Of a DNA stretch of 64,000 nt, positions 1 to 64,000 are shown piece after piece. This DNA comes from Phycisphaeraceae bacterium D3-23. Lineage in GTDB: Bacteria > Planctomycetota > Phycisphaerae > Phycisphaerales > Phycisphaeraceae. The notes under the pieces were generated by a model. It saw only the letters and a program-made list of their open reading frames with translations. It was not told the origin of the DNA and searched no databases. Where the stretch lies: positions 3,038,001 through 3,102,000 of the forward strand of contig CP114179.1 in NCBI GenBank assembly GCA_039555135.1. Direction: 5' to 3'. The translations under genes and the position numbers were made by a program. Position 1 is the stretch's first letter. Each line of letters starts with the position of its first letter.

Positions 1-440
1 CGCGCTTGGCCTGCGGGGAAGCCGACGTAGATGAGGTTGTGGTCGCTGAGCGCCTCCCGCCAGGCCTCGGGGCAGCGCCGGCGGACGCCCGACTGGATCA
101 TGATGAGCAGCCCGGCCGGTCGATCGGCGCGGTAGGCCTCGGGGACCTCGATGAACCAGTCCGTGGTCTCGCGGTCGCCGTCGTTGGTGGGCTGGTCGGG
201 GGTGCGTTGGTAGGTCTCAGTGTCGGCGTTGCGTGGCTCCCAGCCGTAGAGCAGCCGGGTCTCGTGGATGACGCGGTAGGGGATGCCGGGCGTTTCGATG
301 GCGTAGTGCCCGACGCGGTGGCGCGGGTCGGGCTCGGGGCCTTGCTCGTCTTCTTGCGCCGACGCGTGCGTGGCAGCAGACAAGAACCAGAGCGCCAGCC
401 CGAATACAGCCAACGCACGCCAGTGGTTTCCGCTTCGCAT
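1..440 (-). CDS. secreted protein of unknown function, 3' part outside the window
   Basis: Partial gene: it starts at 440 on the minus strand and runs off the window at base 1, leaving 146 codons. The first ~29 residues form a clear signal peptide (MRSGNHWRALAVFGLALWF, then a small-residue cleavage region ending THASAQ), so the product is exported. The mature part reads through RHRVGHYAIETPG and, near the cut end, RPAGLLIMIQSGVRRRCPE and NLIYVGFPAG. This resembles the start of an alpha/beta-hydrolase or esterase core, where a strand is followed by an oxyanion turn, but no catalytic residue is in the visible part. An AGGAG-type ribosome site (GAGGAGTGAGAC) precedes the ATG, and floA ends 57 bp upstream on the same strand. 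The gene is invisible if only closed ORFs are considered. The hydrolase assignment is a guess. Confidence 0.7.
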   Translation of the reverse strand, partial: MRSGNHWRALAVFGLALWFLSAATHASAQEDEQGPEPDPRHRVGHYAIETPGIPYRVIHETRLLYGWEPRNADTETYQRTPDQPTNDGDRETTDWFIEVPEAYRADRPAGLLIMIQSGVRRRCPEAWREALSDHNLIYVGFPAGQA

Positions 441-497
441 GTCTCACTCCTCGCGCGTCGTTGCCTGTTCGCGATGACGCCCCCGACACCCGCCGTC

Positions 498-1532
498 TTA
501 CTCGTCGCTGTCACCCGCGATGCCGTCGCGCATCTTCGTGTCGGCCTGGATGTTGTTCATTTTGTAGTAGTCCATCACGCCCATGTTCCCGTTGCGGAAT
601 GCGTCGGCCATCGCTTTGGGCACCTCGGCCTCGGCCAAGACCACCAGCGCACGGTTCTTCTGCTCCTCCGCACGGAACTCCTGTTCCTGCGCGACGGCGA
701 GGGCACGCTTCTGCTCGGCCTCGGCCTGGAAACGCACCTTGTCGGCCTCGGCCTGGTCGGCCTGGAGCTTCGCGCCGATGTTATCCCCCACGTCGATATC
801 CGCGATGTCGATCGACAGGATGTCGAACGCCGTGCCCGCGTCCAGCCCGCGCTCGAGCACGACGCGGGAGATGCGGTCGGGGTTTTCGAGGACGTCTTTG
901 TGCGTGCCCGCCGAGCCGATGGTGGTGACAATGCCTTCGCCGACGCGGGCGATGATGGTCTCTTCGAGCGCACCGCCGACCAGCCGGGCGAGGTTCGCGC
1001 GGACGGTGACGCGGGCGCGGGCCTTGAGCTGGATGCCGTCTTTGGCGACGGCGTCGATCGTGCCCCGGCCTGACTGGGTCGCGGGGCAGTCGATCACCTT
1101 GGGCTTCACCGACGTCTGCACTGCCTCGAGGATGTCCCGGCCCGCCAGGTCGATCGCGCACGCGGTGTCCCAAGGCAAGTCGATCTTCGCCCGGCTCGCC
1201 GCGATGAGCGCGTTGATCACGCGCGGCACGTTGCCGCGCGAGAGGTAGTGCGTCTCGAGTTGGTTGGTCGAGACGTTGATGCCGGCCTTCACCGCCTGGA
1301 TGCGGGAGAGGACGATCGTGTTGGTGTTGACCTTCCGGAACCACATCCCGATGAGCGAGCCGAAGCTCACGGGCGCGCCCGACACGCGGGCCTGGAGCCA
1401 GAGGTTGAAGAACTTGCTGACGATGAAGATGAAGATCAGCGCGACGATAATCGCGACGATGATCACGACCGTGAGGATGACCATCGGGGTATCGACGGCG
1501 AGCACGTTGGGTAGCGGCGAGGCGTTTGGCAT
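498..1532 (-). CDS. floA: flotillin-like protein FloA
   Basis: The 344-residue product matches the bacterial FloA (UPF0365) family in length (about 330) and layout. It has one N-terminal membrane segment at about residues 17-41 ([20 protein letters not shown]), then a PHB/SPFH-like domain, then an Ala/Glu-rich helical tail ([20 protein letters not shown]) ending in the family-typical [11 protein letters not shown] region. Family knowledge: FloA oligomerises in the cytoplasmic membrane and organises functional membrane microdomains. The ATG has a GAGAGGA ribosome site about 10 nt upstream. It lies directly upstream of, and on the same strand as, the truncated secreted protein, and diverges from the P-loop gene at 1715. 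NfeD-type partners often found next to flotillins are not seen here. Confidence 0.92.
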
Positions 1533-1714
1533 GGTGCGGAATCCTCTCCCGGGGGAGGTGGGTGAATGGGGTAAGCCGGGTGGCCGATCTGGTGTCCATC
1601 ATCGCCGGACGGGGCGGCGGTGGCAAGCGCGGCGGCCGGCCGGGCGAAGGCCCGACCCGGCGGGCGTTCATCGTTTACCATACCCCGTCCCACGAAACGC
1701 GAGGAGCACACCAT

Positions 1715-2830
1715 ATGCGAGCGATTGTCACTGGCCAGGTCGGCGTCGATAAGAAGGGCTACCTCAAACAACTCGTCGACCTCGCCGGCCAGCGCGGCAC
1801 GACGATCGACGTCTACAATGTCGGCGACCGGATGTACGGCGAGGCCCCCGACATCCGCCCGGGCCGGATCCTCGACCTGCCGCTCGCCCGGCTGCGCTCG
1901 CTGCGCCGCGCGGCGCTCAAGGACATCATCAGCGAGTCCGAGGGCCAGGAACACGCCGTCCTCAACACCCACGCCACCTTCCGCTGGCGCCACGGGCTCT
2001 TCGCGGCGTTCGACTTCGACCAGATCCAGGCCTTCAAGCCCGACATGCTTATCTGCCTCATGGACAACATCGAGGTCGTCCACGCCCGGCTGCACGAGAG
2101 CTACACCTCGGACGCGACACTCAAAGACCTCATGGTCTGGCGCGAAGAAGAGATTATGGTCACCGAGATGCTCGCGCAGGCGCTGGGCATCCCGACGCAG
2201 TTTTATGTGCTTTCGCGTGGCCGCGAGGTCGATACGGTCGAGACGTGCTACCGGCTGATCTGCAAGCCCGAGATGAAGAAGGTGTACCCGAGCTTCCCGA
2301 TGACGCATGTCGAGAAGCTGCCGGATGTGCGCAAGCGGATTGATGCGTTCCGCGCCGAATTGGCGGACAAGTTCGTGGCGTTCGACCCGGCGGATGTGGA
2401 TGAGAAGCTGCTGCTCGATGCGGCGCTCGAGGCGGCGAAGAACGGCGAAGACTTCATCGAGGCCGACGCCGGCACGTTCCGCCCGGGCGAGAAGCTGCGG
2501 GTCTCGGTGCGCGAGGTCTTGGACATCGCCAAGGATGTGGACGGACAGATCTACACCCGCGACTTCCAGATGGTCCGCCAGAGCGACATGATCGTCTCGC
2601 TGGTGCCCGAGCTGCCCGGCGGCGCGCCCGGATTGAGCAGCGGGGTGGAGCGCGAGTTGCAGCACGCGTTCGACCATAGCCGGGATGTGTACGTCGTGTA
2701 CCACCCCGAGAAGCCGCCGAGCCCGTTCATCACCGAGACGGCGACGAAGGTGTTCCGCACGACCGACGAGGCGATGGCGCACTTCGAGGCGTCGGGCTTC
2801 CTCACGGCGGGGAACCTGTTCGGGCATTAG
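1715..2830 (+). CDS. P-loop/adenylate-kinase-like protein with nucleoside-deoxyribosyltransferase-like C-terminus
   Basis: 371 residues. The ATG at 1715 is chosen because GAGGAG lies 8 nt upstream; longer ORF starts would run into the divergent floA promoter region. The N-terminus (MRAIVTGQVGVDKKGY) looks like a degenerate adenylate-kinase P-loop: Gly7, Gly10, Lys13 and Lys14 are present but the GK[ST] order is not. The middle contains MLICLMDNIEVVHARL and MVWREEEIMVTEMLA, consistent with a kinase-like core. The C-terminal ~100 residues (YTRDFQMVRQSDMIVSLVP, GLSSGVERELQHAFD, DVYVVYHPEK) resemble nucleoside 2-deoxyribosyltransferase or TIR-like nucleotide-binding folds. No reaction can be assigned. 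The two-domain reading is inference. Confidence 0.7.
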   Translation: MRAIVTGQVGVDKKGYLKQLVDLAGQRGTTIDVYNVGDRMYGEAPDIRPGRILDLPLARLRSLRRAALKDIISESEGQEHAVLNTHATFRWRHGLFAAFDFDQIQAFKPDMLICLMDNIEVVHARLHESYTSDATLKDLMVWREEEIMVTEMLAQALGIPTQFYVLSRGREVDTVETCYRLICKPEMKKVYPSFPMTHVEKLPDVRKRIDAFRAELADKFVAFDPADVDEKLLLDAALEAAKNGEDFIEADAGTFRPGEKLRVSVREVLDIAKDVDGQIYTRDFQMVRQSDMIVSLVPELPGGAPGLSSGVERELQHAFDHSRDVYVVYHPEKPPSPFITETATKVFRTTDEAMAHFEASGFLTAGNLFGH

Positions 2831-2862
2831 TGGGCCTTGTGCTTGACATCGTGTTCAGTGAA

Positions 2863-2946
2863 TAGCCGCGTCGCTACGCGACGCCGGTGAATGAGCCAAG
2901 GACGTGTTTCCCCGCGACGCCCCGGCACCGCGTAGCGGTGCGGCTA
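2863..2946. repeat. 84-bp intergenic palindrome, TAGCCG-tip family, copy 1
   Basis: The left arm starts TAGCCGCGTCGCTACGCGAC and the right arm ends CGCGTAGCGGTGCGGCTA, so the outer tips are perfectly complementary. Each arm can also fold on itself (CGTCGCTACGCGACG and CACCGCTACGCGGTG types). A second full copy is at 16663-16752 and a single arm at 50142-50164. It lies between two plus-strand genes. It looks like a REP/BIME-type element; mobility is inferred from copies only. Confidence 0.8.
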
Positions 2947-2980
2947 ATCAGCGAGTCTCTCGCAATTCCGGAGCCCCACC

Positions 2981-3781
<801 letters not shown>

Positions 3782-3804
3782 ATTGATTCGGGGACGACTT
3801 TTCT

Positions 3805-3913
3805 GGGTGCCACACAACTGCCCTGCTCTGAGGGCTGCTGTGTGCTGGCGTACCAACTCCATGTGTCACCACACACTCAGCAGCCCTGCGGACAGGGCAG
3901 TTGTGTGGCACCC
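3805..3913. repeat. 109-bp palindrome, GGGTGCCACACAACTG family, copy 1
   Basis: The outer arms (GGGTGCCACACAACTG... and ...CAGTTGTGTGGCACCC) are a perfect 21-bp inverted repeat. Inner segments (AGGGCTGCTGTGTG and CACACTCAGCAGCCCT) also pair. A second copy of exactly the same length sits at 63399-63507. It lies between a plus-strand gene ending at 3781 and a minus-strand gene ending at 3917, so it could act as a bidirectional terminator. Confidence 0.85.
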
Positions 3914-3916
3914 GAA

Positions 3917-4228
3917 TCAGCGCGATGCGAGCACCCCCAGCACGACCCGCCGCATCAGCCCCGCCAGGATCATCACAGGCGCGACGAGCACAGCCGTGAA
4001 GTACAGCGCCGCGTAGAGCAGGCCCAGCAGGGTTAGCCACTCGCCGCGCGCGCCCTCGGCTGGGGGTGTGCCGCTGAACGCGCTGGTGTATTCACGCCAG
4101 CCCAGCGTATGCGCGACGGCCCAAAGCGTGATGAGCGCGATGCCGAGCGTGACCCAGCCCCACGGCGAGCACACCAGCCAGACGGCGGCCCCCGCGATGC
4201 GTGTCGGGATCGGTGGGGGTTTACCCAT
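3917..4228 (-). CDS. small membrane protein of unknown function
   Basis: 103 residues. The ATG at 4228 overlaps the stop codon of the upstream gene (ATGGGTAA), which decides the start and indicates translational coupling. Two membrane segments are visible: VWLVCSPWGWVTLGIALITLW (about 17-37) and LLGLLYAALYFTAVLVAPVMI (about 70-90), followed by a basic tail (LMRRVV). No domain is recognised. It forms a two-gene operon with the exported barrel protein at 4221-5480 and may assist or anchor it, but nothing in the sequence proves that. Confidence 0.75.
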   Translation of the reverse strand: MGKPPPIPTRIAGAAVWLVCSPWGWVTLGIALITLWAVAHTLGWREYTSAFSGTPPAEGARGEWLTLLGLLYAALYFTAVLVAPVMILAGLMRRVVLGVLASR

Positions 4229-5480
4229 CGCCGGTCCCCGTAGCGCTTGCGTCATCCGTCGTCCGCTGTGCGTTGCGCACGCGCTCCCACAACGGCCCCT
4301 GCACCAAGGCGTAGAGCAGGACCGCGTCGCCGACCTGGTTGCTCGCGGCGTAGCGGCGGGTGTCACCGTCGCGTATGGGGAAGGCGGCGAACTCGAGCAT
4401 GGTGAGCAGGGATGTCAGCGTTTTGTCGTCGCCGAACGCGGCCGCGCCGAGGACCGCCATCCCGCTTGAGCCGGTGCTGATGTCGAGGACGGGGACGATC
4501 GGGCCCGAGTCGATATCGGCCGGCCCGCGCCAACTCGCGGGCCACTCGTGCGCGTATCCAAAACCGAGGAAGGAGTCGCCCAGCGCATCGCGTGCTGTGT
4601 CGTACTGCGACTGCGCGTAGCTTGGATCGATGAGTTGGAGCATGTGTGCGGTGAAGTAGATGCTCGTACCTTCGGGCCCGTCGAGGGGTCGGCCGTCGTA
4701 GGTGAAGCTCGACACCAGCAGCCCGGTCTCGGTGTCGGTGAGGTGTTGCCTGACGGACGCGAGCCAGCGTGAGACGAGGGCGCGATGGTCCCGGCCGTCG
4801 GCGAAGTCGCTGAGCACGATCGCCGCGATCGCGGCGCTGTTGCAGAACATCCAGCACTCGTCCGGGTAGCTCTCGGAGCAGGTGATCGGCCCGGCGTCGA
4901 GCTGCGCGGTGACCGCGTCGATGCGCTGCTTCAGCGCCGGCGCGAGGGCGTCGCTGGGCGCGGTTGCCTGCCGCGCGGCGAGCATCAGCGCGATCTCGCC
5001 GTCGACGAAGATGCTCCGGCCCGTTCGGTTCCGGTATGCGCCATAGCGCGCGTATGGCATCAGGTAGTGGAGCTGGCCGTGTGCGGCCTCGACCGCGAGG
5101 GTCTCGTCGATGATGCGGTCGGCGATCGCGAGGTAGCGCGCTTGCTCAGTTGGCTCGTGCAGCGCCATATTGCACAGCGCGAGCACCAGGAACGTCCGGC
5201 CCATGAAGTCCCACTCGGCGTTGGCGATCCGCATCTGGTCCTGCGATGCTTGCCGCTGGGCATCATCGCTCCACAGCGCAAGTTGGTAGCCCGCGAGGTC
5301 GTGGGCACGCGGGGCGACGGCGGCGTCCTGGTGGTACGCCTCCGCATCGGGCACATACCAAAGATGGACGCTCGCGAGCCAGCCCGCAGCCGAGACGAGC
5401 AGGCAGGCCAGGCCGACGCCTATACGGGCGGCTGGGCCCGGCGGTCGTCGGTCGGCCGACTTGTCTGGCGGCGTCGGCAT
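4221..5480 (-). CDS. membrane-anchored alpha/alpha-barrel protein, possibly linalool dehydratase/isomerase-like
   Basis: 419 residues from ATG 5480; the 37-residue extension upstream lacks signal character. After a Pro/Lys-rich start comes one membrane segment (IGVGLACLLVSAAGWLASV, about 20-40). The rest is a helical-repeat domain with AEWDFMGRTFLVLALCNMAL, ESYPDECWMFCNSAAIAAIV, GTSIYFTAHMLQLIDP and DISTGSSGMAVLGAAAFG. The aromatic-lined (alpha/alpha)6 pattern recalls linalool dehydratase/isomerase-type and glycoside-processing barrels. The first is my preferred comparison because of the WDFM-R motif and acidic/Cys pairs, but I cannot confirm it. It is translationally coupled to the small membrane protein downstream. 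Confidence 0.65.
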   Translation of the reverse strand: MPTPPDKSADRRPPGPAARIGVGLACLLVSAAGWLASVHLWYVPDAEAYHQDAAVAPRAHDLAGYQLALWSDDAQRQASQDQMRIANAEWDFMGRTFLVLALCNMALHEPTEQARYLAIADRIIDETLAVEAAHGQLHYLMPYARYGAYRNRTGRSIFVDGEIALMLAARQATAPSDALAPALKQRIDAVTAQLDAGPITCSESYPDECWMFCNSAAIAAIVLSDFADGRDHRALVSRWLASVRQHLTDTETGLLVSSFTYDGRPLDGPEGTSIYFTAHMLQLIDPSYAQSQYDTARDALGDSFLGFGYAHEWPASWRGPADIDSGPIVPVLDISTGSSGMAVLGAAAFGDDKTLTSLLTMLEFAAFPIRDGDTRRYAASNQVGDAVLLYALVQGPLWERVRNAQRTTDDASATGTGDG

Positions 5481-5649
5481 GCGGGCATAATACTCTAAAT
5501 TGCAAAGCAAACAATGAGGCGCATCGTAAACTTGCGCACGCGGGCGATATCGGGCTAAAAGCTGTGTAGCCAGAACTTTGGAATCACACAAAAGTACGGC
5601 CGAGAACTACTCGATAGGTGCAGGGGAGTAACCTCATTGGAGTATCGCG

Positions 5650-6618
5650 ATGTACCGCATTTTGCTTGTCGATGACCAGCCCGACATGCACCGCCTGGTG
5701 GAGCACCATCTCGCATCGAAGCTTGGCGAGCCGTACGTGATGGAGATCGTGGGTAACGAGGAGGACGCGATTGCGGCGGTGGGAGGCTCGGACGATTACG
5801 ACGTTGTGCTGCTGGACCTGTGCCTGCCCGAGTTCACGGGGCTTGAGGTGTTGGGTAAGTTGCTCACGCTGCGGCCGAACCTGGCGGTGGTGGTGGTCAG
5901 CGGGCAGGGCAGCGAGCGGGTCGTGGTCGAGGCGCTCGAGCGTGGCGCGATGAGCTACATCGACAAGTCTTCGCTGGCCGAGATGCTGCCGCAGACGGTC
6001 CGCAAGGTCGTCTCCGTCAGCCGGGAGACTGCGCTGCGCCGGCGTATCAGCTCGGGGATGACGGCGGCGCGTTTTTCATACGAGCTCGAGAGCGACCCGG
6101 GGCTCATCCCCGCGCTGCTCGACGAGGTCCGCGAGGTGTTTGCGAAGTTTCAGATCGGCGGGCCCAACCCGGCGCAGCTTCTGATCGCGATCGAGGAGGC
6201 GCTCGCCAACGCGCTGTACCACGGCAACCTCGAGATCGGCTCCGAGCTGAAACAGGAAGACTTCCGCGCGTTCTACAAGCTCGCGCAGGAGACCCGGAAG
6301 CTGCCTGCGTTCCGCGACCGCAGGGTCCGGCTGCACCTGGAGGTGCGCGAGGGCACGGCCTGGGTCACGGTCTGCGACGATGGCGAGGGGTTTGATCCTG
6401 ATACGGTGCCCGACCCGACGCTGCCCGAGAATCTGGACAAATCGTTTGGGCGCGGGCTGCTGCTGATGCGCGCGTTCTTCGACGAGGTCGTGTTTAGCGA
6501 GAAGGGCAACGAGGTGACGCTGGTTGCGGCGGCGGTGCCGGACGGGCATTGCGTCGCGCCGTCGGACGAGGCGGTGGACCCGGAAACGAAGGGCAAACGC
6601 AAGCAGTCGGCGGCGTAG
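5650..6618 (+). CDS. receiver domain fused to HATPase_c (RsbW-like) domain
   Basis: 322 residues. Residues 1-120 are a response-regulator receiver domain (LLVDDQPD, phosphoacceptor Asp56 in VVLLDLCLP, Lys106 in YIDKSS). Residues about 140-300 are a GHKL ATPase of the anti-sigma/serine-kinase type, with N-box EEALANALYHGN, G1 box VCDDGEGFDPD and G2 box SFGRGLLLMRAF. No HisKA dimerisation domain is present. The likely output is therefore phosphorylation-controlled kinase or anti-sigma binding activity rather than DNA binding. GGAG precedes the ATG. There is no cognate histidine kinase, STAS protein or PP2C phosphatase adjacent, so partners must be encoded elsewhere. Confidence 0.85.
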   Translation: MYRILLVDDQPDMHRLVEHHLASKLGEPYVMEIVGNEEDAIAAVGGSDDYDVVLLDLCLPEFTGLEVLGKLLTLRPNLAVVVVSGQGSERVVVEALERGAMSYIDKSSLAEMLPQTVRKVVSVSRETALRRRISSGMTAARFSYELESDPGLIPALLDEVREVFAKFQIGGPNPAQLLIAIEEALANALYHGNLEIGSELKQEDFRAFYKLAQETRKLPAFRDRRVRLHLEVREGTAWVTVCDDGEGFDPDTVPDPTLPENLDKSFGRGLLLMRAFFDEVVFSEKGNEVTLVAAAVPDGHCVAPSDEAVDPETKGKRKQSAA

Positions 6619-6652
6619 GCAATGTGTTTGTGGCGCTGAAATGCGCGGCGTT

Positions 6653-6781
6653 GTTTAGCCGGTGCCCCAACGGGGCCCGCGCGTTTGATGCGCATCGCGT
6701 GGTATGCGCTTCGTCTTTAGGCGGAGCGCGTACTACCCCATGCGGATAAGAGCGCGGGCCCCGTTGGGGCACCGGCTAAAC
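6653..6781. repeat. 129-bp intergenic palindrome, GTTTAGCC tips, GGTGCCCCAACGGGG arms
   Basis: The left arm begins GTTTAGCCGGTGCCCCAACG and the right arm ends CGTTGGGGCACCGGCTAAAC, a perfect long inverted repeat with a ~65-bp centre (imperfect pairing around GCGCGTT/AGCGCG). It shares its outer GTTTAGCC/GGCTAAAC tips with the palindrome at 42499-42573. It lies in a convergent gap. Confidence 0.85.
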
Positions 6782-6811
6782 AGGGCCGGCATTGGCGGAT
6801 GCATGACAGAT

Positions 6812-6850
6812 AACACCGCGGGGCAGGCGTTTGGCCTGCCCCGCGGTGTT
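6812..6850. terminator. strong hairpin in a convergent gap, probable bidirectional terminator
   Basis: AACACCGCGGGGCAGGC (6812-6828), a 5-nt loop, then the perfect complement to 6850 gives a 17-bp stem. It is located between the receiver/HATPase gene (plus) and the end of the proline-rich gene (minus). U-tracts on either side are weak, so termination is inferred from stem strength and position. Confidence 0.6.
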
Positions 6851-6875
6851 GTTGTGGGGTTGTTCGGCTGCGTGG

Positions 6876-8303
6876 CTATTGGGGGGTGGGTGCGGGCCTT
6901 GGCGCGGGGCGGGGGGCCGGGCGGTCGGGGCTGGGTGCGGGCGTCGGTGCGGGCCGAGGTGCTGGCCGGTCCGTGTCATCGGGCTGGGGGGACGGTGCCG
7001 GCCGGGGTGCGGGTCGTGGGGCCGGGCGTGGCGCGGGTTGGTCGGTGTCGTCGGGATCGGGGGTCGGCGCGGGTTGCGGGGTCGGCGCTGGCCGAGGCGT
7101 GGGGGCGGGCCGCGGCGCGGGCTGATCGGTATCGTCGGGCTGGGGCGTTGGCCGTGGCGTGGGCATCGGCGCGGGGCGTGGGCCGGGCGTCGGTGTGGGG
7201 TTGGGCCGGGTGCGTGTGTCGTCGTCGGGCTGGGGTGTGGGTGCGGGGCCGGGTGCAGGTCGTGGGGTGGGCATGGGTGCGGGCGCGGGGCCGGTGCGTC
7301 GGTCGTCGCCGCGTCGCGGGCCCGGCGCGGGGGCTGGTCCCGTGCGTCGGTCGTCGTCGCCGCCTTCGATGGCGGGGCCGACGGGCCTTGCGCCACGGCC
7401 GCCGCGGCCGCCGGCGGTCTGTTCGAGCCGGACCCGGCGGGGCTCGACTTTGGTCTGCGTCATGGTGGTGCCGGCCATGGACGTCTGCGAGTAGCCGATG
7501 GTCGTGCCTTCCATCACGATCGTGTCCATGTAGGTGTCGAGGTTGCGGTAGATCACCCCGCCGTACTGCGTGCGGGTGGCGTTGGTGGTGAACATGCCCT
7601 GTACGTTGTTCTCGATCTCGAAGGAGACGTCGAAGGCAAACTCGATCACGGCAAAGGTCTGGCCGTCCTCTTCCGTGACGCCGAGGTACTTGAAGGTGCC
7701 GCCGCCCTCGACGGGCGCGCCGGGGAAGGTCATCGCGCCGGGGAAGTAGTTGATATCGACGCCCTCGATTGTCCAGGTCGTGTCCTGTGCGATATCGCCG
7801 GCCGGGTAGAGCAGGCGCGGATCGTAGAACCCGCTGTTCTCCATCAGGTCAGCGCCTTCCTGCGTCAGCGCGATGGGCGAGTCGACGTCGCACTCCCAGA
7901 AGCCGTCGCGGACCTCGTAGTTGAGCGCGAGCCCGCTGAGTTCACGGCCGAGGTTTTCCTGGTGCCGCTCGCCGTTCATCCGGATCTCGGAGGCGGTGCT
8001 AAGCGCGACGAAGGTGAGCTTTGCGCCGGTGATGGTCGCGCCGGTGACATCCGTGACTTCGTAGCGCAGGCGGTTTTCGATCTCGGACTCGATCGTGCCC
8101 TCGACGACGAAGCCGTCGGAGTCGTAGATGTATCGGCCGCGCTCGGTGTGCTCGCCCGTGACGGCGTACTCGTAGGACTGCCCCTGCTGCGGCGCGGGGC
8201 CGCGGAGGTCCACGGCCCATGCGGGCAGGGCGGCGGCGCTCAGCGCGGTCATCGTCGCGGCGGCAAGCAGGGTGTTCAGGGTGTTCTTCGGCTGGCGTGT
8301 CAT
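6876..8303 (-). CDS. secreted protein with proline-rich repetitive C-terminal tail
   Basis: 475 residues from ATG 8303 (GAAGGAATACGCC upstream). It has a signal peptide (TLLAAATMTALSAAALPAWA), so it is exported. Residues about 28-300 form a globular, beta-rich domain (GQSYEYAVTGEHTERGRY, GTFKYLGVTEEDGQTFAVIE) that resembles planctomycete proteins of unknown function (possibly DUF6263-like, not certain). From about residue 310 it changes to low-complexity repeats such as DDRRTGPAPAP, PTPQPDDTDQPAP and RPAPRPAPTPQ up to the last codon. The tail may span or bind the cell envelope. The coding strand here is extremely C-rich. Repeat number may be variable or misassembled. Confidence 0.8.
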   Translation of the reverse strand: MTRQPKNTLNTLLAAATMTALSAAALPAWAVDLRGPAPQQGQSYEYAVTGEHTERGRYIYDSDGFVVEGTIESEIENRLRYEVTDVTGATITGAKLTFVALSTASEIRMNGERHQENLGRELSGLALNYEVRDGFWECDVDSPIALTQEGADLMENSGFYDPRLLYPAGDIAQDTTWTIEGVDINYFPGAMTFPGAPVEGGGTFKYLGVTEEDGQTFAVIEFAFDVSFEIENNVQGMFTTNATRTQYGGVIYRNLDTYMDTIVMEGTTIGYSQTSMAGTTMTQTKVEPRRVRLEQTAGGRGGRGARPVGPAIEGGDDDRRTGPAPAPGPRRGDDRRTGPAPAPMPTPRPAPGPAPTPQPDDDTRTRPNPTPTPGPRPAPMPTPRPTPQPDDTDQPAPRPAPTPRPAPTPQPAPTPDPDDTDQPAPRPAPRPAPRPAPSPQPDDTDRPAPRPAPTPAPSPDRPAPRPAPRPAPTPQ

Positions 8304-8448
8304 GGCGTATTCCTTCCCACGAGGGGCGTTGGGTGCCGTTTTGAGCCGGGGATGCGGGTTTCCATGCTCCACATTACCCGTCGGCGGTTTGCGTTCAAGG
8401 GATAATGCGAAAGCGGGGTCAAAAAGGGGCCACTGCCGGGCCAGTTTT

Positions 8449-9858
8449 TCATTTCGCCCTATTTTTCACCCCCGCCTGGGCCAGCAGGGCGGCGTGGCAC
8501 TTACAGCCCAGGTGGAAGCGGTCCAGCGCGAAGTGCTCGTCCGGGCTGTGGATCGCGTCCGAGTTGAGCCCGAACCCGATCAAGAGCGAGTCGAGCCCGA
8601 GCTGGTTCTTGAGGTCGGCGATGACGGGGATGGTCGCGCCCTCGCGGATCAGCGCGGGCGGTCGGCCAACAATCTTCTCGATCGCGCCCGACGCGGTGTG
8701 CACCCAGTCGCTGTCGGCGGGCACCGCCACGGGGTCGGCCTCGCCGTGATGCGTGATCTCCCACCGGCAGTTGGCGACATCGTGGCTTTGCACCCAGTCC
8801 TCGAACTGCTTGGCGAGCTTCTTGGGGTCCATGTCGGCGGGGATGCGGAAGCTGACCTTCGCCCCGGCGAAGCTGGCGATGACGGTCTTCGCGCCCTCGC
8901 CCATGTACCCGCCGTAGAGCCCGTTGATGTCACACGACGGCCGAGACCACCGCCGCTGCAAGGTCGTGTACCCCTTCTCCCCGAACGGCACCGCGCCGAC
9001 ACCGCCGAGGTACTGGCCCTCGTCAAACCCGAGCTGCTCCCATTTCGCCGCTTCTTCTTCGGAGACATCCGCGACGTCGTCGTAGAACCCGGGGATCGTC
9101 ACGCGGTTGTCGTCGTCCATGAGCTTGCCCAACACACGGGTGAGCAGGTTCGCCGGGTTGGGCAGCACGCCGCCGTAGAGCCCGGAGTGCAGGTCGCGCG
9201 ACGGGCCGTGCAGCTTGAGGTCGAAGTAGACCAGCCCGCGCAGCGCGTAGGTGATCGCGGGGGTCGGGCCGTCTTTGCCTTCCCACATGCCGGTGTCGCT
9301 GACGACGCAGATGTCGGCCTGCAAATCGTTAGCGCGCTCGGCGAGCACCTTGGGCAGCGTCACACTCCCGCACTCCTCCTCGCCCTCGATCAGCAGGGTC
9401 ACGTGGCAGGGCAGCTTCTGCCCGGTCGCGTGGTAGCTGCGCAGCGCCTCGAGGAAGCACATGACCTGGCCCTTGTCGTCGCACGCGCCGCGCGCGTAGA
9501 GCTTGCCCTCGCGCACGGTCGGCTCGAAGGGCGGGGCCGTCCAGCCATCCAGCGGGTCGGGCGGCTGGACGTCGTAGTGGCCGTAGAACAGGAGGCGCGG
9601 CGCGGCGGGGTCGGCGACATGGTTGTCGGTGGTCTTGGCGATGATGACCGGGTGCCCGCCGTCGGCGCTGGCGACATCGACCTCGAGTCCTATTTCTTCG
9701 CAGAAGGACGCGACCCAGGCCGAGGCGTCTTTGACGTGACTGGCGTAGGCGGGGTCGGTGCTGACGCTGGGGATCGCGAGCAGGGCCTTGAGCCGGTCGA
9801 CAGCATTAGATTGGTCGGCGTCGAGGTGTTTCAGGGCGGTTTCGAGTGCGTTTGTCAT
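8449..9858 (-). CDS. M20 family dipeptidase
   Basis: 469 residues, cytoplasmic, zinc-dependent peptidase of the M20/PepV-carnosinase-like group (family typically 450-480 residues). Visible metal and catalytic residues are His94 in FYGHYDVQPPD, Asp127 in GACDDKGQ, the general-base Glu pair in IEGEEECGS (about 161-162), the Asp in VVSDTGMW, and the C-terminal His in NSDAIHSPDEHF. The dimerisation (lid) domain lies between about 210 and 330. ATG 9858 was chosen because the protein starts there in homologue-like fashion (MTNALETALKHLDAD); its ribosome site is weak (CGAGAAAAAA). Likely function is hydrolysis of di- or short peptides for amino-acid supply. Confidence 0.93.
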   Translation of the reverse strand: MTNALETALKHLDADQSNAVDRLKALLAIPSVSTDPAYASHVKDASAWVASFCEEIGLEVDVASADGGHPVIIAKTTDNHVADPAAPRLLFYGHYDVQPPDPLDGWTAPPFEPTVREGKLYARGACDDKGQVMCFLEALRSYHATGQKLPCHVTLLIEGEEECGSVTLPKVLAERANDLQADICVVSDTGMWEGKDGPTPAITYALRGLVYFDLKLHGPSRDLHSGLYGGVLPNPANLLTRVLGKLMDDDNRVTIPGFYDDVADVSEEEAAKWEQLGFDEGQYLGGVGAVPFGEKGYTTLQRRWSRPSCDINGLYGGYMGEGAKTVIASFAGAKVSFRIPADMDPKKLAKQFEDWVQSHDVANCRWEITHHGEADPVAVPADSDWVHTASGAIEKIVGRPPALIREGATIPVIADLKNQLGLDSLLIGFGLNSDAIHSPDEHFALDRFHLGCKCHAALLAQAGVKNRAK

Positions 9859-9991
9859 TTTTTTCTCGGAGTTTGGGTGAACCGTGCCACCATGGTAGCC
9901 GTACCCTGTATTCCCGCGTGGCGGGCCGTGAAATAGAACGGTCCGATACCCCGTCTTATAGAAGTGCAATCCAAGTCCCGGCGTTGGGGCG

Positions 9992-10000
9992 TGATACAAT
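9992..10000 (+). promoter_or_regulatory. possible extended -10 element
   Basis: TGATACAAT 38 nt upstream of the ATG at 10038 fits an extended -10 (TGnTACAAT). No convincing -35 is present. It lies in the divergent gap between the M20 peptidase and the duplicated beta protein. Confidence 0.3.
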
Positions 10001-10037
10001 TCGGGGCTCTTTCTCTCCCTTTACTAAGGACTATGTG

Positions 10038-10754
10038 ATGACCAAGCGTACGCTGATGTGGATGATGATGGCCCTGCTCGCGGTGATGCCCGCCTCGCTG
10101 GCCGCGGCCGACGGCGAGTTGCCCGGCCGATGGATGCTGTCGACCGTGACCGTGCAAGGCCAGTCCGAAGACGCCCCGGCCAACGCGCTGGTCTTCGAGT
10201 TCGGCGCAGACAACACCCTCAAGATGTACCAGGAAGGCCAGGAGATGGAGTCCGGCACGTACCGTGTCGAGGGCGACCAGATCGTCATGACCTCCGCCAG
10301 CGATGGCGAAACCGAAAGTGTCGGCTACGCGATCGACGGCGACACGCTGACCCTCAAGATGGAGATCCAGCCCGGTGTCGAGATGACCATGGCGTTCAGC
10401 CGCACCGAGGCGGGCAACCGCGCCGTGCCCATGAACTTCGTCGCGCTCGATGCCTCCGACCTGCACGGCAAGTGGGACCTCACCCGCATGGAACAGAACG
10501 GCCAGGGCGAAGACATCCCCGCCGGGATGTTCGCCATCGAGTTCCTCGCCGACGGCACCGCCAAGATGTACCAGCAGGGCCAGGAAGCCGGCTCGGGCAA
10601 CTACACCGTCGAAGGCGACCAGATCACCCTCTCCGTCGAAGGCGAGCCCGAATCGCCCGCCGCGACCTTCAGCATCGACGGCAACACCCTCACCGTCGTC
10701 AGCGAAGTCCAGCCCGGCACGACCATGTCGATGGTCTTCACCCGCTCGAACTAA
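10038..10754 (+). CDS. secreted protein with two tandem lipocalin-like repeats
   Basis: 238 residues from ATG 10038 (AAGGA 8 nt upstream). The signal peptide is TLMWMMMALLAVMPASLAAA. The mature protein consists of two homologous ~100-residue units. Unit 1 has GRWMLSTVTVQGQ, NTLKMYQEGQEMESGTY, VEGDQIVMTS and IDGDTLTLKMEIQPG. Unit 2 has GKWDLTRMEQNGQ, GTAKMYQQGQEAGSGNY, VEGDQITLSVEG and IDGNTLTVVSEVQPG. Each looks like a small antiparallel beta-barrel (lipocalin-like or META-like). The internal duplication is seen directly. The ligand is unknown. Confidence 0.8.
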   Translation: MTKRTLMWMMMALLAVMPASLAAADGELPGRWMLSTVTVQGQSEDAPANALVFEFGADNTLKMYQEGQEMESGTYRVEGDQIVMTSASDGETESVGYAIDGDTLTLKMEIQPGVEMTMAFSRTEAGNRAVPMNFVALDASDLHGKWDLTRMEQNGQGEDIPAGMFAIEFLADGTAKMYQQGQEAGSGNYTVEGDQITLSVEGEPESPAATFSIDGNTLTVVSEVQPGTTMSMVFTRSN

Positions 10755-10777
10755 GAAAACTCAGAGCCGCCCACCCG

Positions 10778-11167
10778 CTACCGAAACGGCGGCGGGGGGG
10801 TGAAATTCGAAGCACGGGCGCGTTGGGCCGCAGAGATGCGGGCTTGGACGCGCCCGTTTTTCGTGCGCGTCGCGAACACGACCGCCCCCGGCTCGGTGTC
10901 GGGCTCGTCGAGGTTCTCACCGGTCGAAAGGTCGTAGCTCAGCCCGTGGTGCGGGCAGGTGATCGCGCCGGTACAGACCGGCCCATCACCCAGCGGGAGC
11001 ATCGCGTGCGGGCAGGTGTTGGCCAGGGCGCGCAGCGTGCCGCCGTCGTTGAGGACGAGGACGGCCAGGCCCTCGATGTCGACGACGACACGTGCCCCGG
11101 GCGGGAGGTCGACGAACGCGGCGAGGTCGGTCCAGTCTGCGTCGGAAGCATGAGGATCGCTTGTCAT
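10778..11167 (-). CDS. Rieske [2Fe-2S] ferredoxin-like protein
   Basis: 129 residues from ATG 11167. The Rieske signature is complete: Cys52-Pro-His54, 16 residues, Cys71-Pro-His-His74 (CPHAML and CPHHGLSYDL). The C-terminal extension ends in TPPPPFR. There is no signal peptide or membrane segment, so it should be a soluble electron carrier of the NirD or dioxygenase-ferredoxin type. It follows a second Rieske gene (11261-11593) on the same strand by 93 bp, and no oxygenase or reductase subunit is nearby. The end converges with the duplicated beta protein, only 23 bp away. Confidence 0.88.
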   Translation of the reverse strand: MTSDPHASDADWTDLAAFVDLPPGARVVVDIEGLAVLVLNDGGTLRALANTCPHAMLPLGDGPVCTGAITCPHHGLSYDLSTGENLDEPDTEPGAVVFATRTKNGRVQARISAAQRARASNFTPPPPFR

Positions 11168-11260
11168 AGCATCAAGAATAGCCGCTGCCTCACACGCGGC
11201 GGGAGCATGTCGATACAACCCGACTGCGCCGCGTATGACGTGTTGGCTCAAAGAGAGGTA

Positions 11261-11593
11261 TCACGCCAGCTCCGAGGCCGTGTCGTCGATCTCCAGCTTC
11301 CCGTCCTTGAACCGCGCGGCGAAGGCCGGGACGGGGGGCTCGATATCGGGGAAGTCGATGTTGACGCCGGTGGCGATGTTGAACGCGTAGCCATGGAATG
11401 GGCAGGTGATGACCTTGCCGCGGAGCTCGCCGACTTCGAGGGGTCGGCCCGCGTGGGGGCAGGTGTTGGCGATGGCGTGGAGCGTGCCGTCGAGGTTGAA
11501 CACGACGACGGCCCGGCCGTTCACGGCGGTACACACCCGCCCGCCCGGCGGCAGGTCGGCCTCAATGATCGGTGGGTCAGTGGGGATAAACAT
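11261..11593 (-). CDS. Rieske [2Fe-2S] ferredoxin-like protein
   Basis: 110 residues with the full Rieske signature Cys45-Pro-His47, 16 residues, Cys64-Pro-Phe-His67 (CPHAGRPLEVG and CPFHGYAFNIATG). It is soluble, with no leader. It is a paralogue of the next gene: both contain LPPGGRV/LPPGARV, LDGTLHAIANTCPHA-type strands and a D/E-P-rich loop. Probably they are transcribed together. The partner enzyme is unknown. The start at 11593 gives a normal ferredoxin N-terminus (MFIPTDPPIIEAD). Confidence 0.9.
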   Translation of the reverse strand: MFIPTDPPIIEADLPPGGRVCTAVNGRAVVVFNLDGTLHAIANTCPHAGRPLEVGELRGKVITCPFHGYAFNIATGVNIDFPDIEPPVPAFAARFKDGKLEIDDTASELA

Positions 11594-11698
11594 GGTGATA
11601 GCGTAGTGGATTTGTACACCCCATTAGGCGAACGACCGGCATCCACCGCTACACTTCTCTATCACGCTGCATCCGATGCCCACCCGCTGCGCTTTCCC

Positions 11699-12674
11699 AT
11701 GCCCGACCTCTCCACCACCGCCGACCGCAACGCCGCGCTGACGCGCCTCCTCGCGTCGCGCGCCTTGGATATGGCGGTTGACGCGTCGCCGTACCGTGCC
11801 GCCCGGGGCACCGCGCGATACTCGATGCTGCACGCGGTCCCCGCCGCGCGGGTGCTGCTGGGTACGGGCGATCCCGCCGCGCTGGATGCGTTCATCGATG
11901 AGCTTGTCGTGCTCGCGGCGGCCCACGAAGTGGATGGTCAGCCCACCATCCTGACCGACGGGCAGGGCCACACCCGGCCTGTGTACTACCCGCTGTGTGT
12001 GCACCTGATGCTCAGCGCGTTGGCGCTGCATCCGCGGGCGACTGAGCAGCGCCTGGGCGTCGCGTGGGCCGACCGGCTTGCGCCGCTCATGCAGCCGATC
12101 CGGGCCATGCGCGTGGCCGACTCTGAACTTAGCGACACAGAACTCGCCGCGGCGCAGGTGAACGAGCTGCTCTGGCACGCGCTGTGTGCGCTGGAGTGGT
12201 CGCTTTTGACCGACAACGCGTTCGACGGCGCGCTCGCGATGCGTGTGATCGAGCGGGTGCAGAACCTGGCCGGGACCGACACCGGCCCCGTTGGGCGCGC
12301 TGCACACACAGACCGCCGACGACACGCCCGACGCGTGGGTATACCGGGAGCTGACCGGGCTGCACGCGCTGCATCTGGCGTCGCAGGTCGCACGCGGCGC
12401 GGGCTGGGCGGCGCGGTGTGCGCTCGTCGCCGAGTATCACTTGGAGCACACCCAGCCCGACTACACGACGTACCAGCCCTGGGCGCTGCCGGCCTTCGCG
12501 GAGGGCGACGCGACCGCCGTGTTCGCCGAGCAACAGCTCCACGATGTGCAGACCCACCTCGCGATCGAGGGGCAGGGCGGCGCGCTCTTGCCCGGGCTGC
12601 TGCTTGCGGATGCGTCGGCGTCGCTGGATGGTAGGATCGTGGGGGCTTGGCAACGTTACCGATTTCAAGGATGA
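11699..12674 (+). pseudogene. unknown helical protein, interrupted by one frameshift
   Basis: The reading frame opens at ATG 11699 (MPDLSTTADRNAALTRLL) and keeps good coding character to about 12285 (VIERVQNLAGTDTG). It then continues sensibly only in the next frame (LGALHTQTADDTPDAWVYRE) to the stop at 12674. Dropping one C from the CCCC run at 12286-12289 restores a single ~324-residue, mostly helical protein with no recognised domain. The last codon is 3 bp from the ATG of the next gene, so both are probably one operon. The break is as likely to be a sequencing indel as a real mutation. Function is not recognised. Confidence 0.65.
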
Positions 12675-12677
12675 GCG

Positions 12678-14021
12678 ATGCGTTACGACAAGGCATGGGG
12701 TTGGTGGCTCGCTTTCGGTCTGGTGTCGGGGCTCCCCGCGTGGGCGGCCGCCGCGCAGGATGCGAGCGCCGCGGCGCAAACCGAAACAGAAACCGATTCT
12801 GAAACCGACACCCAAGACGCCGCGCCGCCGATCGAGACGGACGCGGCCGACGACGATGCCGAGGACGCCGAGCCGCGCACGAGCCTCTTTGCCGACGGCG
12901 TCGAGCAGGCCGCGCAGCTCGCGACGGCGAAACGGCTTGAGGACGAACTCGCATCGCTGCTTGGCCCCGACGGGCTGCCGGTGGAGCTTGGCCCCGGCCC
13001 GGTGCGCGATGCGCTCAAGGATGTGGCGATCCGCTGCGACCTGCTCGCGCACAGCTCGGGTGAGCCGGCGGCGCTTGAGGTCCTGATCGCGTCGCAGGCC
13101 CGGGTCTACAACGCACTGGTGCAGGATGCCTCGGCCCACGGCGAGTCGGTCGAGGTCGCCCGCGGGCTGGGCCAGCTCCGCGTTGCTGCGCACCGGCTGA
13201 GCGATCTTGAGACACCCGACGCCGCCGCGGCCGGCGCGTACTGGCTGATGCTTGCGGACCTGATCGACGCCAACCGCACGATCGCCGACCCCGCCGACCG
13301 CCGTGTCTTTGTGCGCGAGCTGCTGTCGCGCTATGTCGAGGACTTTGGCGGGGAGCCCGAGGAGGAAGGCAACGAAGCGGGCCCGGCCGATACGCAGGGC
13401 TACCTCCTCGACGCCCGCGTCGCGCTGGCTCGGCTGCTCGACGAGGCGGGCCAGCAGCAGGCCGCGTACGACGCGCTGGGCCCATTGGCGGAGGTCGGCG
13501 AAGACGATGTGCGTTACGCGCAGGTCCGCCCGGTCGTCGCCCACTACGAGTTGATCGGCACCGAGGTCGCGCTCGAGCTGCCGACCGCCGCGGGCAGGGA
13601 CTGGCGCCTCGCCGACACGCCGGGCCAGCCCGTGCTGATCCACATCTTTGCGCAGGGCGTGGGCGACTCGGACGACTCGATCGCCGCGCTGCGCCGCGCG
13701 ATTGCACGGGCCCGGCTGGGCGGTTACTCCGTTGTGTCGCTGCACGTGGGCGAGCTCATCCCCGACCGCGCGCTGCCGCCCTGGCCCACGGCCGTGGTCG
13801 CGCCAGAACGCCGACAGCTCCTCGACACGCTCGGCGTCGATGCCGTGCCGATGTATGTCTGGATCGATCATGCGGGCCGGGTCGCCTCGGTTGGGAAGAC
13901 CCTCGACGTCGTGCGCCGCTTCCCCGAGCCCCCGGAAGCGGATGTGGTAGAGGGTTCCGCCGAAGACGCGGCCGACCTCGATACGACAAACCCCGACGCG
14001 GCGGGCGACACGTCGCCGTAG
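12678..14021 (+). CDS. exported protein with thioredoxin-fold C-terminus lacking CXXC
   Basis: 447 residues. The signal peptide is WWLAFGLVSGLPAWAAAAQ, followed by an acidic Thr/Glu/Asp linker (TETETDSETDTQDAA), then a helical region (about 75-290) with TPR-like repeats (ARVALARLLDEAGQQQAAYDALGPL). Residues about 305-420 resemble a TlpA/AhpC-type thioredoxin fold (DTPGQPVLIHIFAQGVGDS, LGGYSVVSLHVGE, DAVPMYVWIDHAGRVASVG). The position of the redox CXXC is occupied by AQGVGDS, so it should not be a disulfide reductase; a structural or binding role is more likely. It is co-transcribed with the upstream frameshifted gene. Confidence 0.78.
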   Translation: MRYDKAWGWWLAFGLVSGLPAWAAAAQDASAAAQTETETDSETDTQDAAPPIETDAADDDAEDAEPRTSLFADGVEQAAQLATAKRLEDELASLLGPDGLPVELGPGPVRDALKDVAIRCDLLAHSSGEPAALEVLIASQARVYNALVQDASAHGESVEVARGLGQLRVAAHRLSDLETPDAAAAGAYWLMLADLIDANRTIADPADRRVFVRELLSRYVEDFGGEPEEEGNEAGPADTQGYLLDARVALARLLDEAGQQQAAYDALGPLAEVGEDDVRYAQVRPVVAHYELIGTEVALELPTAAGRDWRLADTPGQPVLIHIFAQGVGDSDDSIAALRRAIARARLGGYSVVSLHVGELIPDRALPPWPTAVVAPERRQLLDTLGVDAVPMYVWIDHAGRVASVGKTLDVVRRFPEPPEADVVEGSAEDAADLDTTNPDAAGDTSP

Positions 14022-14166
14022 ATCGGCGGCTAAACATGCATGTGGCGAGCCCGATCATTCCACATAAAAATCGCCTTCACCCTAGGCAACACCCTTAGCT
14101 CTCGGTGTATAGTGGTCGGCCCGATTGAGATGGATCCCACGCACAAACCCCGACCAAGGCCCGCCG

Positions 14167-15993
14167 ATGCCCACCCCCGATCGCACCGCTCCCAACGCCC
14201 CGACCCGGCACGCCAAACTCTTTGCCTGGGTTGAAAAGATCGCCAAGCTGACCCGCCCCGACGCCATCGTCTGGTGCGACGGCTCGGACGCCGAGTACCA
14301 GCGGATGCTCGATGCGCTGGTCGCCAGCGGCGCGGCCCAGCGCTTGTCGGAAGAGAAGAAGCCCAACAGCATCCTCGTCCGAAGCGACCCGGCCGACGTC
14401 GCGCGCGTCGAGGACCGCACGTTCATCTGCAGCAAGAACGAAGAGGACGCCGGGCCCACTAACAACTGGAAAGACCCCGAGGAGATGCAGGAGATCCTGC
14501 GGCCGCTGTTCCGCAACTGCATGCAGGGGCGCACGATGTACGTGATCCCCTTCTCGATGGGGCCGGTCGGTTCGCCGATCGCGCACATCGGGGTGGAGAT
14601 CAGCGACTCGCCCTACGTCGTCGCGAACATGCACATCATGACGCGCGTGGGCAACAAGGTGCTCGACGTGCTGGGCGACGATGGGCCGTTCGTGCCGTGC
14701 GTCCACAGCGTCGGGATGCCGCTGGCCGAGGGTGTGAAGGACGTGCCCTGGCCCTGCAATGCGGACAACAAATACATCACGCACTTCCCCGAGACCAAAG
14801 AGGTCTGGTCGTTCGGCAGCGGCTACGGCGGCAACGCGCTGCTGGGCAAGAAGTGCTTCGCGCTGCGGATCGCGTCGGTCATGGCCAAGGAGCAGGGGTG
14901 GATGGCCGAGCACATGCTCATCCTGAAACTCACGAGCCCCGAAGGCGACGTCAAGCACATCGCTGCGGCGTTCCCCAGCGCGTGCGGCAAGACCAACCTC
15001 GCGATGATGAAGCCCACCCTGCCTGGGTGGAAGCTCGAGACCGTCGGCGACGACATCGCGTGGATGAAGTTCCACGACGACGGCTCGCTCTACGCGATCA
15101 ACCCCGAGTACGGGTTCTTCGGCGTCGCGCCGGGCACGAACTTCAAGACCAACCCCAACGCGATGGTGTCGCTCAGCAAGAACGCCATCTTCACCAACGT
15201 CGGCAAGACGCCCGACGGCGACGTGTGGTGGGAAGATATCGACCGGCCCGCGCCGGATTTGCTCATCGACTGGCACGGCCACGAATGGGTCCACTACGAC
15301 TCGACCAACAAAGCCGCGCACCCCAACGCCCGCTTCACCGCGCCCGCGAGCCAGTGCCCGGTCATCGCCGACAACTGGGAAGACCCCGGCGGGGTGAAGA
15401 TCGACGCGATCCTCTTCGGCGGGCGGCGCTCGACGGGCCAGCCGCTCGCGATGCAGTCGTTTGGCTGGGACCACGGCACGTTCCTGGGCTCGACGATGGC
15501 GAGCCAGAAGACCGCCGCCGCCGCGGGCAAGGTCGGCGAGCTGCGCTTCGACCCGATGGCGATGCTCCCGTTCTGCGGCTACCACATGGCCGACTACTGG
15601 CAGCACTGGCTGGACATGGGCGACCGGGGCGGCGACAAGATGCCCAAGGTGTTCTACGTGAACTGGTTTCGGCAGGGCGGCGATGGCCACTGGCTTTGGC
15701 CGGGCTTTGGCGAGAACAGCCGGGTGCTCAAGTGGGTCTGCGAACGCTGCGACGGCAAAGGCGAAGTCACCGAGACCCCGATCGGGCTGCTGCCCACGCC
15801 CGGCGCGCTCGACCTCGACGGGCTCGACATCCCCGACGCGGACCTTGCCGAGTTGATGGAGGTCGACGCGAGCCGGTGGATCCAGCAGGTGCCTTCGTTC
15901 CGCGAGCACTACGCGCGATTCGGTGACAAGCTGCCCAAGCGATTGGCCGACCAGCTCGACCAGTTGGAGCAGCGGCTGAAGGATGCGCTCTAA
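14167..15993 (+). CDS. pckG: phosphoenolpyruvate carboxykinase (GTP)
   Basis: 608 residues, in the usual size range of the GTP-dependent enzyme (about 600-620), which converts oxaloacetate + GTP to PEP + GDP + CO2 at the gluconeogenic branch point. Visible signatures are the substrate region [19 protein letters not shown], the P-loop [13 protein letters not shown] with its hyper-reactive Cys, the metal-binding [37 protein letters not shown] and [22 protein letters not shown] 14167 matches the family start; the ORF could extend to 14125 without sense. It is monocistronic, and a palindrome at 16006-16107 follows the stop by 12 bp. Confidence 0.96.
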
Positions 15994-16005
15994 GCTCGAC
16001 GTTTT

Positions 16006-16107
16006 GTGCCACGGTCGATCCGCTTCAGCGGTCGGCTGTGAGTGACGGACTTCATGCGCTTGAGTCTGCACGGCCGGCCGCTCCGAGCAGCGGATCGACC
16101 GTGGCAC
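16006..16107. repeat. 102-bp palindrome, GTGCCACGGTCGATCCG family, copy 1
   Basis: The left arm is GTGCCACGGTCGATCCGCT and the right arm CAGCGGATCGACCGTGGCAC, with inner GCGGTCGGC / GCCGGCCGC segments also pairing. Close copies are at 23609-23709 and 33103-33200. It sits between pckG and the cytochrome c gene and could serve as the pckG terminator. Confidence 0.88.
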
Positions 16108-16132
16108 GATGTTCCTGCGGATCGATCTGCCC

Positions 16133-16636
16133 ATGCCGTCCTACCTCACCCATACCCTCTCGAAACACAAGTGGCTGTTCGCGGTGGCGATCGTCGTCGG
16201 CGGGGCGGGCGCGGCGGCGGTGTGGACGTGGGGCGTGAAGCGGCCGCCGGGCGACCCGTTTGTGGAGACCTACAGCGAAGCCGGATTGGCGGAGCGCATC
16301 GAGCGCGGCGCGGCGGTGTTTGCCGAGCACAACTGCGCCGAGTGCCACGCGACGACGCGCGACGCGGCAGCGCAGGGCGGCGTCGGGTTCAAGGGACCGC
16401 CGCTGGTCGGCATCGTCGGCCAGCGTGTGATGCTCGAAGACGAGAGCACCGTCGAGCGCGACCACCGCTATCTGCGTCGAGCGATCCAGGATTCGGATGC
16501 GCAGGTTGTCAAGGGCTATCGATTCCAGCCGATGCTGGATTACGGTTTCCTCGACGACGATGATGTCGATGCGCTGCTGCTGTATGTGCGGTCGTTGGGG
16601 GAGGGCGCGTCGGGTGATGTATCTCTAGGCGAATAG
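16133..16636 (+). CDS. membrane-anchored c-type cytochrome
   Basis: 167 residues from ATG 16133; an in-frame ATG at 16109 would begin inside the palindrome tip and adds only MFLRIDLP. An N-terminal uncleaved anchor (WLFAVAIVVGGAGAAAVWTWG, about 14-34) places the haem domain outside the cytoplasmic membrane. The haem motif is CAECH (Cys68, Cys71, His72) and the likely axial Met134 is in RFQPMLDYG. The ending DDDVDALLLYVRSLGEG is typical of single-haem class I domains such as those on cytochrome oxidase subunit II. No oxidase genes are adjacent. It probably shuttles electrons to an oxidase or reductase encoded elsewhere. Confidence 0.88.
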   Translation: MPSYLTHTLSKHKWLFAVAIVVGGAGAAAVWTWGVKRPPGDPFVETYSEAGLAERIERGAAVFAEHNCAECHATTRDAAAQGGVGFKGPPLVGIVGQRVMLEDESTVERDHRYLRRAIQDSDAQVVKGYRFQPMLDYGFLDDDDVDALLLYVRSLGEGASGDVSLGE

Positions 16637-16662
16637 CGCCGTTGTGCGTTGCGCCTGCTTGA

Positions 16663-16752
16663 TAGCCGCACCGCTACGCGGTGCCGGTGCCCTGAGTTCT
16701 GCGATTTTGTAGCGCGCTCGCAAGGCCCCGGCGTCGCGTAGCGACGCGCCTA
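16663..16752. repeat. 90-bp palindrome, TAGCCG-tip family, copy 2
   Basis: The left arm is TAGCCGCACCGCTACGCGG and the right arm ends GTCGCGTAGCGACGCGCCTA, matching the copy at 2863-2946 in design and length. The terminal CTA at 16750-16752 is read on the minus strand as TAG and is the stop codon of the adjacent protease gene. Confidence 0.8.
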
Positions 16753-17964
16753 TTGACCCATGCTCAAGCGTGCAGTGTTTGATCGATGCCGCCGTCGGCA
16801 CAGCCCCCATCCCACGACCAGCATCACCAGCACCGGGCTCGGGCACGCTGCCCGGCGGGACACCTTCGCCCCAGTGCTCGGTGACGATGTCGAGGTCGCG
16901 TTGGTCGATGCGGCCGTCGCCGTTGAGCTCGCCCAGGGCCATCGTGCCGGGGGTGACGGTGTCGCCCCAGTTGGCGAGGAGGATGTCGAGGTCGGCCGCG
17001 CCGACAAAGCCGTCCTGGTTGATATCGCCGGCGAGGGTGCTATCGATTTCATCGGAGTAGTACCGTGCGTCGGGGTAGATGGATCGGATCCAGTCGGCGT
17101 AGGCGGAGACTCGGGCGGCGGTGGAGAAGTCGTCGTAGGACGAGCCGGTCCCGCCGTTGGTCGTGCCGATGATGACCCATAGCCCGTCGTGGAGCTGCCA
17201 CCAGCTCGACCCGCTGTCGCCCGGCGCGCGACGGCCGACTCGAAGGGGGTGTGGTCGCCGACGCCTGGCGCGTCGAACTCGGCGGTGAGGCCGTGGTCCT
17301 CTTCGATGATGCGGTCGATGGTGTTGGTCCCGGCCGCGCGTCGTGGGCCGTTGGTCGGTTGGAGCGATCCGCTGCTGCCCTCGGTGCCGATGCCCCACGA
17401 GCCGTAGCCGTTGAACGTGACGGGGTGGTCGAGTTCGTCGCTGCCGTCGTAGAGCAGGGGCTGGGCGATGGGTTGGCCAGCGGCGTCGAGGATAGAGGCG
17501 AGGCGCGGGAGGACGAGGATGCCGATGTCGGTCGATGCGCCGCCGAAGCCCGGCGGGCGGTTGACGCGCTCGGGCGGGACGTAGAATGTGCCGGCCCCCT
17601 CGGCATAGTCGTTGCCGAGTCCGTCGCGGAAGCGTTCGCTGTCGATCGGGTTGACGGTCTGGTCGTCGGGCAGGCAGTGTGCGGCGGTGAGGATGTAGCT
17701 GAGCGAGCCGTCGGCGCTGTCCCCGATCCACGTGGCGGTGCACTGGCCGATTGTGCCGACGGCGGCGAACTGGTCGGCGTAGCTGTAGGCGATGGCGTCG
17801 GCGTAGCCCGCGTCGAGGGTGCCGACGACGTCGGCCGTGTCGCCGCCGCTTGCTGTGAAGTAGTTATTGTTGACGACGATCGCGCCGCCGGGCGCGGCCC
17901 ACAGCGCAGCCAACGCGGCGGCGAAACACAGGCGGGGGACTGCAGACTTCTGGAACATCGACAT
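16750..17964 (-). pseudogene. trypsin-like protease with dockerin-like repeats and PEP-CTERM anchor, two frameshifts
   Basis: Starts at ATG 17964 (GGAG upstream) with signal peptide RLCFAAALAALWAAPGGA. The catalytic His is in ILTAAHCLPDD and the Asp in ASTDIGILVLP. After HTPFESAV (about 17225) the frame must shift to read APGDSGSSWWQL with the nucleophile Ser. That second frame carries two dockerin-like calcium repeats (GDINQDGFVGAADLDILLAN and GELNGDGRIDQRDLDIVTE) and VPEP. At about 16831-16840 it must shift back to give LVMLVVGWGLCRRRHR, the hydrophobic helix plus Arg cluster of a PEP-CTERM signal. The two shifts compensate. The family role would be an exported, sorted serine protease. The stop codon lies in a palindrome tip. 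An intact relative is at 19878-21020. Confidence 0.75.
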
Positions 17965-18150
17965 ACGCACTTTTCTCCGGTCCCCGCTGGGGCAGGATCG
18001 TAGCAGGATGGCCTAGGGTGTCCAAGGGTTTCTTTTTGAGTGGCGTGTCGGCGGCGACTGCCGGCTGGGGCGTCGGGTGGGATCGGGTAGAGTGTTGCAA
18101 GTGTGGGATATTGAGGCAGTACCGCCACCGGGGATGAGGGCCGGCTAGGA

Positions 18151-19035
18151 TTGGCGCAGCAGAAACCGACATTGCGGAAGCGGCTGAAGGCCGGGCTCAA
18201 ACGCCTCGGTGCGTGGGGCATCGCGGTCACCTATCACATCCACATCTGGTGTGTCTGGCGGACGGCGCGGATCGAAGTCGCCGGGTGTGACCGGCTGATC
18301 GAGGCGATGCGCCGCCACGACCGCCTCGCGCTGGCGATGTGGCACGAAAACCTCATCATCGCGGCCTACGCCCTGCGTGAGTGTCGGCCGACGACGGTGG
18401 CGAGCAAGAGCGACATCGGCGACGTCATCTCGACCATCCTCGACCGCCTCGACTACCGCGTCTTCCGCGGCGGCTCGTCACGCGGCAAGTCGCGCCGCTC
18501 GCCGGTACTCGAGGAGATGGTGGCCTACTTCAAGTCGCACCGCGACGTGATGATGGCGCTGACAGTGGACGGCTCGGCCGGGCCCGCGCGGAAGATGAAG
18601 CCCGGCGTGATCGCGCTGGCCGGCCAGGCGCAGGCACCGATCTTCGTGATGCACTGTGTGTGTCGGCCCTGCTTCCGGATCTGGACATGGGACCGGACAC
18701 GGGTGCCGCTGGGCTTTGGCAAGATCGTGATCGTGTTCGAGGGCCCGGTGATGCCCGGCGACCCGGGGATCAAGGGGTTCCGTGTCGCGCGTGACAAGAC
18801 CGACCTGCTGCTGCACGACGCTGCCCGCCGGGCCGAGGCGTACCTCAAGACCAAGCAGCTCCCCGCCACCGACCCCGAGCTGGGGCTCGACCCCGGCTAC
18901 GGTTCGGATGATATGCGCCGAGGCCGGACGCTGTGTGATGAGAAAACGCCGCTCTTCACGCCGACGCCGATCGGCGAGCAGCTGACGCCGGAGCGTGACG
19001 AGGCAGCCCGCACGGAGCAGGCCGAAGACGCTTGA
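18151..19035 (+). CDS. DUF374-type lysophospholipid acyltransferase family protein
   Basis: 294 residues. The LPLAT-like core shows ALAMWHENLIIAAYAL (the MWH variant of the acyltransferase box), VASKSDIGDVISTIL, YRVFRGGSSRGKSRRS, ALTVDGSAGPARKMKPGVI and APIFVMH, in the order typical of DUF374 proteins. These are thought to acylate lipid A or phospholipid precursors at the inner membrane. A hydrophobic N-terminal helix (LGAWGIAVTYHIHIWCVW) fits membrane association. The start is TTG at 18151, the only in-frame candidate giving the full family N-terminus, though a leading AGGA is very close; I am unsure of it. The C-terminus is an acidic tail. The end is 5 bp from the convergent alkD-like gene. 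Confidence 0.8.
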   Translation: MAQQKPTLRKRLKAGLKRLGAWGIAVTYHIHIWCVWRTARIEVAGCDRLIEAMRRHDRLALAMWHENLIIAAYALRECRPTTVASKSDIGDVISTILDRLDYRVFRGGSSRGKSRRSPVLEEMVAYFKSHRDVMMALTVDGSAGPARKMKPGVIALAGQAQAPIFVMHCVCRPCFRIWTWDRTRVPLGFGKIVIVFEGPVMPGDPGIKGFRVARDKTDLLLHDAARRAEAYLKTKQLPATDPELGLDPGYGSDDMRRGRTLCDEKTPLFTPTPIGEQLTPERDEAARTEQAEDA

Positions 19036-19040
19036 CGCAA

Positions 19041-19799
19041 CTACTTCCGCGCTGCCTGCCTGGCTGCTTTGCGTTTGGCTTTGAGTTGTTCTTTGTGGGC
19101 CTTGGGGTGCTTCTCCGTCGCGGCGCTATACGCGATCGACGACAGCGCGGTCGCGTGCTTGTCGATGAACGGCCCGGCCTGCTTGGGGAACGCATTGTAC
19201 GACTCGCGCAGCGTCCAGCCCACGCCCTTCTGCACGTACACGTCGTCGTCGTGCAAGAGCGTTTCCACCAGCGGCAGCACCTCGCGCGGCTTGGGCGGGG
19301 TGCGGTTGGGCGAGTGGTAGTAGATCAGCGAGACGATGGACTGCCGGCGGTGCCAGGGGTTCTTTGACGCGTTCCATTTCGTTAGGGTCGGGTAGACCTT
19401 GCTGCGGTCGTTGTCGGCTTCGAGCATGCGGGAGTAGGCGCTCGAGAGCAGGTCGCTGTGGGCCCAGTTGTCGCAGCGCGTGATCCAGCCCTTGGCGGTG
19501 GGCCAGCACGCGAGCAGGTCGGCCGTGTCGCGCAGCGCGCTGAGCCAGATCGCCGACTGGCTCATGGTCTCGAACCACTTGGCGTCGCGCCAGACCCGGT
19601 CCCAGCGTTTGACCTGCTGCTTCGCGGGGAGGTGCGAGAAGCTGTAGCCCTGTTTGAGGGCCTGGCGCTGGGTGGGCAGGGTCAGGCCGAGGTGGGGGAT
19701 CGTCGAGCCGTGGTAGTCTCGGCGGATCTGGGCGTTTGTGCGGGCGGGGCCACCGACAAGCGTGTCCAGACGGGCAAAAACCTCTTCGACTTCGTGCAT
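19041..19799 (-). CDS. AlkD-like DNA alkylation repair protein
   Basis: 252 residues from ATG 19799. All-helical ALK/HEAT-repeat protein of the AlkD family, which excises positively charged alkylated bases (N3- and N7-alkylpurines) without base flipping. Motifs seen are STIPHLGLTLPTQRQALKQG near the start, DNWAHSDLLSSAYSRML, NPWHRRQSIVSLIYYH and VYVQKGVGWTLRESYNAFP, matching the conserved Trp/Asp DNA-contact helices (catalytic-type Asp in CDNWAHSD). The tail is strongly basic (KAKRKAARQAARK). The divergent neighbour starts 78 bp away, and a TATACT/TATAGT sequence lies between. Confidence 0.88.
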   Translation of the reverse strand: MHEVEEVFARLDTLVGGPARTNAQIRRDYHGSTIPHLGLTLPTQRQALKQGYSFSHLPAKQQVKRWDRVWRDAKWFETMSQSAIWLSALRDTADLLACWPTAKGWITRCDNWAHSDLLSSAYSRMLEADNDRSKVYPTLTKWNASKNPWHRRQSIVSLIYYHSPNRTPPKPREVLPLVETLLHDDDVYVQKGVGWTLRESYNAFPKQAGPFIDKHATALSSIAYSAATEKHPKAHKEQLKAKRKAARQAARK

Positions 19800-19877
19800 A
19801 CTAGGGACTATACTAGGTGTATGGGGTTGAGGCACGCCCGTGCCCGTCCGTGACGCCCCGGGGATGAGGAGCTGATT

Positions 19878-21020
19878 TTGAAGACCACCCGCTCGCTGCT
19901 GATCGCCGGTATCGGTGCCGCGACGCTGTTTTCTGCGGCCGACGCCGGGGCGATCTACATCCGCCACGACCGCACCGCGACGCCGCACGAAGAACTCGCC
20001 GCGATGTTTCCCGCTACGGGGTACTTCGGCCGGACCTTTGGCCAGTCCTGTACCGCGACCCTCGTCTCCCCGACCCAGGTCCTCATCGCCGCCCACTGCG
20101 TCGACGGCAACTCCAACGGCAACCCCGACAGCTCCGTCGGCGGCTACGCCTTCGGCCTCGGACCCAACGTGCCCAACACCCTCAATACCAACATCGCCTC
20201 CATCGCCATCAACCCCGGCTGGGAATCGTCCAACGGCGACGCCGCCTTCGACTTCGCCGTCCTCACGCTCGAAAACCCGATCACCAACGTCACCCCCGCG
20301 ATGATCACCAGCGTCAACCCCGTGGGGCAACTCGGCGTCGCCGTCGGCTACGGCAGCCAGGGCACCGGCACCAGCCACTCCGACCCGCCCGGCTCCGACG
20401 ACAAACTCGCCGTCACCAACATGATCGAACGCTACGGCGACGACCCGGTCTACTCCGACTTCGACACCCTCCAGTTCGACTTCGACTCGCCCTTCGGCAA
20501 CCGAAGCACCTTCGGTTCAAGCACCCCGCTCGACCTCGAAGGCGCCACCGCCGGCGGCGACTCGGGCAGCCCGCTCATGGCACAGTTCGGCGAGGGCTGG
20601 TTCGTCACCGGCGTCCTCAACACCGGGTACAACGACTTCGACTCCGAATCCCAATACGGCGACATCTCCATCTACGCCGCCGTCCAGACCCCCTCCAACC
20701 TCGCCTGGCTCCAGTCACAGGGCCTGCGCATCATCGACGACATCACACCCGTCCTCGGCGACGCCAACCGCGACTGGTTCGTCGACCAGTCCGACCTCGA
20801 TATGGTCCTCGCCGACTGGGGCGACAGCGTCGCCCCCGGCACCGGCGCGGACGTCAGCGGCGACGGCCTCGTGAGCGCCGCCGACCTCGACATCCTCCTG
20901 GCGCAGTGGGGCGAAGGCACCGCCTACCCCGGCGTCGCGCTCGCCGCCGCGGTGGTCCCCGAGCCGGGCTCGCTCGCGCTGCTGTCGCTGGGCCTCTTGG
21001 CGATCCGTCGTCGGCGCTAA
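19878..21020 (+). CDS. PEP-CTERM trypsin-like serine protease with dockerin-like repeats
   Basis: 380 residues starting at TTG 19878 (GAGGAG 8-13 nt upstream). Signal peptide at 1-24 (SLLIAGIGAATLFSAADAGA). The chymotrypsin-fold catalytic triad is intact: His73 in VLIAAHCVDG, Asp125 in AFDFAVLTL, Ser229 in ATAGGDSGSPLM. Two dockerin-like Ca-binding loops follow (GDANRDWFVDQSDLDMVLAD and DVSGDGLVSAADLDILLAQ). The C-terminus VVPEPGSLALLSLGLLAIRRRR is a PEP-CTERM sorting signal, processed by an exosortase encoded elsewhere. It is a paralogue of the frameshifted protease at 16750-17964. The last 4 bp overlap the convergent phosphoesterase gene. Confidence 0.92.
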   Translation: MKTTRSLLIAGIGAATLFSAADAGAIYIRHDRTATPHEELAAMFPATGYFGRTFGQSCTATLVSPTQVLIAAHCVDGNSNGNPDSSVGGYAFGLGPNVPNTLNTNIASIAINPGWESSNGDAAFDFAVLTLENPITNVTPAMITSVNPVGQLGVAVGYGSQGTGTSHSDPPGSDDKLAVTNMIERYGDDPVYSDFDTLQFDFDSPFGNRSTFGSSTPLDLEGATAGGDSGSPLMAQFGEGWFVTGVLNTGYNDFDSESQYGDISIYAAVQTPSNLAWLQSQGLRIIDDITPVLGDANRDWFVDQSDLDMVLADWGDSVAPGTGADVSGDGLVSAADLDILLAQWGEGTAYPGVALAAAVVPEPGSLALLSLGLLAIRRRR

Positions 21021-22075
21021 CGCAGCGGCGTGATCTCAAACTCAAACTGGTTGGCCGGGTCCGTCCGCCACGCGTCGTCGCCGCGCGCATCGCGCAGCGG
21101 GGAGTAGGTGCGGATGCGCACCGTCTTGCCGTCGGGCTCGAACGTCACCAGCCGGAGCCAGCCATCTCCGCCGTTGCCGTGTTCGTCCGACCCGCCGCCG
21201 TCGAGCTGCGCGTTGAAGAGCATCTGATGCACGTCGCGCCCCCCGGCGTTGGCGTCGACCCGGTAGCCGACCTGGTCCCCGCCGATGTGGCCGTTGAACA
21301 CAAACTCGAAGTTGGTCGAGGGGCCGACGAGTTCGTCCCAGAGCGCCTGCCCGCCGTAGGCGTCGTGCCCGATGCCGTAGTTGGCCGGGCTCGTGTCGTA
21401 GGTGTCGTCGTGGTTCAGGTAGGTGTGCGTCAGCAGGATGGCGGTGTGCCCGGCATACTCGGGCCGGCCGGCGATCTCCCCGGCCCAGTCGACCGCCGCG
21501 GCGCGCGGGCCGAACTCGACGACGACGATCAGGAAGTTGCGCCCGTCCGGGCCGGTGATTTCGAAGTACGCGTTCTCCAGCGTGTGCGCCCCGAAGGCAT
21601 TGGGCCCCATGCCCCGCAGGATGCCGCCGCCTTGGCCGTCGCTGTTGAGCGGGTTGTCGGTCGGCCCGAAGAACGTGTTGAAGTGCGTCTGCCGATCCTC
21701 CGCCCGTCGGATGCCGTAGTCGTGGTTCCCGGTACACAGGATGTAGGGCACATGCCCATCGAGCACCGCGACCGCGCGCTTCGCCGCGACCCACTGCTCA
21801 AGCCCCGTCTGGTCCCCAAACCCGTGCCCGCCGCCCTCCATGATCGCGTTCTGCTCGACCAAGTCGCCCTCTTGAAGCACGAGCACGATGTTGTGTGCCT
21901 CAAGGTTCTCCACGATCCACCGCGTCATCACGACGAAGTTTTCCTGGTTCTTCTCATACTTCGTGTAGTTCTGCGTGTCGGGGATAATGACAAACGAATA
22001 TGCCTCGGGCGGCGCGGTGGTCGTGGCGCAGCCGGTGAGGAGGGAAAAACAAATCGCCAGCATCAATTTTTTCAT
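21017..22075 (-). CDS. calcineurin-like metallophosphoesterase lipoprotein
   Basis: 352 residues with a lipoprotein signal (MLAICFSLLTGC, lipid-attached Cys16), so it acts on the periplasmic side of a membrane. The metallophosphoesterase metal-site motifs appear in order: IIPDTQNYT (first Asp), LQEGDLVEQN, CTGNHDYG, LLTHTYLNHDD and VFNGHIGGD. The insert between them (GGGILRGMGPNAFGAHTLEN) is usual for secreted members. The substrate cannot be told; candidates are phosphate esters or nucleotides. It overlaps the end of the PEP-CTERM protease by 4 bp, tail to tail, and is 29 bp downstream of the DUF695/RraB gene. Confidence 0.88.
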   Translation of the reverse strand: MKKLMLAICFSLLTGCATTTAPPEAYSFVIIPDTQNYTKYEKNQENFVVMTRWIVENLEAHNIVLVLQEGDLVEQNAIMEGGGHGFGDQTGLEQWVAAKRAVAVLDGHVPYILCTGNHDYGIRRAEDRQTHFNTFFGPTDNPLNSDGQGGGILRGMGPNAFGAHTLENAYFEITGPDGRNFLIVVVEFGPRAAAVDWAGEIAGRPEYAGHTAILLTHTYLNHDDTYDTSPANYGIGHDAYGGQALWDELVGPSTNFEFVFNGHIGGDQVGYRVDANAGGRDVHQMLFNAQLDGGGSDEHGNGGDGWLRLVTFEPDGKTVRIRTYSPLRDARGDDAWRTDPANQFEFEITPLR

Positions 22076-22104
22076 TAGTATCCGCTTTAATACGCTGATT
22101 AGGA

Positions 22105-22878
22105 TTAATCATCATTGACTATGAAGGTTTCCCAGCCGTCGTAGCTGCCACCATTTTCATCGGCGATCTCGCACAGCCGTGATGTAACCGAGTTGATGTG
22201 GTTCAGTTCACTCGGATCGTCTCGGTAAAGTTGCAGGCCAAAGGGCAAGTCGCCGTCACCATCTTCGGGGTCATCTTCTCTGGCAAACCCGATCATTGCT
22301 ACAGCTTTTGCCATCGCCTCGCGGTCGTCTTTGGCCGCAAAGTAAATCCAGTGATCGATCCGGCGTGGCTTGTTATGCAGGTCGTTATGTTCGGCGAGAA
22401 CATCGACGACAGAGCGGTCGGCCATCCAGCGGTGGCGTTCCGGGCTTGGATAAATGTAGTTGGTGTAACCTGACCATTCTGGGTCGGGCTTGGACCCGAA
22501 ATCGTAGGGGAGGTTCGTGGTCTGTTGAATCGCTTTGGCAGCGGCATCTTCGATGCGCCTATCCTGTCCTCCGCAACCGAAAAAATACAGTTCCCACTTG
22601 CCCATGTTGCGGAGTCTGCCAACGAAGTAGAGTTCGCTGTCACTGAGATGCGTAAAAAAGGCATCCTCGACATCACACATCACGTCGAATGATTGCTGGG
22701 TGCCCATGCCGTGTTCGCCGGGATCAGGTTGCTCGAATGTAAGCCTATAGACAGTGTCTGCGCCAGAAATCGGAGCATGGTCGATGTATGCCATGTTTAC
22801 AGACATCGAAGCGGGATGGTTATCAACCCGGCAGGGGTAGAAATCCCATTTGTCTTCAACCTCTATCTTATCGGGCAT
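22105..22878 (-). CDS. DUF695 and RraB-like protein
   Basis: 257 residues from ATG 22878. The N-terminal half (EDKWDFYPCRVDNHPASMSV, YRLTFEQPDPGEHGMGTQQS, WELYFFGCG) looks like DUF695. The C-terminal half (RIDHWIYFAAKDDREAMAKA, FGLQLYRDD, ENGGSYDGWETFIVND) resembles RraB, the protein inhibitor of RNase E. No enzyme motif is expected; in this family pair it is a regulator or of unknown role. The gene is visibly more AT-rich than its neighbours and has different codon use, which suggests acquisition by transfer. It lies 28 bp downstream of the TPR-YggX gene on the same strand. Confidence 0.8.
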   Translation of the reverse strand: MPDKIEVEDKWDFYPCRVDNHPASMSVNMAYIDHAPISGADTVYRLTFEQPDPGEHGMGTQQSFDVMCDVEDAFFTHLSDSELYFVGRLRNMGKWELYFFGCGGQDRRIEDAAAKAIQQTTNLPYDFGSKPDPEWSGYTNYIYPSPERHRWMADRSVVDVLAEHNDLHNKPRRIDHWIYFAAKDDREAMAKAVAMIGFAREDDPEDGDGDLPFGLQLYRDDPSELNHINSVTSRLCEIADENGGSYDGWETFIVNDD

Positions 22879-22906
22879 TGGATAATCCCCATTGGTTTTT
22901 GTTACC

Positions 22907-23542
22907 TTACGACCCCGCGAACGCCTCAACATCTTCCTTCGTCACGCCCAGCCATTCGAGCATGTGTGTTTCGTAGACGTCTTGGTGGGCGGGGTTGGAG
23001 AAGTCGAGGCGGAGCTCGTTGATGACTTTGGTGCCCATGCCGATCCATTCGCGCCAGGTGTCCTGGCCGAAGTGGGCGAAGATGTAGGCGCCGATCGGGC
23101 CGCGCATCGGCGGGTCGGGGAGCTTGTTTTGCGGCTGGCCCGTGCGTTTGTCGAGGACCTGGTCGCCGGCCGCCTCGACTTCCTGCTTGCGGGCGTTGTA
23201 GTCCTCGACTTCGGGCAGGTCGAGGCCGAGCTTCTGGATCAGCGCGGCCATGGACTTTTGGGGCATCACCTCGCCCAGCTCGGCGGCGACCTCGTAGCCG
23301 GTGAGCAGGAGCGGGCCGGCCTCGTCCTCCCGGCCCAGCTTGATGAGGGCCTGGCCCCGGGCGTGGTAGGCGCGCGACATCTGGCTGTTGTGCTCGATCG
23401 CCTTGGCGTAGGCGTCGGCCGCGTCTTCGAGCCGGTCGGCTTCCTTATAGACATTGCCCAGCGAGAGGAACGACATGTCGTCGGGTGCCTCCCGGCACAT
23501 CTGCTCCCACTGCGCGATCCGTTCTTCGAGGTTGTTACTCAT
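22907..23542 (-). CDS. TPR protein fused to a YggX-like Fe(II)-trafficking domain
   Basis: 211 residues. Residues about 15-90 are TPR units (APDDMSFLSLGNVYKEADRL, EDAADAYAKAIEHNSQMSRA). Residues about 145-205 (GPIGAYIFAHFGQDTWREWI, GMGTKVINELRLDFSNPAHQ, VYETHMLEWLGV) match YggX, including the W-x-x-W, T-x-x-I-N-E and M-x-x-(F/W)-L signatures. YggX alone is about 90 residues and protects Fe-S clusters from oxidative damage, so this is a larger fusion. It would be cytoplasmic. It heads a minus-strand pair with the DUF695/RraB gene. A palindrome separates its start from the divergent addB. Confidence 0.85.
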   Translation of the reverse strand: MSNNLEERIAQWEQMCREAPDDMSFLSLGNVYKEADRLEDAADAYAKAIEHNSQMSRAYHARGQALIKLGREDEAGPLLLTGYEVAAELGEVMPQKSMAALIQKLGLDLPEVEDYNARKQEVEAAGDQVLDKRTGQPQNKLPDPPMRGPIGAYIFAHFGQDTWREWIGMGTKVINELRLDFSNPAHQDVYETHMLEWLGVTKEDVEAFAGS

Positions 23543-23608
23543 GCAGGCATTCTAGTCATTTGCGGATGGCGTGAAGCGAGACGGATGGGTGCGGGATTCG
23601 AGGTCGAC

Positions 23609-23709
23609 GTGCCACGGTCGATCCGCTTCAGCGGTCGCCCGTGTGACGTCCGTATAGGTCCGCGTATGCGCGCGGCCGACCGCTCCGAGCAGCGGATCGA
23701 CCGTGGCAC
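23609..23709. repeat. 101-bp palindrome, GTGCCACGGTCGATCCG family, copy 2
   Basis: The arms GTGCCACGGTCGATCCGCTT and GAGCAGCGGATCGACCGTGG match the copies at 16006-16107 and 33103-33200. Here it lies between two divergent genes, so it cannot simply be a terminator of either. Confidence 0.88.
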
Positions 23710-23766
23710 GTTGGCGCTCGCAATCGCCCGATCACCCGATCACCGCATCGCCAAATCGCTACCCTT

Positions 23767-26662
23767 GTGGCTGTGGAGACCGGCTGTAACATTTCGCGTG
23801 TGTTTCTCGACTGGGCCGGCCCGGCGCTCCCGGCCGCGGCGCGTTGGTTGCTAAGCGACACGCCCCAGCCCACGCCGGGCGACCTGTCGGGGCTGCTGGT
23901 TGTCGTACCGGGTGGTCGTGCGAAGCGTCGGCTGATTGAATTGCTCGCGCAGTTTGCGGTGGAGCGCGGTATGGCGCTGGTGCCGCCGACGGTGGTGACG
24001 GTCGGTGCGCTGGCGGATCGGCTGATGCCGTATCGTGGGGCGGATGCGCCGAAGGTTGCGGATCGTTCAGCGGCATTGCTCGTGCGGTCGGGTGTGCTGC
24101 GTGATGCGGGGCCGGCGCTTTTATCGACGTTGACGCCGTCGCCGCCGGGGCTTGACGACTGGCCGGGGTGGTGGGCGCTTTCGGGGCAACTGGAGACCCT
24201 CGCGGCTGAGCTGGGTACGGCCGGGCTGACGCCGGCGCAGGCGGCCGCCGAGTGCGATGCGCTGTCGGGCGATGAGCGATGGGCTGCGGTCGGCGAGCTC
24301 GATGCGCGGTATCTCGCGGCGCTTGGGGCACAGGGTTTGATCGACCCGCACGCCGCGCGGCGCGACGCGGCGGCAGATCCGCAAGCCCAGACGCAGGTGC
24401 CCTGCGTCGTGCTCGTCTCGACGCCGGACCTCCGTCCGATCCACACACGCCTGCTCGCGCGCTACGCGGCGACGGTGCATGCGATGGTCTTCGCGCCGCA
24501 AGAACATGCGGCGGGGTTTGATGCGTGGGGCGTTCTCAACGCGGCGTACTGGCTCAAGCAGCCGCTGCCCGCGACCGACGACGCGATCGCGTTTGTTGAC
24601 AAGCCGGGCGACCAGGCGGAGGTGGTGTTCGATGCGCTCGCGCGGTGGAGCGAGGCCGAGCCGGTCGCGGCGGACAGCGTCACGGTGGGGCTGGGCGACG
24701 CGGCGCTGGCGGGCCCGATCGAGCGGACGCTGGAGCTGGCGGGCGTGCCGGCGCGGTCGGTGGAGGGCCGACCCGTCTCGCGGTCAAGGCCCATCCTGCT
24801 GCTTGAAGCGCTCGGGGAGTACGCGGGCACAATGCGTTTTGACCGTCTCGCGGCGCTGCTGCGACACCCCGATACGCTGACGTATGCGTCCCGCGCCGCG
24901 CGCGACGCCGGCGCGACGCTTGACCGTCAGGACGGCGGCTGGCTGGGCCTGCTCGACCGCTACGCGAGTGCGCATTTGCAGGGCGAGGTCACGGGCCACT
25001 GGCTGGGCGATCCCGCGCAGCGCGGTGCGCTGGCGGCGATCCACGACGCGGTGCAGGCGCTGGTCCCGGAGCAATCGCCGACGGCGCGTCGCCCGCTCAC
25101 GCTGTGGGCCAGGCCGATCGGCGAGGCGCTCGCGCAGGTGTACGGCGACGCGGCGCTGCGTCGACACGCGCCCGAGGATCGGCCCGTGGTGCTGGGCCTG
25201 GAGGCGATCGGCAACCTGCTCGACGCGCTCGGCGCACTGCCCGGTGATGCGGGGTACATCCCGGCGACGACGTTCGCGCAGGCGATCCGTTTCGTGCTGC
25301 GGCAGGTGGACGCGACGCCCGTGCCCGAGCCCGGCGGCGCGTCGGCCGTCGAGCTGGTCGGGGTGCTTGAGCTTGCGCTCGACGATGCGCCGCGCGTGGT
25401 GGTTGTCGGCGTCAACGAAGGCGCGGTGCCCGAGCCGATCGCCGAGCACCCGATGCTGCCGCGCGCCGTGCGCGCGGCGCTCGGGCTGCATGACGACGAC
25501 CACCGGCTGGCGCGTGAGCAGTTGATGCTGACGTCGGTGGTGTCGAGCCGGGCGGCGGGGGACTGTGTGCTGGTCGCGGGGAAGGTGAGCCCGGCGGGCG
25601 ACCCGCTGATGCCCAGCCGGTTGCTCTTACGCGGCAGCGATGCGGAGATGTCGCGGCGTGTCGCGCGGTTTTTTGAAGAGGGCAACAAAGCACCGCCGCG
25701 CCCCCGCGCTGCTCACGCCCGGCGAGCACGACCGCTTCCTCATCCCGTCGCCGATGCTCGACGAGCCCGCGCTCACCGAGCTGTCGGTCACCGCCTTCCG
25801 CGACTACCTCGCGTGCCCGTACCGGTTCTACCTGAAGCACATCCGCAAGCTCCGTCCGCTCGACGACCGCGCGGTCGAGCTTGACGGCGGGGCGTTCGGC
25901 TCGCTCGCGCACGCCGCGCTGCGCGTGCTGGGAGACGAAGCCCTTGCCGGTGAGGACCGCCAAGACAAACTATTTGAGCATCTCAGCGCCGCGCTCGACC
26001 AGCGCCTGCGCGAGCAGTACGGCCCACACCCCCGCGCGGCGGTGCGGGTGCAGGCCGAGCAGCTCCGCTACCGGCTTGAAGCGGCGGCGCGGGTGCAGGC
26101 CCGGCATGTCGCCGAGGGCTGGCGCGTCGTGCATGTCGAGGGCGCGGGGCGGTCGGGCCGGCTGTCGCAGACGATCGACGTCGATGGCGAGCCGTTCACT
26201 CTGACCGGCAAGATCGACCGCATCGATCGGCACGAAGACGGCCGAGTCCTCGTGATCGACTACAAGACCTCGAACAGCGCGAAGTCCCCCGACGCGACGC
26301 ACCGGGCGGGGCCCAGGAACGACAAGCGGTGGACCGACCTGCAGCTCCCGCTTTATCGCGGGCTGAGCGCGGAACTGGGTGTGGAGGGTGATCGGATCGA
26401 CTTGGCGTATTTCAATGTGCCCAAGTCGCTGGCGGACGCGGCGCTGTCGGTCGCGCCGTGGACCCCGAGCGAGATCGATGAGGCGATCGCCGTGCGCGAC
26501 GATGTGATCCGCGCGCTGCGGGCGCGTTGCTACTGGCCGCCGAGCGAGGAGCCGCCGCGTTTTGAGGACGGGCTCGCGGGTGTGTGCGCGGATGAGGCGG
26601 AGGAGCGGGCGCGGATCGTGCAGCGCAGCGGCACGGGGTTGGGGGGGGAAGGCGATGCCTGA
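23767..26662 (+). pseudogene. addB: AddB-like nuclease subunit of the AddAB recombination complex, one frameshift
   Basis: About 965 residues in two frames. Frame one (GTG 23767 onward) contains LLVVVPGGRAKRRLIELLAQ in place of a Walker A, as in alphaproteobacterial AddB, then VVVVGVNEGAVPEPI and LAREQLMLTSVV of the inactivated helicase region. At the CCCCC run (25701-25705) the frame shifts by one. Frame two continues LLTPGEHDRFLIPSPML, VTAFRDYLACPYRFYLKHI and the PD-(D/E)XK nuclease motifs GKIDRIDRHEDGRVLVIDYK. AddAB resects double-strand breaks for RecA loading. The Fe-S cysteine quartet of other AddB proteins is not evident. It ends with an 8-bp overlap with addA. The break may be a sequence error, since both halves look conserved. 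Confidence 0.82.
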
Positions 26663-29600
26663 ACGAACACACGAAGATGCCGCGAGCGATCCTGATACCA
26701 TCGATGCCTTCATCAAGCGGACCTACGGCCGCGTGGCTGGTGACGACCTCGCCGGGCATCCCCCGGCTGCGCCGCACCTGCTGATCCGCGCCTCGGCGGG
26801 GACGGGCAAGACGTATCGGCTGACCACGCGCTACCTCCGGCTCCTGCGCGCGGGCGAGACGGCGGAGCACATCCTCGCGACGACGTTCACGCGCAAGGCG
26901 GCGGGCGAGGTGCTGGGCCGGGTGCTGGGCTGGCTCGCGCGGGCGTCGGTCGACCCGCGCGAGCGCGCGGGGCTCGACTTTGCGCTGGGCGGGTTCGGGC
27001 TGAGTGAGCAAGAGTGTTTGGTGATGCTGCGTCGGCTGGTCGATGGGCTGAACCGTTTAGCGATCGGCACGATCGACAGCTTCTTCAACCGCGCGGCAAG
27101 GGCGCTGCGGTTTGAGCTCGACCTCCCCGCCGAGCCACGGCTGACCGACGAGCACCACCCGGCCGCGCGCGAGCTTCGCTACGACGCGATCCAGCGTGTG
27201 CTCGGCGAGGCAGCGGCGACCGACGACGGGTTCCAGACGCTGATCGAGCTGCTCCGCCGGGTCCATCACGACACCGCAGACCGTTCCGTGACCGAGGCGA
27301 TCGACGCGCTGGTGGTCGAGCTGCACGACGTCTATCGCCAGCACGACGACCGCGCGCTTTGGGCGAAGCTGGACCCGCCGCCGGTGCTGAGCCGGGAGCT
27401 ACTCAACACGGCGGTGATGGATGTCGTTGCGCTGGGCGAACATATTCCAGCGACCAAGACGGGCGCGCCGCGCAAGCACTGGGCTACGGCGTACCAGACG
27501 ATCAGCTTGGCGGCGCAGCGGCACGACTTTGATGCCATCCTCGGCCATGAGATCGCAAAGCGTTTGCTCGAAGCGGGTGACGGTGCGGTATACAGCGGAT
27601 GCGAGATACCGGCCCTCTGGCAGGCGGCGCTGACTCCGATCCTCAAGCACGCCCGTGCGCAGACGTTGCAGCAGCTTGCGCAGATGACGGAGTCGACTTA
27701 CGACTTGCTGGATGCGTTTTCTTCGCAGTACGAAGACGCGAAACGAGCGGCGGGGGTGCTGCTGTTCAGCGACCTGACGCACCTGCTGTCGCGCGCGATG
27801 CCGACGCTCGGCGAGGATGTCGCGGAGCAGTTTTACTACCGGCTCGATTCGCGGGTGACACACCTGCTGCTCGACGAGTTCCAGGATACGTCGCTGCCGC
27901 AGTGGCGGGTGCTCGAGCCGTTCGCACTCGAGGTCACGGCCGCGGCGGACGGCGGGCGGAGTTTTTTCTGTGTCGGCGACGAGAAGCAGGCGATCTATGG
28001 CTGGCGCGGCGGCTGCGCGGAGCTGTTCAGCGCGGTGGAAGAGTTGCCCGGCGTGACGCCTTGGACGATGACGCAGAGCCGGCGGTCGTCGCCCGTGGTG
28101 CTGGATACGGTTAACCAAGTGTTTTCGACGCTGACGACCAACGTTGCGTTTGAGGATAAGCACGACCGCTGGGCCGGCGCGGCCGAGCATTGGGCAGCGC
28201 GGTTCGAGACGCACGCGGCGCACGACACAACGCTGCCCGGGCACGTGCTGCTGAAGACGACGGCCCCGAGCGACTCCGATGCGGCTTACGACGCTGATGA
28301 CGATGGTGATGGGGACACTGGGGCCGCATCGCCCCACGAGGTCTACTGCGCCGAGCATATTGCGAGGGTGGCAATAGAGACGCCCGGCACAACGGTTGGC
28401 GTGCTGCTGCGGCGCAAAAAGGCGGCGCGGGGGCTGCTGCATCGGCTGCGTGCGTTGGGCGTCGCGGTGTCGGAGGAGGGCGGCAACCCGATCGACCACA
28501 CGCCGGCGGTGGGCGCGGTGTTGTCGGCTATCCAGCTCGCGGACCACCCGGGCGACACGGTCGCGGCGTTCCACGTAGGCAACTCGCCGCTGGGTGGGGT
28601 GCTCGGCATGGACTGGCGGGACAAGGCGTCGGTCGGGTCGGCGGCGCTGCGGATTCGGCGGGCGGTGCTGGACCGTGGCTACGGCGAGACGGTCGCGCTG
28701 TGGTGTAGGGCCGTCGCACCGTCATGTGATGCGCGGTCGCTGCGTCGGCTTGAGCAGTTGGTCGGGCTCGCGCAGCAGTACGACCACGACATGGCCGGCG
28801 CGGTGCGGGGCGGTGGGGCGCTGCGGGTAAGCGGGTTTGTGGAGGTGGTGCGCCGCGCGCGGGTCGAGTCGCCGACGCCCGCGGCGGTGCGGGTGATGAC
28901 GCTGCATGCGGCCAAGGGCCTGGAGTTTGATACGGTCGTGCTGCCAGACTTGCACGCGACGCTGAGTGCGAACGACCACAACGCGCTGGTGATGCTGGAT
29001 CGCGATTCGCCGCTGGATGCGCCGCGCCGAATCGTGCGTCGGCTCAAGCGGGGCAAGCTCGCGGCGATCGGGCTGGAAAAGCTGGCGGATCGAGAGGACG
29101 CCTGGCAGCGCGGCGAGGACTTGTGCCTGCTTTACGTGGGGATGACACGCGCTAAGCACGCGCTGCACCTGCTGGTCCCGCCGCTAAAGGCGACGAAGAC
29201 CGGGCTGTCGTCGGTCGGGCGGACGAATCTGAGCTACGCGGCGATCCTGCGGCAGGCGCTCGCGCCGGATTTCGATGAAACGGCTGAGGGTGGTGAGGTG
29301 TTGTACGAGCACGGCGATGTGGGTTGGGCGGCGGCGTTGCCGGGTATGGCTTCAGAATCGTCCGATGAAGCACCGGGTTCGTTAGTCGAGCCGCGTGGCA
29401 CGATTACGCTCGTTCCGGAGCGTCGTCCGACACGCGGGCTGCCCGAGCGTCGGCCTAGTGATGGCGCGGAAGACACGCGGGTGCATGCGACGGATTTGTT
29501 GAAGCTGAGCGCGTCGGGTGGCCGGGGGTATGGTAGCGCGATGCATGCGGTGTGTGAGTTGTTGGGCTTCGTCGATGAAGAGACGCTGCCGGGCGACGAT

Positions 29601-30038
29601 GTGGTCGCGGATGCGCTGCGGCGGGCCGGCCAACCGGATGGGTCGGAAGACGTCGCGGCTTTTGCGGGGCGGCTGCGTGGGATGCTCAAGGCCGAGCCGG
29701 TGCGGTCTGTGCTGTCGCGGGAAGGCGCGGCCGAGCTTTGGCGTGAGCGCGGGTTCGCGGTGGTGCTTGATGGTCGGCTGGTGCGTGGCGTTTACGACCG
29801 GGTGCATGTCTGGCGTGATGCGGCGGGGAAGGCGACCCGTGCCCGGCTGATCGACTTCAAGACCGACCGGCTTCCGGACGCGGGCCCAGACGCGCTGGCC
29901 GAGCACTACGGCGGGCAGGTCAACGCGTACCGCGCGGCGCTGTGTGCGATGCTGGGGATTCAACCCGACGCGGTCGAGGCGATGCTGGTACTGACGGGCG
30001 ACGCGGTTGTGATTCCCGTGGATGGGCCGCCCGACTGA
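26655..30038 (+). CDS. addA: AddA-like UvrD-family helicase/nuclease
   Basis: 1127 residues; ATG 26655 overlaps the addB stop (ATGCCTGA). All SF1A helicase motifs are visible: Walker A IRASAGTGKTYRL (about 46-53), Ia TTFTRKAAGEV, II HLLLDEFQDTS, III FFCVGDEKQAIYGWRGG, IV SRRSSPVVLDTV, V VMTLHAAKGLEFDTVVLP, VI LLYVGMTRAKHAL. The C-terminal RecB-type nuclease has RLIDFKTDRLPDAG and QVNAYRAAL. It pairs with AddB to unwind and resect broken DNA ends, with the second nuclease site acting on the 3'-ended strand. Coupled translation with addB supports a stoichiometric complex. Confidence 0.93.
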   Translation: MPERTHEDAASDPDTIDAFIKRTYGRVAGDDLAGHPPAAPHLLIRASAGTGKTYRLTTRYLRLLRAGETAEHILATTFTRKAAGEVLGRVLGWLARASVDPRERAGLDFALGGFGLSEQECLVMLRRLVDGLNRLAIGTIDSFFNRAARALRFELDLPAEPRLTDEHHPAARELRYDAIQRVLGEAAATDDGFQTLIELLRRVHHDTADRSVTEAIDALVVELHDVYRQHDDRALWAKLDPPPVLSRELLNTAVMDVVALGEHIPATKTGAPRKHWATAYQTISLAAQRHDFDAILGHEIAKRLLEAGDGAVYSGCEIPALWQAALTPILKHARAQTLQQLAQMTESTYDLLDAFSSQYEDAKRAAGVLLFSDLTHLLSRAMPTLGEDVAEQFYYRLDSRVTHLLLDEFQDTSLPQWRVLEPFALEVTAAADGGRSFFCVGDEKQAIYGWRGGCAELFSAVEELPGVTPWTMTQSRRSSPVVLDTVNQVFSTLTTNVAFEDKHDRWAGAAEHWAARFETHAAHDTTLPGHVLLKTTAPSDSDAAYDADDDGDGDTGAASPHEVYCAEHIARVAIETPGTTVGVLLRRKKAARGLLHRLRALGVAVSEEGGNPIDHTPAVGAVLSAIQLADHPGDTVAAFHVGNSPLGGVLGMDWRDKASVGSAALRIRRAVLDRGYGETVALWCRAVAPSCDARSLRRLEQLVGLAQQYDHDMAGAVRGGGALRVSGFVEVVRRARVESPTPAAVRVMTLHAAKGLEFDTVVLPDLHATLSANDHNALVMLDRDSPLDAPRRIVRRLKRGKLAAIGLEKLADREDAWQRGEDLCLLYVGMTRAKHALHLLVPPLKATKTGLSSVGRTNLSYAAILRQALAPDFDETAEGGEVLYEHGDVGWAAALPGMASESSDEAPGSLVEPRGTITLVPERRPTRGLPERRPSDGAEDTRVHATDLLKLSASGGRGYGSAMHAVCELLGFVDEETLPGDDVVADALRRAGQPDGSEDVAAFAGRLRGMLKAEPVRSVLSREGAAELWRERGFAVVLDGRLVRGVYDRVHVWRDAAGKATRARLIDFKTDRLPDAGPDALAEHYGGQVNAYRAALCAMLGIQPDAVEAMLVLTGDAVVIPVDGPPD

Positions 30039-30090
30039 ACTTGCGCAGCTTCTTTGCGGCGGCGCGTGATCTGACCGATCATGGGTGGGT

Positions 30091-31611
30091 ATGGCTACGA
30101 ATTCCAACACCCGCGTCTCGCCGGTCGAGCTGATCGCGTTGGCGGCGCGGCTGAACCACGACGAGCAGCGGCCACGCGGCGAGCTGGTTGTGCGCGACCG
30201 GGCGCTCTCGTCGAAGCTGGCGGCCGAGCCGGGCGGCGATGCGCTGGACGACGCGGCCAGGCTGCTGTGGTGGCTTGAACACGCGGAAGATGCCGAGGCC
30301 GACGCGGTGTCGGACCAGGTCGGCAGCGCGATGTCGCTGGCGGGGTTCGGGCTGGTGGTGCTCGGTTTGTTGATGGGGTCGGGGGTCGCGCTGGGTGTGT
30401 TTGTGTTCGACGGCGAACGGCCCGTGAACGTCGTCGCGGCGCTGGGCGTGTTTGTTTTTTTGCAGGCGGCGACGCTGGTGCTCGCGGTACTCGCGGTGTT
30501 GCCGGCCGGGTGGACAAGCTGGTTGCCGGGGTTCGTCGTTGTGCAGGAGACTCTGCGTCGTCTGAGCCCGGGTCGGCTGTCGTTTCTGCTCGCGCGTTTG
30601 ATGCCGCAGCCGATGCGTGAGGCGCTCGCGGCGTCGATCGGGCGCGCGGGTGCGCACCGGCGGGTGTACGGCCGGGTGCAGCTCTGGGCGGTGGTGCGCT
30701 GGTCGCAACTCTTCGCGGTCGCGTTCAATGTCGCGGCGGCGGCGGTGTTTGTATCGCTCGTGGTGTTCACCGACTTGCTGTTTGTCTGGAGCACCACGCT
30801 CGATGTCGAGCCCGAGTCGTTCCATGCGTTGACGTCGGCGGTCGCGCTGCCCTGGGGGTTTGTGCCTGACGCGGTGCCGTCGCTTGAGCTTGTGAACGCG
30901 ACACGGTTCCAGCGGGGGACGGGGGATGATCCCAGCCGGTTGGGCGGGGGGTGGTGGTCGTTTATCCTGCTGGCGATGCTGGTGTATGGCTTGTTGCCGC
31001 GTTTGGTTGCGCTGGTCTGGGCGCAGGTGGCGCTGGGGCGTGCATCGCGCGCGGCGCTGCTGGCGACGCCGGGGGTTTCGTCGGTGCTTCAGCGTTTGCA
31101 ACGCGGTGCGCAGTCGCAGGACTTGGTTGAACCCACGGACAGCGCGGCGGGTTCGGCCTGGCCGGCGGCGGGGGTCGGCACGCATCCGGTGGTGGTGGAC
31201 TGGTCGCGCGCGGCAGGCTCGGTCGGGCGAGCCAGGCGGGTGCTGGGGCTTGAGGTGGACGACATCCTGCCGGCGGGCGGTGCCCGAACGATGGATGAAG
31301 ATGCCGCCGCGGTCGAACAGATCGGCACACTGGTCAAGCCGTCGGGCGATGTGTCGCCGCGCGGCGTGGTGGTGCTCGTGAAGCTGTGGGAGCCGCCGAT
31401 GCTGGAGGTGCTGTCGTTTTTCAAAGCGCTCCGCATCTCGGTGGGTGACGCGGTGCCCGTGCGTGTCTGCGCGGTGTCACACGATAGCGATGGTCGGCTC
31501 GTGTCGGACGATGCCGAGCATCTGGCGCAGTGGCGTCGGCGGGTGCAGACGCTGGGCGATCCCTGGCTGACGGTGGCGATGCAGCAGGAAGGGGCCGGCG
31601 ATGACGGATGA
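30091..31611 (+). CDS. DUF2868 membrane protein
   Basis: 506 residues from ATG 30091 (GGGTGGGT upstream). Membrane segments are visible at about 85-110 (LAGFGLVVLGLLMGSGVALG), 120-145 (VAALGVFVFLQAATLVLAVL), 210-240 (LFAVAFNVAAAAVFVSLVVF) and 300-320 (WWSFILLAMLVYGLLPRLVA), with a large soluble C-terminal part (about 340-506). This is the DUF2868 arrangement. In many bacteria such genes precede a DUF3482 GTPase gene, and here the two overlap by 11 bp, so they almost certainly act together. No biochemical role is known to me. It lies 52 bp after addA but is probably functionally unrelated to it. Confidence 0.85.
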   Translation: MATNSNTRVSPVELIALAARLNHDEQRPRGELVVRDRALSSKLAAEPGGDALDDAARLLWWLEHAEDAEADAVSDQVGSAMSLAGFGLVVLGLLMGSGVALGVFVFDGERPVNVVAALGVFVFLQAATLVLAVLAVLPAGWTSWLPGFVVVQETLRRLSPGRLSFLLARLMPQPMREALAASIGRAGAHRRVYGRVQLWAVVRWSQLFAVAFNVAAAAVFVSLVVFTDLLFVWSTTLDVEPESFHALTSAVALPWGFVPDAVPSLELVNATRFQRGTGDDPSRLGGGWWSFILLAMLVYGLLPRLVALVWAQVALGRASRAALLATPGVSSVLQRLQRGAQSQDLVEPTDSAAGSAWPAAGVGTHPVVVDWSRAAGSVGRARRVLGLEVDDILPAGGARTMDEDAAAVEQIGTLVKPSGDVSPRGVVVLVKLWEPPMLEVLSFFKALRISVGDAVPVRVCAVSHDSDGRLVSDDAEHLAQWRRRVQTLGDPWLTVAMQQEGAGDDG

Positions 31612-33079
31612 ATCCACGCGAGTTGATACAAACGCCGAAGACGCCGCGCCGCTGCTGGTAGTTGTGGGCCATCCCAACAAGGGCAAGTCGAGCATCGTCG
31701 CGACGCTGGCGGAGGACGCTTCGGTGCAGATCGCGCCTCGGCCTGGCACGACGGTGCGTGCCGACCACTTCCCGATGCGGGTGGATGGCGATCTGCTGTA
31801 CACGCTGGTGGATACGCCGGGGTTTGAGAACGCGCGCAAGGCGCTGGACTGGATGCGGCGACACGATGAGGGTGTCGACCGGCGGAACGAAGTCGTGCGC
31901 AAGTTCATCGCGGCGCACCGCGAGGTGCCGGAGCTTCGTAACGAGGTCGAGCTGCTGACACCGCTCGTCTCGGACCGTGGGCAGGCGGGCGTGCTGTACG
32001 TCGTAGACGGGTCGATCCCGTTCAGCGAGGAGTACGAGGCGGAGATGGAGATCCTGCGGTGGGCGGGTCGGCCGCGCATGGCGCTGATCAACAAGATCGG
32101 CGACGCGGACTACACCGTGTCCTGGCGAACGGCGCTGGACCAGTACTTCAGCATCGTGCGTGAGTTCAACGCGGTGAAGGCGCCATTCGAGAAGCACTTG
32201 GAACTGCTGCGTGGGTTTGGCGAGTTGCGTGAGGGCTGGGCGGGGCCGATGCGCGACGCGGCGGCCGCGCTGGCGGAGCAGCGTGCGGGCTATCGCCGAC
32301 GGTCGGCGAAGCTGGTCGCGGGGTTGCTGGCGGACATGTTGACGCTGACGGAGTCGAAGGTGCTTTCGCGTGAGGACGACGCGTCGCCGCACAAGGAGGC
32401 GCTGCAGAGCAAGCTGCGCGGCCGACTGCGCCAGCTCGAGCGCCGCTGCCGGCAGGAGGTCGAATCGGTCTACGGCCACGACCGGCTGGAACGCGAGGAG
32501 GGCGATGTCGAGTCGCAGGCGCTGCTCGACGGCGACCTGTTCTCCGAGCACGCGTGGGTGCTGTTCGGCCTGCGCAAAAAGCACCTTGTGCTCGCCGGCG
32601 TCGCGGGGGGCGCGGCGACGGGCGGGGTGATCGATGCGTCGGTCGGCGCGGTGTCGTTCATGGCTGGGGCGGTGGTCGGCGCGATCGTGGGTGGGGGGCT
32701 GGGCTGGTACTCGGCGGGGCGTGTGGCGAAGATCCCGACGAAGAGCCGGTGGCTGCCCGGCCCGCTGCGCGGCGCGATCGGCGGGAAGAAGCTGACGTGC
32801 GGGCCGATCAAGAACGTGAATTTCCCGTTCGTGGTGCTCGGCCGGGCGCGTCACCACCACGGCCTGATCGCCGACCGCAACCACGCCGCGCAGGGCGTCT
32901 TGAAGGTCGAGTACGCCGAGGAAGACGCGGGCCGGCTCAACCCGCTCACGGGCGAAGAGACCCGCACGCTGAGCCGGCTGTTCACGAAGCTGGGCAAGTG
33001 CCGGCCCGACAGCGAGCAGGTCCAGCCACTGGTGGACCAGTTGGCGGACCGGATCGCGGCGCTGCTGGGGTCGCAATGA
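31601..33079 (+). CDS. DUF3482 GTPase (HSR1-related)
   Basis: 492 residues. The N-terminal TRAFAC-class GTPase domain has G1 GHPNKGKSS (23-31), G2-like Thr in RPGTTVRAD, G3 DTPGFE and G4 NKIGDAD. The middle is helical (ALQSKLRGRLRQLERRCRQE). Two Gly/Ala-rich segments at about 328-370 (LVLAGVAGGAATGGVIDASV and MAGAVVGAIVGGGLGWYSAG) could insert into membrane. The tail carries FPFVVLGRARHHHGLIADR. It overlaps the DUF2868 gene by 11 bp. The pair may form a GTP-controlled membrane complex, possibly in stress or envelope homeostasis; that is inference only. Confidence 0.88.
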   Translation: MTDESTRVDTNAEDAAPLLVVVGHPNKGKSSIVATLAEDASVQIAPRPGTTVRADHFPMRVDGDLLYTLVDTPGFENARKALDWMRRHDEGVDRRNEVVRKFIAAHREVPELRNEVELLTPLVSDRGQAGVLYVVDGSIPFSEEYEAEMEILRWAGRPRMALINKIGDADYTVSWRTALDQYFSIVREFNAVKAPFEKHLELLRGFGELREGWAGPMRDAAAALAEQRAGYRRRSAKLVAGLLADMLTLTESKVLSREDDASPHKEALQSKLRGRLRQLERRCRQEVESVYGHDRLEREEGDVESQALLDGDLFSEHAWVLFGLRKKHLVLAGVAGGAATGGVIDASVGAVSFMAGAVVGAIVGGGLGWYSAGRVAKIPTKSRWLPGPLRGAIGGKKLTCGPIKNVNFPFVVLGRARHHHGLIADRNHAAQGVLKVEYAEEDAGRLNPLTGEETRTLSRLFTKLGKCRPDSEQVQPLVDQLADRIAALLGSQ

Positions 33080-33102
33080 GAACGCGCTTTCGTGCGGAAC
33101 AT

Positions 33103-33200
33103 GCCACGGTCGATCCGATTCAGCGGTCGTCCGTGTCTGGCCTGGCGTTGTGATCGAGATGCACGGCTGGCCGCTCCGAGCAGCGGATCAACCGTGGCAC
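33103..33200. repeat. 98-bp palindrome, GTGCCACGGTCGATCCG family, copy 3
   Basis: The left arm is GCCACGGTCGATCCGATTCA and the right arm AGCAGCGGATCAACCGTGGC. It matches the copies at 16006 and 23609 with a few mismatches (GATT/GGAT, ATCAACC). It lies in the convergent gap between the DUF3482 gene (ends 33079) and sixA (ends 33210). Confidence 0.88.
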
Positions 33201-33209
33201 AAGGCTTGG

Positions 33210-33842
33210 TCAGTTTGTTGGCGTTTCGCCGCTGTTTTCACATGGCGGGCTTTCTGCTGACTGCGTCGGCATCGGCTCAGGTGTGGCTGGCTCGGTCGTC
33301 TCCGGCTCGATATCCGTCTTTGACATCGGGACCGGCGGGCGTTGTTTGGGCAGTCGGCGGGCAAGCATGCGGAGGGTGCGCGGCGACATCGCCCACAAGA
33401 GTTTTGCAGGCTTCTCGGGATAGCGTTTGGCACGCAGAAGCACCGCGCCGGCCTTGCTGATGGAGGTGAGTTTACATGCGGGGTCGCGGCCGCATAGCAG
33501 CGAGACGGTCTCTTCGAGCTGTGGGTTGTGGCCGACGAGCGCGACCGAGGTATCTTCGCGTTGGAAGAGAGCGTCGATGACGTCGCGTGCGGGGCGGTCG
33601 GCGGCGAGCGCGTCGAGGGTTTCCGGGGTTCGGCGCATCGCGAGGCCAAGCACGGCGGCGGTCTGCTCGGCGCGGGTGTAGGGGCTGGTGAGGATGAGGT
33701 CGACGGGGCGCATCAGCCGGGTGAGCCCGATGGCCGCGAGTTGGGTCCGCCCGTAGCCCCGGCGGGTGAGCTGTCGTGCGGGGTCGTCGAGCCCGTCGAC
33801 GCGGGGCTCGGCGATACCGTGTCGGAAGATCAGGACCTTCAT
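33210..33842 (-). CDS. sixA: SixA-type phosphohistidine phosphatase
   Basis: 210 residues from ATG 33842. Histidine-phosphatase fold: catalytic RHG at 7-9 (MKVLIFRHGIAEP), second-site Arg in LTSPYTRAEQTA, and LVGHNPQLEETV near residue 110 with the second catalytic His. SixA removes phosphate from His of phosphotransfer proteins. The core (~155 residues) is followed by an unusual Pro/Glu/Thr-rich tail (MSKTDIEPETTEPATPEP) of about 40 residues. Its start is 13 bp after the PiT stop, so it is the last gene of the phosphate operon. A link to phosphate signalling (dephosphorylating a His-containing partner) is inferred from position only. Confidence 0.85.
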   Translation of the reverse strand: MKVLIFRHGIAEPRVDGLDDPARQLTRRGYGRTQLAAIGLTRLMRPVDLILTSPYTRAEQTAAVLGLAMRRTPETLDALAADRPARDVIDALFQREDTSVALVGHNPQLEETVSLLCGRDPACKLTSISKAGAVLLRAKRYPEKPAKLLWAMSPRTLRMLARRLPKQRPPVPMSKTDIEPETTEPATPEPMPTQSAESPPCENSGETPTN

Positions 33843-33855
33843 GCGTGCTCCGAGA

Positions 33856-35590
33856 TTAGGCGAAGACCAGGCGGAGCACATAGTAGAAGACGATGCACAG
33901 CCCCGCACCGGCGGGGATGGTGATGACCCATGACGCGGCGATGTCGCGGACGGTGTTGAGGTTGATCGCGCCGATGCCGCGTGCCATGCCGACGCCGAGC
34001 ACCGCGCCGACGAGCGTGTGTGTGGTGGAGATCGGCACCTTAGCCCAGCTGAACGGGAGCGAGGCGATGAGGATGGTGGTCGCGGCGGCGAGCTCTGCAC
34101 AGAAGCCGCGGGTAGGTGTAAGCTCAGTAATCTTTTTCCCGATCGTTTGCATGACGCGCCAGCCCCATGTCGCGAGGCCGACGATGATGCCCGTGCCGCC
34201 CAGCAGCAGCGCCCACAACGGGACGGAGGCCTTGGCCGCGACCGCGCCGTCTTGCAGCGACTGCACCGCGGCCGACAGCGGGCCGATCGCGTTGGCGACG
34301 TCGTTTGCGCCGTGGGCAAACGCGACGAAACACGCGCTCAGGATTTGCAGATACATGAAGATTTTTTCGACCTTGCGGTAGACCGAGTGTGTCGCCTTGG
34401 GGTCGGTCTGCTGCTGCGCGAGGGCTTCGAGTTTGCGGACCTCGGCGAGGATGCTGTCGGCCTTCTCACCGACCTCGCCATGCGCGGAGGCCTGGACGCG
34501 GGCCATATGCTTGTGCATCTTGCCCAGCGACCGTGCGACGTAGGCCGCCTCGAAACGCTTGCGGGTGTCGAGCGGGACATCGTCAATCTTGCGGACCAGC
34601 GCCGCCGCGACGAACGCGCAGACCGCCGCGAACACCGCCGCCGCGCCGAAGACAAACAGTGGAAAGTACGGGTCCTTACTGTCGACGAGGTTGAGGTTTT
34701 GGTAGAAGTCGCTCTTCCAGAAGTACTTAAGCCCCTTGAACGCGGTCATGCCGACGAGGATCATCACCATGAAGAACACGATGACGGGCGTCATGCGCTT
34801 GGCGGCCTTCACCGGGTCGGGCTTGTTGAGTACGCCCTTCTGTACAAAGCGGAACAGCAGGTAGGCGATCGACCCGGCCAGGAGGGGCGAGACGACCCAG
34901 CTCGCGGCGATCTTTGCGACGCCGCCGAACTGCCCGGGCGAGCCGACCCAGTCGACGGCGCTGATGCCCAGCGCGACGCAGCCGAACCCGACGACCGCGC
35001 CGACGATGGAGTGCGTTGTGGAGACCGGCCAGCCGAAGTACGACGCGATCTGCAGCCAGAGCCCCGCCGCCAGCAGCGCTGCGATCATACCCATCGCGAG
35101 GTTGAGCGAGCCCAGCTGCTGTGCCGGCTCGTACTTGCTCTTGAAGTCCGGGTAGAGCTCCATAAACGAACGCGCCTCGGCGACGGACTCGGGTGCCTCG
35201 GCTTCGAGCTCGGCGATTTTTTCGGGGTCGGCTTTGACCAGTGTCGTCAGCGCGGTGACCATGTCGGACGAAGGCGGTTCGTCGAGGTCGAAGGCGTCCT
35301 GCACCTCGATCGCGGTGACCTGGATAGGATCAAAGATACCTTTGCGGACGGTCTCGGAGACGTTGGAGCCGACGAGTGCCGCGCCGCTGAACTCGAAGAT
35401 CGCGGCGAGGATGATGGCCCACTTGAGCGTGAGCGCGCCCCGAGCCGACGGACGTGCCCATGGCGTTGGCGACGTCGTTGGCGCCGATGTTCCAGGCCAT
35501 GTAGAAGCCAAACGCGATCGCCAGGCACAGCAGGATCGCCTGGTTGGTCGTCAGGCCGGCGAAGGGGTCGAAGGCAAGGAGCAGGGTCAT
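33856..35590 (-). pseudogene. PiT-family inorganic phosphate transporter, one frameshift
   Basis: Opens at ATG 35590 with FGFYMAWNIGANDVANAMG, the first PiT signature. At about 35438-35441 (CCCC on the plus strand, GGGG in the gene) the frame must drop one base to join GALTLKWAIILAAIFEFSG. The rest runs cleanly to 33856 with TTHSIVGAVVGFG, a second signature AHGANDVANAIGPL and TTHTLVGAVLGVG. The ~577-residue product would have about 10-12 membrane helices and a ~200-residue cytoplasmic loop (RSLGKMHKHMARVQASAHG). PiT takes up metal-phosphate using proton or sodium gradients. DUF47 lies immediately upstream, as is usual. Because everything else is intact, the frameshift is probably a sequencing indel. 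Confidence 0.85.
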
Positions 35591-35689
35591 TCCGTGTCGC
35601 TTCCGGTCGGGGGCGAGTGGGGGTGCCGATCAACGTGCCGGCGTTGGTGAGACAGGCCGACGCAGGGTCGGCGCTTGCGGGGCCGCGGC

Positions 35690-36364
35690 CTACTTGAGCT
35701 GGAGGATCCCGCGGATGCGGTTGCCCAGCCGGTTGCTGCGGTCGCCCAGGTCGCTGACCTGTTTGAGGACCTTGGTCCAGAGGAAGAAGCTGCCGACAGT
35801 GAGGTCGGTCTCGTGCGCGAAGAGCAGCTTGAGCAGGTCGTGTTGCATGCCGTCGGCCTCGTCTTCCAGCACCGAGACGCGGCGGATGAGCTCGACCGTC
35901 GTCTGCGCTTCGCCGCCGGCAAACCCGGCGTCGAGCAGGTTGTCCAGCTCGTCGATGACCTGTCGGATCGCGTCGAAGGTGTCGAGGTTGATCTGCACAA
36001 AGGCCTTGAACTCCTCGACAAACGGCGGGACATCGCCACACGCCCGCAGTGTCAGCAGCTTGCCGAGGTTCTGCATCTTGTCCGCGATCGAGTCCTGCAC
36101 GATGATGATCTGGCGGAGCCGGCCACGGTCGACGGCCATGAACACGCCGCCGCGCAGCTGGCTCTCGATATCGCGCTTGAGGTGGTCGGCGGTCTCTTCG
36201 ATCTCGTCGATCTCGGCCGCGAGCTTCTCGACCGTCGCCTGGTCGTTGGCGAGGTAGGCGTCGATCATCGCTTGGGCCTTGGACACACAGCGGGCGACCC
36301 GCTCCATGTGCTGCTGGATCGGGACGAACGGCGATCGGCCGAAGAGTTTGGCAATCGTACGCAT
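35690..36364 (-). CDS. DUF47 family PhoU-like regulator of phosphate transport
   Basis: 224 residues from ATG 36364, with AAGGAG 8-13 nt upstream. All-helical PhoU-related protein (TIGR00153 type): SPFVPIQQHMERVARCVSKA, EIDEIEETADHLKRDIESQL, DRGRLRQIIIVQDSIADKMQ and LEDEADGMQHDLLKLLF. The acidic E-x-x-x-D clusters are the probable metal-binding bundle sites. Members act in the cytoplasm with PiT permeases, probably gating or restraining uptake. The gene is 99 bp upstream of PiT on the same strand and 238 bp downstream of phoR, and forms the PiT regulatory partner in this island. Confidence 0.9.
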   Translation of the reverse strand: MRTIAKLFGRSPFVPIQQHMERVARCVSKAQAMIDAYLANDQATVEKLAAEIDEIEETADHLKRDIESQLRGGVFMAVDRGRLRQIIIVQDSIADKMQNLGKLLTLRACGDVPPFVEEFKAFVQINLDTFDAIRQVIDELDNLLDAGFAGGEAQTTVELIRRVSVLEDEADGMQHDLLKLLFAHETDLTVGSFFLWTKVLKQVSDLGDRSNRLGNRIRGILQLK

Positions 36365-36429
36365 CACGGTCTCCTTGAAAGTCGCAAGATTCTAACCCAT
36401 CCTGAATACCGCTGATATGGCTCACACAA

Positions 36430-36598
36430 AGCTAACAATGGGTCTCGGGTGCCGGGTGCCGGGTTTCGGGTTTCGGGTCTGGGATTCGGAGTTAGGATTC
36501 AGGGATGAAACACGACCGCTCGCGCCGCATCGCAGTTGGCGGAAGGGTTACTGTGTTAGCTGCATGTCCGAAACCCCAGGCCCCAGACCCGGCACCCA
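36430..36598. repeat. composite imperfect inverted repeat with GGGTTTC/GGTGCCG tandem units
   Basis: The left part holds short tandem units (GGGTGCCGGGTGCC then GGGTTTCGGGTTTCGGGTC). The right part reads back the complement (CCGAAACCCCAGGCCCCAG, ACCCGGCACCC). Outside these, AGCTAACA at 36430-36437 pairs with TGTTAGCT at 36554-36561. Unlike the other palindromes it is tandem-repetitive. It fills the gap between phoR and the DUF47 gene and could attenuate read-through. Confidence 0.65.
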
Positions 36599-36602
36599 CT
36601 CG

Positions 36603-37994
36603 TCAGCCCGGCCGGACCACCAGCGTGAACCGACTGCCTTTGCCTGGCTGGCTCTCGACCTGCACCCGCCCGCCGTGTGCTTCGGCGATGTGCTTCACGA
36701 TCGACAGGCCCAGCCCGGTCCCGCCCATCGCCCGGCTTCTCGCCTTGTCCGTGCGGTAGAAGCGTTCGAACAGGCGCGGCAGGTGCGCGGGCTCGATGCC
36801 CCGGCCCTGGTCGGCCACCGTGATTGCGATCTCGCTGCCGTCGCGCCGCGCATCGACCTCGACGACCGTGCCGTCGGGGCTGTACTTGACCGCATTGTCC
36901 ACGAGGTTGATCAGCGCCTGCTCGAGCAGCATCCGGTTCATCTGCGCGATCAGCCCGGTCTCGCAGCGTGTCCGGATCGAGATATTCTTGGCGTCCGCCT
37001 TGGCCTGCACGGTCTCGACGGCTGCGGCGATCATCGGCGACAGCGGCGCGGCGACCATCTCCAACGTGTCCTCGCGCTTGCCCTGCTCGATCCGCGCCAG
37101 CGACAGCAGGTCTTCCACGATGGATTGCAGGCGCTCGGCCTGCCGATTGATAATGCCCAGGAAATTCATCTGCGTCTGTGCATCTGGCGGCGTGCCGGGG
37201 GCGTGCTGGATGTCTTCGATCAGCGTCTCGGCGGCGGCCTTGACGGCGCTGATCGGGGTGCGCAGCTCGTGCGACACGTTGGCGACGAAGTCCTGGCGGA
37301 TCGATTCGAGCCGACGCAGCTGCGAGACGTCGTGCAGCACGAGCACGGTGCCCATGCGTTGTCCGGTCGCGTCGCGGAGCAGCGCGGACTGGGCCTCGAT
37401 GATGTGTGTCTCGGGCTGGGCCGGGTGCTCGATACCGTTGGGCTGGGCGTGTGGCGGGTTCAGCTTTGCCCGGCGTGTCAGCGTGATCTCGCCCTGCACG
37501 CCTTGGCCGGTTTCGAGCGGCTTGCGTAGGTAGTCGCGCAGGATCGGTTCGTGCAGGACGGTGTCGATGGGCTGGTCGATTGCGCCGGCGGGGTCGAGCT
37601 GGAGCAGCACCGCCGCGGCACGGTTCATGCTGATGATGCGGAGCTGGTCGTCGATTGCGAGCACACCCTCGTCCATCGACGAGACGATGGTGCCCAGCTC
37701 GTTGCGTTGGCGCACGACCTCAGACAGTCGGCCGTCGAGCTGTTCGGCCATCTGGTTGAGCGTGTCGGCCAGCGCCGCGACATGCGGGGGCCCGTTGGTG
37801 GGGACGCGGGTCGAGAGGTCGCCCTGTGCGAGCTTCGCCGCCGACTGCCCCAGGTCGCGTAGCCACTTGCGGTAGCGCGTCATGATCCAGACGGTCACCA
37901 CGAGGACGATCAGCGTCGCCGTGAGCAGCCCGAGCAGCGGCAGCGACGCCGCGTCGGCGAAGGGGGGCGTGTTGGCGCAAACGATGTGAGGCAT
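36603..37994 (-). CDS. phoR: PhoR-like sensor histidine kinase
   Basis: 463 residues. One N-terminal membrane helix (LLGLLTATLIVLVVTVWIM, about 20-38) is followed by HAMP (about 40-92), a PAS domain (about 95-230) and HisKA with the phosphorylated His242 (FVANVSHELRTPISAVKA). The HATPase_c domain has NLVDNAVKYSPDG, VADQGRGIEP, RFYRTDKAR and GGTGLGLSIVKHI. There is almost no periplasmic loop, as in PhoR-type kinases that sense phosphate through the transporter/PhoU system rather than directly. The gene lies 141 bp downstream of phoB and upstream of DUF47-PiT, which supports the phosphate role. Confidence 0.9.
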   Translation of the reverse strand: MPHIVCANTPPFADAASLPLLGLLTATLIVLVVTVWIMTRYRKWLRDLGQSAAKLAQGDLSTRVPTNGPPHVAALADTLNQMAEQLDGRLSEVVRQRNELGTIVSSMDEGVLAIDDQLRIISMNRAAAVLLQLDPAGAIDQPIDTVLHEPILRDYLRKPLETGQGVQGEITLTRRAKLNPPHAQPNGIEHPAQPETHIIEAQSALLRDATGQRMGTVLVLHDVSQLRRLESIRQDFVANVSHELRTPISAVKAAAETLIEDIQHAPGTPPDAQTQMNFLGIINRQAERLQSIVEDLLSLARIEQGKREDTLEMVAAPLSPMIAAAVETVQAKADAKNISIRTRCETGLIAQMNRMLLEQALINLVDNAVKYSPDGTVVEVDARRDGSEIAITVADQGRGIEPAHLPRLFERFYRTDKARSRAMGGTGLGLSIVKHIAEAHGGRVQVESQPGKGSRFTLVVRPG

Positions 37995-38135
37995 GGCGGC
38001 GTAGGGGTTCGGCGCAAGGGCTTAGGTTGGAGCATCGATATCAACAGCATAGATCAAGTGGTTGATGGGGCCGAGGCAGTACGGAGATAGAACGGGACAC
38101 AGTTTCGATGAGGCCTTCCATCGAATCACGACGCC

Positions 38136-38849
38136 CTACTCATCCCGCAACCGATACCCCACGCCCCGCACCGTCTCGATCTGTCGGCCGGTGTCACCCA
38201 GCTTGCGGCGCAGCGCGACGACTTGGACATCGACGCTGCGGTCGGTCACGGCCGCGTATCCCTCGTGGATCGTCTCGATGATCTGCTGCCGCGTAAAGAC
38301 CCGGCCCGGCTTGGAGGTGATAAGCGAGAGCAGCTTGAACTCCGTCGCGGTCAGCGCGACACGCTCGCCGCTGGCGTGGACCTCGTGGCGGTCCTTGTCG
38401 ATCGTGATCGGGCCGGACTTCACGACCGAGTCGGGTGTCGGCTGGTCGTCGCGCTCGGCCCGGCGGAGCACCGCGCGGACCCGCGCGAGCAAGACACGCG
38501 GGCTGAACGGCTTAGTGATGTAGTCGTCGGCCCCCTGCTCGAGCCCGCGGACGATGTCCTGCTCCTCGCCCTTCGCCGTGAGCATGACAACCGGCACGTG
38601 CTGCGTGGCGTCGCGGGTCTTGAGCTGCCGGCAGACCTCGAGCCCGTCGATCCCGGGCAGCATGAGGTCCAGCAGCACAAGCCCGAGCTCGCCGGAAAGT
38701 TTGCGTGCCCGCTGGAGGCCGTCTTCGCCGGTCGCGGCGGTCTCGACCCGGTAGCCCTCTCGGGCCAAGTTGTATCGGAGCAGTTCGAGCAGGTCCGGCT
38801 CATCTTCAACCAGCAGGATTGTTGTTTCGTTGGTGGGGGTGTCGGTCAT
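38136..38849 (-). CDS. phoB: PhoB-like OmpR-family response regulator
   Basis: 237 residues from ATG 38849. Receiver domain 10-125 with acidic pocket LVEDEPD, phosphoacceptor Asp61 (LVLLDLMLPG), the switch Thr/Ser in VVMLTAKGEE and Lys in YITKPFSPR. Winged-helix DNA-binding domain 140-237 (LTATEFKLLSLITSKPGRVF, TRQQIIETIHEG, RSVDVQVVALRRKLGD, VRGVGYRL). The PhoB hallmark is strong sequence similarity plus phoR next to it. It should activate phosphate-starvation genes, likely including the porin upstream and PiT/DUF47 downstream. I could not pick out a convincing pho box by eye. Confidence 0.9.
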   Translation of the reverse strand: MTDTPTNETTILLVEDEPDLLELLRYNLAREGYRVETAATGEDGLQRARKLSGELGLVLLDLMLPGIDGLEVCRQLKTRDATQHVPVVMLTAKGEEQDIVRGLEQGADDYITKPFSPRVLLARVRAVLRRAERDDQPTPDSVVKSGPITIDKDRHEVHASGERVALTATEFKLLSLITSKPGRVFTRQQIIETIHEGYAAVTDRSVDVQVVALRRKLGDTGRQIETVRGVGYRLRDE

Positions 38850-39042
38850 CGCGTCATGCTTCCGTGGGTAGGGTAGAAGCGGAAGGATAGCACGCGATTT
38901 TGCAATGCTTGCATCGCTAACATATTTCACATGAAGCGTGCCGGACGGTAATCCTGGGCTTCTGCGGTGCCTTGTCTTCGCAGTCTCAGCCATTGGCGTG
39001 TCTCTCCGGACGGAGCGACTGATGGGACGCGGACTCAGGCGC

Positions 39043-39078
39043 AAAAAACAAGACGCGGGGCGTATGCCCCGCGTCTTG
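39043..39078 (-). terminator. intrinsic terminator of the porin gene
   Basis: Read on the minus strand, CAAGACGCGGGGC (39078-39066), a 4-nt loop and its perfect complement (39061-39049) make a 13-bp GC-rich stem. It is followed directly by six T (39048-39043). It lies 41 bp past the porin stop codon and is the clearest rho-independent terminator in the window. Confidence 0.9.
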
Positions 39079-39118
39079 CGGTTGAGTCATGGTTGCCTGT
39101 CGTCAGGCAGCATTTGTC

Positions 39119-40435
39119 TTAGAACAGGAGCTGGAGCTGTGCACGCCAGGCGATCTGCTCGTCGTCGTCGGTGACACCCGACTGCATGCCGAGGCCGGAG
39201 CTGGACTCGCCACCATTGACCGCACCCGCGCCGGCGGGGTCGTCGCCGGAGAGGGTGTAGATGATGTCGGTGGTGAACTTCACGTTGTCGTTGAAGTGGT
39301 AGTTCAGGCCGACGGTCAGAGCGAGCAGCTCGTCGCGACCCGAGACGTCGTCGTCGATGTAGTCGAGACGGCCGAAGACGTTCCACTTCTCATCGAGGAT
39401 GTAGCTGACCTGGCCGTAGGCACCGTACTGGTCGGCGTCGACGAAGCCGGTGTTGGCCGAGACGTGGTTGCCGAAGACACCGGCGGTGACGCCGAAGCCG
39501 CCGGTCTTCCAGAGGGCGTCGATGGTCCAGATGAACTGGTCATCGACGAACCCGCCGCCGTCGGCCTTCTGGTAGTGGATTGCGGCACCGACGAACAGGG
39601 CGTCGGAGTCGCTGCCGAATTCGTCCTTGGCGTCGTCCCATTCACCGTCGAGGCGGACGTCCGCACGGGCGGTGAAGGCGAAGTCGTTGCTGGCACCGCC
39701 GGGGAGGTCGGTGAAGCCCGAGTTGGCACCGTCGCTGAGGGCGACAGCGAACTTCCACTGGTCATCTTTGTAGCTGAACTGGACCTGCTCGGCACGGTTC
39801 AGGGTGAAGAACTCGGTGGCCAGGCCACGGTCGACGGCCACCTGGCGGGTCGAGCTGATGAGTTCCTGGCGGGCGAAGGGCAGCTTGAAGTGGCCTGCCC
39901 GCATCTTCCAGCCGTCACCGAGGTCGTGGCCGATGACGACGTCTTCGGCGAAGACGTTGCCGTCACCGCGGTCGGTGGCGAGGCGGATGAGGTAGTCCCA
40001 GCCGTCGGCGACGGTGCCCGAGAAGGCCACCTTCTCGCGGCGGACGCTGAACGACGAGCGTGCCTCGTCCGACGAGCCGGTGCGGTCGTCCTGGTAGTTG
40101 AAGAGGTAGCGGAACTGGATCTGGCCGGAGATGTTCATCGTGAACTGGCCGTTGGCCGACTGCAGGAACACGTGGCCGTTGTCGTCGATGCCGGCGGCCA
40201 TGCCTTCCTGAAGCAGGGTGGCGCGGGTCGCGGAGTCCGCGAGGACATCCTGGACCAGGCCACGGACTTCGTCGGCGCGGGCTTCGGTCAGCCAGTCGCC
40301 TTGGGATTGTGCCTGGAGCTGGGCGACCTGGGCCTCCAGCTGGGCGATCCGGGTGTCTTCATCTGCCGAGGCGGTACCGGCGAAGCCGGCTGCCATGGCA
40401 CATACGAGCGCTGCGGTCGAAATCTTACTAAGCAT
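39119..40435 (-). CDS. outer-membrane porin, phosphate-selective porin O/P type
   Basis: 438 residues from ATG 40435 (AAGGAGACGC upstream). Signal peptide TAALVCAMAAGFAGTASA, then a short coiled coil (TRIAQLEAQVAQLQAQSQ) that is probably a periplasmic or trimer stalk. The beta-barrel has alternating strands such as MNISGQIQFRYLFNYQ, DGWDYLIRLATDRGDG, MRAGHFKLPFARQELISS and a C-terminal aromatic strand ending AWRAQLQLLF. The layout matches porin O/P proteins. It lies upstream of phoB, so it probably lets phosphate or phosphate esters through the outer membrane in starvation. A strong terminator follows it. This supports a diderm envelope. Confidence 0.88.
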   Translation of the reverse strand: MLSKISTAALVCAMAAGFAGTASADEDTRIAQLEAQVAQLQAQSQGDWLTEARADEVRGLVQDVLADSATRATLLQEGMAAGIDDNGHVFLQSANGQFTMNISGQIQFRYLFNYQDDRTGSSDEARSSFSVRREKVAFSGTVADGWDYLIRLATDRGDGNVFAEDVVIGHDLGDGWKMRAGHFKLPFARQELISSTRQVAVDRGLATEFFTLNRAEQVQFSYKDDQWKFAVALSDGANSGFTDLPGGASNDFAFTARADVRLDGEWDDAKDEFGSDSDALFVGAAIHYQKADGGGFVDDQFIWTIDALWKTGGFGVTAGVFGNHVSANTGFVDADQYGAYGQVSYILDEKWNVFGRLDYIDDDVSGRDELLALTVGLNYHFNDNVKFTTDIIYTLSGDDPAGAGAVNGGESSSGLGMQSGVTDDDEQIAWRAQLQLLF

Positions 40436-40866
40436 CAATGCGTCTCCTTGGAAAGATGCATCCAAACATACCGGGAAGTGCCCGGCTTCTGACGGCGTGT
40501 CATCCCCTGTGAAACACGTGTTGCACAAGAATGGAGAATGATCCGCTTCGGAGCTTGGTCAGCACCCGCCCCCGAGCGCTGACCAATGTCTTGTATGGGG
40601 GGCTCTCCTGTTTTGAGCCGCCCGACTAGGTTCTTCTGACTGTTGCCAATGTCGGTTTGATCCGTTTTTCCCCTTGAAACTTGGGGTGGGCGGAGATCAT
40701 ACACAGCCCGCACTCCATCGTCACTTCGGGGAACCCGTCTACAGGGTCAGTAGTAAGGTGTCCTGTCTTATCGGTCGCGGATCGGAAATCGCTGTCGAGA
40801 CGTGACCCGGTATGAATCTTTGGTCTCCTCGAACGGCCACCATGGTAGCGGGGATGCAAGCGGGCG
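40436..40866. other. 431-bp gene-free region upstream of the porin, with several hairpins
   Basis: No credible ORF is present on either strand. The stretch contains TTGGTCAGC/GCTGACCAA (40555-40563 with 40578-40586), a GGGCTC...GAGCC(G)CCC hairpin near 40597-40623, and CCCC-TTGAAACTT-GGGG near 40673-40689. On the minus strand a TATGAT sequence sits near 40700. It probably carries the porin promoter and a long structured 5' leader, but no known riboswitch class is recognised. Confidence 0.4.
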
Positions 40867-41202
40867 TCATCCGGGCGGGCCCTCGCGCGGGGCGGGGTCG
40901 ATCTCCCGCAGGTACGCCCAGGTGTACAGCCCGGTTCCATGTCCATCCGAAAAAACCAGCCGAATCGCGTAGTTTCCGACCAATTCCACCGATTCCGCCC
41001 TTAGCGGCCCCGCCGAGCCGGCCCCGGTAGGCAGGACCGTGAGCGGATTTTTCGCCAATTCCTCACGAAACTGCCTGGCGTCCGCAGAGGGCGAGTTTTT
41101 ACGCAAAAATGCGACAGGGTAGACCGAGACCCGGCCGTCGGACCAGGCGATGGTCAAGGCCTTGGCGCGGTCTAAGTCGATGTCTTTAGGGAAGATAGCC
41201 AT
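40867..41202 (-). CDS. DUF971 domain protein
   Basis: 111 residues from ATG 41202. The DUF971 fold (also the N-terminal domain of gamma-butyrobetaine hydroxylase and of some ApbC/Mrp-linked proteins) is seen in ALTIAWSDGRVSVYPVAFLR, VELVGNYAIRLVFSDGHGTG and LYTWAYLREIDP. It is small, soluble and cytoplasmic, with a role perhaps in Fe-S or metal handling by association with Mrp proteins in other genomes. No mrp/apbC gene is adjacent. The C-terminus (PAPREGPPG) is short and disordered. Next on the strand is the PEGA lipoprotein gene, 44 bp upstream. Confidence 0.85.
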   Translation of the reverse strand: MAIFPKDIDLDRAKALTIAWSDGRVSVYPVAFLRKNSPSADARQFREELAKNPLTVLPTGAGSAGPLRAESVELVGNYAIRLVFSDGHGTGLYTWAYLREIDPAPREGPPG

Positions 41203-41246
41203 GGATAGGGTGGCGTGAGCGCCGGTCACTTCGCGAGAGGCGGGTG

Positions 41247-41666
41247 CTACTCCACGGGCCGGTCGTTGAGTTCTCGCAGCTGCCGGGCGTGGTCCAGCAG
41301 GGCGTCGGTGTCCACGTCCTCAGCAGCTTGTGCGGGTTCGAGGGCAAAGGACCAGCTGCGTTCGACCCGCTGGCCGGGGATCGCCTCGGCGAACAGGTCT
41401 GGGCCCGGGTGTTCCCACCACGGCTGGTCGAGCTGCTGCTCGGTATGCAGGGTCTGGTAGCCCGCCATCTCGAGCCGGACGTCGTAGGTGCCGTACCACG
41501 TGAAGGGCACGGTCACGGGGGTTCGGCCGACCTCCTGGTCATTTAGATAGACCAACGCCCCGGGCGGGTCGGAGTCGATGCTGAGCACCCGCTGGACACA
41601 GCCCGTCGAGAAGAGGGCGGTGAGGGCGAGCGTAGCGATGGCGATCGGGGGTGTGGGTCGTGCCAT
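41247..41666 (-). CDS. PEGA-domain lipoprotein
   Basis: 139 residues. Lipoprotein signal IATLALTALFSTGC with Cys23 as the lipidation site. The PEGA motif region is VLSIDSDPPGALVYLNDQEV, GRTPVTVPFTWYGTYDVRLE and MAGYQTLHTEQ, a beta-sandwich found in surface and S-layer-associated proteins. The C-terminal part is an acidic helix (EDVDTDALLDHARQLRELND). It probably sits on the periplasmic face and binds other envelope proteins or glycans. It is followed by the DUF971 gene (44 bp) on the same strand and preceded by a short palindrome and recX. Confidence 0.85.
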   Translation of the reverse strand: MARPTPPIAIATLALTALFSTGCVQRVLSIDSDPPGALVYLNDQEVGRTPVTVPFTWYGTYDVRLEMAGYQTLHTEQQLDQPWWEHPGPDLFAEAIPGQRVERSWSFALEPAQAAEDVDTDALLDHARQLRELNDRPVE

Positions 41667-41690
41667 GGGCGGGATTGTAACGCGGGGGGG

Positions 41691-41715
41691 AGCCCACGCT
41701 CAACGAGCGTGGGCT
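41691..41715. repeat. short palindrome AGCCCACG-CTCAACGAG-CGTGGGCT
   Basis: A 25-bp element with arms AGCCCACGCTC/GAGCGTGGGCT, between recX and the PEGA lipoprotein gene. The same design (GCCCACGGTC..GACCGTGGGC, with the central bases A/T-CGA) occurs inside thiC at 48463-48485, so the two are likely one family. Confidence 0.7.
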
Positions 41716-41743
41716 TCGGGGGGGCTTGGATCGGTGGGTGCGG

Positions 41744-42457
41744 CTAGTAAGAACCTGTGTCATCGTCGTCCCCCGCGCGGAGTTCGTCGCGCAGGGTTTC
41801 CATGACGTGGCGGATGGTGTCGCTCTTGAAGCCGCGCCGCGCGAGCTGGCCGTAGAGCCGGCGGTAGCGGGCGTCGGGGTCGAGCCGGCGCATCGCGCCG
41901 ATCTTCTTCTCGGCAAACGCGAGGGCGGTGTCGCGCTGTTCGTCGGGGTCGTCGGTCGCTTCCGCGACGAGCTTGTCGGCGAGCGACCCGCTGATGCCTT
42001 TAGCGAACAGCTTCTGCTTGAGCAGCATCGGCCCGGCGGGCTTGCGCGACATCTCGGCGCGGACGAGCATCCGGCCGAACTGCTCGTCGTCGATGAGGTC
42101 GAGCTGTTCGAGGCGTTCGAGCACGGCCGCGCGGGTGCCGGCCGAGTGGTCGAGCTGGCGGAGCTTGTCGTCGATCATCCGCCGGCTCATCGCGCGGCGG
42201 GCGAGGCGTCGCGTCGCGGCGCGGAAGGCCTTGTCAAACCCCTTGGCGTCCTCGACCTGTTTGGCGAGCGTGTCGTTCCAGGGCTGGCCTTTGTAGAGCC
42301 CGAGGTCGTTGATGAGCCGGGTGTTGAGGGTGGCGACGACCTTGCCCTTCGTGCCGGCGTCGGGGTCGCCGACGCGGACCATGGTGCGGTGGCTGTCGCG
42401 CGCGGTGGGTGAGAGCGAGAGGATCTGCAGCCGGGCGTCGGTGGGGAACAGTGTCAC
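41744..42457 (-). CDS. recX: RecX family regulatory protein
   Basis: 237 residues from GTG 42457, giving VTLFPTDARLQIL; no good ATG gives the full protein. RecX-type three-helix repeats fill residues about 75-225: RLARRAMSRRMIDDKLRQLD, VLERLEQLDLIDDEQFGRML, GPMLLKQKLFAKGISGSLAD and RRLYGQLARRGFKSDTIRHV. RecX binds RecA filaments and restrains them. The first 70 residues (TKGKVVATLNTRLINDLGLY) resemble the N-terminal extension seen in many non-enterobacterial RecX proteins. recA itself is not in the window. A divergent palindrome at 42499-42573 separates it from the DinB-like gene. Confidence 0.88.
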   Translation of the reverse strand: MTLFPTDARLQILSLSPTARDSHRTMVRVGDPDAGTKGKVVATLNTRLINDLGLYKGQPWNDTLAKQVEDAKGFDKAFRAATRRLARRAMSRRMIDDKLRQLDHSAGTRAAVLERLEQLDLIDDEQFGRMLVRAEMSRKPAGPMLLKQKLFAKGISGSLADKLVAEATDDPDEQRDTALAFAEKKIGAMRRLDPDARYRRLYGQLARRGFKSDTIRHVMETLRDELRAGDDDDTGSY

Positions 42458-42498
42458 GGTGCTACGATAGCAGTGTTGGCAGGGATGTACGACAACAC

Positions 42499-42573
42499 GT
42501 TTAGCCGCCGCCCAGCGGGCGGCGCGCCTCCGCTCGATCCAACGACGCGCCGCCCGCTGGGCGGCGGCTAAAC
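42499..42573. repeat. 75-bp palindrome, GTTTAGCC tips, GCCGCCCAGCGGGCGGC arms
   Basis: The left arm is GTTTAGCCGCCGCCCAGCGG and the right arm CCGCTGGGCGGCGGCTAAAC. The arms are nearly 30 bp each, with a ~17-bp centre. The outer GTTTAGCC tips are shared with the palindrome at 6653-6781, whose arms differ inside. It lies between divergent recX and the DinB-like gene. Confidence 0.85.
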
Positions 42574-42597
42574 ATTTCACGCGAAGGGAGCCCACCG

Positions 42598-43179
42598 ATG
42601 ACTGACGATCTTGGCACGGTAGTCCTGGCCAGCGCCCGCGAGACCTTCGTGTCGCAGCGCGGGCTCGCGGACCGCGCGATCGCGCAGGTGTCGTTTGCGC
42701 AGCTCCGGCAGGTGCTCGACCGTGACGGCAACAGCGTGGCCGTCATCATGAAACACATGGCGGGCAACATGCGCTCGCGCTGGACTCAGGTGCTGACGAG
42801 CGATGGCGAGAAGCCGTGGCGGCATCGCGACACGGAGTTTGTCGACGACTACACCGACCGCGACGCGCTGGAGAAGGACTGGGCCTCGGGCTGGTCGGTG
42901 CTGCTCGAAACGCTTGATCGGCTCACGGGCGACGACCTCGCCCGGGACGTCTACATCCGCAGCCGGCCGCTGACGCTCGCCCGCGCGATCCACCGGCAGA
43001 TCGCGCACTACGGCTACCACGTCGGGCAGATCGTCAGCCAGTGCAAACGCCTGGCGGGCGACGACTGGGCCTACCTCAGCGTCCCGCGCGGCGGGTCCGA
43101 GGCGTACACCCGGTCGCTCCAAACCCCCAAGGAGCACGGCGAAAGCAGGGGCCCAGGCGAAAACACCGAAACCGCGTAG
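42598..43179 (+). CDS. DinB-like DUF1572 protein
   Basis: 193 residues. The four-helix DinB fold of the DUF1572 group shows VSFAQLRQVLDRDGNSVAVI, MKHMAGNMRSRWTQVLTSDG, WSVLLETLDRLTGDDLARDV and HRQIAHYGYHVGQIVSQCKR. His53 of MKHMAGN and the two His of IAHYGYHVGQ are the expected metal ligands. Related proteins are metal-dependent transferases (some use bacillithiol or mycothiol), but the activity of this subgroup is unknown to me. It is cytoplasmic. The tail is rich in Gly/Glu and probably flexible. Confidence 0.85.
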   Translation: MTDDLGTVVLASARETFVSQRGLADRAIAQVSFAQLRQVLDRDGNSVAVIMKHMAGNMRSRWTQVLTSDGEKPWRHRDTEFVDDYTDRDALEKDWASGWSVLLETLDRLTGDDLARDVYIRSRPLTLARAIHRQIAHYGYHVGQIVSQCKRLAGDDWAYLSVPRGGSEAYTRSLQTPKEHGESRGPGENTETA

Positions 43180-43269
43180 GCCCGGCGGGCGTATTGAGCG
43201 TAGAGTTATCCAGGGAAAGCGACGCGTCCCGGCGACCTGCGGACGTGCAAACATATCGGAGCCGCCACG

Positions 43270-45321
43270 ATGACATCAACGCCTCGGATCGCCCGTGTCC
43301 TGCCCGCCTTGCTCGCGCTGGTGTTGTCGGCCGGGCTTCCCGGTCTCGCGAGCGCATCCGCCGTACCCGAATCGCTTGTCGCACTCAACACACAGACCAC
43401 GGCCTTGGCCGAGCCGTGCCGAAGCGCGACGGTCGGGATCATGATGCCCGGCGGCGGGATGGGCAGCGGCGTCATCATCAGCGAAGACGGTTTGGTTCTG
43501 ACCGCGGCGCACGTGCTGCCCGAGGTCGGCGGCGCCATCACGATCGTGCTGCACGACGGCCGACAGGTCGCCGCCCAAGCGCTGGGCGCGAACCGCCAGG
43601 TCGACTCGGGCATGGCCCGCATCACCGAAGAAGGGGTGTACCCCTTCGCGCCCGTCGCCGAGGCCGGCGGGCTGTGGGAGGGCGACTGGTGCATCGCGTT
43701 TGGCCATGCCGCAGGGATCCAGACCGACCGCCCCGCGCCGATGCGCCTGGGCCGGATCGTCCACGTCTCGAGCCGCGCCGCGATGACCGGCGCGATCACG
43801 ACCGACTGCACCGTCGTGTCGGGCGACTCGGGCGGCCCGCTCTACAACATGGCCGGCGAAGTGATCGGTATCCACAGCAACATCGAGATGAACGTGCTGG
43901 TCAACCGGCACGTGCCGATCGACGTCTACCACGCGCAGTGGGACGCGCTGCTCGAACCTAACGAGATCAGCGCGATGCCGCAGGGCGCGGGCTCCGTTAT
44001 CCCCGGCCTCGAGGCGCTGCCCGAGAACATCCAACGCGAGATCACCCGCCGCATCGAGGACGGCGACACCGCGCTGCGTGACGCGATCGAGGAAAGCCGG
44101 GACGCCACCGGCAAGGTCGATCTCTCGCCCGAGGAACTGGCGACGCTGCTGGGCCGAGAGGACTTGATCGCGACGATCCGCGAGTATGAGGAACGCCTCG
44201 ACGCGCGCGAGCGGCGGACGGCCGAGCTCAACGCGATGGAGGGCTCGCCGCTGGGCGATGGGCCCGACGCGATTGATGAGCGCCTGGCCGAGACGCGGCA
44301 GTTCCTGCGCCGCACGGCGCGTCAGCGCGCGCTCGCCGAGATCGCCGACGACCTGCGGCGGGCGCACGGCAAGATCGCCGACCACGTGATCGCGCAGTAC
44401 GACGATGTGACCGCCGGGGCGGGGCCCTGCACGGTGGAGGTCGTCTGCCAGCGGCGCGTCGTCGCGCTGGGCACGATCGTCCGCGCCGACGGCTACATCA
44501 TCACCAAGGCCAGCGAGCTCAACGGCCCGGTTGCGGTGCGGATGCACGACATGGACTACGACGCCCGCATCGTCAACGGCGACTGGGCCAACGACATCGC
44601 GATGCTGAAGATTGATGCGCAGGAACTCACGCCCGTGCGCTGGTCGGCCGCGCCGCCGGTGCTGGGCGAGCTTGTGGTCGCGCCGGGCGCGGACGGCATG
44701 CCGCTCGCGCTGGGTACCATCGGCGTTGATGCTCGGCCGATCCCCGAGCGCGTCAACAACCTGCGCGAGGCCGCGCCGTCGGGCCCGTTCCTCGGTGTGT
44801 CGGGCGCGACCAACGCGAGCGGCGCACGCATCGAAGCCGTCATCCCCGGCACACCGGCCGAAACCGCAGGGCTCCTCGCCGGCGACATCATTACCGCCAT
44901 CGGCGAAGAAGCCATCGCCGGCCAACGCGCACTCGTGCAGGTGCTCGGCGAGAAAGAGATCGGCGAGACGCTGACCCTCACCGTCCGCCGCGGCGAGGAA
45001 GACGAGGCCGAAGAGCTTGAACTCGAAGTCACGCTCGGCGACCGCGCCGACTTCGCCGAGCCCGCGCCCGAACAGCAGGGGCCCAGCGCGGCCGAGACCT
45101 ACAGCGCCCGCGGCGGCAAGCTCTCGGGACGACGCACCCGCTTCCCCATGGCGATCACTCACGACACCATCATCTGGGCCGGCGACATCGGCGGCCCGCT
45201 CTTGAACCTCGAAGGCGAAGCCGTCGGCCTCAACATCGCCCGCTACGGCCGGACCGCGACCTACTCGATCCCCGCCGACGTCGTGCAGGGCGTCGTCGAG
45301 AGGATGCTGGCGGGGCACTGA
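43270..45321 (+). CDS. double-domain HtrA-like serine protease with PDZ inside a dead second protease domain
   Basis: 683 residues. Signal peptide at about 1-30 (VLPALLALVLSAGLPGLASA). The first trypsin-like domain is intact: His81 (LTAAHVLPE), Asp112 (VDSGMARI), Ser187 (VVSGDSGGPLYN). A helical linker follows (about 250-370). The second protease-like domain (about 380-500) has ITKASELN where the His should be, keeps Asp in NDIAMLKID, and is interrupted by a PDZ domain (about 505-600: GPFLGVSGATNA, GTPAETAGLLAGDIITAIGE). It then resumes with WAGDIGGPLLNLEGEAVGLN, where the Ser position is Ile. It ends YSIPADVVQGVVERML, as HtrA protease cores do. It is exported and likely acts in envelope protein quality control. 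A paralogue follows at 45488. Confidence 0.88.
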   Translation: MTSTPRIARVLPALLALVLSAGLPGLASASAVPESLVALNTQTTALAEPCRSATVGIMMPGGGMGSGVIISEDGLVLTAAHVLPEVGGAITIVLHDGRQVAAQALGANRQVDSGMARITEEGVYPFAPVAEAGGLWEGDWCIAFGHAAGIQTDRPAPMRLGRIVHVSSRAAMTGAITTDCTVVSGDSGGPLYNMAGEVIGIHSNIEMNVLVNRHVPIDVYHAQWDALLEPNEISAMPQGAGSVIPGLEALPENIQREITRRIEDGDTALRDAIEESRDATGKVDLSPEELATLLGREDLIATIREYEERLDARERRTAELNAMEGSPLGDGPDAIDERLAETRQFLRRTARQRALAEIADDLRRAHGKIADHVIAQYDDVTAGAGPCTVEVVCQRRVVALGTIVRADGYIITKASELNGPVAVRMHDMDYDARIVNGDWANDIAMLKIDAQELTPVRWSAAPPVLGELVVAPGADGMPLALGTIGVDARPIPERVNNLREAAPSGPFLGVSGATNASGARIEAVIPGTPAETAGLLAGDIITAIGEEAIAGQRALVQVLGEKEIGETLTLTVRRGEEDEAEELELEVTLGDRADFAEPAPEQQGPSAAETYSARGGKLSGRRTRFPMAITHDTIIWAGDIGGPLLNLEGEAVGLNIARYGRTATYSIPADVVQGVVERMLAGH

Positions 45322-45364
45322 TCTCGTCGGCTGGGGGCAGGTAATCCTGTCTGTCAGCGATAAA

Positions 45365-45464
45365 GTAGGACAGGCATTCCTGCCTGTCATCAGGCCGAAG
45401 GCCTGAGCATCGTTACAAGTCCACTTCGGCTGCGCCGAATGACAGGCAAGAATGCCTGTCCTAC
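45365..45464. repeat. 100-bp palindrome, AGGACAGGCATTCCTGCCTGTC family
   Basis: The left arm starts GTAGGACAGGCATTCCTGCC and the right arm ends GGCAAGAATGCCTGTCCTAC. The inner CAGGCCGAAGGCCTGAG and TTCGGCTGCGCCGAA are shared in form with the palindromes at 52632-52732 and 62259-62368 (there GGGGCAGACATTC tips). It lies between the two paralogous proteases; an extra GGTAATCCTGTCTGTC precedes it at 45341. Confidence 0.82.
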
Positions 45465-45487
45465 CGTTTGCATTCTTGGAGCCCCCT

Positions 45488-47557
45488 GTGCCCGACACCC
45501 AACGCATGAACCCCCTCACCCGCTTCGTCTGCTCAGCACTCGTGCTCCTGACCGCTGCGCTGCTCGCGCCGCCCGCGCTCGCCCAGCCGGCCGCTGCGGT
45601 GGAGCAGGACACCGCACTCGCGCACGTCGAAGAGCGCGCCCGCGCTATCGCGCCCAACGCGATCGGCGCGGCCGTGGGCATCATCGTCCGCGACGCCAAC
45701 GGCGCGGGATCGGGCAACGGACGCGGCATGGGCAGCGGCGTCATCGTCAGCGAAGACGGCCTCATCCTCTCCGCCGCGCACGTCGTACTCGCGCCGGGCG
45801 CAGAGCTCATCATCATCCTCGCCGACGGTACCCGGGTCGCCGGCGAAACGCTCGGCGTGGACCACGACGTCGACGCCGGCATGGCCCGCATCACCGAGCC
45901 CGGCGACTACACCTTCGCCCCCGTCGCGGCCCAGGGCGACTTCGCCGTGGGCGACTGGGTCCTCGCCGTCGGACACGCCGGCGGCATCCAGACCGACCGC
46001 CACCCGCCCCTGCGCCTGGGCCGGCTGCTCCACCACATCGACGACGACGACGAAGAACTCTTCGGCAACCTCGCCTCCGACTGCACCGTGATCTCCGGCG
46101 ACTCGGGCGGCCCGCTCTACAACCTCGCCGGCGAAGTCATCGGCATCCACTCCAACATCGGCATGCGCGTCACCGAGAACCGCCACGTCGCCATCGACGA
46201 GTACCACGAACGCTGGGACGCCTTCGTCGCCGGCGAAGACCTCAGCACGAACCCGCACCGCGAGCCGATCGACCCCGTTGATGCCGAGGACCTCGAAGAC
46301 CTTGTCGACGAAGACGGCAACCCCATCAACCCCGCCGACACGGATGGCGACGGCGCGATCTCCGACGAAGAGGCCGCGCGCAACGTCATGCGCATGAACC
46401 TCTACCAGCAGTTCTCCCACGTGCTCACGCGCGACGAGATCGAGCTGCTGATGAGCGTCGCGATCGTCGGCGATAACGGCCAGATGCAGCTCGACATCAC
46501 CCCGCAAAACTTCGCGGAGGTCTCGGGCGTGCTCGAAAAACTCAACGCCGCCCAGCAGCAGGGCGCACGCATGCCCGGCCCGCTCCCACGCCGGGCGCTC
46601 CGCTACACCCGCACCGGCGAGCAGGTCCGCCCGATGCTGGACCCGATCGCCGAGCAGGGTGGCCAGAGCGTCGTCGCCGTCCGCAGCGGCACGCAGTACG
46701 TCGCGCTGGGCACCGTCGTCGGCGAAGGGCTGATCCTCACCAAGGCCAGCGAACTCGACAGCGACACCCTCGCGATCCGCGTCGGCCGGGTGCGGCGCGA
46801 GGTCGAACTGGTCGGCGTCGATGAGGCGACCGACCTCGCGCTGCTTCGCGTCGAGCGCTCCAACGGCACGGCTCCCGTCAAGTGGTACGCACACGACCTC
46901 GAGCCCGGCGACCTGCTGGGCACGCTGCTCGTCTCGCCCAACGCCGACGGCGAGCCGCTCGCGCTGGGCGTTGTCAGCGTCGAGACCCGCGCTATCCCGC
47001 AGACGATCCAGAGCATCGGCAACGGCAACACCGCGTTCCTCGGCGTGTCGGGGCTGGGCGGCAGCGGCTCGGCCGTCATCCAGGAAGTCATCGAGGGCGG
47101 CGCGGCCCAGGCGGCGGGCATGCTCGACGGCGACGCCATCGTCCGCATCCAGGACATGACGATCGAGAACCACACGGACCTGGTCGAGGCGATCGGCCAG
47201 TTCGAGCCGGGCACGACGATCGAGATCGAGGTGCTGCGCCGAGGCGCGTCGGTGGTGATGCACGCGACGCTGCAGGACGCGACGGGCAAGTTTGATATGG
47301 ATGCCAACGACGACCTCCCGACCGCGCAGCTCAGCCGACAGGCCGGTGCGATCAGCGCCCGGCGGACCGACTTCCCTGCGGCGTTCACCCACGACAGCGT
47401 GGTCTGGGCGGGCGACATGGGTGGCCCGCTGCTCGGGCTCGACGGCACCTGCATCGGCATCAACATCGCCCGCTACGGCCGAACCGCGACCTACGCGATC
47501 CCGGCGGACGAGGTCCAGCGCGTGCTCGCGGAGTTGTTGGCCGGTGAATCGGAATGA
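45488..47557 (+). CDS. double-domain HtrA-like serine protease with EF-hand linker and PDZ-split dead domain
   Basis: 689 residues from GTG 45488 (GGAG 7 nt upstream; an ATG at 45506 is the alternative). Signal peptide VCSALVLLTAALLAPPALAQ. First domain triad: His98 (LSAAHVVL), Asp129 (DVDAGMARI), Ser206 (VISGDSGGPLYN). The linker has an EF-hand loop at about 284-295 (DTDGDGAISDEE), absent from the upstream paralogue. The second domain has LTKASELD instead of the catalytic His and GDMGGPLLG instead of the Ser motif, with a PDZ (FLGVSGLGGSG, GGAAQAAGMLDGDAIVRIQD) inserted before it. It shares architecture with the 43270 protein, so this is a tandem duplication. The exported role is probably envelope proteolysis with a regulatory second module. 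Confidence 0.88.
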   Translation: MPDTQRMNPLTRFVCSALVLLTAALLAPPALAQPAAAVEQDTALAHVEERARAIAPNAIGAAVGIIVRDANGAGSGNGRGMGSGVIVSEDGLILSAAHVVLAPGAELIIILADGTRVAGETLGVDHDVDAGMARITEPGDYTFAPVAAQGDFAVGDWVLAVGHAGGIQTDRHPPLRLGRLLHHIDDDDEELFGNLASDCTVISGDSGGPLYNLAGEVIGIHSNIGMRVTENRHVAIDEYHERWDAFVAGEDLSTNPHREPIDPVDAEDLEDLVDEDGNPINPADTDGDGAISDEEAARNVMRMNLYQQFSHVLTRDEIELLMSVAIVGDNGQMQLDITPQNFAEVSGVLEKLNAAQQQGARMPGPLPRRALRYTRTGEQVRPMLDPIAEQGGQSVVAVRSGTQYVALGTVVGEGLILTKASELDSDTLAIRVGRVRREVELVGVDEATDLALLRVERSNGTAPVKWYAHDLEPGDLLGTLLVSPNADGEPLALGVVSVETRAIPQTIQSIGNGNTAFLGVSGLGGSGSAVIQEVIEGGAAQAAGMLDGDAIVRIQDMTIENHTDLVEAIGQFEPGTTIEIEVLRRGASVVMHATLQDATGKFDMDANDDLPTAQLSRQAGAISARRTDFPAAFTHDSVVWAGDMGGPLLGLDGTCIGINIARYGRTATYAIPADEVQRVLAELLAGESE

Positions 47558-47913
47558 TTAGTCCAGATGAGTACAAGGCGACGTGGGATCGTGGCATAAA
47601 GGAGGCAGAAGCGGATATCGCTTCCGAGACTCCGAAGTATTTCTGGGGATTTTGTGGCGCGTGGGGTGAGCGGTTCGTCGAGTTGTTCCAAGAGCGTTTT
47701 GGTATCACCCCAATCTCAAAGGGTGATCTCAGAAGGCAGCAAGACGAGGTGTATGAACACACCTATAACAAGACGATAGAAGCATACGCGGCAGCCAAGT
47801 TTGGTAAAGACGCGATCAAAGAAACGCTGGATGAAGTCTACGCCTACCGTGCAGAGATTCACAAGCAGCATCGTGGACTAGGAAACCCTGATAAGAGTAC
47901 GTCGCAAGGCTGA
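47554..47913 (+). CDS. small hypothetical protein, AT-richer than its surroundings
   Basis: 119 residues; ATG 47554 overlaps the stop of the upstream protease (ATGA), so it is translationally coupled. It is hydrophilic and helical with aromatic clusters (PKYFWGFCGAWGERFVELFQ, ERFGITPISKGDLRRQQDEV, ETLDEVYAYRAEIHKQH), with no signal or membrane segment and no recognised domain. Base composition is near 50 % G+C by eye, against about two-thirds around it, and the codons differ (AAG, GAT, ACA frequent), pointing to a foreign origin. It stands directly before the TPP riboswitch of thiC. Confidence 0.7.
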   Translation: MISPDEYKATWDRGIKEAEADIASETPKYFWGFCGAWGERFVELFQERFGITPISKGDLRRQQDEVYEHTYNKTIEAYAAAKFGKDAIKETLDEVYAYRAEIHKQHRGLGNPDKSTSQG

Positions 47914-47965
47914 GTTTGCAATTGTTGCTTGCCGCACTGCTCTATTCCGCCTATCCTTCAACACA

Positions 47966-48094
47966 CTCGCCAGGGGTGCCCCCGGATAAGCCGGCGCGGC
48001 TGAGACAGTCCCTTGGAACCTGATCGATCACCCCGGTCGATTTGTCTTGACGCCAGTCGTCGGGCAACTTCCGGGGGTCGCGTAGGGAGGCGAG
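47966..48094 (+). promoter_or_regulatory. TPP riboswitch (THI element) controlling thiC
   Basis: P1 is CTCGCC (47966-47971) with GGCGAG (48089-48094). The conserved core follows: AGGGGTGCC (47972-47980), GCTGAGA (47999-48005), CCTTGGAACCTGATC (48011-48025) and GCGTAGGGA (48080-48088). The GGCTGAGA and CCTGATC/GCGTAGGGA blocks bind the pyrimidine and pyrophosphate ends of thiamine pyrophosphate. The segment 48026-48079 (54 nt) is much longer than the usual ~15 nt and forms an extended arm (GATCACCCCGG with CCGGGGGTC). The aptamer ends 91 nt before the thiC ATG, so TPP probably blocks translation initiation or promotes termination there. Confidence 0.93.
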
Positions 48095-48185
48095 CCACCG
48101 CCGAACTCGCGCCGACTCTCGGCACGTTCCACCGGCCACGGCGCCGCTTCCCGCTACGTCTCCCGCAGACGAAGGAAGCCAAGCC

Positions 48186-50135
48186 ATGACCGCCACACCA
48201 AACACACCGCTCAACCCCGACGGCACCCGCACCATCGACCCGGCGGACTTTATGCTCCCCCCCGTCGGCGGCGACCCGGGCACCGAGACCACCACCACCC
48301 CCGGCTCCTTCGCCAACCCCGCCGTCATCCTCCCGGGGGTCCGTGGCGCGAAGACCTACAGCTCTCCCGACACCCCCGGCATGCCCGCGCCCTCCACCAA
48401 GACCGCGTGGGACTTCCTGCCCGAGGGCTGGGCAACGGGCGAAAACGGCCGCGCCAACGCAAGCCCACGGTCATCGACCGTGGGCGTCGAGACTGTGATG
48501 TTCACCCAAGCCGACGGCACCCCGCGCACCGTCACCTACCCCGCAGACTTCACCCCCATCACCCAGCTCGAAAGCGCGCGCCTCGGCATCGTCACCCCCG
48601 AGATGAAGCGCGTCGCCGAGCGCGAGCCGCATCTGACGGCCGAGCAGGTCCGCGACGAGATCGCCGCGGGGCGCATGGTCATCCCCGCGAACACCGTCGC
48701 GCTGGGTTATGACTTGGACCCGATGTGCATCGGCCGGGCGAGCAAGACGAAGATCAACGCGAACATGGGCGCGAGCCCGGTGTCATCGTCGCTCGATGAA
48801 GAGGTCGAGAAGTTGAAGTGGGCCGAGCAGTGGGGGGCCGACACGGTGATGGACCTGTCGACCGGCGGCGACCTCGACGCGACACGCGACGCGATCATCC
48901 GAAGCTCCACCGTCCCCATCGGCACGGTCCCGATCTACTCGATGATCATCGGGAAAAAGATCGAGGATTTGGACAAGCAGATCATCATGGACGCCGTGAA
49001 GCTCCAGGCCGAGCAGGGCGTCAGCTACTTCACGATCCACGCGGGCATCAAGCGCGAGCACGTCCGCTACGCCAAGGACCGCTTGATCGGCCTCGTCTCC
49101 CGCGGCGGGTCGCTGCTGGCCAAGTGGATGATCCACCACAACAAAGAAAACCCATTCAACACCGCGTGGGAAGATATCTGCGGCGTCATGCGCGGCTACG
49201 ACATCACCTTCAGCATCGGCGACGGCTGCCGGCCCGGCGGGCTGTCCGACGCGACCGACACGCTCCAGCTCGCCGAGCTCGTCGAGATCGGCAAGCTCAC
49301 CGAACGCGCCTGGCGCTGCGGCGTGCAGGTCATGGTCGAAGGCCCGGGCCATGTCCCGCTCGACCAGATCGAATACAACATGAAGATCGAACGCACGCTC
49401 TGCCACGGCGCGCCGTTCTACGTCCTCGGGCCGCTCGTCACCGACGTGTTCCCCGGCTACGACCACCTCACCAGCGCGATCGGCGCGACCAATGCCGCCT
49501 ACCACGGCGCGTCCATGCTCTGCTACGTCACCCCCAAGGAACACCTCGGCCTGCCCAAGAAGGGCGATGTGAAAGAGGGCTGCGTCGCCTACAAGATCGC
49601 CGCCCACGCTGCGGACGTCGCACTGGGCATCCCGGGCACCCGTGACTGGGACGATGAGCTCACCAAGGCCCGCGCCGCGCTCAACTGGGAGAAGCACTTC
49701 GAGCTGGCCTTCGACACCGACACCGCCCGCGCCTATCACGACGAAGATATGGACGTCGACACCGACTTCTGCGCGATGTGCGGCCACGACTGGTGCAGTG
49801 TCCGCATCTCCAAAGAGATCCAGGAGTGGGCCAGCGGAAACGCCGAGGGTTTTGAGCGCAACGGCGACGGCCGGACCGTGAAGTCCGACGCCCTCACCCC
49901 CGAGCAGCAGAAGATCCTCGAGCAGCGCGGCTACCTCTCGCCCGAAGAGATCCACAAGCTCGCGGCGAAGAAAAAGAAGAAGCTCGTCGCCGTTGAGGGC
50001 GCCGATGAACCCGCCCCGTCCTGCCACAGCGACTATGTCGACCCTGACGCCGCCGAGCAGCTCAAGCAGCAGGAACTCGTCCAGCTCAACACCGCCGAGG
50101 CGCACGGCTTATCGAAAAACGACAGCGTGATCTAA
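48186..50135 (+). CDS. thiC: phosphomethylpyrimidine synthase ThiC
   Basis: 649 residues. Radical-SAM-type enzyme making hydroxymethylpyrimidine phosphate from aminoimidazole ribotide, the pyrimidine branch of thiamine synthesis. Signatures are NANMGASPVSSSLDEEVEKL, WGADTVMDLSTGGDLDATRD, PIGTVPIYSM, DYFTIHAG-type VSYFTIHAGIKREH, IVSRGG-type LVSRGGSLLAKW, EGPGHVPLDQIEYNM, GYDHLTSAIGA and the C-terminal cluster motif CAMCGHDWCS (about 529-538), the CxxCxxxxC for the [4Fe-4S] cluster. AAGGAAGCC precedes the ATG. The N-terminal ~85 residues contain an in-frame palindrome. The tail (~90 residues, KKKKKLVAVEG) is longer than usual. Regulated by the upstream TPP riboswitch. Confidence 0.96.
   Translation: MTATPNTPLNPDGTRTIDPADFMLPPVGGDPGTETTTTPGSFANPAVILPGVRGAKTYSSPDTPGMPAPSTKTAWDFLPEGWATGENGRANASPRSSTVGVETVMFTQADGTPRTVTYPADFTPITQLESARLGIVTPEMKRVAEREPHLTAEQVRDEIAAGRMVIPANTVALGYDLDPMCIGRASKTKINANMGASPVSSSLDEEVEKLKWAEQWGADTVMDLSTGGDLDATRDAIIRSSTVPIGTVPIYSMIIGKKIEDLDKQIIMDAVKLQAEQGVSYFTIHAGIKREHVRYAKDRLIGLVSRGGSLLAKWMIHHNKENPFNTAWEDICGVMRGYDITFSIGDGCRPGGLSDATDTLQLAELVEIGKLTERAWRCGVQVMVEGPGHVPLDQIEYNMKIERTLCHGAPFYVLGPLVTDVFPGYDHLTSAIGATNAAYHGASMLCYVTPKEHLGLPKKGDVKEGCVAYKIAAHAADVALGIPGTRDWDDELTKARAALNWEKHFELAFDTDTARAYHDEDMDVDTDFCAMCGHDWCSVRISKEIQEWASGNAEGFERNGDGRTVKSDALTPEQQKILEQRGYLSPEEIHKLAAKKKKKLVAVEGADEPAPSCHSDYVDPDAAEQLKQQELVQLNTAEAHGLSKNDSVI
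48463..48485. repeat. short palindrome inside thiC
   Basis: GCCCACGGTC-ATC-GACCGTGGGC lies in the thiC reading frame (encoding part of ASPRSSTVGV). It has the same layout as the intergenic element at 41691-41715. It keeps the frame and sits in the variable N-terminal region, so it is probably a tolerated insertion. Confidence 0.6.
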
Positions 50136-50141
50136 GGTTGT

Positions 50142-50164
50142 TAGCCGCATCGCTACGCGGTGCC
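50142..50164. repeat. single arm of the TAGCCG-tip palindrome family
   Basis: TAGCCGCATCGCTACGCGGT resembles the left arms at 2863 and 16663, but there is no matching right arm downstream. It probably is a decayed or solo REP-like unit. Located 6 bp after the thiC stop. Confidence 0.6.
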
Positions 50165-50189
50165 CAGACTACACAACACCGAGGCCCCC

Positions 50190-50498
50190 ATGTTCAACCA
50201 CACCGTCCACTTCTGGCTCAAGCCCGACACCACCGACGCGCAGCGCGCCGAATTTGTCGAAGGGCTCAAAGCCCTTGCGGATTCGCCCAACGTCCATTCC
50301 GCCAGCGCCCGCAAGCCCGCCGGGACGCCGCGTGAGGTCGTCGACAATTCGTACGACTACCAGCTCTTTGTCACCTTCAAGGACCAGGCGTCGCACGACG
50401 CGTACCAGTCGGCCGACGACGCGGTGCATCAAAAGTTTGTCGACAGCTTCAAGCCGCTGTTCGACCGCGTCTTGATCTACGACTCCGTCGAGGCGTAA
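50190..50498 (+). CDS. Dabb (stress-responsive alpha/beta barrel) protein
   Basis: 102 residues from ATG 50190 (GAGG 6 nt upstream). The dimeric alpha/beta-barrel Dabb fold shows MFNHTVHFWLKPDTTDAQRA, VEGLKALADSPNVHSA, YDYQLFVTFKDQASHDAYQS and HQKFVDSFKPLFDRVLIYDS, with the usual H-x-V-x-F/W-x-L start and D-Y-x-L-x-x-x-F core. Members bind small aromatic ligands or act in stress responses; the substrate is not predictable. It is the second gene after thiC, and a palindrome (50534-50585) follows. Confidence 0.88.
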   Translation: MFNHTVHFWLKPDTTDAQRAEFVEGLKALADSPNVHSASARKPAGTPREVVDNSYDYQLFVTFKDQASHDAYQSADDAVHQKFVDSFKPLFDRVLIYDSVEA

Positions 50499-50533
50499 CG
50501 CCCTCCCCAGCGATCCCACGAACGTATCTGGAA

Positions 50534-50585
50534 GCCGCTTGCGGCTTAGCGCGTGATACCCATGCCCCGCTCAGCCGCAAGCGGC
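50534..50585. repeat. 52-bp palindrome, GCCGCTTGCGGC family, copy 1
   Basis: The arms GCCGCTTGCGGC and GCCGCAAGCGGC lie around a ~28-bp centre (TTAGCGCGTGATACCC...). A second copy in which the centre is also related (CTAGAGGTGTGACGCGCTAA) is at 53851-53898. Located between the Dabb and channel genes, both on the plus strand. Confidence 0.75.
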
Positions 50586-50652
50586 GGTGTACCTGCGCGC
50601 GGCGGTGCCGTATCATCCGGCCGACCGATTCACCTGTCGCCCAGGGGGCCCC

Positions 50653-52620
50653 ATGGCTGACCACACCTTCCGCCAGCTCTGCCGCTACCGCTTTGACCGA
50701 TTCATGTCGCGCGGCGGCTCGTCGATCTTTCTCTCCCTGCTCATCGTCACCCTCGGCTCTTTCCTGCTGATCGGCGTGCTGCGATGGGTCACGATGCTGA
50801 TCTGGCCCCACGGCACATCCCCCGAGACCGACGAGAGCTACATGGGGCAGCTCTACACGATCTGGCTGGCGCTGACCGACCCGGGCAACATGAACCAGGA
50901 CAAATTCGCGTCGCCGGTCTACAAGATCACCGCGGTCATGGCGGGCATGGCCGGGATCGTGATCTTCTCGATGCTGATCGGGTTTATCACCACCGCGCTG
51001 GACCAGAAGATCGGCGACCTCAAGAAGGGCCGATCCAAAGTCATCGAGTCGGGCCACACCCTCATCCTCGGCTGGGGCGACCGTGTGCCCGAGATCATCC
51101 GCGAGCTGGTGATCGCGAACGAGAGCGAAGATAGGCCCCGGATCGTCATCCTCGCCGAAAACGACAAGGAGGAGATGGACGACTACCTCGCGCTGCACAT
51201 GCCCGACACGCAGAACACGCAGGTGATCACGCGCAGCGGGAAGGTGTCGTCGCTGATCAATCTCGATGTCGTGTCGGTCAAGACGTGCAAATCGGTGATC
51301 ATCCTGCCGTGGTGTACCGACGCCGAGTCGCAGGCGGAGAAGGACGCGAGCGATACGCGCGTGATCAAGACCGTGCTGGGGCTGGTGGCGAGCAAGCACG
51401 AGGGCCAGGAGCTCAACATCGTCGCCGAGCTGTTCAACACGCGCAGCCGAAAGATCGCGACAGACATCACGGACGAGGTCACGTGCGTCGACGGGCTCGA
51501 CATCCTGGCGAAGATCCTGGTGCAGACTTCGCGTTCGATCGGGCTCAGCGTGGTGTACAACGAGGTGATGTCGTTCGACGGCGTCGAGATGTACCTCTGG
51601 GGCGGCGAAGACGCGGTCGACTGGGGCGGGATCACCTACGGCAAGGTGCAGTTCCACTTCCCCGATGGCATCCCGATCGGGCTGCGCCGCGCGGACGGGT
51701 CGCTGCTCATCAACCCCGCGCTCGATACGGTGCTCAACCCCGGCGACGACGTCATCATCATCGCGGAGGACGACTCGACCATTGCCTTTGAGGAAACCCC
51801 CGTCGCCGAGCCGACCGAGCACGACCTCGCGGGCGGCGCGAACACCCAGCGGATCGAGCGTGAGCTCATCATCGGCTGGAACGCCAAGGCCCCGATCATC
51901 ATCGAGCAGTACGCGGATTATGTGCTCGAAGGGTCGGTGGTCGATGTGCTGATGCCCGACCCGCCCGACGAGGTGCGAGAAAAGATCGCGCAGCTCCAGG
52001 AAGAACAGCCCGCGCTCAAGCTCTCGCTGATTGATGCGGACCCGCTCAAGCCCGAGGCGCTGCTCGCGCTCGAGCCGTTCCAGTACGACAACATCATCCT
52101 GCTCAGCCAGGGCGGCGTGGAGATCGACCCCGAGACGGTGGACTCCGAGACGATCATCATCCTGCTCCAGCTTCGGCGGATCTTTGATGACCACCCCGAG
52201 CAGGCGAGCAACACCAAGCTCATCAGCGAGGTGATGGACTCGGACAACATGGAGCTCGTGTCGCGTGCCGGGGTCAACGACTTCATCGTGAGCAACCGGC
52301 TGGTGTCGATGCTGCTCGCGCAGGTCAGCGAAGAGCCCGCGATCAATGATGTCTACGCCGACCTGTTCGAGGAGGACGGCAGCGAGATCTATCTCAAGCC
52401 CGCGTCGCTGTACTTCAAGGAACTGCCCGGCGAATACACCTACGCCGACATGATGCGGATCGCGCAAAAGCGCGGCGAGTGCTGCATCGGTGTGAAGATC
52501 GCCCAGCACGAGCAGGACATGTCGAAAAACTTCGGCGTGAAGCTGATCCCCGAAAAGAACACGCGGTACACGCTTGGGCCGGACGATCGGCTGATCGTGG
52601 TCGCGGAGGATGAGACGTAG
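50653..52620 (+). CDS. CASTOR/POLLUX-type ion channel with RCK-like domains
   Basis: 655 residues from ATG 50653. The N-terminal membrane unit has a helix at about 23-52 (SSIFLSLLIVTLGSFLLIGV, LRWVTMLIW), a short pore-like segment (YMGQLYTIWLALTDPGN) and a second helix at about 93-116 (VMAGMAGIVIFSMLIGFITT). The large cytoplasmic part has a Rossmann nucleotide-binding module (GHTLILGWGDRVPEII), RIVILAENDKEEM and a second related module (ELIIGWNAKAPIIIEQYADY). This matches bacterial homologues of the plant nuclear channels CASTOR and POLLUX, with tandem RCK-like gating rings. The ion is unknown (K+ or Ca2+). The gene stands alone. Confidence 0.85.
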   Translation: MADHTFRQLCRYRFDRFMSRGGSSIFLSLLIVTLGSFLLIGVLRWVTMLIWPHGTSPETDESYMGQLYTIWLALTDPGNMNQDKFASPVYKITAVMAGMAGIVIFSMLIGFITTALDQKIGDLKKGRSKVIESGHTLILGWGDRVPEIIRELVIANESEDRPRIVILAENDKEEMDDYLALHMPDTQNTQVITRSGKVSSLINLDVVSVKTCKSVIILPWCTDAESQAEKDASDTRVIKTVLGLVASKHEGQELNIVAELFNTRSRKIATDITDEVTCVDGLDILAKILVQTSRSIGLSVVYNEVMSFDGVEMYLWGGEDAVDWGGITYGKVQFHFPDGIPIGLRRADGSLLINPALDTVLNPGDDVIIIAEDDSTIAFEETPVAEPTEHDLAGGANTQRIERELIIGWNAKAPIIIEQYADYVLEGSVVDVLMPDPPDEVREKIAQLQEEQPALKLSLIDADPLKPEALLALEPFQYDNIILLSQGGVEIDPETVDSETIIILLQLRRIFDDHPEQASNTKLISEVMDSDNMELVSRAGVNDFIVSNRLVSMLLAQVSEEPAINDVYADLFEEDGSEIYLKPASLYFKELPGEYTYADMMRIAQKRGECCIGVKIAQHEQDMSKNFGVKLIPEKNTRYTLGPDDRLIVVAEDET

Positions 52621-52631
52621 GGTTGATTTTG

Positions 52632-52732
52632 GTGGGGCAGACATTCTTGTCTGCCATCAGGCCGAAGGCCTGAGTGATCTTGAGGGAACAGTCTCGGCTT
52701 CGCCGAATGGCAGACAGGAATGTCTGCCCCAC
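52632..52732. repeat. 101-bp palindrome, GTGGGGCAGACATTC family, copy 1
   Basis: The left arm is GTGGGGCAGACATTCTTGTC and the right arm GACAGGAATGTCTGCCCCAC. The inner CAGGCCGAAGGCCTGA and TCGGCTTCGCCGA also pair. Copy 2 is at 62259-62368; a relative is at 45365-45464. GTTTTT follows on the plus strand, so it can terminate the channel transcript. It lies in a convergent gap. Confidence 0.88.
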
Positions 52733-52736
52733 GTTT

Positions 52737-53363
52737 TTACTCGTACCGCACGCCCTCGAACTCGATCCACCCGGGCTGGTGTCGGCCGGCGGGGTCGTGG
52801 TGGGTCCAGTGGACGACGCCGCCCTGGCCGGACCACTCGTACTCGCCGCGGAAGGTGACGACGTCGCCCTCGTCGCAGGGCACGCGCTCGGCGAGGTCGA
52901 TGTTGTGCGCGATCAGCACGGTGTGGCCGGTGCTCAGGGTGATGATGAGCTTCTGGTGCCGGCTGCCGTCGTTGTCGTCGGGGAGGACCTTCTTGACGAC
53001 GCCCGAGGCGGTGACGATGACATCGCTGCGCTGGGCGCGGAAGTGTTCGCCGATGCCGCCGTCGCCGCCGGGCAGCACGGCCCCGCCGGTTCGGCCGGTG
53101 TTCTGTGGGGTGCGGTCCACGCGTTGCGGGTCGCGGGTATCTGCTTGCGGGCGCTGAGCCGGGGTGTCGCGCGCCTCGCGCTGCGCATCGGTTTCGGCCG
53201 CGTTCGTGTCGGCGTCGTTCTGCGCGGTGCGTATATCGTTGTCCGGCGTTGCTTCGTTGCCACTGGGCAGCCAGCCCTGCTGCTTGGCGATGAAGAGGGC
53301 GACGAGGAGGAGGATGCCGAGGATCGAGCCGGCGGTGATTTTCTTGCCTTGCTTCTTGGCCAT
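52737..53363 (-). CDS. DUF3465 membrane-anchored protein
   Basis: 208 residues. One N-terminal membrane helix (ITAGSILGILLLVALFIA, about 9-26) is followed by a disordered Asp/Gln/Arg linker (about 35-95) and a DUF3465 domain (about 105-208): VIVTASGVVKKVLPDDNDGS, RHQKLIITLSTGHTVLIAHN, IDLAERVPCDEGDVVTFRGE, GGVVHWTHHDPAGRHQPGWI. This OB-like domain is conserved but of unknown function. The His-rich HWTHHDP may bind metal. The start codon is 2 bp after the stop of the DUF2780-like gene, so the two form an operon. Confidence 0.88.
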   Translation of the reverse strand: MAKKQGKKITAGSILGILLLVALFIAKQQGWLPSGNEATPDNDIRTAQNDADTNAAETDAQREARDTPAQRPQADTRDPQRVDRTPQNTGRTGGAVLPGGDGGIGEHFRAQRSDVIVTASGVVKKVLPDDNDGSRHQKLIITLSTGHTVLIAHNIDLAERVPCDEGDVVTFRGEYEWSGQGGVVHWTHHDPAGRHQPGWIEFEGVRYE

Positions 53364-53365
53364 GG

Positions 53366-53755
53366 CTAGTCCTTGCCGCCGAGGACCGCGCCGACGATGT
53401 TGCCGATGCCGTCGCCGCCCTGTTTCTTGACGAAGTTCAGGATGACGGGGACGAACTTGCCGACCATGTCGGCGTCGAGGCCGAGCTTCTCGAACCCGCC
53501 GGCGAGCTTGGCCAGGTCGCCGACGCCGCCTGCGCCTAGTGAGGACGCGAGCCCGCCGACCGCGCCGAGCAGGCCGCCGCCCGCCTCGGGCGCTTCGTCG
53601 GCGAGTTGGTCGGCCTCGGGCACGGCCTCTTTGACCTTCGCGAACTCGCCCGCGCCGAGTTTATCTTTGACCAGCCCGAGGATCATCCCGGCGCCGCCCT
53701 TGGCCTGCTTAGTGTCGATACCGAGTTTCGAGACGAGTTCGTTGACGAGGTCCAT
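53366..53755 (-). CDS. DUF2780-like small protein
   Basis: 129 residues from ATG 53755 (GAAGGAAGA upstream). Gly/Ala/Leu-rich amphipathic helices: MDLVNELVSKLGIDTKQAKG, GAGMILGLVKDKLGAGEFAK, LLGAVGGLASSLGAGGVGDL and VGKFVPVILNFVKKQGGDGI. The order matches DUF2780 (VcgC/VcgE-like) proteins, which are of unknown role. There is no signal peptide. It sits directly upstream of the DUF3465 gene with a 2-bp gap. Confidence 0.72.
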   Translation of the reverse strand: MDLVNELVSKLGIDTKQAKGGAGMILGLVKDKLGAGEFAKVKEAVPEADQLADEAPEAGGGLLGAVGGLASSLGAGGVGDLAKLAGGFEKLGLDADMVGKFVPVILNFVKKQGGDGIGNIVGAVLGGKD

Positions 53756-53850
53756 GGGGTCTTCCTTCGCTTGATGAGTGGTGAGGCGCTGAACGTAGAC
53801 GTAGCCGGCGGTTTGCCGGGTGAGTCGCTGCGTATCGTACCGCAAAAAAA

Positions 53851-53898
53851 CCGCCGCTTGCGGCCTAGAGGTGTGACGCGCTAAGCCGCAAGCGGCGG
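53851..53898. repeat. 48-bp palindrome, CCGCCGCTTGCGG family, copy 2
   Basis: The arms CCGCCGCTTGCGGC and GCCGCAAGCGGCGG match the copy at 50534-50585. It lies between the msrA stop and the DUF2780-like gene start, close to a CAAAAAAA run at 53843-53850. Confidence 0.78.
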
Positions 53899-53938
53899 GT
53901 GTTGCAGAGATGAGAAATCGCTGGCGATACTGCTCGAT

Positions 53939-54661
53939 CTACTCGCCGTCGCGCAGCAGCTCCTCGAACGCTTCGCGGGTGTGTTCGACCTTGGGCTGCG
54001 AGACGCCGCGGATGTAGCCGTGGTCCGGGTTGTTGCGGGCGAAGTCCTGGTGGTTCGTCTCGGCGGGGTAGAAGGTGTGGCCCGGCTCGATGGTGGTAAC
54101 GATCCGGCCGTCGTACTCGGGCGTCGCGTTGAGCTGATCGATGTAGGCACGGGCGATGTCGGCCTGCTCGTCGTTGAGCGGGAAGATCGCCGAGCGGTAC
54201 TGCGGGCCGTAGTCGTTGCCCTGGCGGTTGAGCTGTGTGGGGTTGTGCGCGGTGGTGAAGAATACCTTGAGCAACTGCTCGAAGGTGATTTTGGCGGGGT
54301 CGTAAGTGATTCGCACGGCCTCGGCGTGGTCGGTGGTCTTACTGCACACGGTGGGGTAGTTCGCGGTCTCGGCGGTGCCGCCGATGTAGCCCGACTCGGC
54401 GTCGCTCACGCCGTCGAGCATCTCGTACACCGCTTCGACACACCAGAAGCAGCCGCCGGCGAGGATGGCCTGCCGGGTCTGCGGCGCGTCGGTGTGAGCG
54501 TCGGTGTTAGCGTTTTGGGTCGCGACGTCTTCGCCCAGCTCGGCGTCGGGGACCTGGGCGGGGTCGGGCGGGGTGAAGTTGTTACAGCCCGAGCCGGCGA
54601 ACGAGAAGGCGAGCATGGCGAAGACTCCGAGGGCGAGCAAGGCGGTCTGGCTGACGTGCAT
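53939..54661 (-). CDS. msrA: exported peptide-methionine (S)-S-oxide reductase MsrA
   Basis: 240 residues from ATG 54661 (GGAG upstream; ATG 54682 is an alternative). An N-terminal hydrophobic segment ending FAGSGC (Cys26) suggests export and possibly lipidation, unlike most cytosolic MsrA. The catalytic domain (about 65-240) begins AILAGGCFWCVEAVYEML with the nucleophile Cys71 (GCFWC), then GYIGGTAETANYP, DHAEAVRITYDPAKITFEQL, TAHNPTQLNRQGNDYGPQYR and FYPAETNHQDF. It reduces methionine-S-sulfoxide in proteins, here probably in the envelope. The usual GKTGHAEAV is KTTDHAEAV. It lies downstream of the sigma/anti-sigma pair. Confidence 0.92.
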   Translation of the reverse strand: MHVSQTALLALGVFAMLAFSFAGSGCNNFTPPDPAQVPDAELGEDVATQNANTDAHTDAPQTRQAILAGGCFWCVEAVYEMLDGVSDAESGYIGGTAETANYPTVCSKTTDHAEAVRITYDPAKITFEQLLKVFFTTAHNPTQLNRQGNDYGPQYRSAIFPLNDEQADIARAYIDQLNATPEYDGRIVTTIEPGHTFYPAETNHQDFARNNPDHGYIRGVSQPKVEHTREAFEELLRDGE

Positions 54662-54835
54662 CGGTGCGTACTCCGTAGTCATTGACGGGTCGAGACATGG
54701 TAGGCGCGGGTGGCCACCTTGTGCAAAAGCGATCGGCGTGGGGAATTGTTCCCGCGGGTGCACGGGCCGCACGCAGATGCTCGGACAGCCGGCGGACTAC
54801 GGACGCCGGCTGTATGGGTGTCGCGTACTTCGGCC

Positions 54836-55999
54836 TTACTGCGCACCGCCGGCGATGACGATCGCGCCCGTCGGGGCGGGGACGCCGCCCAGGGGCTCGA
54901 CGCTGACGGCGGCGAGGGCGATGCCGTCGGGCGCGTTGGCGAGGGTCGCTTCAAACACGGCCTCGCCTGCGGCGTTGGTATTGAACGTGCCCAGCGAGAC
55001 CGGGCCGCCCTGGCCATCACCAAGGACGAACCAGGCCTGGTAGGTCTCGCCCGCCTGCGCGGGGTCGAGGCCCGCGACGGTCATGCGCAGCCGGCGGGTG
55101 ACGGGGTCGTAGAACAGGCGTGCGGCGGCGGTGGGTTCTTCGTCGGTGCCGGCCATGACGTAGGCCTCGAGGCGCGGTGCGCTCAGCAGCGACAGGACGC
55201 GATCGATCTCTTCCTCTTGCTGCATGAGGACCATGAGGTCGCTGCGTTGGCCGACGAAGAGGGAACGCAGCTCGTCGGTCATGGCCTGGGTCGCGGTGAC
55301 GGAGCGTTCGACGCCGGCGACGCGTTCGATCTGTTCGATGAGCTGCTCGGCCTGTCGGGTGAGGCGGGCGCGCTGGGCGTCGAGCTCGTTGGACTGGGCC
55401 TGCAGCGTGTCGGACTGCTCGGTGAGCCGGTTATTCAGTTCTTCGACGCGCTGTCCTTGCAGGGTCAGCGCGTTCTGTTGCTGATCGAGTTCGAGCTGCA
55501 GCGCATCGGCGCGGTCGGTGACGAGCGCCAGTTCCTGCTGCGCATCCCAGCGTGCGAGGAAGAACACGGCCGCGCTCGCGACGATCGCGCAGCCGGCGGC
55601 GAGGGCCGCGGGGATCACCCAGCCGGGCTGACGCTCGATGCGCATCGGGGCGGGGTCTGGCTGATCGATCACCGACGGGGCGGCGGGCTTGCGTTGCTGG
55701 GTCGGCTTGGGTGTGGGTTCCGACTTGGGTTTCGCAGGCTTCGCGGACCTGCCGGGACGTTTGCCGCGGAGCGCATCCGCTTCGACCTGGCGCATCAGGT
55801 TGTCGGCTGCGCCGGGGTCGAGCTCGACCGGGTCCAGGGCCAGGGGCAACGCGGCGTACAGCTCCCGCGCTTCGCGCAGGGCCTCTTTTGCTTCGGGATC
55901 GTCGGCCTTTAGGCGCGACTTAACCACCGCGTGCTCCTCATCGGTGAGCGCGTCTGCCAGGTACAGCAGCATCAGTTCCTGGAGGTTGGCTTTACTCAT
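54836..55999 (-). CDS. anti-sigma factor with RskA-like C-terminal domain
   Basis: 387 residues. The N-terminal zinc-less anti-sigma region (residues 1-60: LQELMLLYLADALTDEEHAV) and Pro/Lys linker are cytoplasmic. There is one membrane helix at about 125-150 (WVIPAALAAGCAIVASAAVF). The outside part has a long coiled coil (about 155-240, LQLELDQQQNALTLQGQRVE) and an RskA-like domain (about 275-385: AYVMAGTDEEPTAAARLFYD, LRMTVAGLDPAQAGETYQAW, GTFNTNAAGEAVFEATL). It overlaps the sigma gene by 8 bp, the standard layout for a membrane anti-sigma holding its ECF factor inactive until a signal. The inserted coiled coil is unusual. Confidence 0.87.
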   Translation of the reverse strand: MSKANLQELMLLYLADALTDEEHAVVKSRLKADDPEAKEALREARELYAALPLALDPVELDPGAADNLMRQVEADALRGKRPGRSAKPAKPKSEPTPKPTQQRKPAAPSVIDQPDPAPMRIERQPGWVIPAALAAGCAIVASAAVFFLARWDAQQELALVTDRADALQLELDQQQNALTLQGQRVEELNNRLTEQSDTLQAQSNELDAQRARLTRQAEQLIEQIERVAGVERSVTATQAMTDELRSLFVGQRSDLMVLMQQEEEIDRVLSLLSAPRLEAYVMAGTDEEPTAAARLFYDPVTRRLRMTVAGLDPAQAGETYQAWFVLGDGQGGPVSLGTFNTNAAGEAVFEATLANAPDGIALAAVSVEPLGGVPAPTGAIVIAGGAQ

Positions 56000-56543
56000 G
56001 GCCGCCCTCCTTCCTGATAGTGGTTCGCAGTTGGTCGCGTAATCGGATCAATCCAAGGCGGATTCGGCCCTTGATCGTGCCCAGGGGCACCCCGGTTTCA
56101 TCGGCGATTTCGACGTTGGTTTTCCCGTCAAAGAACGACATCTCGATCGCCCGGCGCTGTTCGTCGGGCAACAGGCCGATCGCTTCTCGGACGTGCTCGC
56201 GTTCCTCGGCGGCGGCGAGGCCGTCGGCGGGCCCGGGGTTTGACGCGGAGTGGTTGGCGGTGTCGTAGGACTCGAGGGCGATTGTCTTGACGCCCGCCTT
56301 GCGTGAGCGGAGCCGATCGATCGACCGGCGGCGCATCACGAGGATCATGAACGTCCGGGGCGAGGAGCGCTTGGGGTCATACTTCGCGGGCTTCTTCCAG
56401 AGCTCAAGAAACACCTCGTTGAGCACATCCTCGGCGAGCTGGCGGTCGTGCAGGACTCGGCAGCCCATCGCGAGGAGCAGGGGCCCGAGCCGCTCGTAGA
56501 GCGCGCGCAACGCGGACGCATCGTGCTGCGCGATGCGCTCCAT
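55992..56543 (-). CDS. ECF RNA polymerase sigma factor (SigK-like group)
   Basis: 183 residues. Region 2 at about 10-80 (SALRALYERLGPLLLAMGCR, LAEDVLNEVFLELWKKPAKY, SSPRTFMILVMRRRSIDRLR) and region 4 at about 120-175 (AIGLLPDEQRRAIEMSFFDG, KTNVEIADETGVPLGTIKGR) are complete. It is translated with the anti-sigma factor (8-bp overlap). The start at 56543 is tentative because in-frame coding-like sequence (DPQQNELEL) continues upstream without an obvious start. Its target promoters are unknown; msrA and the anti-sigma factor are natural candidates. Confidence 0.88.
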   Translation of the reverse strand: MERIAQHDASALRALYERLGPLLLAMGCRVLHDRQLAEDVLNEVFLELWKKPAKYDPKRSSPRTFMILVMRRRSIDRLRSRKAGVKTIALESYDTANHSASNPGPADGLAAAEEREHVREAIGLLPDEQRRAIEMSFFDGKTNVEIADETGVPLGTIKGRIRLGLIRLRDQLRTTIRKEGGHE

Positions 56544-56893
56544 CAGCTCGAGTTCATTTTGTTGCGGGTCCAGGGGTGATCCGTGAGGGGTGAGGTAGTT
56601 TCAGGCCCCGGGGTGGACAGTGTAACGCCGAACTCGCATTTTGATTGCCCTGGCAACAATTCATAGGTCGAGTGATCCGCACGGGCCCGAGCCACGAAGC
56701 CACTGCGACCCCGGCCCACACGGGTGTGGCGGAGCTATGGAGATACGGCCGGAGAAGGACCGGGACGGGAGAAAGACACGGCCCCTGCCCGCGCGAGCGG
56801 GCGGGGCGTTTTACGTGCGCGTGTAAGAGTTACAGGCGCTCTGGGTGGGAAAGGATCGAGCGCGATGCATTCTGTTTGGCGTGGCTTCAGCAT
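56544..56893. other. 350-bp gene-free region upstream of the sigma gene
   Basis: No credible ORF is present. It contains the sigma-factor promoter region (56544-56640), an A/G-rich stretch on the plus strand (56733-56778, GGAGAAGGACCGGGACGGGA) and the hairpin at 56781-56807. Confidence 0.4.
56781..56807 (-). terminator. probable terminator of the PH-domain/yciH operon
   Basis: GCCCCTGCCCGC / GCGGGCGGGGC with a GCGA loop. On the minus strand, where it lies 87 bp past the yciH stop, it is followed by GTGTCTTTCTCCC, a weak U-rich tract. The plus side is followed by GTTTTA. Confidence 0.5.
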
Positions 56894-57244
56894 TCAGCCG
56901 CCCGCGGGTTTAGCGGGGTAGCCCAACGACTTGAGGTACTCGACGACACGGTCGCGGTGGTCACCCTGAACCTCGACACCGTCGTCGGTGACGGACCCGC
57001 CGGCCGAGCATTTGTTTTTGAGTTGCTTCGCCAGCGCCTTGAGATCGGTGGCCGACGGGTCGAGCTGGTACACCACGGTGACCCACTTGCCCCGGCGTTT
57101 CTCGCGGCGGACGCGGGCGTCCTGTTGCTTGGGGGTGCAGACGTCGCCCTGGGCGTCGCGCGGGCAAGCGCATTGGGCCAGCGCCTTGCCGCAGCTTGCA
57201 CAGGTGGTCGGGCGTTCGAGTGATGTGCCGTCGAAGAGTCCCAT
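56894..57244 (-). CDS. YciH/SUI1-like translation initiation factor
   Basis: 116 residues from ATG 57244; a GTG at 57283 overlapping the upstream stop is an alternative. The N-terminal part holds CASCGKALAQCACPRDAQGD, a cysteine-rich segment that may bind zinc. The SUI1/eIF1 core follows: RVRREKRRGKWVTVVYQLDP, DLKALAKQLKNKCSAGGSVT, DDGVEVQGDHRDRVVEYLKS. Bacterial YciH acts on the 30S subunit and influences start-site fidelity under stress. It lies 28 bp downstream of the PH-domain gene on the same strand and ends before the hairpin at 56781-56807. Confidence 0.9.
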   Translation of the reverse strand: MGLFDGTSLERPTTCASCGKALAQCACPRDAQGDVCTPKQQDARVRREKRRGKWVTVVYQLDPSATDLKALAKQLKNKCSAGGSVTDDGVEVQGDHRDRVVEYLKSLGYPAKPAGG

Positions 57245-57272
57245 GGTTTTGCTGGCTCGCGGGCGATCGTGT

Positions 57273-57968
57273 TTAGTCTTCACTCACAAGCTTACGCTGG
57301 TAGGTGCGTACAGTCTCGACAATGACCGCCGGGTGGGGGACGCCCTTGACGACGATCTCCATATCGCCTTGGCCGGCCGAGGAGATCGCGACGGTGCCGG
57401 CGCCGACGAAGCGTTCGATAATCGTCTGGCTGACCTGGATGTTTCGGATATCGTCGTGCTGAACCTCGGAGGTCTGGCGGTTGATGACGCCGCGTGCCCA
57501 GACGCTGCGCTGGGTGGTGACGGTGAGCGACTCGAAGCGCGAGCCGATGAAGCGGATCGCGAGGATGCAGAGACTTGGGAACGCGAGCACGAGGCCGAGT
57601 ACGGCCAGCGCGGTGTCGGCGGCGCTGTGCGACTCGGCGGTGCCGAAGTGGATCGCCATGGTGAGCCCGCCGACGATGAGGAGCGTGAGCCCGAGGGTCT
57701 GGATCGGGTGCTCGCGGAAGATGGCGGGGTGGACCGAGAGCAGCGACTGCTCGTCGTCGTTACGTCTGCCGGCGGGCGCATTGCCCTCGGCGAGCGACGC
57801 GGCGGCGGGGACCCATTGCTCGCCGTCGCGTTTGAGCAGCGCGGCGGATGGCGCGCTGGCCATGAATGGCAGGGTGCACGATGCGCACGACGCGGCGTGA
57901 CCGACGCCGGCGAGCGGGACGGAGTTTTCGGCGTCGCAGTGCGGGCAGCGGAACATGAAGTTAGCCAT
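57273..57968 (-). CDS. bacterial PH-domain membrane protein with zinc ribbon
   Basis: 231 residues from ATG 57968. N-terminal zinc ribbon MFRCPHCDAENSVP ... AASCASC (CxxC, CxxC). A short charged linker (about 40-80) is followed by two membrane helices at about 92-112 (IQTLGLTLLIVGGLTMAI) and 120-142 (ALAVLGLVLAFPSLCILAIR). The bPH_2 domain (about 145-225) has FESLTVTTQRSVWARGVINR, TSEVQHDDIRNIQVSQTIIE and AISSAGQGDMEIVVKGVPHP. Such proteins are membrane-associated and of unknown role. It is the first gene of a pair with yciH. Confidence 0.87.
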   Translation of the reverse strand: MANFMFRCPHCDAENSVPLAGVGHAASCASCTLPFMASAPSAALLKRDGEQWVPAAASLAEGNAPAGRRNDDEQSLLSVHPAIFREHPIQTLGLTLLIVGGLTMAIHFGTAESHSAADTALAVLGLVLAFPSLCILAIRFIGSRFESLTVTTQRSVWARGVINRQTSEVQHDDIRNIQVSQTIIERFVGAGTVAISSAGQGDMEIVVKGVPHPAVIVETVRTYQRKLVSED

Positions 57969-58095
57969 GCCAAGACGATACCCAACCGTGTCGGGCAGGG
58001 GAAGCCGGGCCGGCTCAGAATCGCCGGGTCTGCCGATTGGGCGGACCAGATTCGCGGCTCCGGGGTGTTCGATCGCCTCGCGGTATGCTGTTGCG

Positions 58096-58857
58096 ATGCC
58101 AACACGCTCTTTTTCGACCGGCGTTTCGCTGCTGCTTCTAAGCGTGACGGTCCTCGTGTCGGGCTGCGCGCAGACGAAAGTCGCTGGGCGATCGGCAACG
58201 GCGATTCCGTCTGGGGTGCCCGTTGTTGCGACGTTCTCGATCGTGGCGTACGACGAAGAGACCGAGTCGTGGGGGATCGCGGTGCAGTCGAAGGTGGTCG
58301 CGGTCGGCGCGGTGGTGCCCTGGGCACAGGCCGGGCACGGCGCGGTGGCGACGCAGGCCCACGCGAACGTGGCGTATGGCCCGGACGGGCTCGAGATGTT
58401 GGCGCAGGGGATGTCGGCGCAGGAGGTGGTTGACGCGCTGGTCGAGGCGGATGAAAACCGCGACCACCGGCAGGTCGGCGTGGTCGATGCGCGGGGACGG
58501 GCCGCGGCGTTTACCGGCGAGCGGTGCATGGACTGGGCGGGGCACCGGGTCGGCGCGGGCTACTGCGTGCAGGGCAACATCCTGGCGGGCGAAGGCGTCG
58601 TCGATGCGATGGCGCGGGCGTATGAAGCGGCCGAGGGCGATTTCGGCGATCGGCTGATCGATGCCCTCGAGGCCGGGCAGGCCGCGGGCGGCGACCGGCG
58701 CGGCCGACAGAGCGCTTCGCTGTACATCGTCCGCGCCGAGGCCGGCTACGCGGGGGGCAACGACCGCTACCGCGATGTCCGGGTCGACGACCATGAAACG
58801 CCGATCGCCGAGTTGCGTCGTGTCTATCACCTGCACCGGCGGATGTTCCGCGACTAA
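58096..58857 (+). CDS. DUF1028 lipoprotein (Ntn-hydrolase-like)
   Basis: 253 residues from ATG 58096. Lipoprotein signal LLLLSVTVLVSGC (Cys24). The DUF1028 domain follows: VATFSIVAYDEETESWGIAV, QSKVVAVGAVVPWAQAGHGA, VATQAHANVAYGPDGLEML, HRQVGVVDARGRAAAFTGER and CVQGNILAGEGVVDAMARAY. Family members have an Ntn-hydrolase-like fold, and some have been linked to nuclease or hydrolase activity, but the reaction is not established. It is exported. The next gene, an esterase, starts 19 bp downstream, so the two form an operon. Confidence 0.9.
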   Translation: MPTRSFSTGVSLLLLSVTVLVSGCAQTKVAGRSATAIPSGVPVVATFSIVAYDEETESWGIAVQSKVVAVGAVVPWAQAGHGAVATQAHANVAYGPDGLEMLAQGMSAQEVVDALVEADENRDHRQVGVVDARGRAAAFTGERCMDWAGHRVGAGYCVQGNILAGEGVVDAMARAYEAAEGDFGDRLIDALEAGQAAGGDRRGRQSASLYIVRAEAGYAGGNDRYRDVRVDDHETPIAELRRVYHLHRRMFRD

Positions 58858-58876
58858 TCACGAGCGAGGAAGAGCG

Positions 58877-59863
58877 ATGGGTACACCGATGCGATTCACA
58901 AACGATGTCCTTTGGGTGGTTGCGCTGTGCTGCTTTGCGCTGGGTGGGTCGGCGCTGGCGGACGACGGATCGGGCGAGGCCGATGCGGGGCCGCCGGTGC
59001 TCGAGCTCTGGCCGGGCGACCCGCCGGGCGAGCCGGTGATCGAGGGCGAGATGCCCGGCGAGGAGACGACCGATCGCGGTCACATCCGGATGGTGAGTAC
59101 GCCGACGATGACGTGTTACCTGCCCGAGCCGGCGGCGGCGAACGGCGCGGCGGTGGTCGTCTGCCCCGGCGGGGGGTACGGCATCCTCGCGATGCACCAC
59201 GAGGGCCACGATGTCGCGCGGTTCTTCAACGAACACGGTGTCGCGGCGTTCGTCCTCAAGTACCGCCACGCCCCGTACCGCCACCCCGTGCCCATGCATG
59301 ATGCGCAGCGCGCGATGCGTCTGGTCCGGCATCACGCCGACGACTGGGGCATCGACCCTGATCGCGTCGGGATTATGGGCTTCTCGGCCGGGGGCCACCT
59401 CGCGTCCACCGTCGCGACCCACCACGACGCGGGCGATGCGGACGCCAACGACCCGGTCGCGCGGCAGTCGTGCCGCCCCGACTTCGCCATCCTCGGCTAC
59501 CCCGTCATCGCGCTGTCGGGTCGGCCGGCGCACACCGGCTCGCGGCGCAACCTGCTGGGTGCCGACGCGACGGCCGAGCAGGTGGCCGAGCTGAACAACC
59601 ACGAGCACGTCGATGCCGAGACGCCGCCGACCTTCTTGTTCCACGCGCGGGATGATGGCGGCGTGCCGATCGAGAACAGCGAGCTGTTTTTGGCGGCGCT
59701 GGAGGCGGCGGGTGTCGCGGGTGAGCTCGTCGAGTCGTCGAAGGGCGGGCACGGCTTCGGGATGCGCCGTTTCGAAGGCGAGCCGTGGTGGCCCGAGTTG
59801 TTGGTCGTGTGGATGGAGGCGCGGGGGTTCCTCGATGCCGGTGCCGATGCAGAGACCGAATAG
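58877..59863 (+). CDS. secreted alpha/beta-hydrolase, acetyl-esterase-like
   Basis: 328 residues from ATG 58877 (GAGGAAGAGC upstream). Signal peptide VLWVVALCCFALGGSALA. The alpha/beta-hydrolase core has the oxyanion region VVVCPGGGYGILAMHHEGHD, nucleophile elbow IMGFSAGGHLAST (GxSxG), acid region HARDDGGVPIENS and catalytic His in SKGGHGFGMRRF. This fits the BD-FAE/xylan-acetylesterase-like secreted group common in polysaccharide-degrading planctomycetes. The substrate is probably an acetylated sugar polymer. It is coupled to the DUF1028 lipoprotein gene. Confidence 0.9.
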   Translation: MGTPMRFTNDVLWVVALCCFALGGSALADDGSGEADAGPPVLELWPGDPPGEPVIEGEMPGEETTDRGHIRMVSTPTMTCYLPEPAAANGAAVVVCPGGGYGILAMHHEGHDVARFFNEHGVAAFVLKYRHAPYRHPVPMHDAQRAMRLVRHHADDWGIDPDRVGIMGFSAGGHLASTVATHHDAGDADANDPVARQSCRPDFAILGYPVIALSGRPAHTGSRRNLLGADATAEQVAELNNHEHVDAETPPTFLFHARDDGGVPIENSELFLAALEAAGVAGELVESSKGGHGFGMRRFEGEPWWPELLVVWMEARGFLDAGADAETE

Positions 59864-59948
59864 GCCGATCGATGGCTTGCGATCTTCAGGGTGATTCCCC
59901 CGCGTGTGACGCGGCGGCTACATAGTGCGTTGCGGGTAAGGAGACAGT

Positions 59949-61223
59949 TTGAATCAAGACCCCCTGCAAACGCCCTCGCCCCTCGCCGTCATCCGCTGGG
60001 GCGCGTTTTTCGCACTGGCCTACGCGATCCAGGGGTTTTCGCAGACGGCGACGCTGTTCTACCAGCCGATCAACTTCTATTACAAGACCGCGCACCACTA
60101 CGACGCGGGCGATCTCGCACGTGTCATGTTCCTGCTCGGGATTCCGTGGTACCTCAAGCCGGTCTACGGGTTACTTAGCGACTTCGTCCCGCTGTTTGGT
60201 ACGCGACGCAAGAGTTACCTGATGCTGCTGTCGCTGCTCTCGACACTGGCGTTCGGCTTCCTGCTGGGCGTCAGTGACCCGTACGTCATGTTCCTGCTGC
60301 TCATGCTGACGACGGTGGGCACGGCGATGTCGGACGTGATGGTCGACGGGCTGATGGTCGAGCAGGGCCAGAAGTCGGGCCGGATCAAGCTGTACCAGGG
60401 CCTGCAGTGGGTGGCGATCTACGCGACGAGTATCGGCGCGGCATACGCGGGCGGCGCGGTGTCGCAGGGGGCGGAAAATGTGGGCGAACCGATCCGCGCG
60501 ATCCAGTGGGCGGCGATGCTGGCGATCGGCGGGCCGGCGGTGTTGTTTGTGCTGACGTGGTGGATGGTGGACGAGCCCAAGAGCCGGCTCGACGTGCGGG
60601 GCTTCCGCGAGACGTTGAGGGGCATCAACCGCGCGGCGCGTTCCAGGCCGCTGTGGCTGGCGGCGCTTTTCCTGTGCTGCTTCTGGTTCCAGCCCGGCAT
60701 GAATGCGCCGATGTATGTCTACGCTACCGGCGAAGCGCTCAACATCAGCGAGGCGTTCTGGGGCAAGGCCGCGGCGATGGGGACGTTTGGCTACCTCCTG
60801 GGCGCGGTGATCTTCCTCGTCGGGCTCGGGCCTTACCTCTCGATCAAGAAGCTCGCGCTGATCGGCGTGACGCTCTACAGCGCGGCGACGCTGGGCTACC
60901 TGTTTCTGATGGGCCCCAAGACCCTCGTCGTCCTCGGGCTACTGCTCGCGACCGCCAACGCCATCGCGAACCTCATGCTGCTGTCGCTCGCCGCGCAGGT
61001 CTGCCCCAAGCGGGTCGAGGCGTTTGTGTTCGCCGCGCTGATGTCGCTGATGAACCTCTCGCGTTACGGCTCGGAGTGGATCGGTGGCCGGCTGTATGCG
61101 GGCATCCTCGACGAGCATATCCAACCTCTGATTGTGATTTCGGCGGTGGTGACGATGCTGACCGGCTTGTTGATCCCGCTGCTGCCCGGAGCGCCGCCGG
61201 CGTCGGCCCCACCCACCGACTAA
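59949..61223 (+). CDS. BT1-type major facilitator transporter
   Basis: 424 residues from TTG 59949 (AAGGAGAC upstream). About 12 membrane helices, e.g. WGAFFALAYAIQGFSQTATL, LMLLSLLSTLAFGFLLGVSD, AAMLAIGGPAVLFVLTWWM, LALIGVTLYSAATLGYLFL. The motif GIPWYLKPVYGLLSDFVPLF followed by GTRRKSYL is characteristic of the BT1 (biopterin/folate) transporter branch, as is DVMVDGLMVEQGQ. Substrates of bacterial members are mostly unknown; pteridines or folates are the family precedent. It stands apart from obvious folate genes. Confidence 0.87.
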   Translation: MNQDPLQTPSPLAVIRWGAFFALAYAIQGFSQTATLFYQPINFYYKTAHHYDAGDLARVMFLLGIPWYLKPVYGLLSDFVPLFGTRRKSYLMLLSLLSTLAFGFLLGVSDPYVMFLLLMLTTVGTAMSDVMVDGLMVEQGQKSGRIKLYQGLQWVAIYATSIGAAYAGGAVSQGAENVGEPIRAIQWAAMLAIGGPAVLFVLTWWMVDEPKSRLDVRGFRETLRGINRAARSRPLWLAALFLCCFWFQPGMNAPMYVYATGEALNISEAFWGKAAAMGTFGYLLGAVIFLVGLGPYLSIKKLALIGVTLYSAATLGYLFLMGPKTLVVLGLLLATANAIANLMLLSLAAQVCPKRVEAFVFAALMSLMNLSRYGSEWIGGRLYAGILDEHIQPLIVISAVVTMLTGLLIPLLPGAPPASAPPTD

Positions 61224-61301
61224 CCCGCCCGCGCTTGGCAACGCGGCGGGGTTGGCTTATCTTCGCGGTGATCTCAGTCCCTAGCACTCAAGGAGCCGGC
61301 C

Positions 61302-61871
61302 TTGTCGAGACACCCCAACCCGATCCCCCAGTCCGCCGTCCAGCCGACCACCACGCTGCAGGGCGGGGGGCAGGCGCCCACGGCCTGGGTCTTCCGTGCC
61401 GGGCCACAGGTCGTGCTGGTGCAGGGCGGGAACCTGCCGGGGCGGTGTGTGAAGTGCAACCTGCCGGGCCACGGCAAGCCGCTCCATAAGACGATGTACT
61501 GGCACGACCCGACGTGGTACCTGCTGATCCTCGCGGGGATTTTGATCTACGCGATCGTGGCGATCTGTATCCGCAAGAAGGTCAATCTTGATATCGCGCT
61601 GTGTCAGCAGCACAAGAAGCATCGCATGGTCTGGATCACGGTGATGACGCTGAGCCTGATCATCGGTGTATTCCTCGCGATCGTGGGCGCGGTGATGGAG
61701 TCTGCACCGATCGGGATCCTCGGCGGGCTGGTCTTTTTGTTCGGCCTGGTCGCTGCGGTGGTCGCGTCGTCGGGGGCGCTGCGGCCGACGTTTATCGATG
61801 ACCGGGTGGCCCGGCTGAAGGGCGCGAGCGAGGCATTCCTGTCGTCGCTGCCGGACTGGCCTTACCGCTGA
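61302..61871 (+). CDS. hypothetical membrane protein with CXXC pair
   Basis: 189 residues from TTG 61302 (AAGGAG 7 nt upstream). A polar N-terminus with CVKCNLPG (CxxC at about 49-52) is followed by two hydrophobic segments (WYLLILAGILIYAIVAICI, about 71-89, and MTLSLIIGVFLAIVGAVME, about 114-132) and a third (GILGGLVFLFGLVAAVVAS, about 137-155). In between, CQQHKKHR gives another Cys/His group, so a metal site is possible (inference). No family is recognised. The gene lies 79 bp after the transporter. Confidence 0.75.
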   Translation: MSRHPNPIPQSAVQPTTTLQGGGQAPTAWVFRAGPQVVLVQGGNLPGRCVKCNLPGHGKPLHKTMYWHDPTWYLLILAGILIYAIVAICIRKKVNLDIALCQQHKKHRMVWITVMTLSLIIGVFLAIVGAVMESAPIGILGGLVFLFGLVAAVVASSGALRPTFIDDRVARLKGASEAFLSSLPDWPYR

Positions 61872-61964
61872 GTGTTGGATTGGGCTTTGACGCGCGGCCG
61901 ACATCCGCTAGGGTGAGCCCCACCGAGGGTGTCGGGGGAGGCATGACCCAGAGGGACACACGCG

Positions 61965-62249
61965 ATGCAGATGGTGCTCTACAACGATCACGGCGAAGTA
62001 ACGCTGACCGAAGACGACTGGGACAAGCTCATCGACGCGGCCGAGGGCCACGGGTGGGAGCCGGTCGATCGGCCCGACCACGGGCACGCGTTGAGCGCCG
62101 ACGATGCGCAACACCTGGCCGAGGCGCTGCACACGGCGCTGGACTCGGGCGACGCGGTGCCGCACCAGTTGATTGATGATCCGGACGCCGAGGAGGTGCT
62201 CGAACACTTCCTGGAGATCTGCGAGGCCGGGGCGGTCGCGGAGCGGTAG
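61965..62249 (+). CDS. small acidic hypothetical protein
   Basis: 94 residues. Acidic and soluble: MQMVLYNDHGEVTLTEDDWD, KLIDAAEGHGWEPVDRPDHG, ALSADDAQHLAEALHTALD, EVLEHFLEICEAGAVAE. The pattern suggests a small beta-strand followed by helices. No domain or signal is seen. It has typical high-GC coding periodicity, so the gene is probably real. A 110-bp palindrome begins 10 bp after the stop. Confidence 0.7.
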   Translation: MQMVLYNDHGEVTLTEDDWDKLIDAAEGHGWEPVDRPDHGHALSADDAQHLAEALHTALDSGDAVPHQLIDDPDAEEVLEHFLEICEAGAVAER

Positions 62250-62258
62250 GGGGCAATC

Positions 62259-62368
62259 GTGGGGCAGACATCCCTGTCTGCCACCAGCCGTTGGCTGGTT
62301 CTACGCGCCCGTAATGCAAGTGAGATCGCTCGGCTGCGCCGGTTGGCAGACAGGAATGTCTGCCCCAC
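62259..62368. repeat. 110-bp palindrome, GTGGGGCAGACATTC family, copy 2
   Basis: The left arm is GTGGGGCAGACATCCCTGTC and the right arm GACAGGAATGTCTGCCCCAC. The inner part differs from copy 1 at 52632-52732 (CAGCCGTTGGCTG here, and CGGCTGCGCCGG). It lies between convergent genes. Confidence 0.88.
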
Positions 62369-62405
62369 GGTGGGCTGTACCGGCGCGCGAACACTCCCCA
62401 ACCAA

Positions 62406-62433
62406 CAAGCCCCGCGATGTGGCGCGGGGCTTG
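62406..62433. terminator. hairpin in a convergent gap, possible terminator
   Basis: CAAGCCCCGC / GCGGGGCTTG with an 8-nt loop (GATGTGGC) forms a 10-bp GC-rich stem 42 bp past the end of the PEP-CTERM gene on the minus strand. U-tracts are weak (TTGGTTGGGG on the minus side). Confidence 0.5.
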
Positions 62434-62474
62434 TCGTTGAGGCGTGAACCCGACATCTGATTGGATTGTTGTGA

Positions 62475-63185
62475 TTAGCTGTCGTTGCCGCGCCGTCGTC
62501 GGCGGAGCGTCATGCCCAAGAGCGCGAGGCCGGCCGCGGCCGCGCCGGGCGTGGGGACGTCGGTGATCTGGTCCTGCTTCCAGCTGTTGGACAGCGTGCG
62601 GAGGTTCGCGCTGGGCCCGTTGAGGTCCAGGTCGTTGAGCCACTGGTTGGCGATGCCGCGTGTGTCGGCGTAGTACGAGTGGCCCGACACGGCGAAGTTG
62701 CCGTTGCCGTAGCCGATGTCGAGCGCGTCGTCGCCGTCATAGACGATCTCCCAGATGCCGACCTGGAAGGCCGAGGCGGTGTCGGAGTCGACGACGAGGT
62801 CGCGGAATTGGCCCCAGAAGGCACCGAGCAGGTCGGCCTTGTTGTCGGTGATCACGACGCCGTCGGTTCGTGGGGCGGCGGTGATGTCGTCGTGCATCTG
62901 GTACTCGGCGACCTGGTCGTGGCTGATGTACTGGGTCAGCTCGATGCAGAATGTGTCGAAGTCGTCGCCGGTGTCGAGGTTGGTCCAGTTCATGACGCCG
63001 GCGGTGATTTTCTTGTTGTAGTCGTACGTGCCGTTGCCGTCGGTGTCGAGGTAGACGCGGACGCGTTCGCCGGGGTTGACGCCGTCGAACCGGACGTCGA
63101 CCGAGTCGGCCGAGGCGGTGCCTGCCGCGAGGAGTGCCGCGCTACAGGCGGCGAGCTGGATCGTGTGTTTGCTGCGCGAAATCAT
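62475..63185 (-). CDS. PEP-CTERM-type exported protein
   Basis: 236 residues from ATG 63185 (GGAGGGGC upstream). Signal peptide IQLAACSAALLAAGTASA. The mature domain has DGVNPGERVRVYLDTDGNGT, GDDFDTFCIELTQYISHDQV and AFQVGIWEIVYDG, a pattern of small secreted beta-domains in which a Cys-containing FDTFCIE strand recurs. The C-terminus VPTPGAAAAGLALLGMTLRRRRR is a variant sorting signal (VPTPG instead of VPEP), with a hydrophobic helix and Arg cluster. It is likely anchored and then processed by an exosortase. Cargo function is unknown. Confidence 0.88.
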   Translation of the reverse strand: MISRSKHTIQLAACSAALLAAGTASADSVDVRFDGVNPGERVRVYLDTDGNGTYDYNKKITAGVMNWTNLDTGDDFDTFCIELTQYISHDQVAEYQMHDDITAAPRTDGVVITDNKADLLGAFWGQFRDLVVDSDTASAFQVGIWEIVYDGDDALDIGYGNGNFAVSGHSYYADTRGIANQWLNDLDLNGPSANLRTLSNSWKQDQITDVPTPGAAAAGLALLGMTLRRRRRGNDS

Positions 63186-63398
63186 GGTGCCCCTCCAGGG
63201 TGGTTGATTGAGTGCCCCAGCAGTTTTGCGGGGCGGACAACACAACCATGCGCTTGCAAAACGTGGGGGCAAGGCGGGGCATGCGTTTATGCAGTGGCGC
63301 GCGCACGGATCGCGCCGGGCTGTAACGGTTATGCCGATTGTGATGGGATCAAACGCGCGTCAAACGCATTTCAATTCGAACGCGCGCGTCCCCTGCGT
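63186..63398. other. intergenic region upstream of the PEP-CTERM gene
   Basis: Together with the palindrome 63399-63507 this makes a 359-bp gene-free gap. It holds the ribosome site of the PEP-CTERM gene and two short direct or inverted sequences (AAACGCGCGTCAAACGCATT near 63350), and nothing else that I recognise. Confidence 0.4.
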
Positions 63399-63507
63399 GG
63401 GTGCCACACAACTGGCCTGTCCGCAGGCCTGCTGTGTACCGCGTCCATAAACAACAAGGTGATGTCACACACAGCAGCCCCGAGGACGGGGCAGTTGTGT
63501 GGCACCC
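63399..63507. repeat. 109-bp palindrome, GGGTGCCACACAACTG family, copy 2
   Basis: The left arm starts GGGTGCCACACAACTGGCCT and the right arm ends GGGGCAGTTGTGTGGCACCC. It has exactly the same length as the copy at 3805-3913, and the central part (ATGTCACACACAGCAGCCCC) is also related. It lies between two minus-strand genes. Confidence 0.85.
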
Positions 63508-63544
63508 GTAGTCACCACATGCCAACCAAGTCGCGCGTCCGGCG

Positions 63545-64000
63545 CTACACCTTCCCCCGCGGCACCACCCCCAGCACCACACCGACCAGCGCGACGAACG
63601 CGCTCAGAAGCGTGATCGGCGGCATCCCCCCGGGCCAATCGGCCGGCGCGAACCAACCCGGCCAGCCCATGAACCCGACATGCCCCAGCGAGAGCGCGAG
63701 CACGCCAAGGCCCAGGGCACGCCGATGCGCCGCCGCGCGGTTGGGCACGCCCGGCTCACTCGGCGCTGCGATGCGCGACTGCCACACGAGCAGCGCCATT
63801 GCCACCGCCCCCGCGAGCATCGCCCATTCGCCCGCCGCCGTCATCTGGCCCGTCGCCGTGTAGAACTTGCCGAAGTACGCCGGGCCTAGGAGTATGAGCG
63901 ACAAGACCGCATGCACCGCGCTGAACGCGAGCCCGGCCATGCCCAGCGCCCGCCGGTCCTGCCTGAGCCAGCCCGCCATGGGCAGTAGGGCCGTGATCGG
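63545..64000 (-). CDS. integral membrane protein, possibly ferric-reductase-like, 5' end outside the window
   Basis: The reading frame is open to base 64000 (PITALLPMAGWLRQDRRALG), so the true start lies beyond the window; 151 codons are visible. Four hydrophobic segments are seen: MAGLAFSAVHAVLSLILLG, WAMLAGAVAMALLVWQSRI, ALGLGVLALSLGHVGFMGW and ITLLSAFVALVGVVLGVVP. RRALGMAGLAFSAVHAVL and RRALGLGVLALSLGHVGF repeat an R-R-x-L-G...H pattern, as in haem-binding ferric-reductase or MsrQ-like membrane proteins. That assignment is tentative. The stop is 37 bp from the palindrome. Confidence 0.65.
   Translation of the reverse strand, partial: PITALLPMAGWLRQDRRALGMAGLAFSAVHAVLSLILLGPAYFGKFYTATGQMTAAGEWAMLAGAVAMALLVWQSRIAAPSEPGVPNRAAAHRRALGLGVLALSLGHVGFMGWPGWFAPADWPGGMPPITLLSAFVALVGVVLGVVPRGKV

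Follow-up and report, generated by a model that had tools for sequence, protein, structure and literature searches.

A TPR-fused YggX domain in a planctomycete class, with aspartate at the position of the N-terminal cysteine in the window's family

Results

The locus encodes a TPR-YggX fusion protein

The window, i.e., the whole stretch of 64,000 nucleotides analysed here (contig CP114179.1 of Phycisphaeraceae bacterium D3-23), encodes a protein that joins a TPR half to a YggX domain, beside two divergently oriented genes for nuclease- and helicase-like proteins (Table 1). The original prediction had placed a 211-residue reading frame at this site with YggX as its C-terminal third, and both the list of reading frames and Pfam bear this out. 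Its domain assignment and boundaries were also right, since the profile search proposed as the test for residues 145–205 returned the Pfam family PF04362 (Iron_traffic) at residues 133–201, corresponding to profile positions 9–77 of 88. The match scores 42 bits (E 8.1e-11), well over the family's gathering score, which is 27. A check for a separate YggX gene, also proposed there, gave the same picture: PF04362 matches a single gene in this 4.62-Mb single-contig genome, which is 98% complete, and no second YggX was found. The domain is here the C-terminal part of a longer protein and not a stand-alone form of about 90 residues.

Table 1. Coordinates of the genes, domains and cysteine-series positions described in the text (window numbering).
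Feature	Position	Strand	Basis or remark
TPR-YggX fusion gene	22907..23542	-	ATG start, 211 aa; reading frame and Pfam
Three TPR helix pairs, residues 3-104	23231..23536	-	Pfam TPR_1/TPR_2/TPR_8, AlphaFold2 helices, fold matches
Linker helix, residues 115-125	23168..23200	-	AlphaFold2
YggX (Iron_traffic) domain, residues 133-201	22940..23146	-	PF04362 and PDB sequence search
Asp-131	23150..23152	-	Counterpart of Cys 1 in four-Cys relatives and, by way of these, of E. coli Cys-7
Thr-134	23141..23143	-	Cys 2 position in relatives; window pattern DTGT
Gly-159	23066..23068	-	Cys 3 position in relatives
Thr-162	23057..23059	-	Cys 4 position in relatives
AddB-like nuclease gene, divergent neighbour	23767..26662	+	Frames 23767/23971-25884 and 25640-26662
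AddA-like helicase-nuclease gene	26592..30038	+	UvrD-helicase and PDDEXK_1 over cut-off; downstream of AddB-like gene

The search of PDB sequences divides the protein in the same manner. Matches to the YggX chains 2mzy (E 8.5e-5), 1xs8 (2.9e-4), 1yhd (8.9e-4) and, weakly, 1t07 (0.016) fall within residues 134–203, and the N-terminal part matches TPR proteins, among them 3ma5 and 2kcl (residues 4–51), which we take to be Salinibacter ruber chains. The profiles TPR_2, TPR_1 and TPR_8 all exceed their cut-offs, with their best stretches inside residues 26–77. The NCBIfam equivalog for the oxidative damage protection protein (NF003817) gave 41.5 bits and did not reach its cut-off of 74.

The fusion is not due to chance: the protein of a congener is 87% identical to that of the window, and among 82 aligned proteins, the window's included, PF04362 matches all 82 and TPR_8 matches 80 (E 0.01). 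Seven residues of the YggX core are invariant in this alignment (P145, G151, K172, I174, N175, E176 and L179), as are four ahead of it (L28, A86, G90 and P110).

From the alignment of 82 sequences, AlphaFold2 gave a model of the window protein with a mean pLDDT of 95.1 and a pTM of 0.86. The predicted TPR helices span residues 3–18, 22–34, 38–51, 56–68, 72–88 and 92–104; after the linker helix follow two strands (128–130 and 137–140) and four helices (149–157, 160–177, 184–198 and 202–210). Compared with solved TPR domains, the TPR half reaches Z scores of 14.0–16.1 over 99–110 residues in the best 50 rows, slightly higher than the value of about 13 that the fold tool deems uninformative for helical repeats. 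These domains include those of SycD/PcrH and Hop/CHIP, which have the same three-repeat fold (Z about 14–16 over about 100–108 residues) at 14–19% identity; the fold alone is common to them and no shared function is implied. Structure searches with full-length models returned lists filled by TPR matches, leaving no room for YggX chains.

Gene neighbourhood

Both pieces of the divergent AddB-like gene have TIGR02786 (AddB) as their top NCBIfam match, under its cut-off. The second piece scores 115.7 bits against PDDEXK_1, which is over the Pfam cut-off, and the first has no Pfam match. The two frames overlap at 25640–25884 (+) and correspond to one frame in a congener (G131, locus L087); the split looks like a frameshift, whether real or due to sequencing. 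For the AddA-like gene, the top NCBIfam matches are a RecB-like helicase and AddA, both under cut-off. A divergent AddB-like gene occurs within 2.5 kb in 7 of the 10 loci of f1, the window's family (the window's locus counted), and in 22 of 70 loci of named genomes that extend 1.5 kb or more upstream; some of the latter come from the same genomes as the f1 loci. In the 39 loci from other families, the same query found none beside the gene (E 1e-6, at which a distant AddB could be missed). According to PMC11078426, yggX of gammaproteobacteria adjoins mutY, a repair gene, whereas the window's gene has addB/addA-like and DUF695-RraB neighbours. The repair-gene neighbourhood is a mild hint towards DNA repair.

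Directly downstream of the fusion gene, one protein (22105–22932, minus strand) combines DUF695 (80 bits) with RraB, regulator of ribonuclease activity B (69 bits). Its longest reading overlaps the stop of the TPR-YggX gene, and a later in-frame ATG (M-P-D-K) is the likelier start. No tblastn match to this gene at 1e-6 was found in the other loci compared for addB. Further away, a trypsin-like protease (19878–21020, plus strand) carries a PEP-CTERM signal over cut-off and a dockerin just under cut-off.

Conserved neighbours were sought by comparing reading frames of at least 80 residues from 59 loci, all against all between families, a design that is blind to the addB pair internal to f1. If one sets aside the gene and its antisense frames, which are artefacts of high G+C, no neighbour among the 25 groups with the widest spread over families is common to more than four of them. 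Some groups are common to f76, f89 and f95, one of which resembles proC by eye.

Distribution of the fusion

PF04362 is present in 171 of the 298 genomes of the class sample, in 37 of 41 in the family sample and in 47 of 392 in the phylum sample, one of the latter under the Pfam cut-off. We read the architecture in 90 genomes of the class, a set that does not include f13, a family with a PF04362 match. Outside family f21 every genome read (80/80) has the full-length fusion, as judged by a whole-protein profile (lowest score 212 bits), and in f21 it is absent from all ten. The YggX proteins of f21 are stand-alone and their translations retain one cysteine near the start (C-A/V-K-L). The expectation that YggX is normally stand-alone thus fits E. 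coli and fails in this class, where fusion is the rule. Outside the class, the fusion was found in 10 of 10 genomes read from f76, f89 and f95 and in none of the five read from f74, f83, f101 and f109.

Nearly all matching genomes have a single copy, and two matches were seen solely in G150 (class sample) and G319 (family sample). The latter genome, 66% complete, has its two TPR-YggX matches on two contigs and is the sole double of f1 in the sample of 41, either from mixed strains or from a duplication.

In named genomes, one peptide pattern retrieved 423 relatives. Among the titles of the best 80 of these 423, Phycisphaerae, Phycisphaerales, Phycisphaeraceae and Planctomycetota predominate; the exceptions include a single Bacteroidia entry, a single Singulisphaera entry and two entries for uncultured bacteria. 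We found no mention of YggX joined with tetratricopeptide or planctomycetes in the open-licence papers of PubMed Central that were searched. As far as these searches go, the class-wide fusion, the four-to-none cysteine series and the aspartate rule described below are apparently undescribed, the component parts being known.

Stand-alone relatives of the TPR half

With a profile built on the TPR half, a stand-alone relative was found in each of the six f21 genomes tested (E 1e-16 to 1e-21), and other TPR matches in these genomes reach 4e-12 at best. Four of the relatives lie in open frames of 105–149 residues and two in longer stop-free frames. These small proteins, of about 100 residues, are the best match to the window's TPR half in the six genomes; unlike the window protein they have no YggX domain, and their gene lies elsewhere in the genome, in none of the six adjacent to yggX. 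Near the relative of G112 is a MutY-like glycosylase (L250, 7566–8699, plus strand) and near that of G450 a DnaK-like chaperone (L255, 3153–4940, minus strand), both recognised by eye.

A stand-alone TPR protein would be attractive as proof of a partner for YggX, and we rejected it as such. Besides the lack of adjacency, three genomes with stand-alone YggX (G407, G424 and G566, 77–79% complete) have weak TPR matches (5e-10 to 3e-9), and TPR matches are widespread, occurring at E 1e-8 in 18 of 21 tested genomes, some of them without YggX. In two genomes (G048 and G107), a short TPR relative occurs in addition to the fusion. The fold of the TPR half, together with its stand-alone relative in f21, is a hint that it may dock YggX on a partner.

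A series of cysteines at four aligned positions

Some relatives of the window protein carry a C-x2-C...C-x2-C pattern in their YggX domain, of which the window protein retains none (Table 1). In a stand-alone relative with all four cysteines, the first aligns with residue 7 of 1xs8, the cysteine of E. coli YggX, and in the alignment of relatives the second pair sits immediately ahead of the first conserved tryptophan. The cysteine near the YggX N-terminus is described as critical in PMC11078426, and the title of a 2003 paper, as cited in PMC11078426 and PMC2989944, reports Cys-7 as essential in Salmonella YggX. As this residue is absent from the window protein, its function may be changed or lost. 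The Fe-S protection function that the original prediction had assigned to it is therefore not simply transferable, given Asp in place of Cys-7 and a score well short of the equivalog cut-off.

We counted the patterns at these positions in 146 proteins (172 minus 26 identical ones), i.e., 144 TPR-fused and the two stand-alone proteins of f83. Only four patterns occur: all four cysteines (35 proteins), the first alone (54), none (55), and the first with the third (2); no fifth pattern was seen in the 146. Since the 80 named rows were chosen as best matches to the window, these counts are skewed towards the window's kin. Positions 2 and 4 are cysteine-free in every row that lacks the full set, and position 3 in all but two. 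The joint absence of positions 2 and 4 is as expected if the four residues formed a shared metal site, though it falls short of proof. The TPR-fused rows read with four cysteines come from f7, f8, f16, f18, f76, f89 and f95, and from five of the seven rows of f10. No zinc-finger family is among 25 of the 30 families listed as matching the 82 aligned proteins.

The first position follows a stricter rule. Wherever its cysteine is absent, the residue is aspartate (55 of 55 proteins), so that all 144 fused proteins have either C or D there, and nothing else occurs in the whole set of 146. In f1, aspartate is found in 31 of 31 rows. In the genetic code, a change from Cys to Asp takes two base changes. 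That two changes are needed and no third residue is seen suggests that the first position probably keeps a role, and a position with two states that has switched repeatedly argues for the same.

Order of cysteine loss

To place these patterns in a phylogenetic context, we selected 101 fused proteins out of 144 (below 80% identity to one another) and built a tree from them, leaving out the four cysteine columns. It was rooted with seven rows of other classes; the direction of change depends on this outgroup, and the bootstrap is not fully settled. Nearest the root are the rows of f7, f8, f16 and f18, all with four cysteines. Proteins with one cysteine lie further in: f20, the placement of which is weakly supported, and f2, f4 and f5 of the window's order. 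Support is 100/100 for the clade that includes the window protein (41 rows, from f1, f3 and named genomes), and aspartate arises on its stem. Cysteine returns within this clade in L179 (first position) and in the pair L100/L184 (first and third). Aspartate is also present in two f10 rows that are nested in a four-cysteine group and have lost all four cysteines, and it arises separately in L204. The minimum number of changes among the four states on the tree is seven.

Read from this root, the tree suggests that the ancestor of the planctomycete form probably carried a C-x2-C...C-x2-C putative metal site in its YggX domain. On the line to the window's family, all cysteines but one were probably lost first, and the remaining one, Cys-7, was then replaced by aspartate.

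Links to Fe-S cluster assembly and oxygen respiration

Family f83, of another planctomycete class, has a stand-alone YggX with four cysteines. In both of its genomes (77 and 79% complete) the gene directly follows sufU and ends a sufC-D-S-U cluster (L128, 8012–12270; L129, 8009–12396); in L129 the end of sufU and the start of yggX almost touch. All four suf genes were found in both genomes by tblastn. Pfam identified SUFBD_core and a class-V aminotransferase in L128 and a SufC-type ATPase in L129, i.e., each in one genome, and sufU, the frame of which is interrupted by an apparent frameshift, was recognised by its motif. The sample of the class containing f83 has 12 genomes and three PF04362 matches, two of them above cut-off. 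Stop-free frames of 590 (L064) and 639 residues (L128) could have suggested a fusion in f83 too; we ascribe them to the high G+C of the genome.

We also searched for suf genes in 140 loci (one of them a 100-base placeholder) with flanks of about 3 to 8 kb, shorter at contig ends. Queries with SufU, SufC, SufD and SufS (1e-6) found none beside a TPR-fused gene in the loci outside f83. A SufC match in L216 is 25% identical and was taken as an ordinary ABC ATPase.

At the level of genomes, the presence of YggX follows that of COX1. Among the 298 genomes of the class, 165 have both, 108 neither, 19 COX1 only and 6 YggX only, i.e., 273 agree and 25 are discordant (Fisher test, 1e-52, a statistic that ignores kinship, the association being largely between families). 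Co-occurrence with SUF is positive and weaker than that with COX1: 89 genomes have YggX and SUFBD, 17 SUF only, 82 YggX only and 110 neither, with SUFBD counted at E 0.001, including a few weak matches (1e-12 to 1e-43). SUFBD is patchy across the class (106 of 298 genomes). SUFBD_core has no match in the window genome (a single contig, 98% complete), and all 14 control genomes were positive. The window genome thus has YggX without SUF, and SUF is not required. It encodes an IscU-type and an IscA-type protein adjoining each other.

YggX is described as a weak Fe(II) binder and proposed as an iron donor in PMC3989283, is listed in PMC4982691 with other proteins that may donate iron when clusters are repaired, and is proposed to handle Fe(II) for Fe-S proteins or to keep Fe(II) off DNA in PMC1360075, PMC3989283 and PMC4982691.

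Discussion

The window protein shares with YggX of E. coli and Salmonella the domain family, the W..W and I-N-E core, and a single match in its genome, and in its class YggX is found mostly in genomes with COX1, a further likeness. It differs from them by its TPR fusion, by Asp in place of Cys-7 and by its score under the equivalog cut-off. A second comparison is with the planctomycete YggX proteins that have four cysteines (stand-alone in f83, fused elsewhere): the domain is the same, the fused ones have the same whole architecture, and the cysteines make the difference. What YggX does biochemically is, to our knowledge, unsettled, and we know of no iron site placed on its fold.

We favour, at roughly one chance in two, the explanation that these oxygen-respiring cells have a YggX particular to their lineage, docked by its TPR half, handling iron, and with a reduced site that probably bound metal. 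The three-repeat TPR domain would dock on a partner, and the short helix would join it to the YggX domain, which would most likely handle Fe(II) close to DNA or to Fe-S proteins that are prone to oxidation. Aspartate is able to serve as an iron ligand; hence iron binding or a redox-insensitive function would be expected of the window's domain, not a dead one. In this way the swap from cysteine to aspartate may leave in place a potential ligand for iron that is not open to oxidation by superoxide. A more speculative extension, which we regard as rather unlikely, would have YggX as a whole descend from a putative metal-binding domain of SUF/Fe-S assembly with the C-x2-C...C-x2-C pattern, the single Cys-7 of proteobacterial YggX being its last remnant, and planctomycetes holding the series down to an oxygen-safe aspartate on a TPR arm.

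The main alternative holds that, in the window's family, the YggX domain no longer has its iron chemistry and serves as an adaptor or a structural module; the work would then fall to the TPR part, e.g., as a small chaperone-like binder. The loss of all four site cysteines speaks for this, as do the equivalog score, the conservation of the TPR part and the presence of peptide-binding TPR domains among the fold matches. Yet the YggX core is conserved at least as much as the TPR part, and a first position restricted to C or D in every fused protein is unlike a loss of function, so that we regard this alternative as rather unlikely. A second alternative is that the planctomycete domain is a zinc knuckle that binds protein or nucleic acid, with a YggX-related fold and no iron handling, in which packing took the place of zinc in the window's family; the addAB genes would then point to DNA repair. 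Small zinc domains often allow such a replacement, and the four-cysteine pattern of 35 proteins, lost at several positions together, would fit it, as would the divergent addB of the window's family. The retention of the I-N-E motif of the YggX core, the failure to find addB in the 39 loci of other families, and the location of the stand-alone four-cysteine version in suf clusters in both f83 genomes are at odds with a zinc knuckle, and we consider it unlikely.

The fusion could finally be an ordinary marker of the lineage, fixed early in planctomycetes, with the function of stand-alone YggX and aspartate as a neutral swap. A single copy in nearly all matching genomes and the scarcity of shared neighbours (none common to more than four families among the best 25 groups) are compatible with this. 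A neutral swap sits poorly with a two-base change that happened repeatedly on the tree, with no alternative residue among the 146 proteins, which makes this account quite improbable.

The natural series from four cysteines to one and to none suggests where a metal would sit on YggX and supplies ready-made variants for testing it. One end of the series is connected with suf clusters, and in this class there is a connection with oxygen respiration. With its sole YggX as the tail of a TPR protein and the cysteine turned to aspartate in the relatives read from its family, the organism studied here offers a natural test of how YggX works.

Follow-up and report, generated by a model that had tools for sequence, protein, structure and literature searches.

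The window analysed here, a stretch of 64,000 nucleotides of contig CP114179.1 from Phycisphaeraceae bacterium D3-23, carries two consecutive genes whose products are 44% identical. Both proteins share one layout, i.e., an N-terminus that by eye resembles a signal peptide, an active trypsin/HtrA barrel, a helical linker, and a pseudo-barrel with an inserted PDZ domain, in the order PD-linker-PDia(N)-PDZ-PDia(C). The features of the region are as follows.

43270..45321, forward strand: open reading frame of protein 1, 683 aa
43390..43959, forward strand: active S1 (HtrA-like) barrel of protein 1, His81/Asp112/Ser187, Trypsin_2 E 5e-33
43750..43806, forward strand: β8-β9 stretch from Gly161 to Asp179 of the active barrel of protein 1, shortened L3, spacing 18
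44380..44745, forward strand: pseudo-barrel of protein 1, part 1, residues 371-492, N-lobe and two C-lobe strands
44782..45042, forward strand: PDZ domain of protein 1, residues ~505-591, from PDZ_2 (E 1.1e-13), model strands and PDB profile alignment
45103..45312, forward strand: pseudo-barrel of protein 1, part 2, residues 612-681
45369..45460, no strand assigned: intergenic REP-like paired palindrome, overlapping the ATG at 45452
45452..47557, forward strand: open reading frame of protein 2, up to 701 aa
45659..46237, forward strand: active S1 barrel of protein 2, Trypsin_2 E 1.6e-28
46334..46372, forward strand: loop resembling an EF-hand (DTDGDGAISDEEA), linker of protein 2, EF-hand_5 match weak (E 0.05)
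46628..47008, forward strand: pseudo-barrel of protein 2, part 1, residues ~393-519, Ser replacing the catalytic His in TKASEL
47027..47269, forward strand: PDZ domain of protein 2, residues ~526-606, from PDZ_2 (E 2.7e-11) and model
47342..47548, forward strand: pseudo-barrel of protein 2, part 2, residues ~631-699, GDMGGPL, NIARYGR and C-terminal helix

Depending on the start codon, protein 2 comprises 701 (ATG at 45452), 689 (GTG at 45488) or 683 residues (ATG at 45506). The ATG at 45506 is the more likely start, since the ATG at 45452 falls within the REP-like repeat, of which the genome holds 34 copies at one mismatch or fewer versus none for a reversed control. The EF-hand-like loop of protein 2 is also present in the orthologue L054. 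Compared with TIGR02037, for which the curated cut-off is 416.2, P0001 scores 165.7 bits as a whole and 94 bits over its pseudo-domain, and scores for the other named NCBIfam HtrA subfamilies compared likewise lie under their curated cut-offs.

The first-pass annotation had claimed an intact trypsin-like domain in both proteins, and the triads are indeed seen, in protein 1 at the residues it gave and in protein 2 as His110/Asp141/Ser218 in the 701-aa numbering; the residues 98/129/206 reported earlier are the same ones counted from the GTG at 45488. Among the active proteases paired with pseudo-domains (the partners), the triad His and Asp are each present in 77 of 78 and the Ser in all 78. 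Judged by sequence, the active barrels of the window proteins and the partners can be assigned to the HtrA/Deg (S1C) trypsin-like domain with an intact triad.

As had also been proposed, a second, degenerate protease copy follows in both proteins, with Ser at the His position of TKASEL and with GDIGGPL or GDMGGPL at the Ser motif. In part 1 of the pseudo-barrel of protein 1, this residue is Ser415, Asp442 is retained, and Lys413 and Arg489 are invariant. Part 2 contains the rest of L3 (GGKLSGRRTRFP), ITHD, GDIGGPL, NIARYGR and a C-terminal helix, and residues 612-673 match residues 144-205 of the HTRA1 protease domain by phmmer. At the Ser position, Ile640 is found in protein 1 and Met656 in protein 2, while most family members have Cys there. 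The pseudo-domain therefore lacks the His-Asp-Ser triad typical of S1C (Ser for His; Ile, Met or Cys for Ser; Asp kept), and its PDZ domain is located between barrel strands instead of C-terminally to the protease. Pfam places PDZ_2 at residues 506-583 of protein 1 and 530-600 of protein 2, with Trypsin_2 split around it, and this split, the profile mapping and the models agree with the earlier proposal that the PDZ domain lies between the two halves of the second domain.

Structure prediction had been suggested as a check on whether the final strands complete the second fold after the PDZ domain. In the AlphaFold2 models of both window proteins (mean pLDDT 92.7 and 89.5), a single HtrA barrel is built from the segments flanking the PDZ domain. 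VIA-align superimposes the protein 1 model on DegS-deltaPDZ (2rce_I) with Z 23.7 over 176 of 198 residues (rmsd 2.9) and the protein 2 model with Z 23.1 over 177 of 198 residues, the alignment spanning both sides of the PDZ domain in each case. Profile comparisons concur: the active-domain profile matches 82 of 82 pseudo-domains in two blocks, which in nearly all of them comprise profile positions ~20-125 before and ~149-178 after the PDZ domain. On a DegP-like PDB chain, the blocks before and after the PDZ domain directly adjoin (94-200, then 204-264), where the query skips 112 positions, and matches of the pseudo-domain profile to PDB chains reach E values down to 1.8e-53. The pseudo-domain is thus a trypsin-like two-lobe barrel related to DegP/DegS, and the split of this barrel is confirmed far beyond chance; in the models, the inserted PDZ domain sits at the root of its sensor loop L3. 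That the GDxGGPL segment after the PDZ domain might fold independently and leave the second barrel incomplete has a negligible probability, being ruled out by both models, which align to DegS-deltaPDZ on either side of the PDZ domain, and by the mapping split in all 82 cases; nothing was found in its favour.

A profile search for the architecture elsewhere, the other check that had been suggested, recovered the same inserted-PDZ family in 64 of 392 genomes of sampled Planctomycetota at E≤1e-40, across which these HtrA-derived pseudoproteases form a monophyletic family that includes the C-terminal half of each window protein. Four members (L061, L091, L096 and L126) lie outside the phylum, judging by record titles only. 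In 65 of the 82 cases, the gene immediately upstream of the pseudo-domain encodes, on the same strand, an active HtrA-like protease, and 13 pseudo-domains are fused to one; a contig end truncates three of the remaining four, and the upstream 2.1 kb of the single true orphan among 79 testable cases (L105) contains no protease. Pairing with an active protease is therefore near-obligate. The pseudoprotease is usually a separate gene, the window carrying a fused and duplicated form. Neighbour clustering at 80 named loci did not reveal a third operon member, the commonest other neighbour being a divergently read gene at 25 of these loci. In a phylogenetic tree, pseudo-domains, partners and canonical HtrAs form three separate groups, and the pseudo-domains attach on the canonical HtrA side. 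That the pseudo-domain arose by recent tandem duplication of the partner is not supported by this topology, evidence which is only suggestive because long branches meet and the root is unplaced.

The loop L3 differs between the two halves of the pair. Over L3, the Gly-to-Asp spacing is 13 in 69 of 78 partners as compared to 22 in E. coli DegP, DegQ and DegS, and an Arg at Gly+7 occurs in 6 of 78 partners versus 82 of 82 pseudo-domains, where the loop is conserved as GGxLSxRRxGFP. In the active partners, L3 is thus shortened and without its activating Arg, whereas the loop and the Arg are both retained in the pseudoproteases; an L3 with activating Arg, otherwise expected in S1C, is absent from the active barrels of the window as well. 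Since L3 in the active barrel of the window lineage is of medium length (spacing 18-20), its loss is incomplete there. The L3 of HtrA1 acts on the LD loop of the adjacent protomer, and activity is abolished by R302A (PMC5666011; PMC11252331). Invariant Arg residues are present on LD of the partner (Arg154, Arg159) and also on L3 of the pseudo-domain, so that a direct contact between the two loops is not obviously favoured.

The first-pass annotation had called the second domain dead, which holds for the canonical triad but not for the old active site as a whole, as this carries new residues and is highly conserved. In a set of 49 representatives sharing less than 60% identity, Lys413, Asp442, Arg489, Asp632, Arg658 and Arg661 are each present in 49, Ser415 and His631 in 48 each, and Cys at the Ser position in 44 (76 of 82 pseudo-domains); altogether more than 12 residues are invariant despite a mean pairwise identity of ~39%. 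In the 80-locus set, the search patterns themselves account for part of the conservation of TKASE and NIAR, but profile-found members retain both motifs, and other conserved sites lie outside the patterns. These alignments indicate that the former active site has been re-modelled and conserved rather than decayed. A functionless, decaying remnant of a duplicated protease would fit the loss of the canonical triad and, in the window copies, of the common Cys of the family, but the persistent pairing, the invariant residues, the long reading frames kept open in many families of the phylum and the purifying selection already evident make this extremely improbable, and simple decay is ruled out by the conservation. 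Alternatively, the old catalytic site might have been converted into a new catalytic centre or into a site for a ligand or cofactor, in which an anion, a metal or a redox signal would be bound by Lys413, Ser415, Asp442, His631, Cys640 and Arg658/Arg661. These residues are among the most conserved positions of the protein, Cys is frequent at the nucleophile position, and the HtrA pseudoprotease MamO was shown to bind transition metals (PMC4794232); however, Ser occupies the catalytic His position, His631 corresponds to the Thr of the canonical QTD motif and to no triad position, and Cys is lost in proteins 1 and 2 and in others with the remaining pattern kept, so that we regard such a rebuilt site as unlikely. 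A cysteine protease in particular is unlikely, as the triad position lacks His and Cys is absent in the window clade.

We consider it about an even bet (probability roughly 0.5) that the pseudoprotease is a dedicated non-catalytic regulatory or substrate-sensing partner of the adjacent or fused active HtrA-like protease, and the data suggest that active and inactive halves constitute a previously undescribed two-part protease with the inactive half as built-in regulator. The most certain step of the proposed mechanism is that pseudo-barrel and active barrel would associate; less certainly, the inserted PDZ domain would bind the C-terminus or an exposed peptide of a damaged envelope protein; least certainly, this binding would shift the pseudo-barrel L3 together with its Arg489, the positional counterpart of HTRA1 Arg302, and stimulate the LD loop of the active barrel. 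Without a long L3 and Arg of its own, the active barrel would receive the signal in trans from the PDZ-bearing L3. With L3 and Arg on the pseudo-barrel and catalysis on the active barrel, a single HtrA activation circuit would be distributed between two subunits. That the inserted PDZ domain acts as a regulatory sensor, as first proposed, gains indirect support from the near-obligate pairing, the insertion at L3 and the L3 loss in the active partner. Only tentatively do we extend this to an obligate hetero-oligomeric stress protease of a kind not previously described, in which an active subunit that kept the triad and a remodelled LD but lost L3 would depend, at each active site, on L3 and the ligand-bound PDZ domain of a pseudo-subunit that retained L3 with its activating Arg, took the PDZ domain into this loop and lost catalysis.

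A possible though doubtful alternative is that the pseudo-barrel serves mainly as a scaffold for oligomerisation and substrate docking, the PDZ domain being a second docking site that sends no allosteric L3 signal. For plant DEG7, the degenerate domain reportedly serves trimerisation, fused and split forms of the planctomycete pair both exist, as expected for physically associated barrels, and a divergent multi-PDZ group (L134-L137), in which pairing persists, has extra PDZ domains at the same loop, the VSxxxR motif being absent; this group also counts against the regulatory reading. A scaffold by itself, however, explains neither why Lys, Ser, Asp, His and Arg are conserved around the old active site nor why, in complementary fashion, the active partner has lost L3.

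The textbook example of allostery that is governed by PDZ domains and relayed through loops from one identical subunit to another is provided by the HtrA proteases. If a regulatory partnership holds, the signal (sensor loop and PDZ domain on a dead subunit) would be separated from catalysis, making the L3-to-LD relay testable per subunit; envelope protein quality control in Planctomycetota would also gain a protease-pseudoprotease pair that is both widespread and unannotated, and domain insertion at an allosteric loop would gain a natural example.

The layout is indeed unusual for HtrA, as had been surmised: no PDZ domain occurs at the insertion point in 10 non-partner planctomycete HtrA-type proteases or in E. 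coli DegP, DegQ and DegS. No description of an inserted-PDZ pseudoprotease was found in the literature searched, and none of the 12 families in a survey of 7,852 microbial PDZ proteins has such an architecture (PMC6411480). HtrA/Deg proteins (DegP, DegQ, DegS, HTRA1), the nearest solved structures in both profile and fold comparisons, share the trypsin-like barrel, an HtrA-type PDZ domain with LGV start, the L3 Arg position, and the QxD and GGP motifs, but in the planctomycete pseudoprotease the PDZ domain is within L3 and not C-terminal, the catalytic His and Ser are replaced, and the barrel would act next to a separate active one or in the same chain with it. In Prc/Tsp and CtpA/CtpB (S41), a regulatory PDZ domain is likewise inserted within the protease domain (PMC6686036), but the S41 fold is unrelated and has an active Ser/Lys site, in contrast to the trypsin-like barrel without triad of the window, where Pfam scans gave no S41 match at or near the cut-off. 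SpoIVB (S55) combines a PDZ domain with a trypsin-clan protease, and a PDZ strand reaches the protease core (PMC12502668), but it is a protease with its PDZ domain N-terminal in sequence (PMC6581720), whereas the window PDZ domain splits the barrel sequence. Plant DEG7 has one active and one degenerate HtrA barrel per chain together with PDZ domains (PMC3473262); these are appended, in the order PD-PDZ-PDZ-PDia-PDZ-PDZ, whereas the window PDZ domain interrupts the inactive barrel, and the planctomycete pseudoprotease is mostly its own gene. MamO of magnetotactic bacteria differs in phylum and architecture, carrying a surface di-His metal site and a TauE-like transporter domain, for which Pfam scans of the window proteins gave no match; as in the planctomycete pairs, however, an active HtrA, MamE, is combined with an HtrA pseudoprotease, and MamO activates MamE non-catalytically (PMC4794232).

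The two tandem genes encode proteins of 44% identity, each with a single PDZ domain (Pfam) and, as the first-pass annotation had claimed, an intact trypsin-like domain (Pfam Trypsin_2, E 5e-33 in protein 1 and 1.6e-28 in protein 2).

43270-45321, + strand, open reading frame, gene of protein 1
43807-43809, Cys180 of protein 1, the Cys following the TD motif
45369-45460, REP-like paired 20-bp palindromes, GACAGGCATTCCTGCCTGTC ... GACAGGCAAGAATGCCTGTC
45452-47557, + strand, open reading frame, gene of protein 2, in tandem with the gene of protein 1

That annotation numbered the residues of protein 1 correctly, and those of protein 2 too provided that translation starts at GTG 45488; the likelier start of protein 2 is ATG 45506, since ATG 45452 falls within the pair of REP-like palindromes. 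This palindrome has 34 copies in the genome at ≤1 mismatch (reversed control, 0), several forming pairs with a spacing of about 70 bp. The linker of protein 2 carries an EF-hand-like loop, DTDGDGAISDEEA (46334-46372), retained in the orthologue at locus L054 as DTDGDGTISDAEA, and a possible Ca2+ input. Neighbours across 41250-50132 (a PEGA-domain protein, RecX, a DUF1572/DinB-like protein and ThiC) are ordinary and give no sign of belonging to a protease system.

The second, HtrA-derived barrel of each protein, which lacks the catalytic His and Ser (the pseudo-domain), had been proposed to be a single fold split by the PDZ, and phmmer, two profile mappings and AlphaFold2 models agree on this. 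Residues 612-673 of protein 1, downstream of the PDZ, match residues 144-205 of the HTRA1 protease chain by phmmer. A profile built from 78 active domains matches all of 82 pseudo-domains as two blocks, nearly always at profile positions ~20-125 upstream of the PDZ and ~149-178 downstream, and a 68-member profile aligns with a DegP-like chain at 94-200 and 204-264, blocks contiguous in the chain with 112 profile positions between them. The predicted structures of 44362-45318 (pLDDT 92.7, pTM 0.76) and 46604-47554 (pLDDT 89.5, pTM 0.77) align to DegS-deltaPDZ 2rce_I with Z 23.7 (rmsd 2.9, 176/198 residues) and Z 23.1 (rmsd 2.3, 177/198 residues), both alignments running from pre-PDZ to post-PDZ segments. 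Separate folding of the C-terminal GDxGGPL segment is contradicted by both models, which complete the barrel after the PDZ, and by the profile mapping.

The PDZ lies after the strand GVVSVxxR and before GGxLSxRRxGFPxxLQHD. In HTRA1, loop L3 comprises residues 298-307/310 and includes Arg302 (PMC5666011). Arg489 of protein 1 stands seven residues past Gly482, the same spacing as between the β8 Gly and Arg in E. coli DegP, DegQ and DegS; on sequence grounds, this spacing and the correspondence to L3 of HTRA1 place the insertion at the root of the sensor loop L3. Counted from Arg489 as far as the L3 GG, the insert is 96-127 residues long (median 107, 82 members).

By its triad the second domain is dead, as first described, but it is not decaying: Lys413, Asp442, Arg489, Asp632, Arg658 and Arg661 never vary among 49 representatives (<60% identity, mean pairwise identity 39%). 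Ser415 and His631 occur in 48 of the 49, and the nucleophile position is Cys in 44; the window copies have Ile (protein 1) and Met (protein 2). Conservation of TKASE and NIAR is partly built in, because both were search patterns in the named-genome scan; members found by profile also retain them, and Arg489, His631, Asp632, Cys640 and Arg661 lie outside these patterns.

The pseudo-domain is a family, not a one-off. The D3-23 genome (4.62 Mb) also contains a split version at locus L003:

L003 1300-2385, active protease with appended PDZ
L003 2436-3494, stand-alone pseudo-domain with inserted PDZ, 50 bp downstream of the active protease

The named-genome scan yielded 80 loci, nearly all Planctomycetota by title, including the cultivated Blastopirellula marina DSM 3645, with four under Verrucomicrobia-type titles; a match at E≤1e-40 is present in 64 of the 392 genomes sampled from the phylum. 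An active GDSGG protease is encoded immediately upstream, on the same strand, of 65 of the 82 pseudo-domains and forms part of the same chain in 13 more; the four left over comprise three that begin at a contig end and one orphan, at L105. The latter (2193-3407) is the sole stand-alone pseudoprotease without an upstream active protease where the contig is long enough to show one. Partner triads are intact in 77-78 of 78, and clustering of the loci's neighbours revealed no third operon member. Fusions are of the kind protease-linker-pseudo (window clade) or protease-PDZ-pseudo (as in locus L075). Giant fusions (L134-L137, 927-1143 aa) comprise an active barrel, one or two PDZs and then a pseudo-barrel whose PDZ-bearing loop holds two or three PDZs in tandem; in these the VSxxxR motif is absent and the Cys mostly replaced. 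At another locus, L138 (987-3434), an 815-aa protein contains three trypsin-like stretches, and it is the last of these that matches the inserted-PDZ pseudo-domain.

Partner loops differ from those of the pseudo-domain: Arg at Gly+7 is found in 6/78 partners vs 82/82 pseudo-domains. The spacing between the β8 Gly and the TD-motif Asp is 13 in 69/78 partners, 12-15 in another three and 18-20 in the six that belong to the window clade; in E. coli DegP/Q/S it is 22, and ten non-partner planctomycete HtrA-type proteases carry the full VSxxxR-L3-QTD stretch. The partner LD region is conserved (GHPGGxxxxRxPxxRxGR, two invariant Arg). Cys follows the TD motif (TDC...GDSGGP) in 69/78 partners; E. coli DegP/Q/S have Ala. 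In a tree of barrels with the PDZ removed, pseudo, partner and canonical groups stand apart and are strongly supported, and the pseudo-domains fall on the side of the canonical proteases; the branching order of the groups is tentative, since long branches meet.

HtrA activation passes from PDZ or substrate to L3 and on to LD of the neighbouring protomer (PMC11252331), R302A abolishes HtrA1 activity (PMC5666011), and the pseudoprotease MamO activates MamE non-catalytically (PMC4794232). We infer that the pseudoprotease would sense substrate and regulate its partner, acting on the active subunit through the L3 that bears its PDZ. That the two associate seems likely because they occur paired and fused; action of this L3 in trans is more speculative, and two facts weaken it: the divergent group lacks the Arg, and L3 in the window clade is of medium length.

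No NCBIfam model was reached at its own cut-off, and the literature search found no paper on the inserted-PDZ pseudoprotease architecture. In fold and ancestry the pseudo-domain is HtrA/Deg, from which it differs in two tested features, lacking the triad and a C-terminal position of the PDZ. Plant DEG7 (PMC3473262), MamO (PMC4794232), Prc (PMC6686036) and SpoIVB (PMC6581720, PMC12502668) each have one aspect in common with the window architecture.
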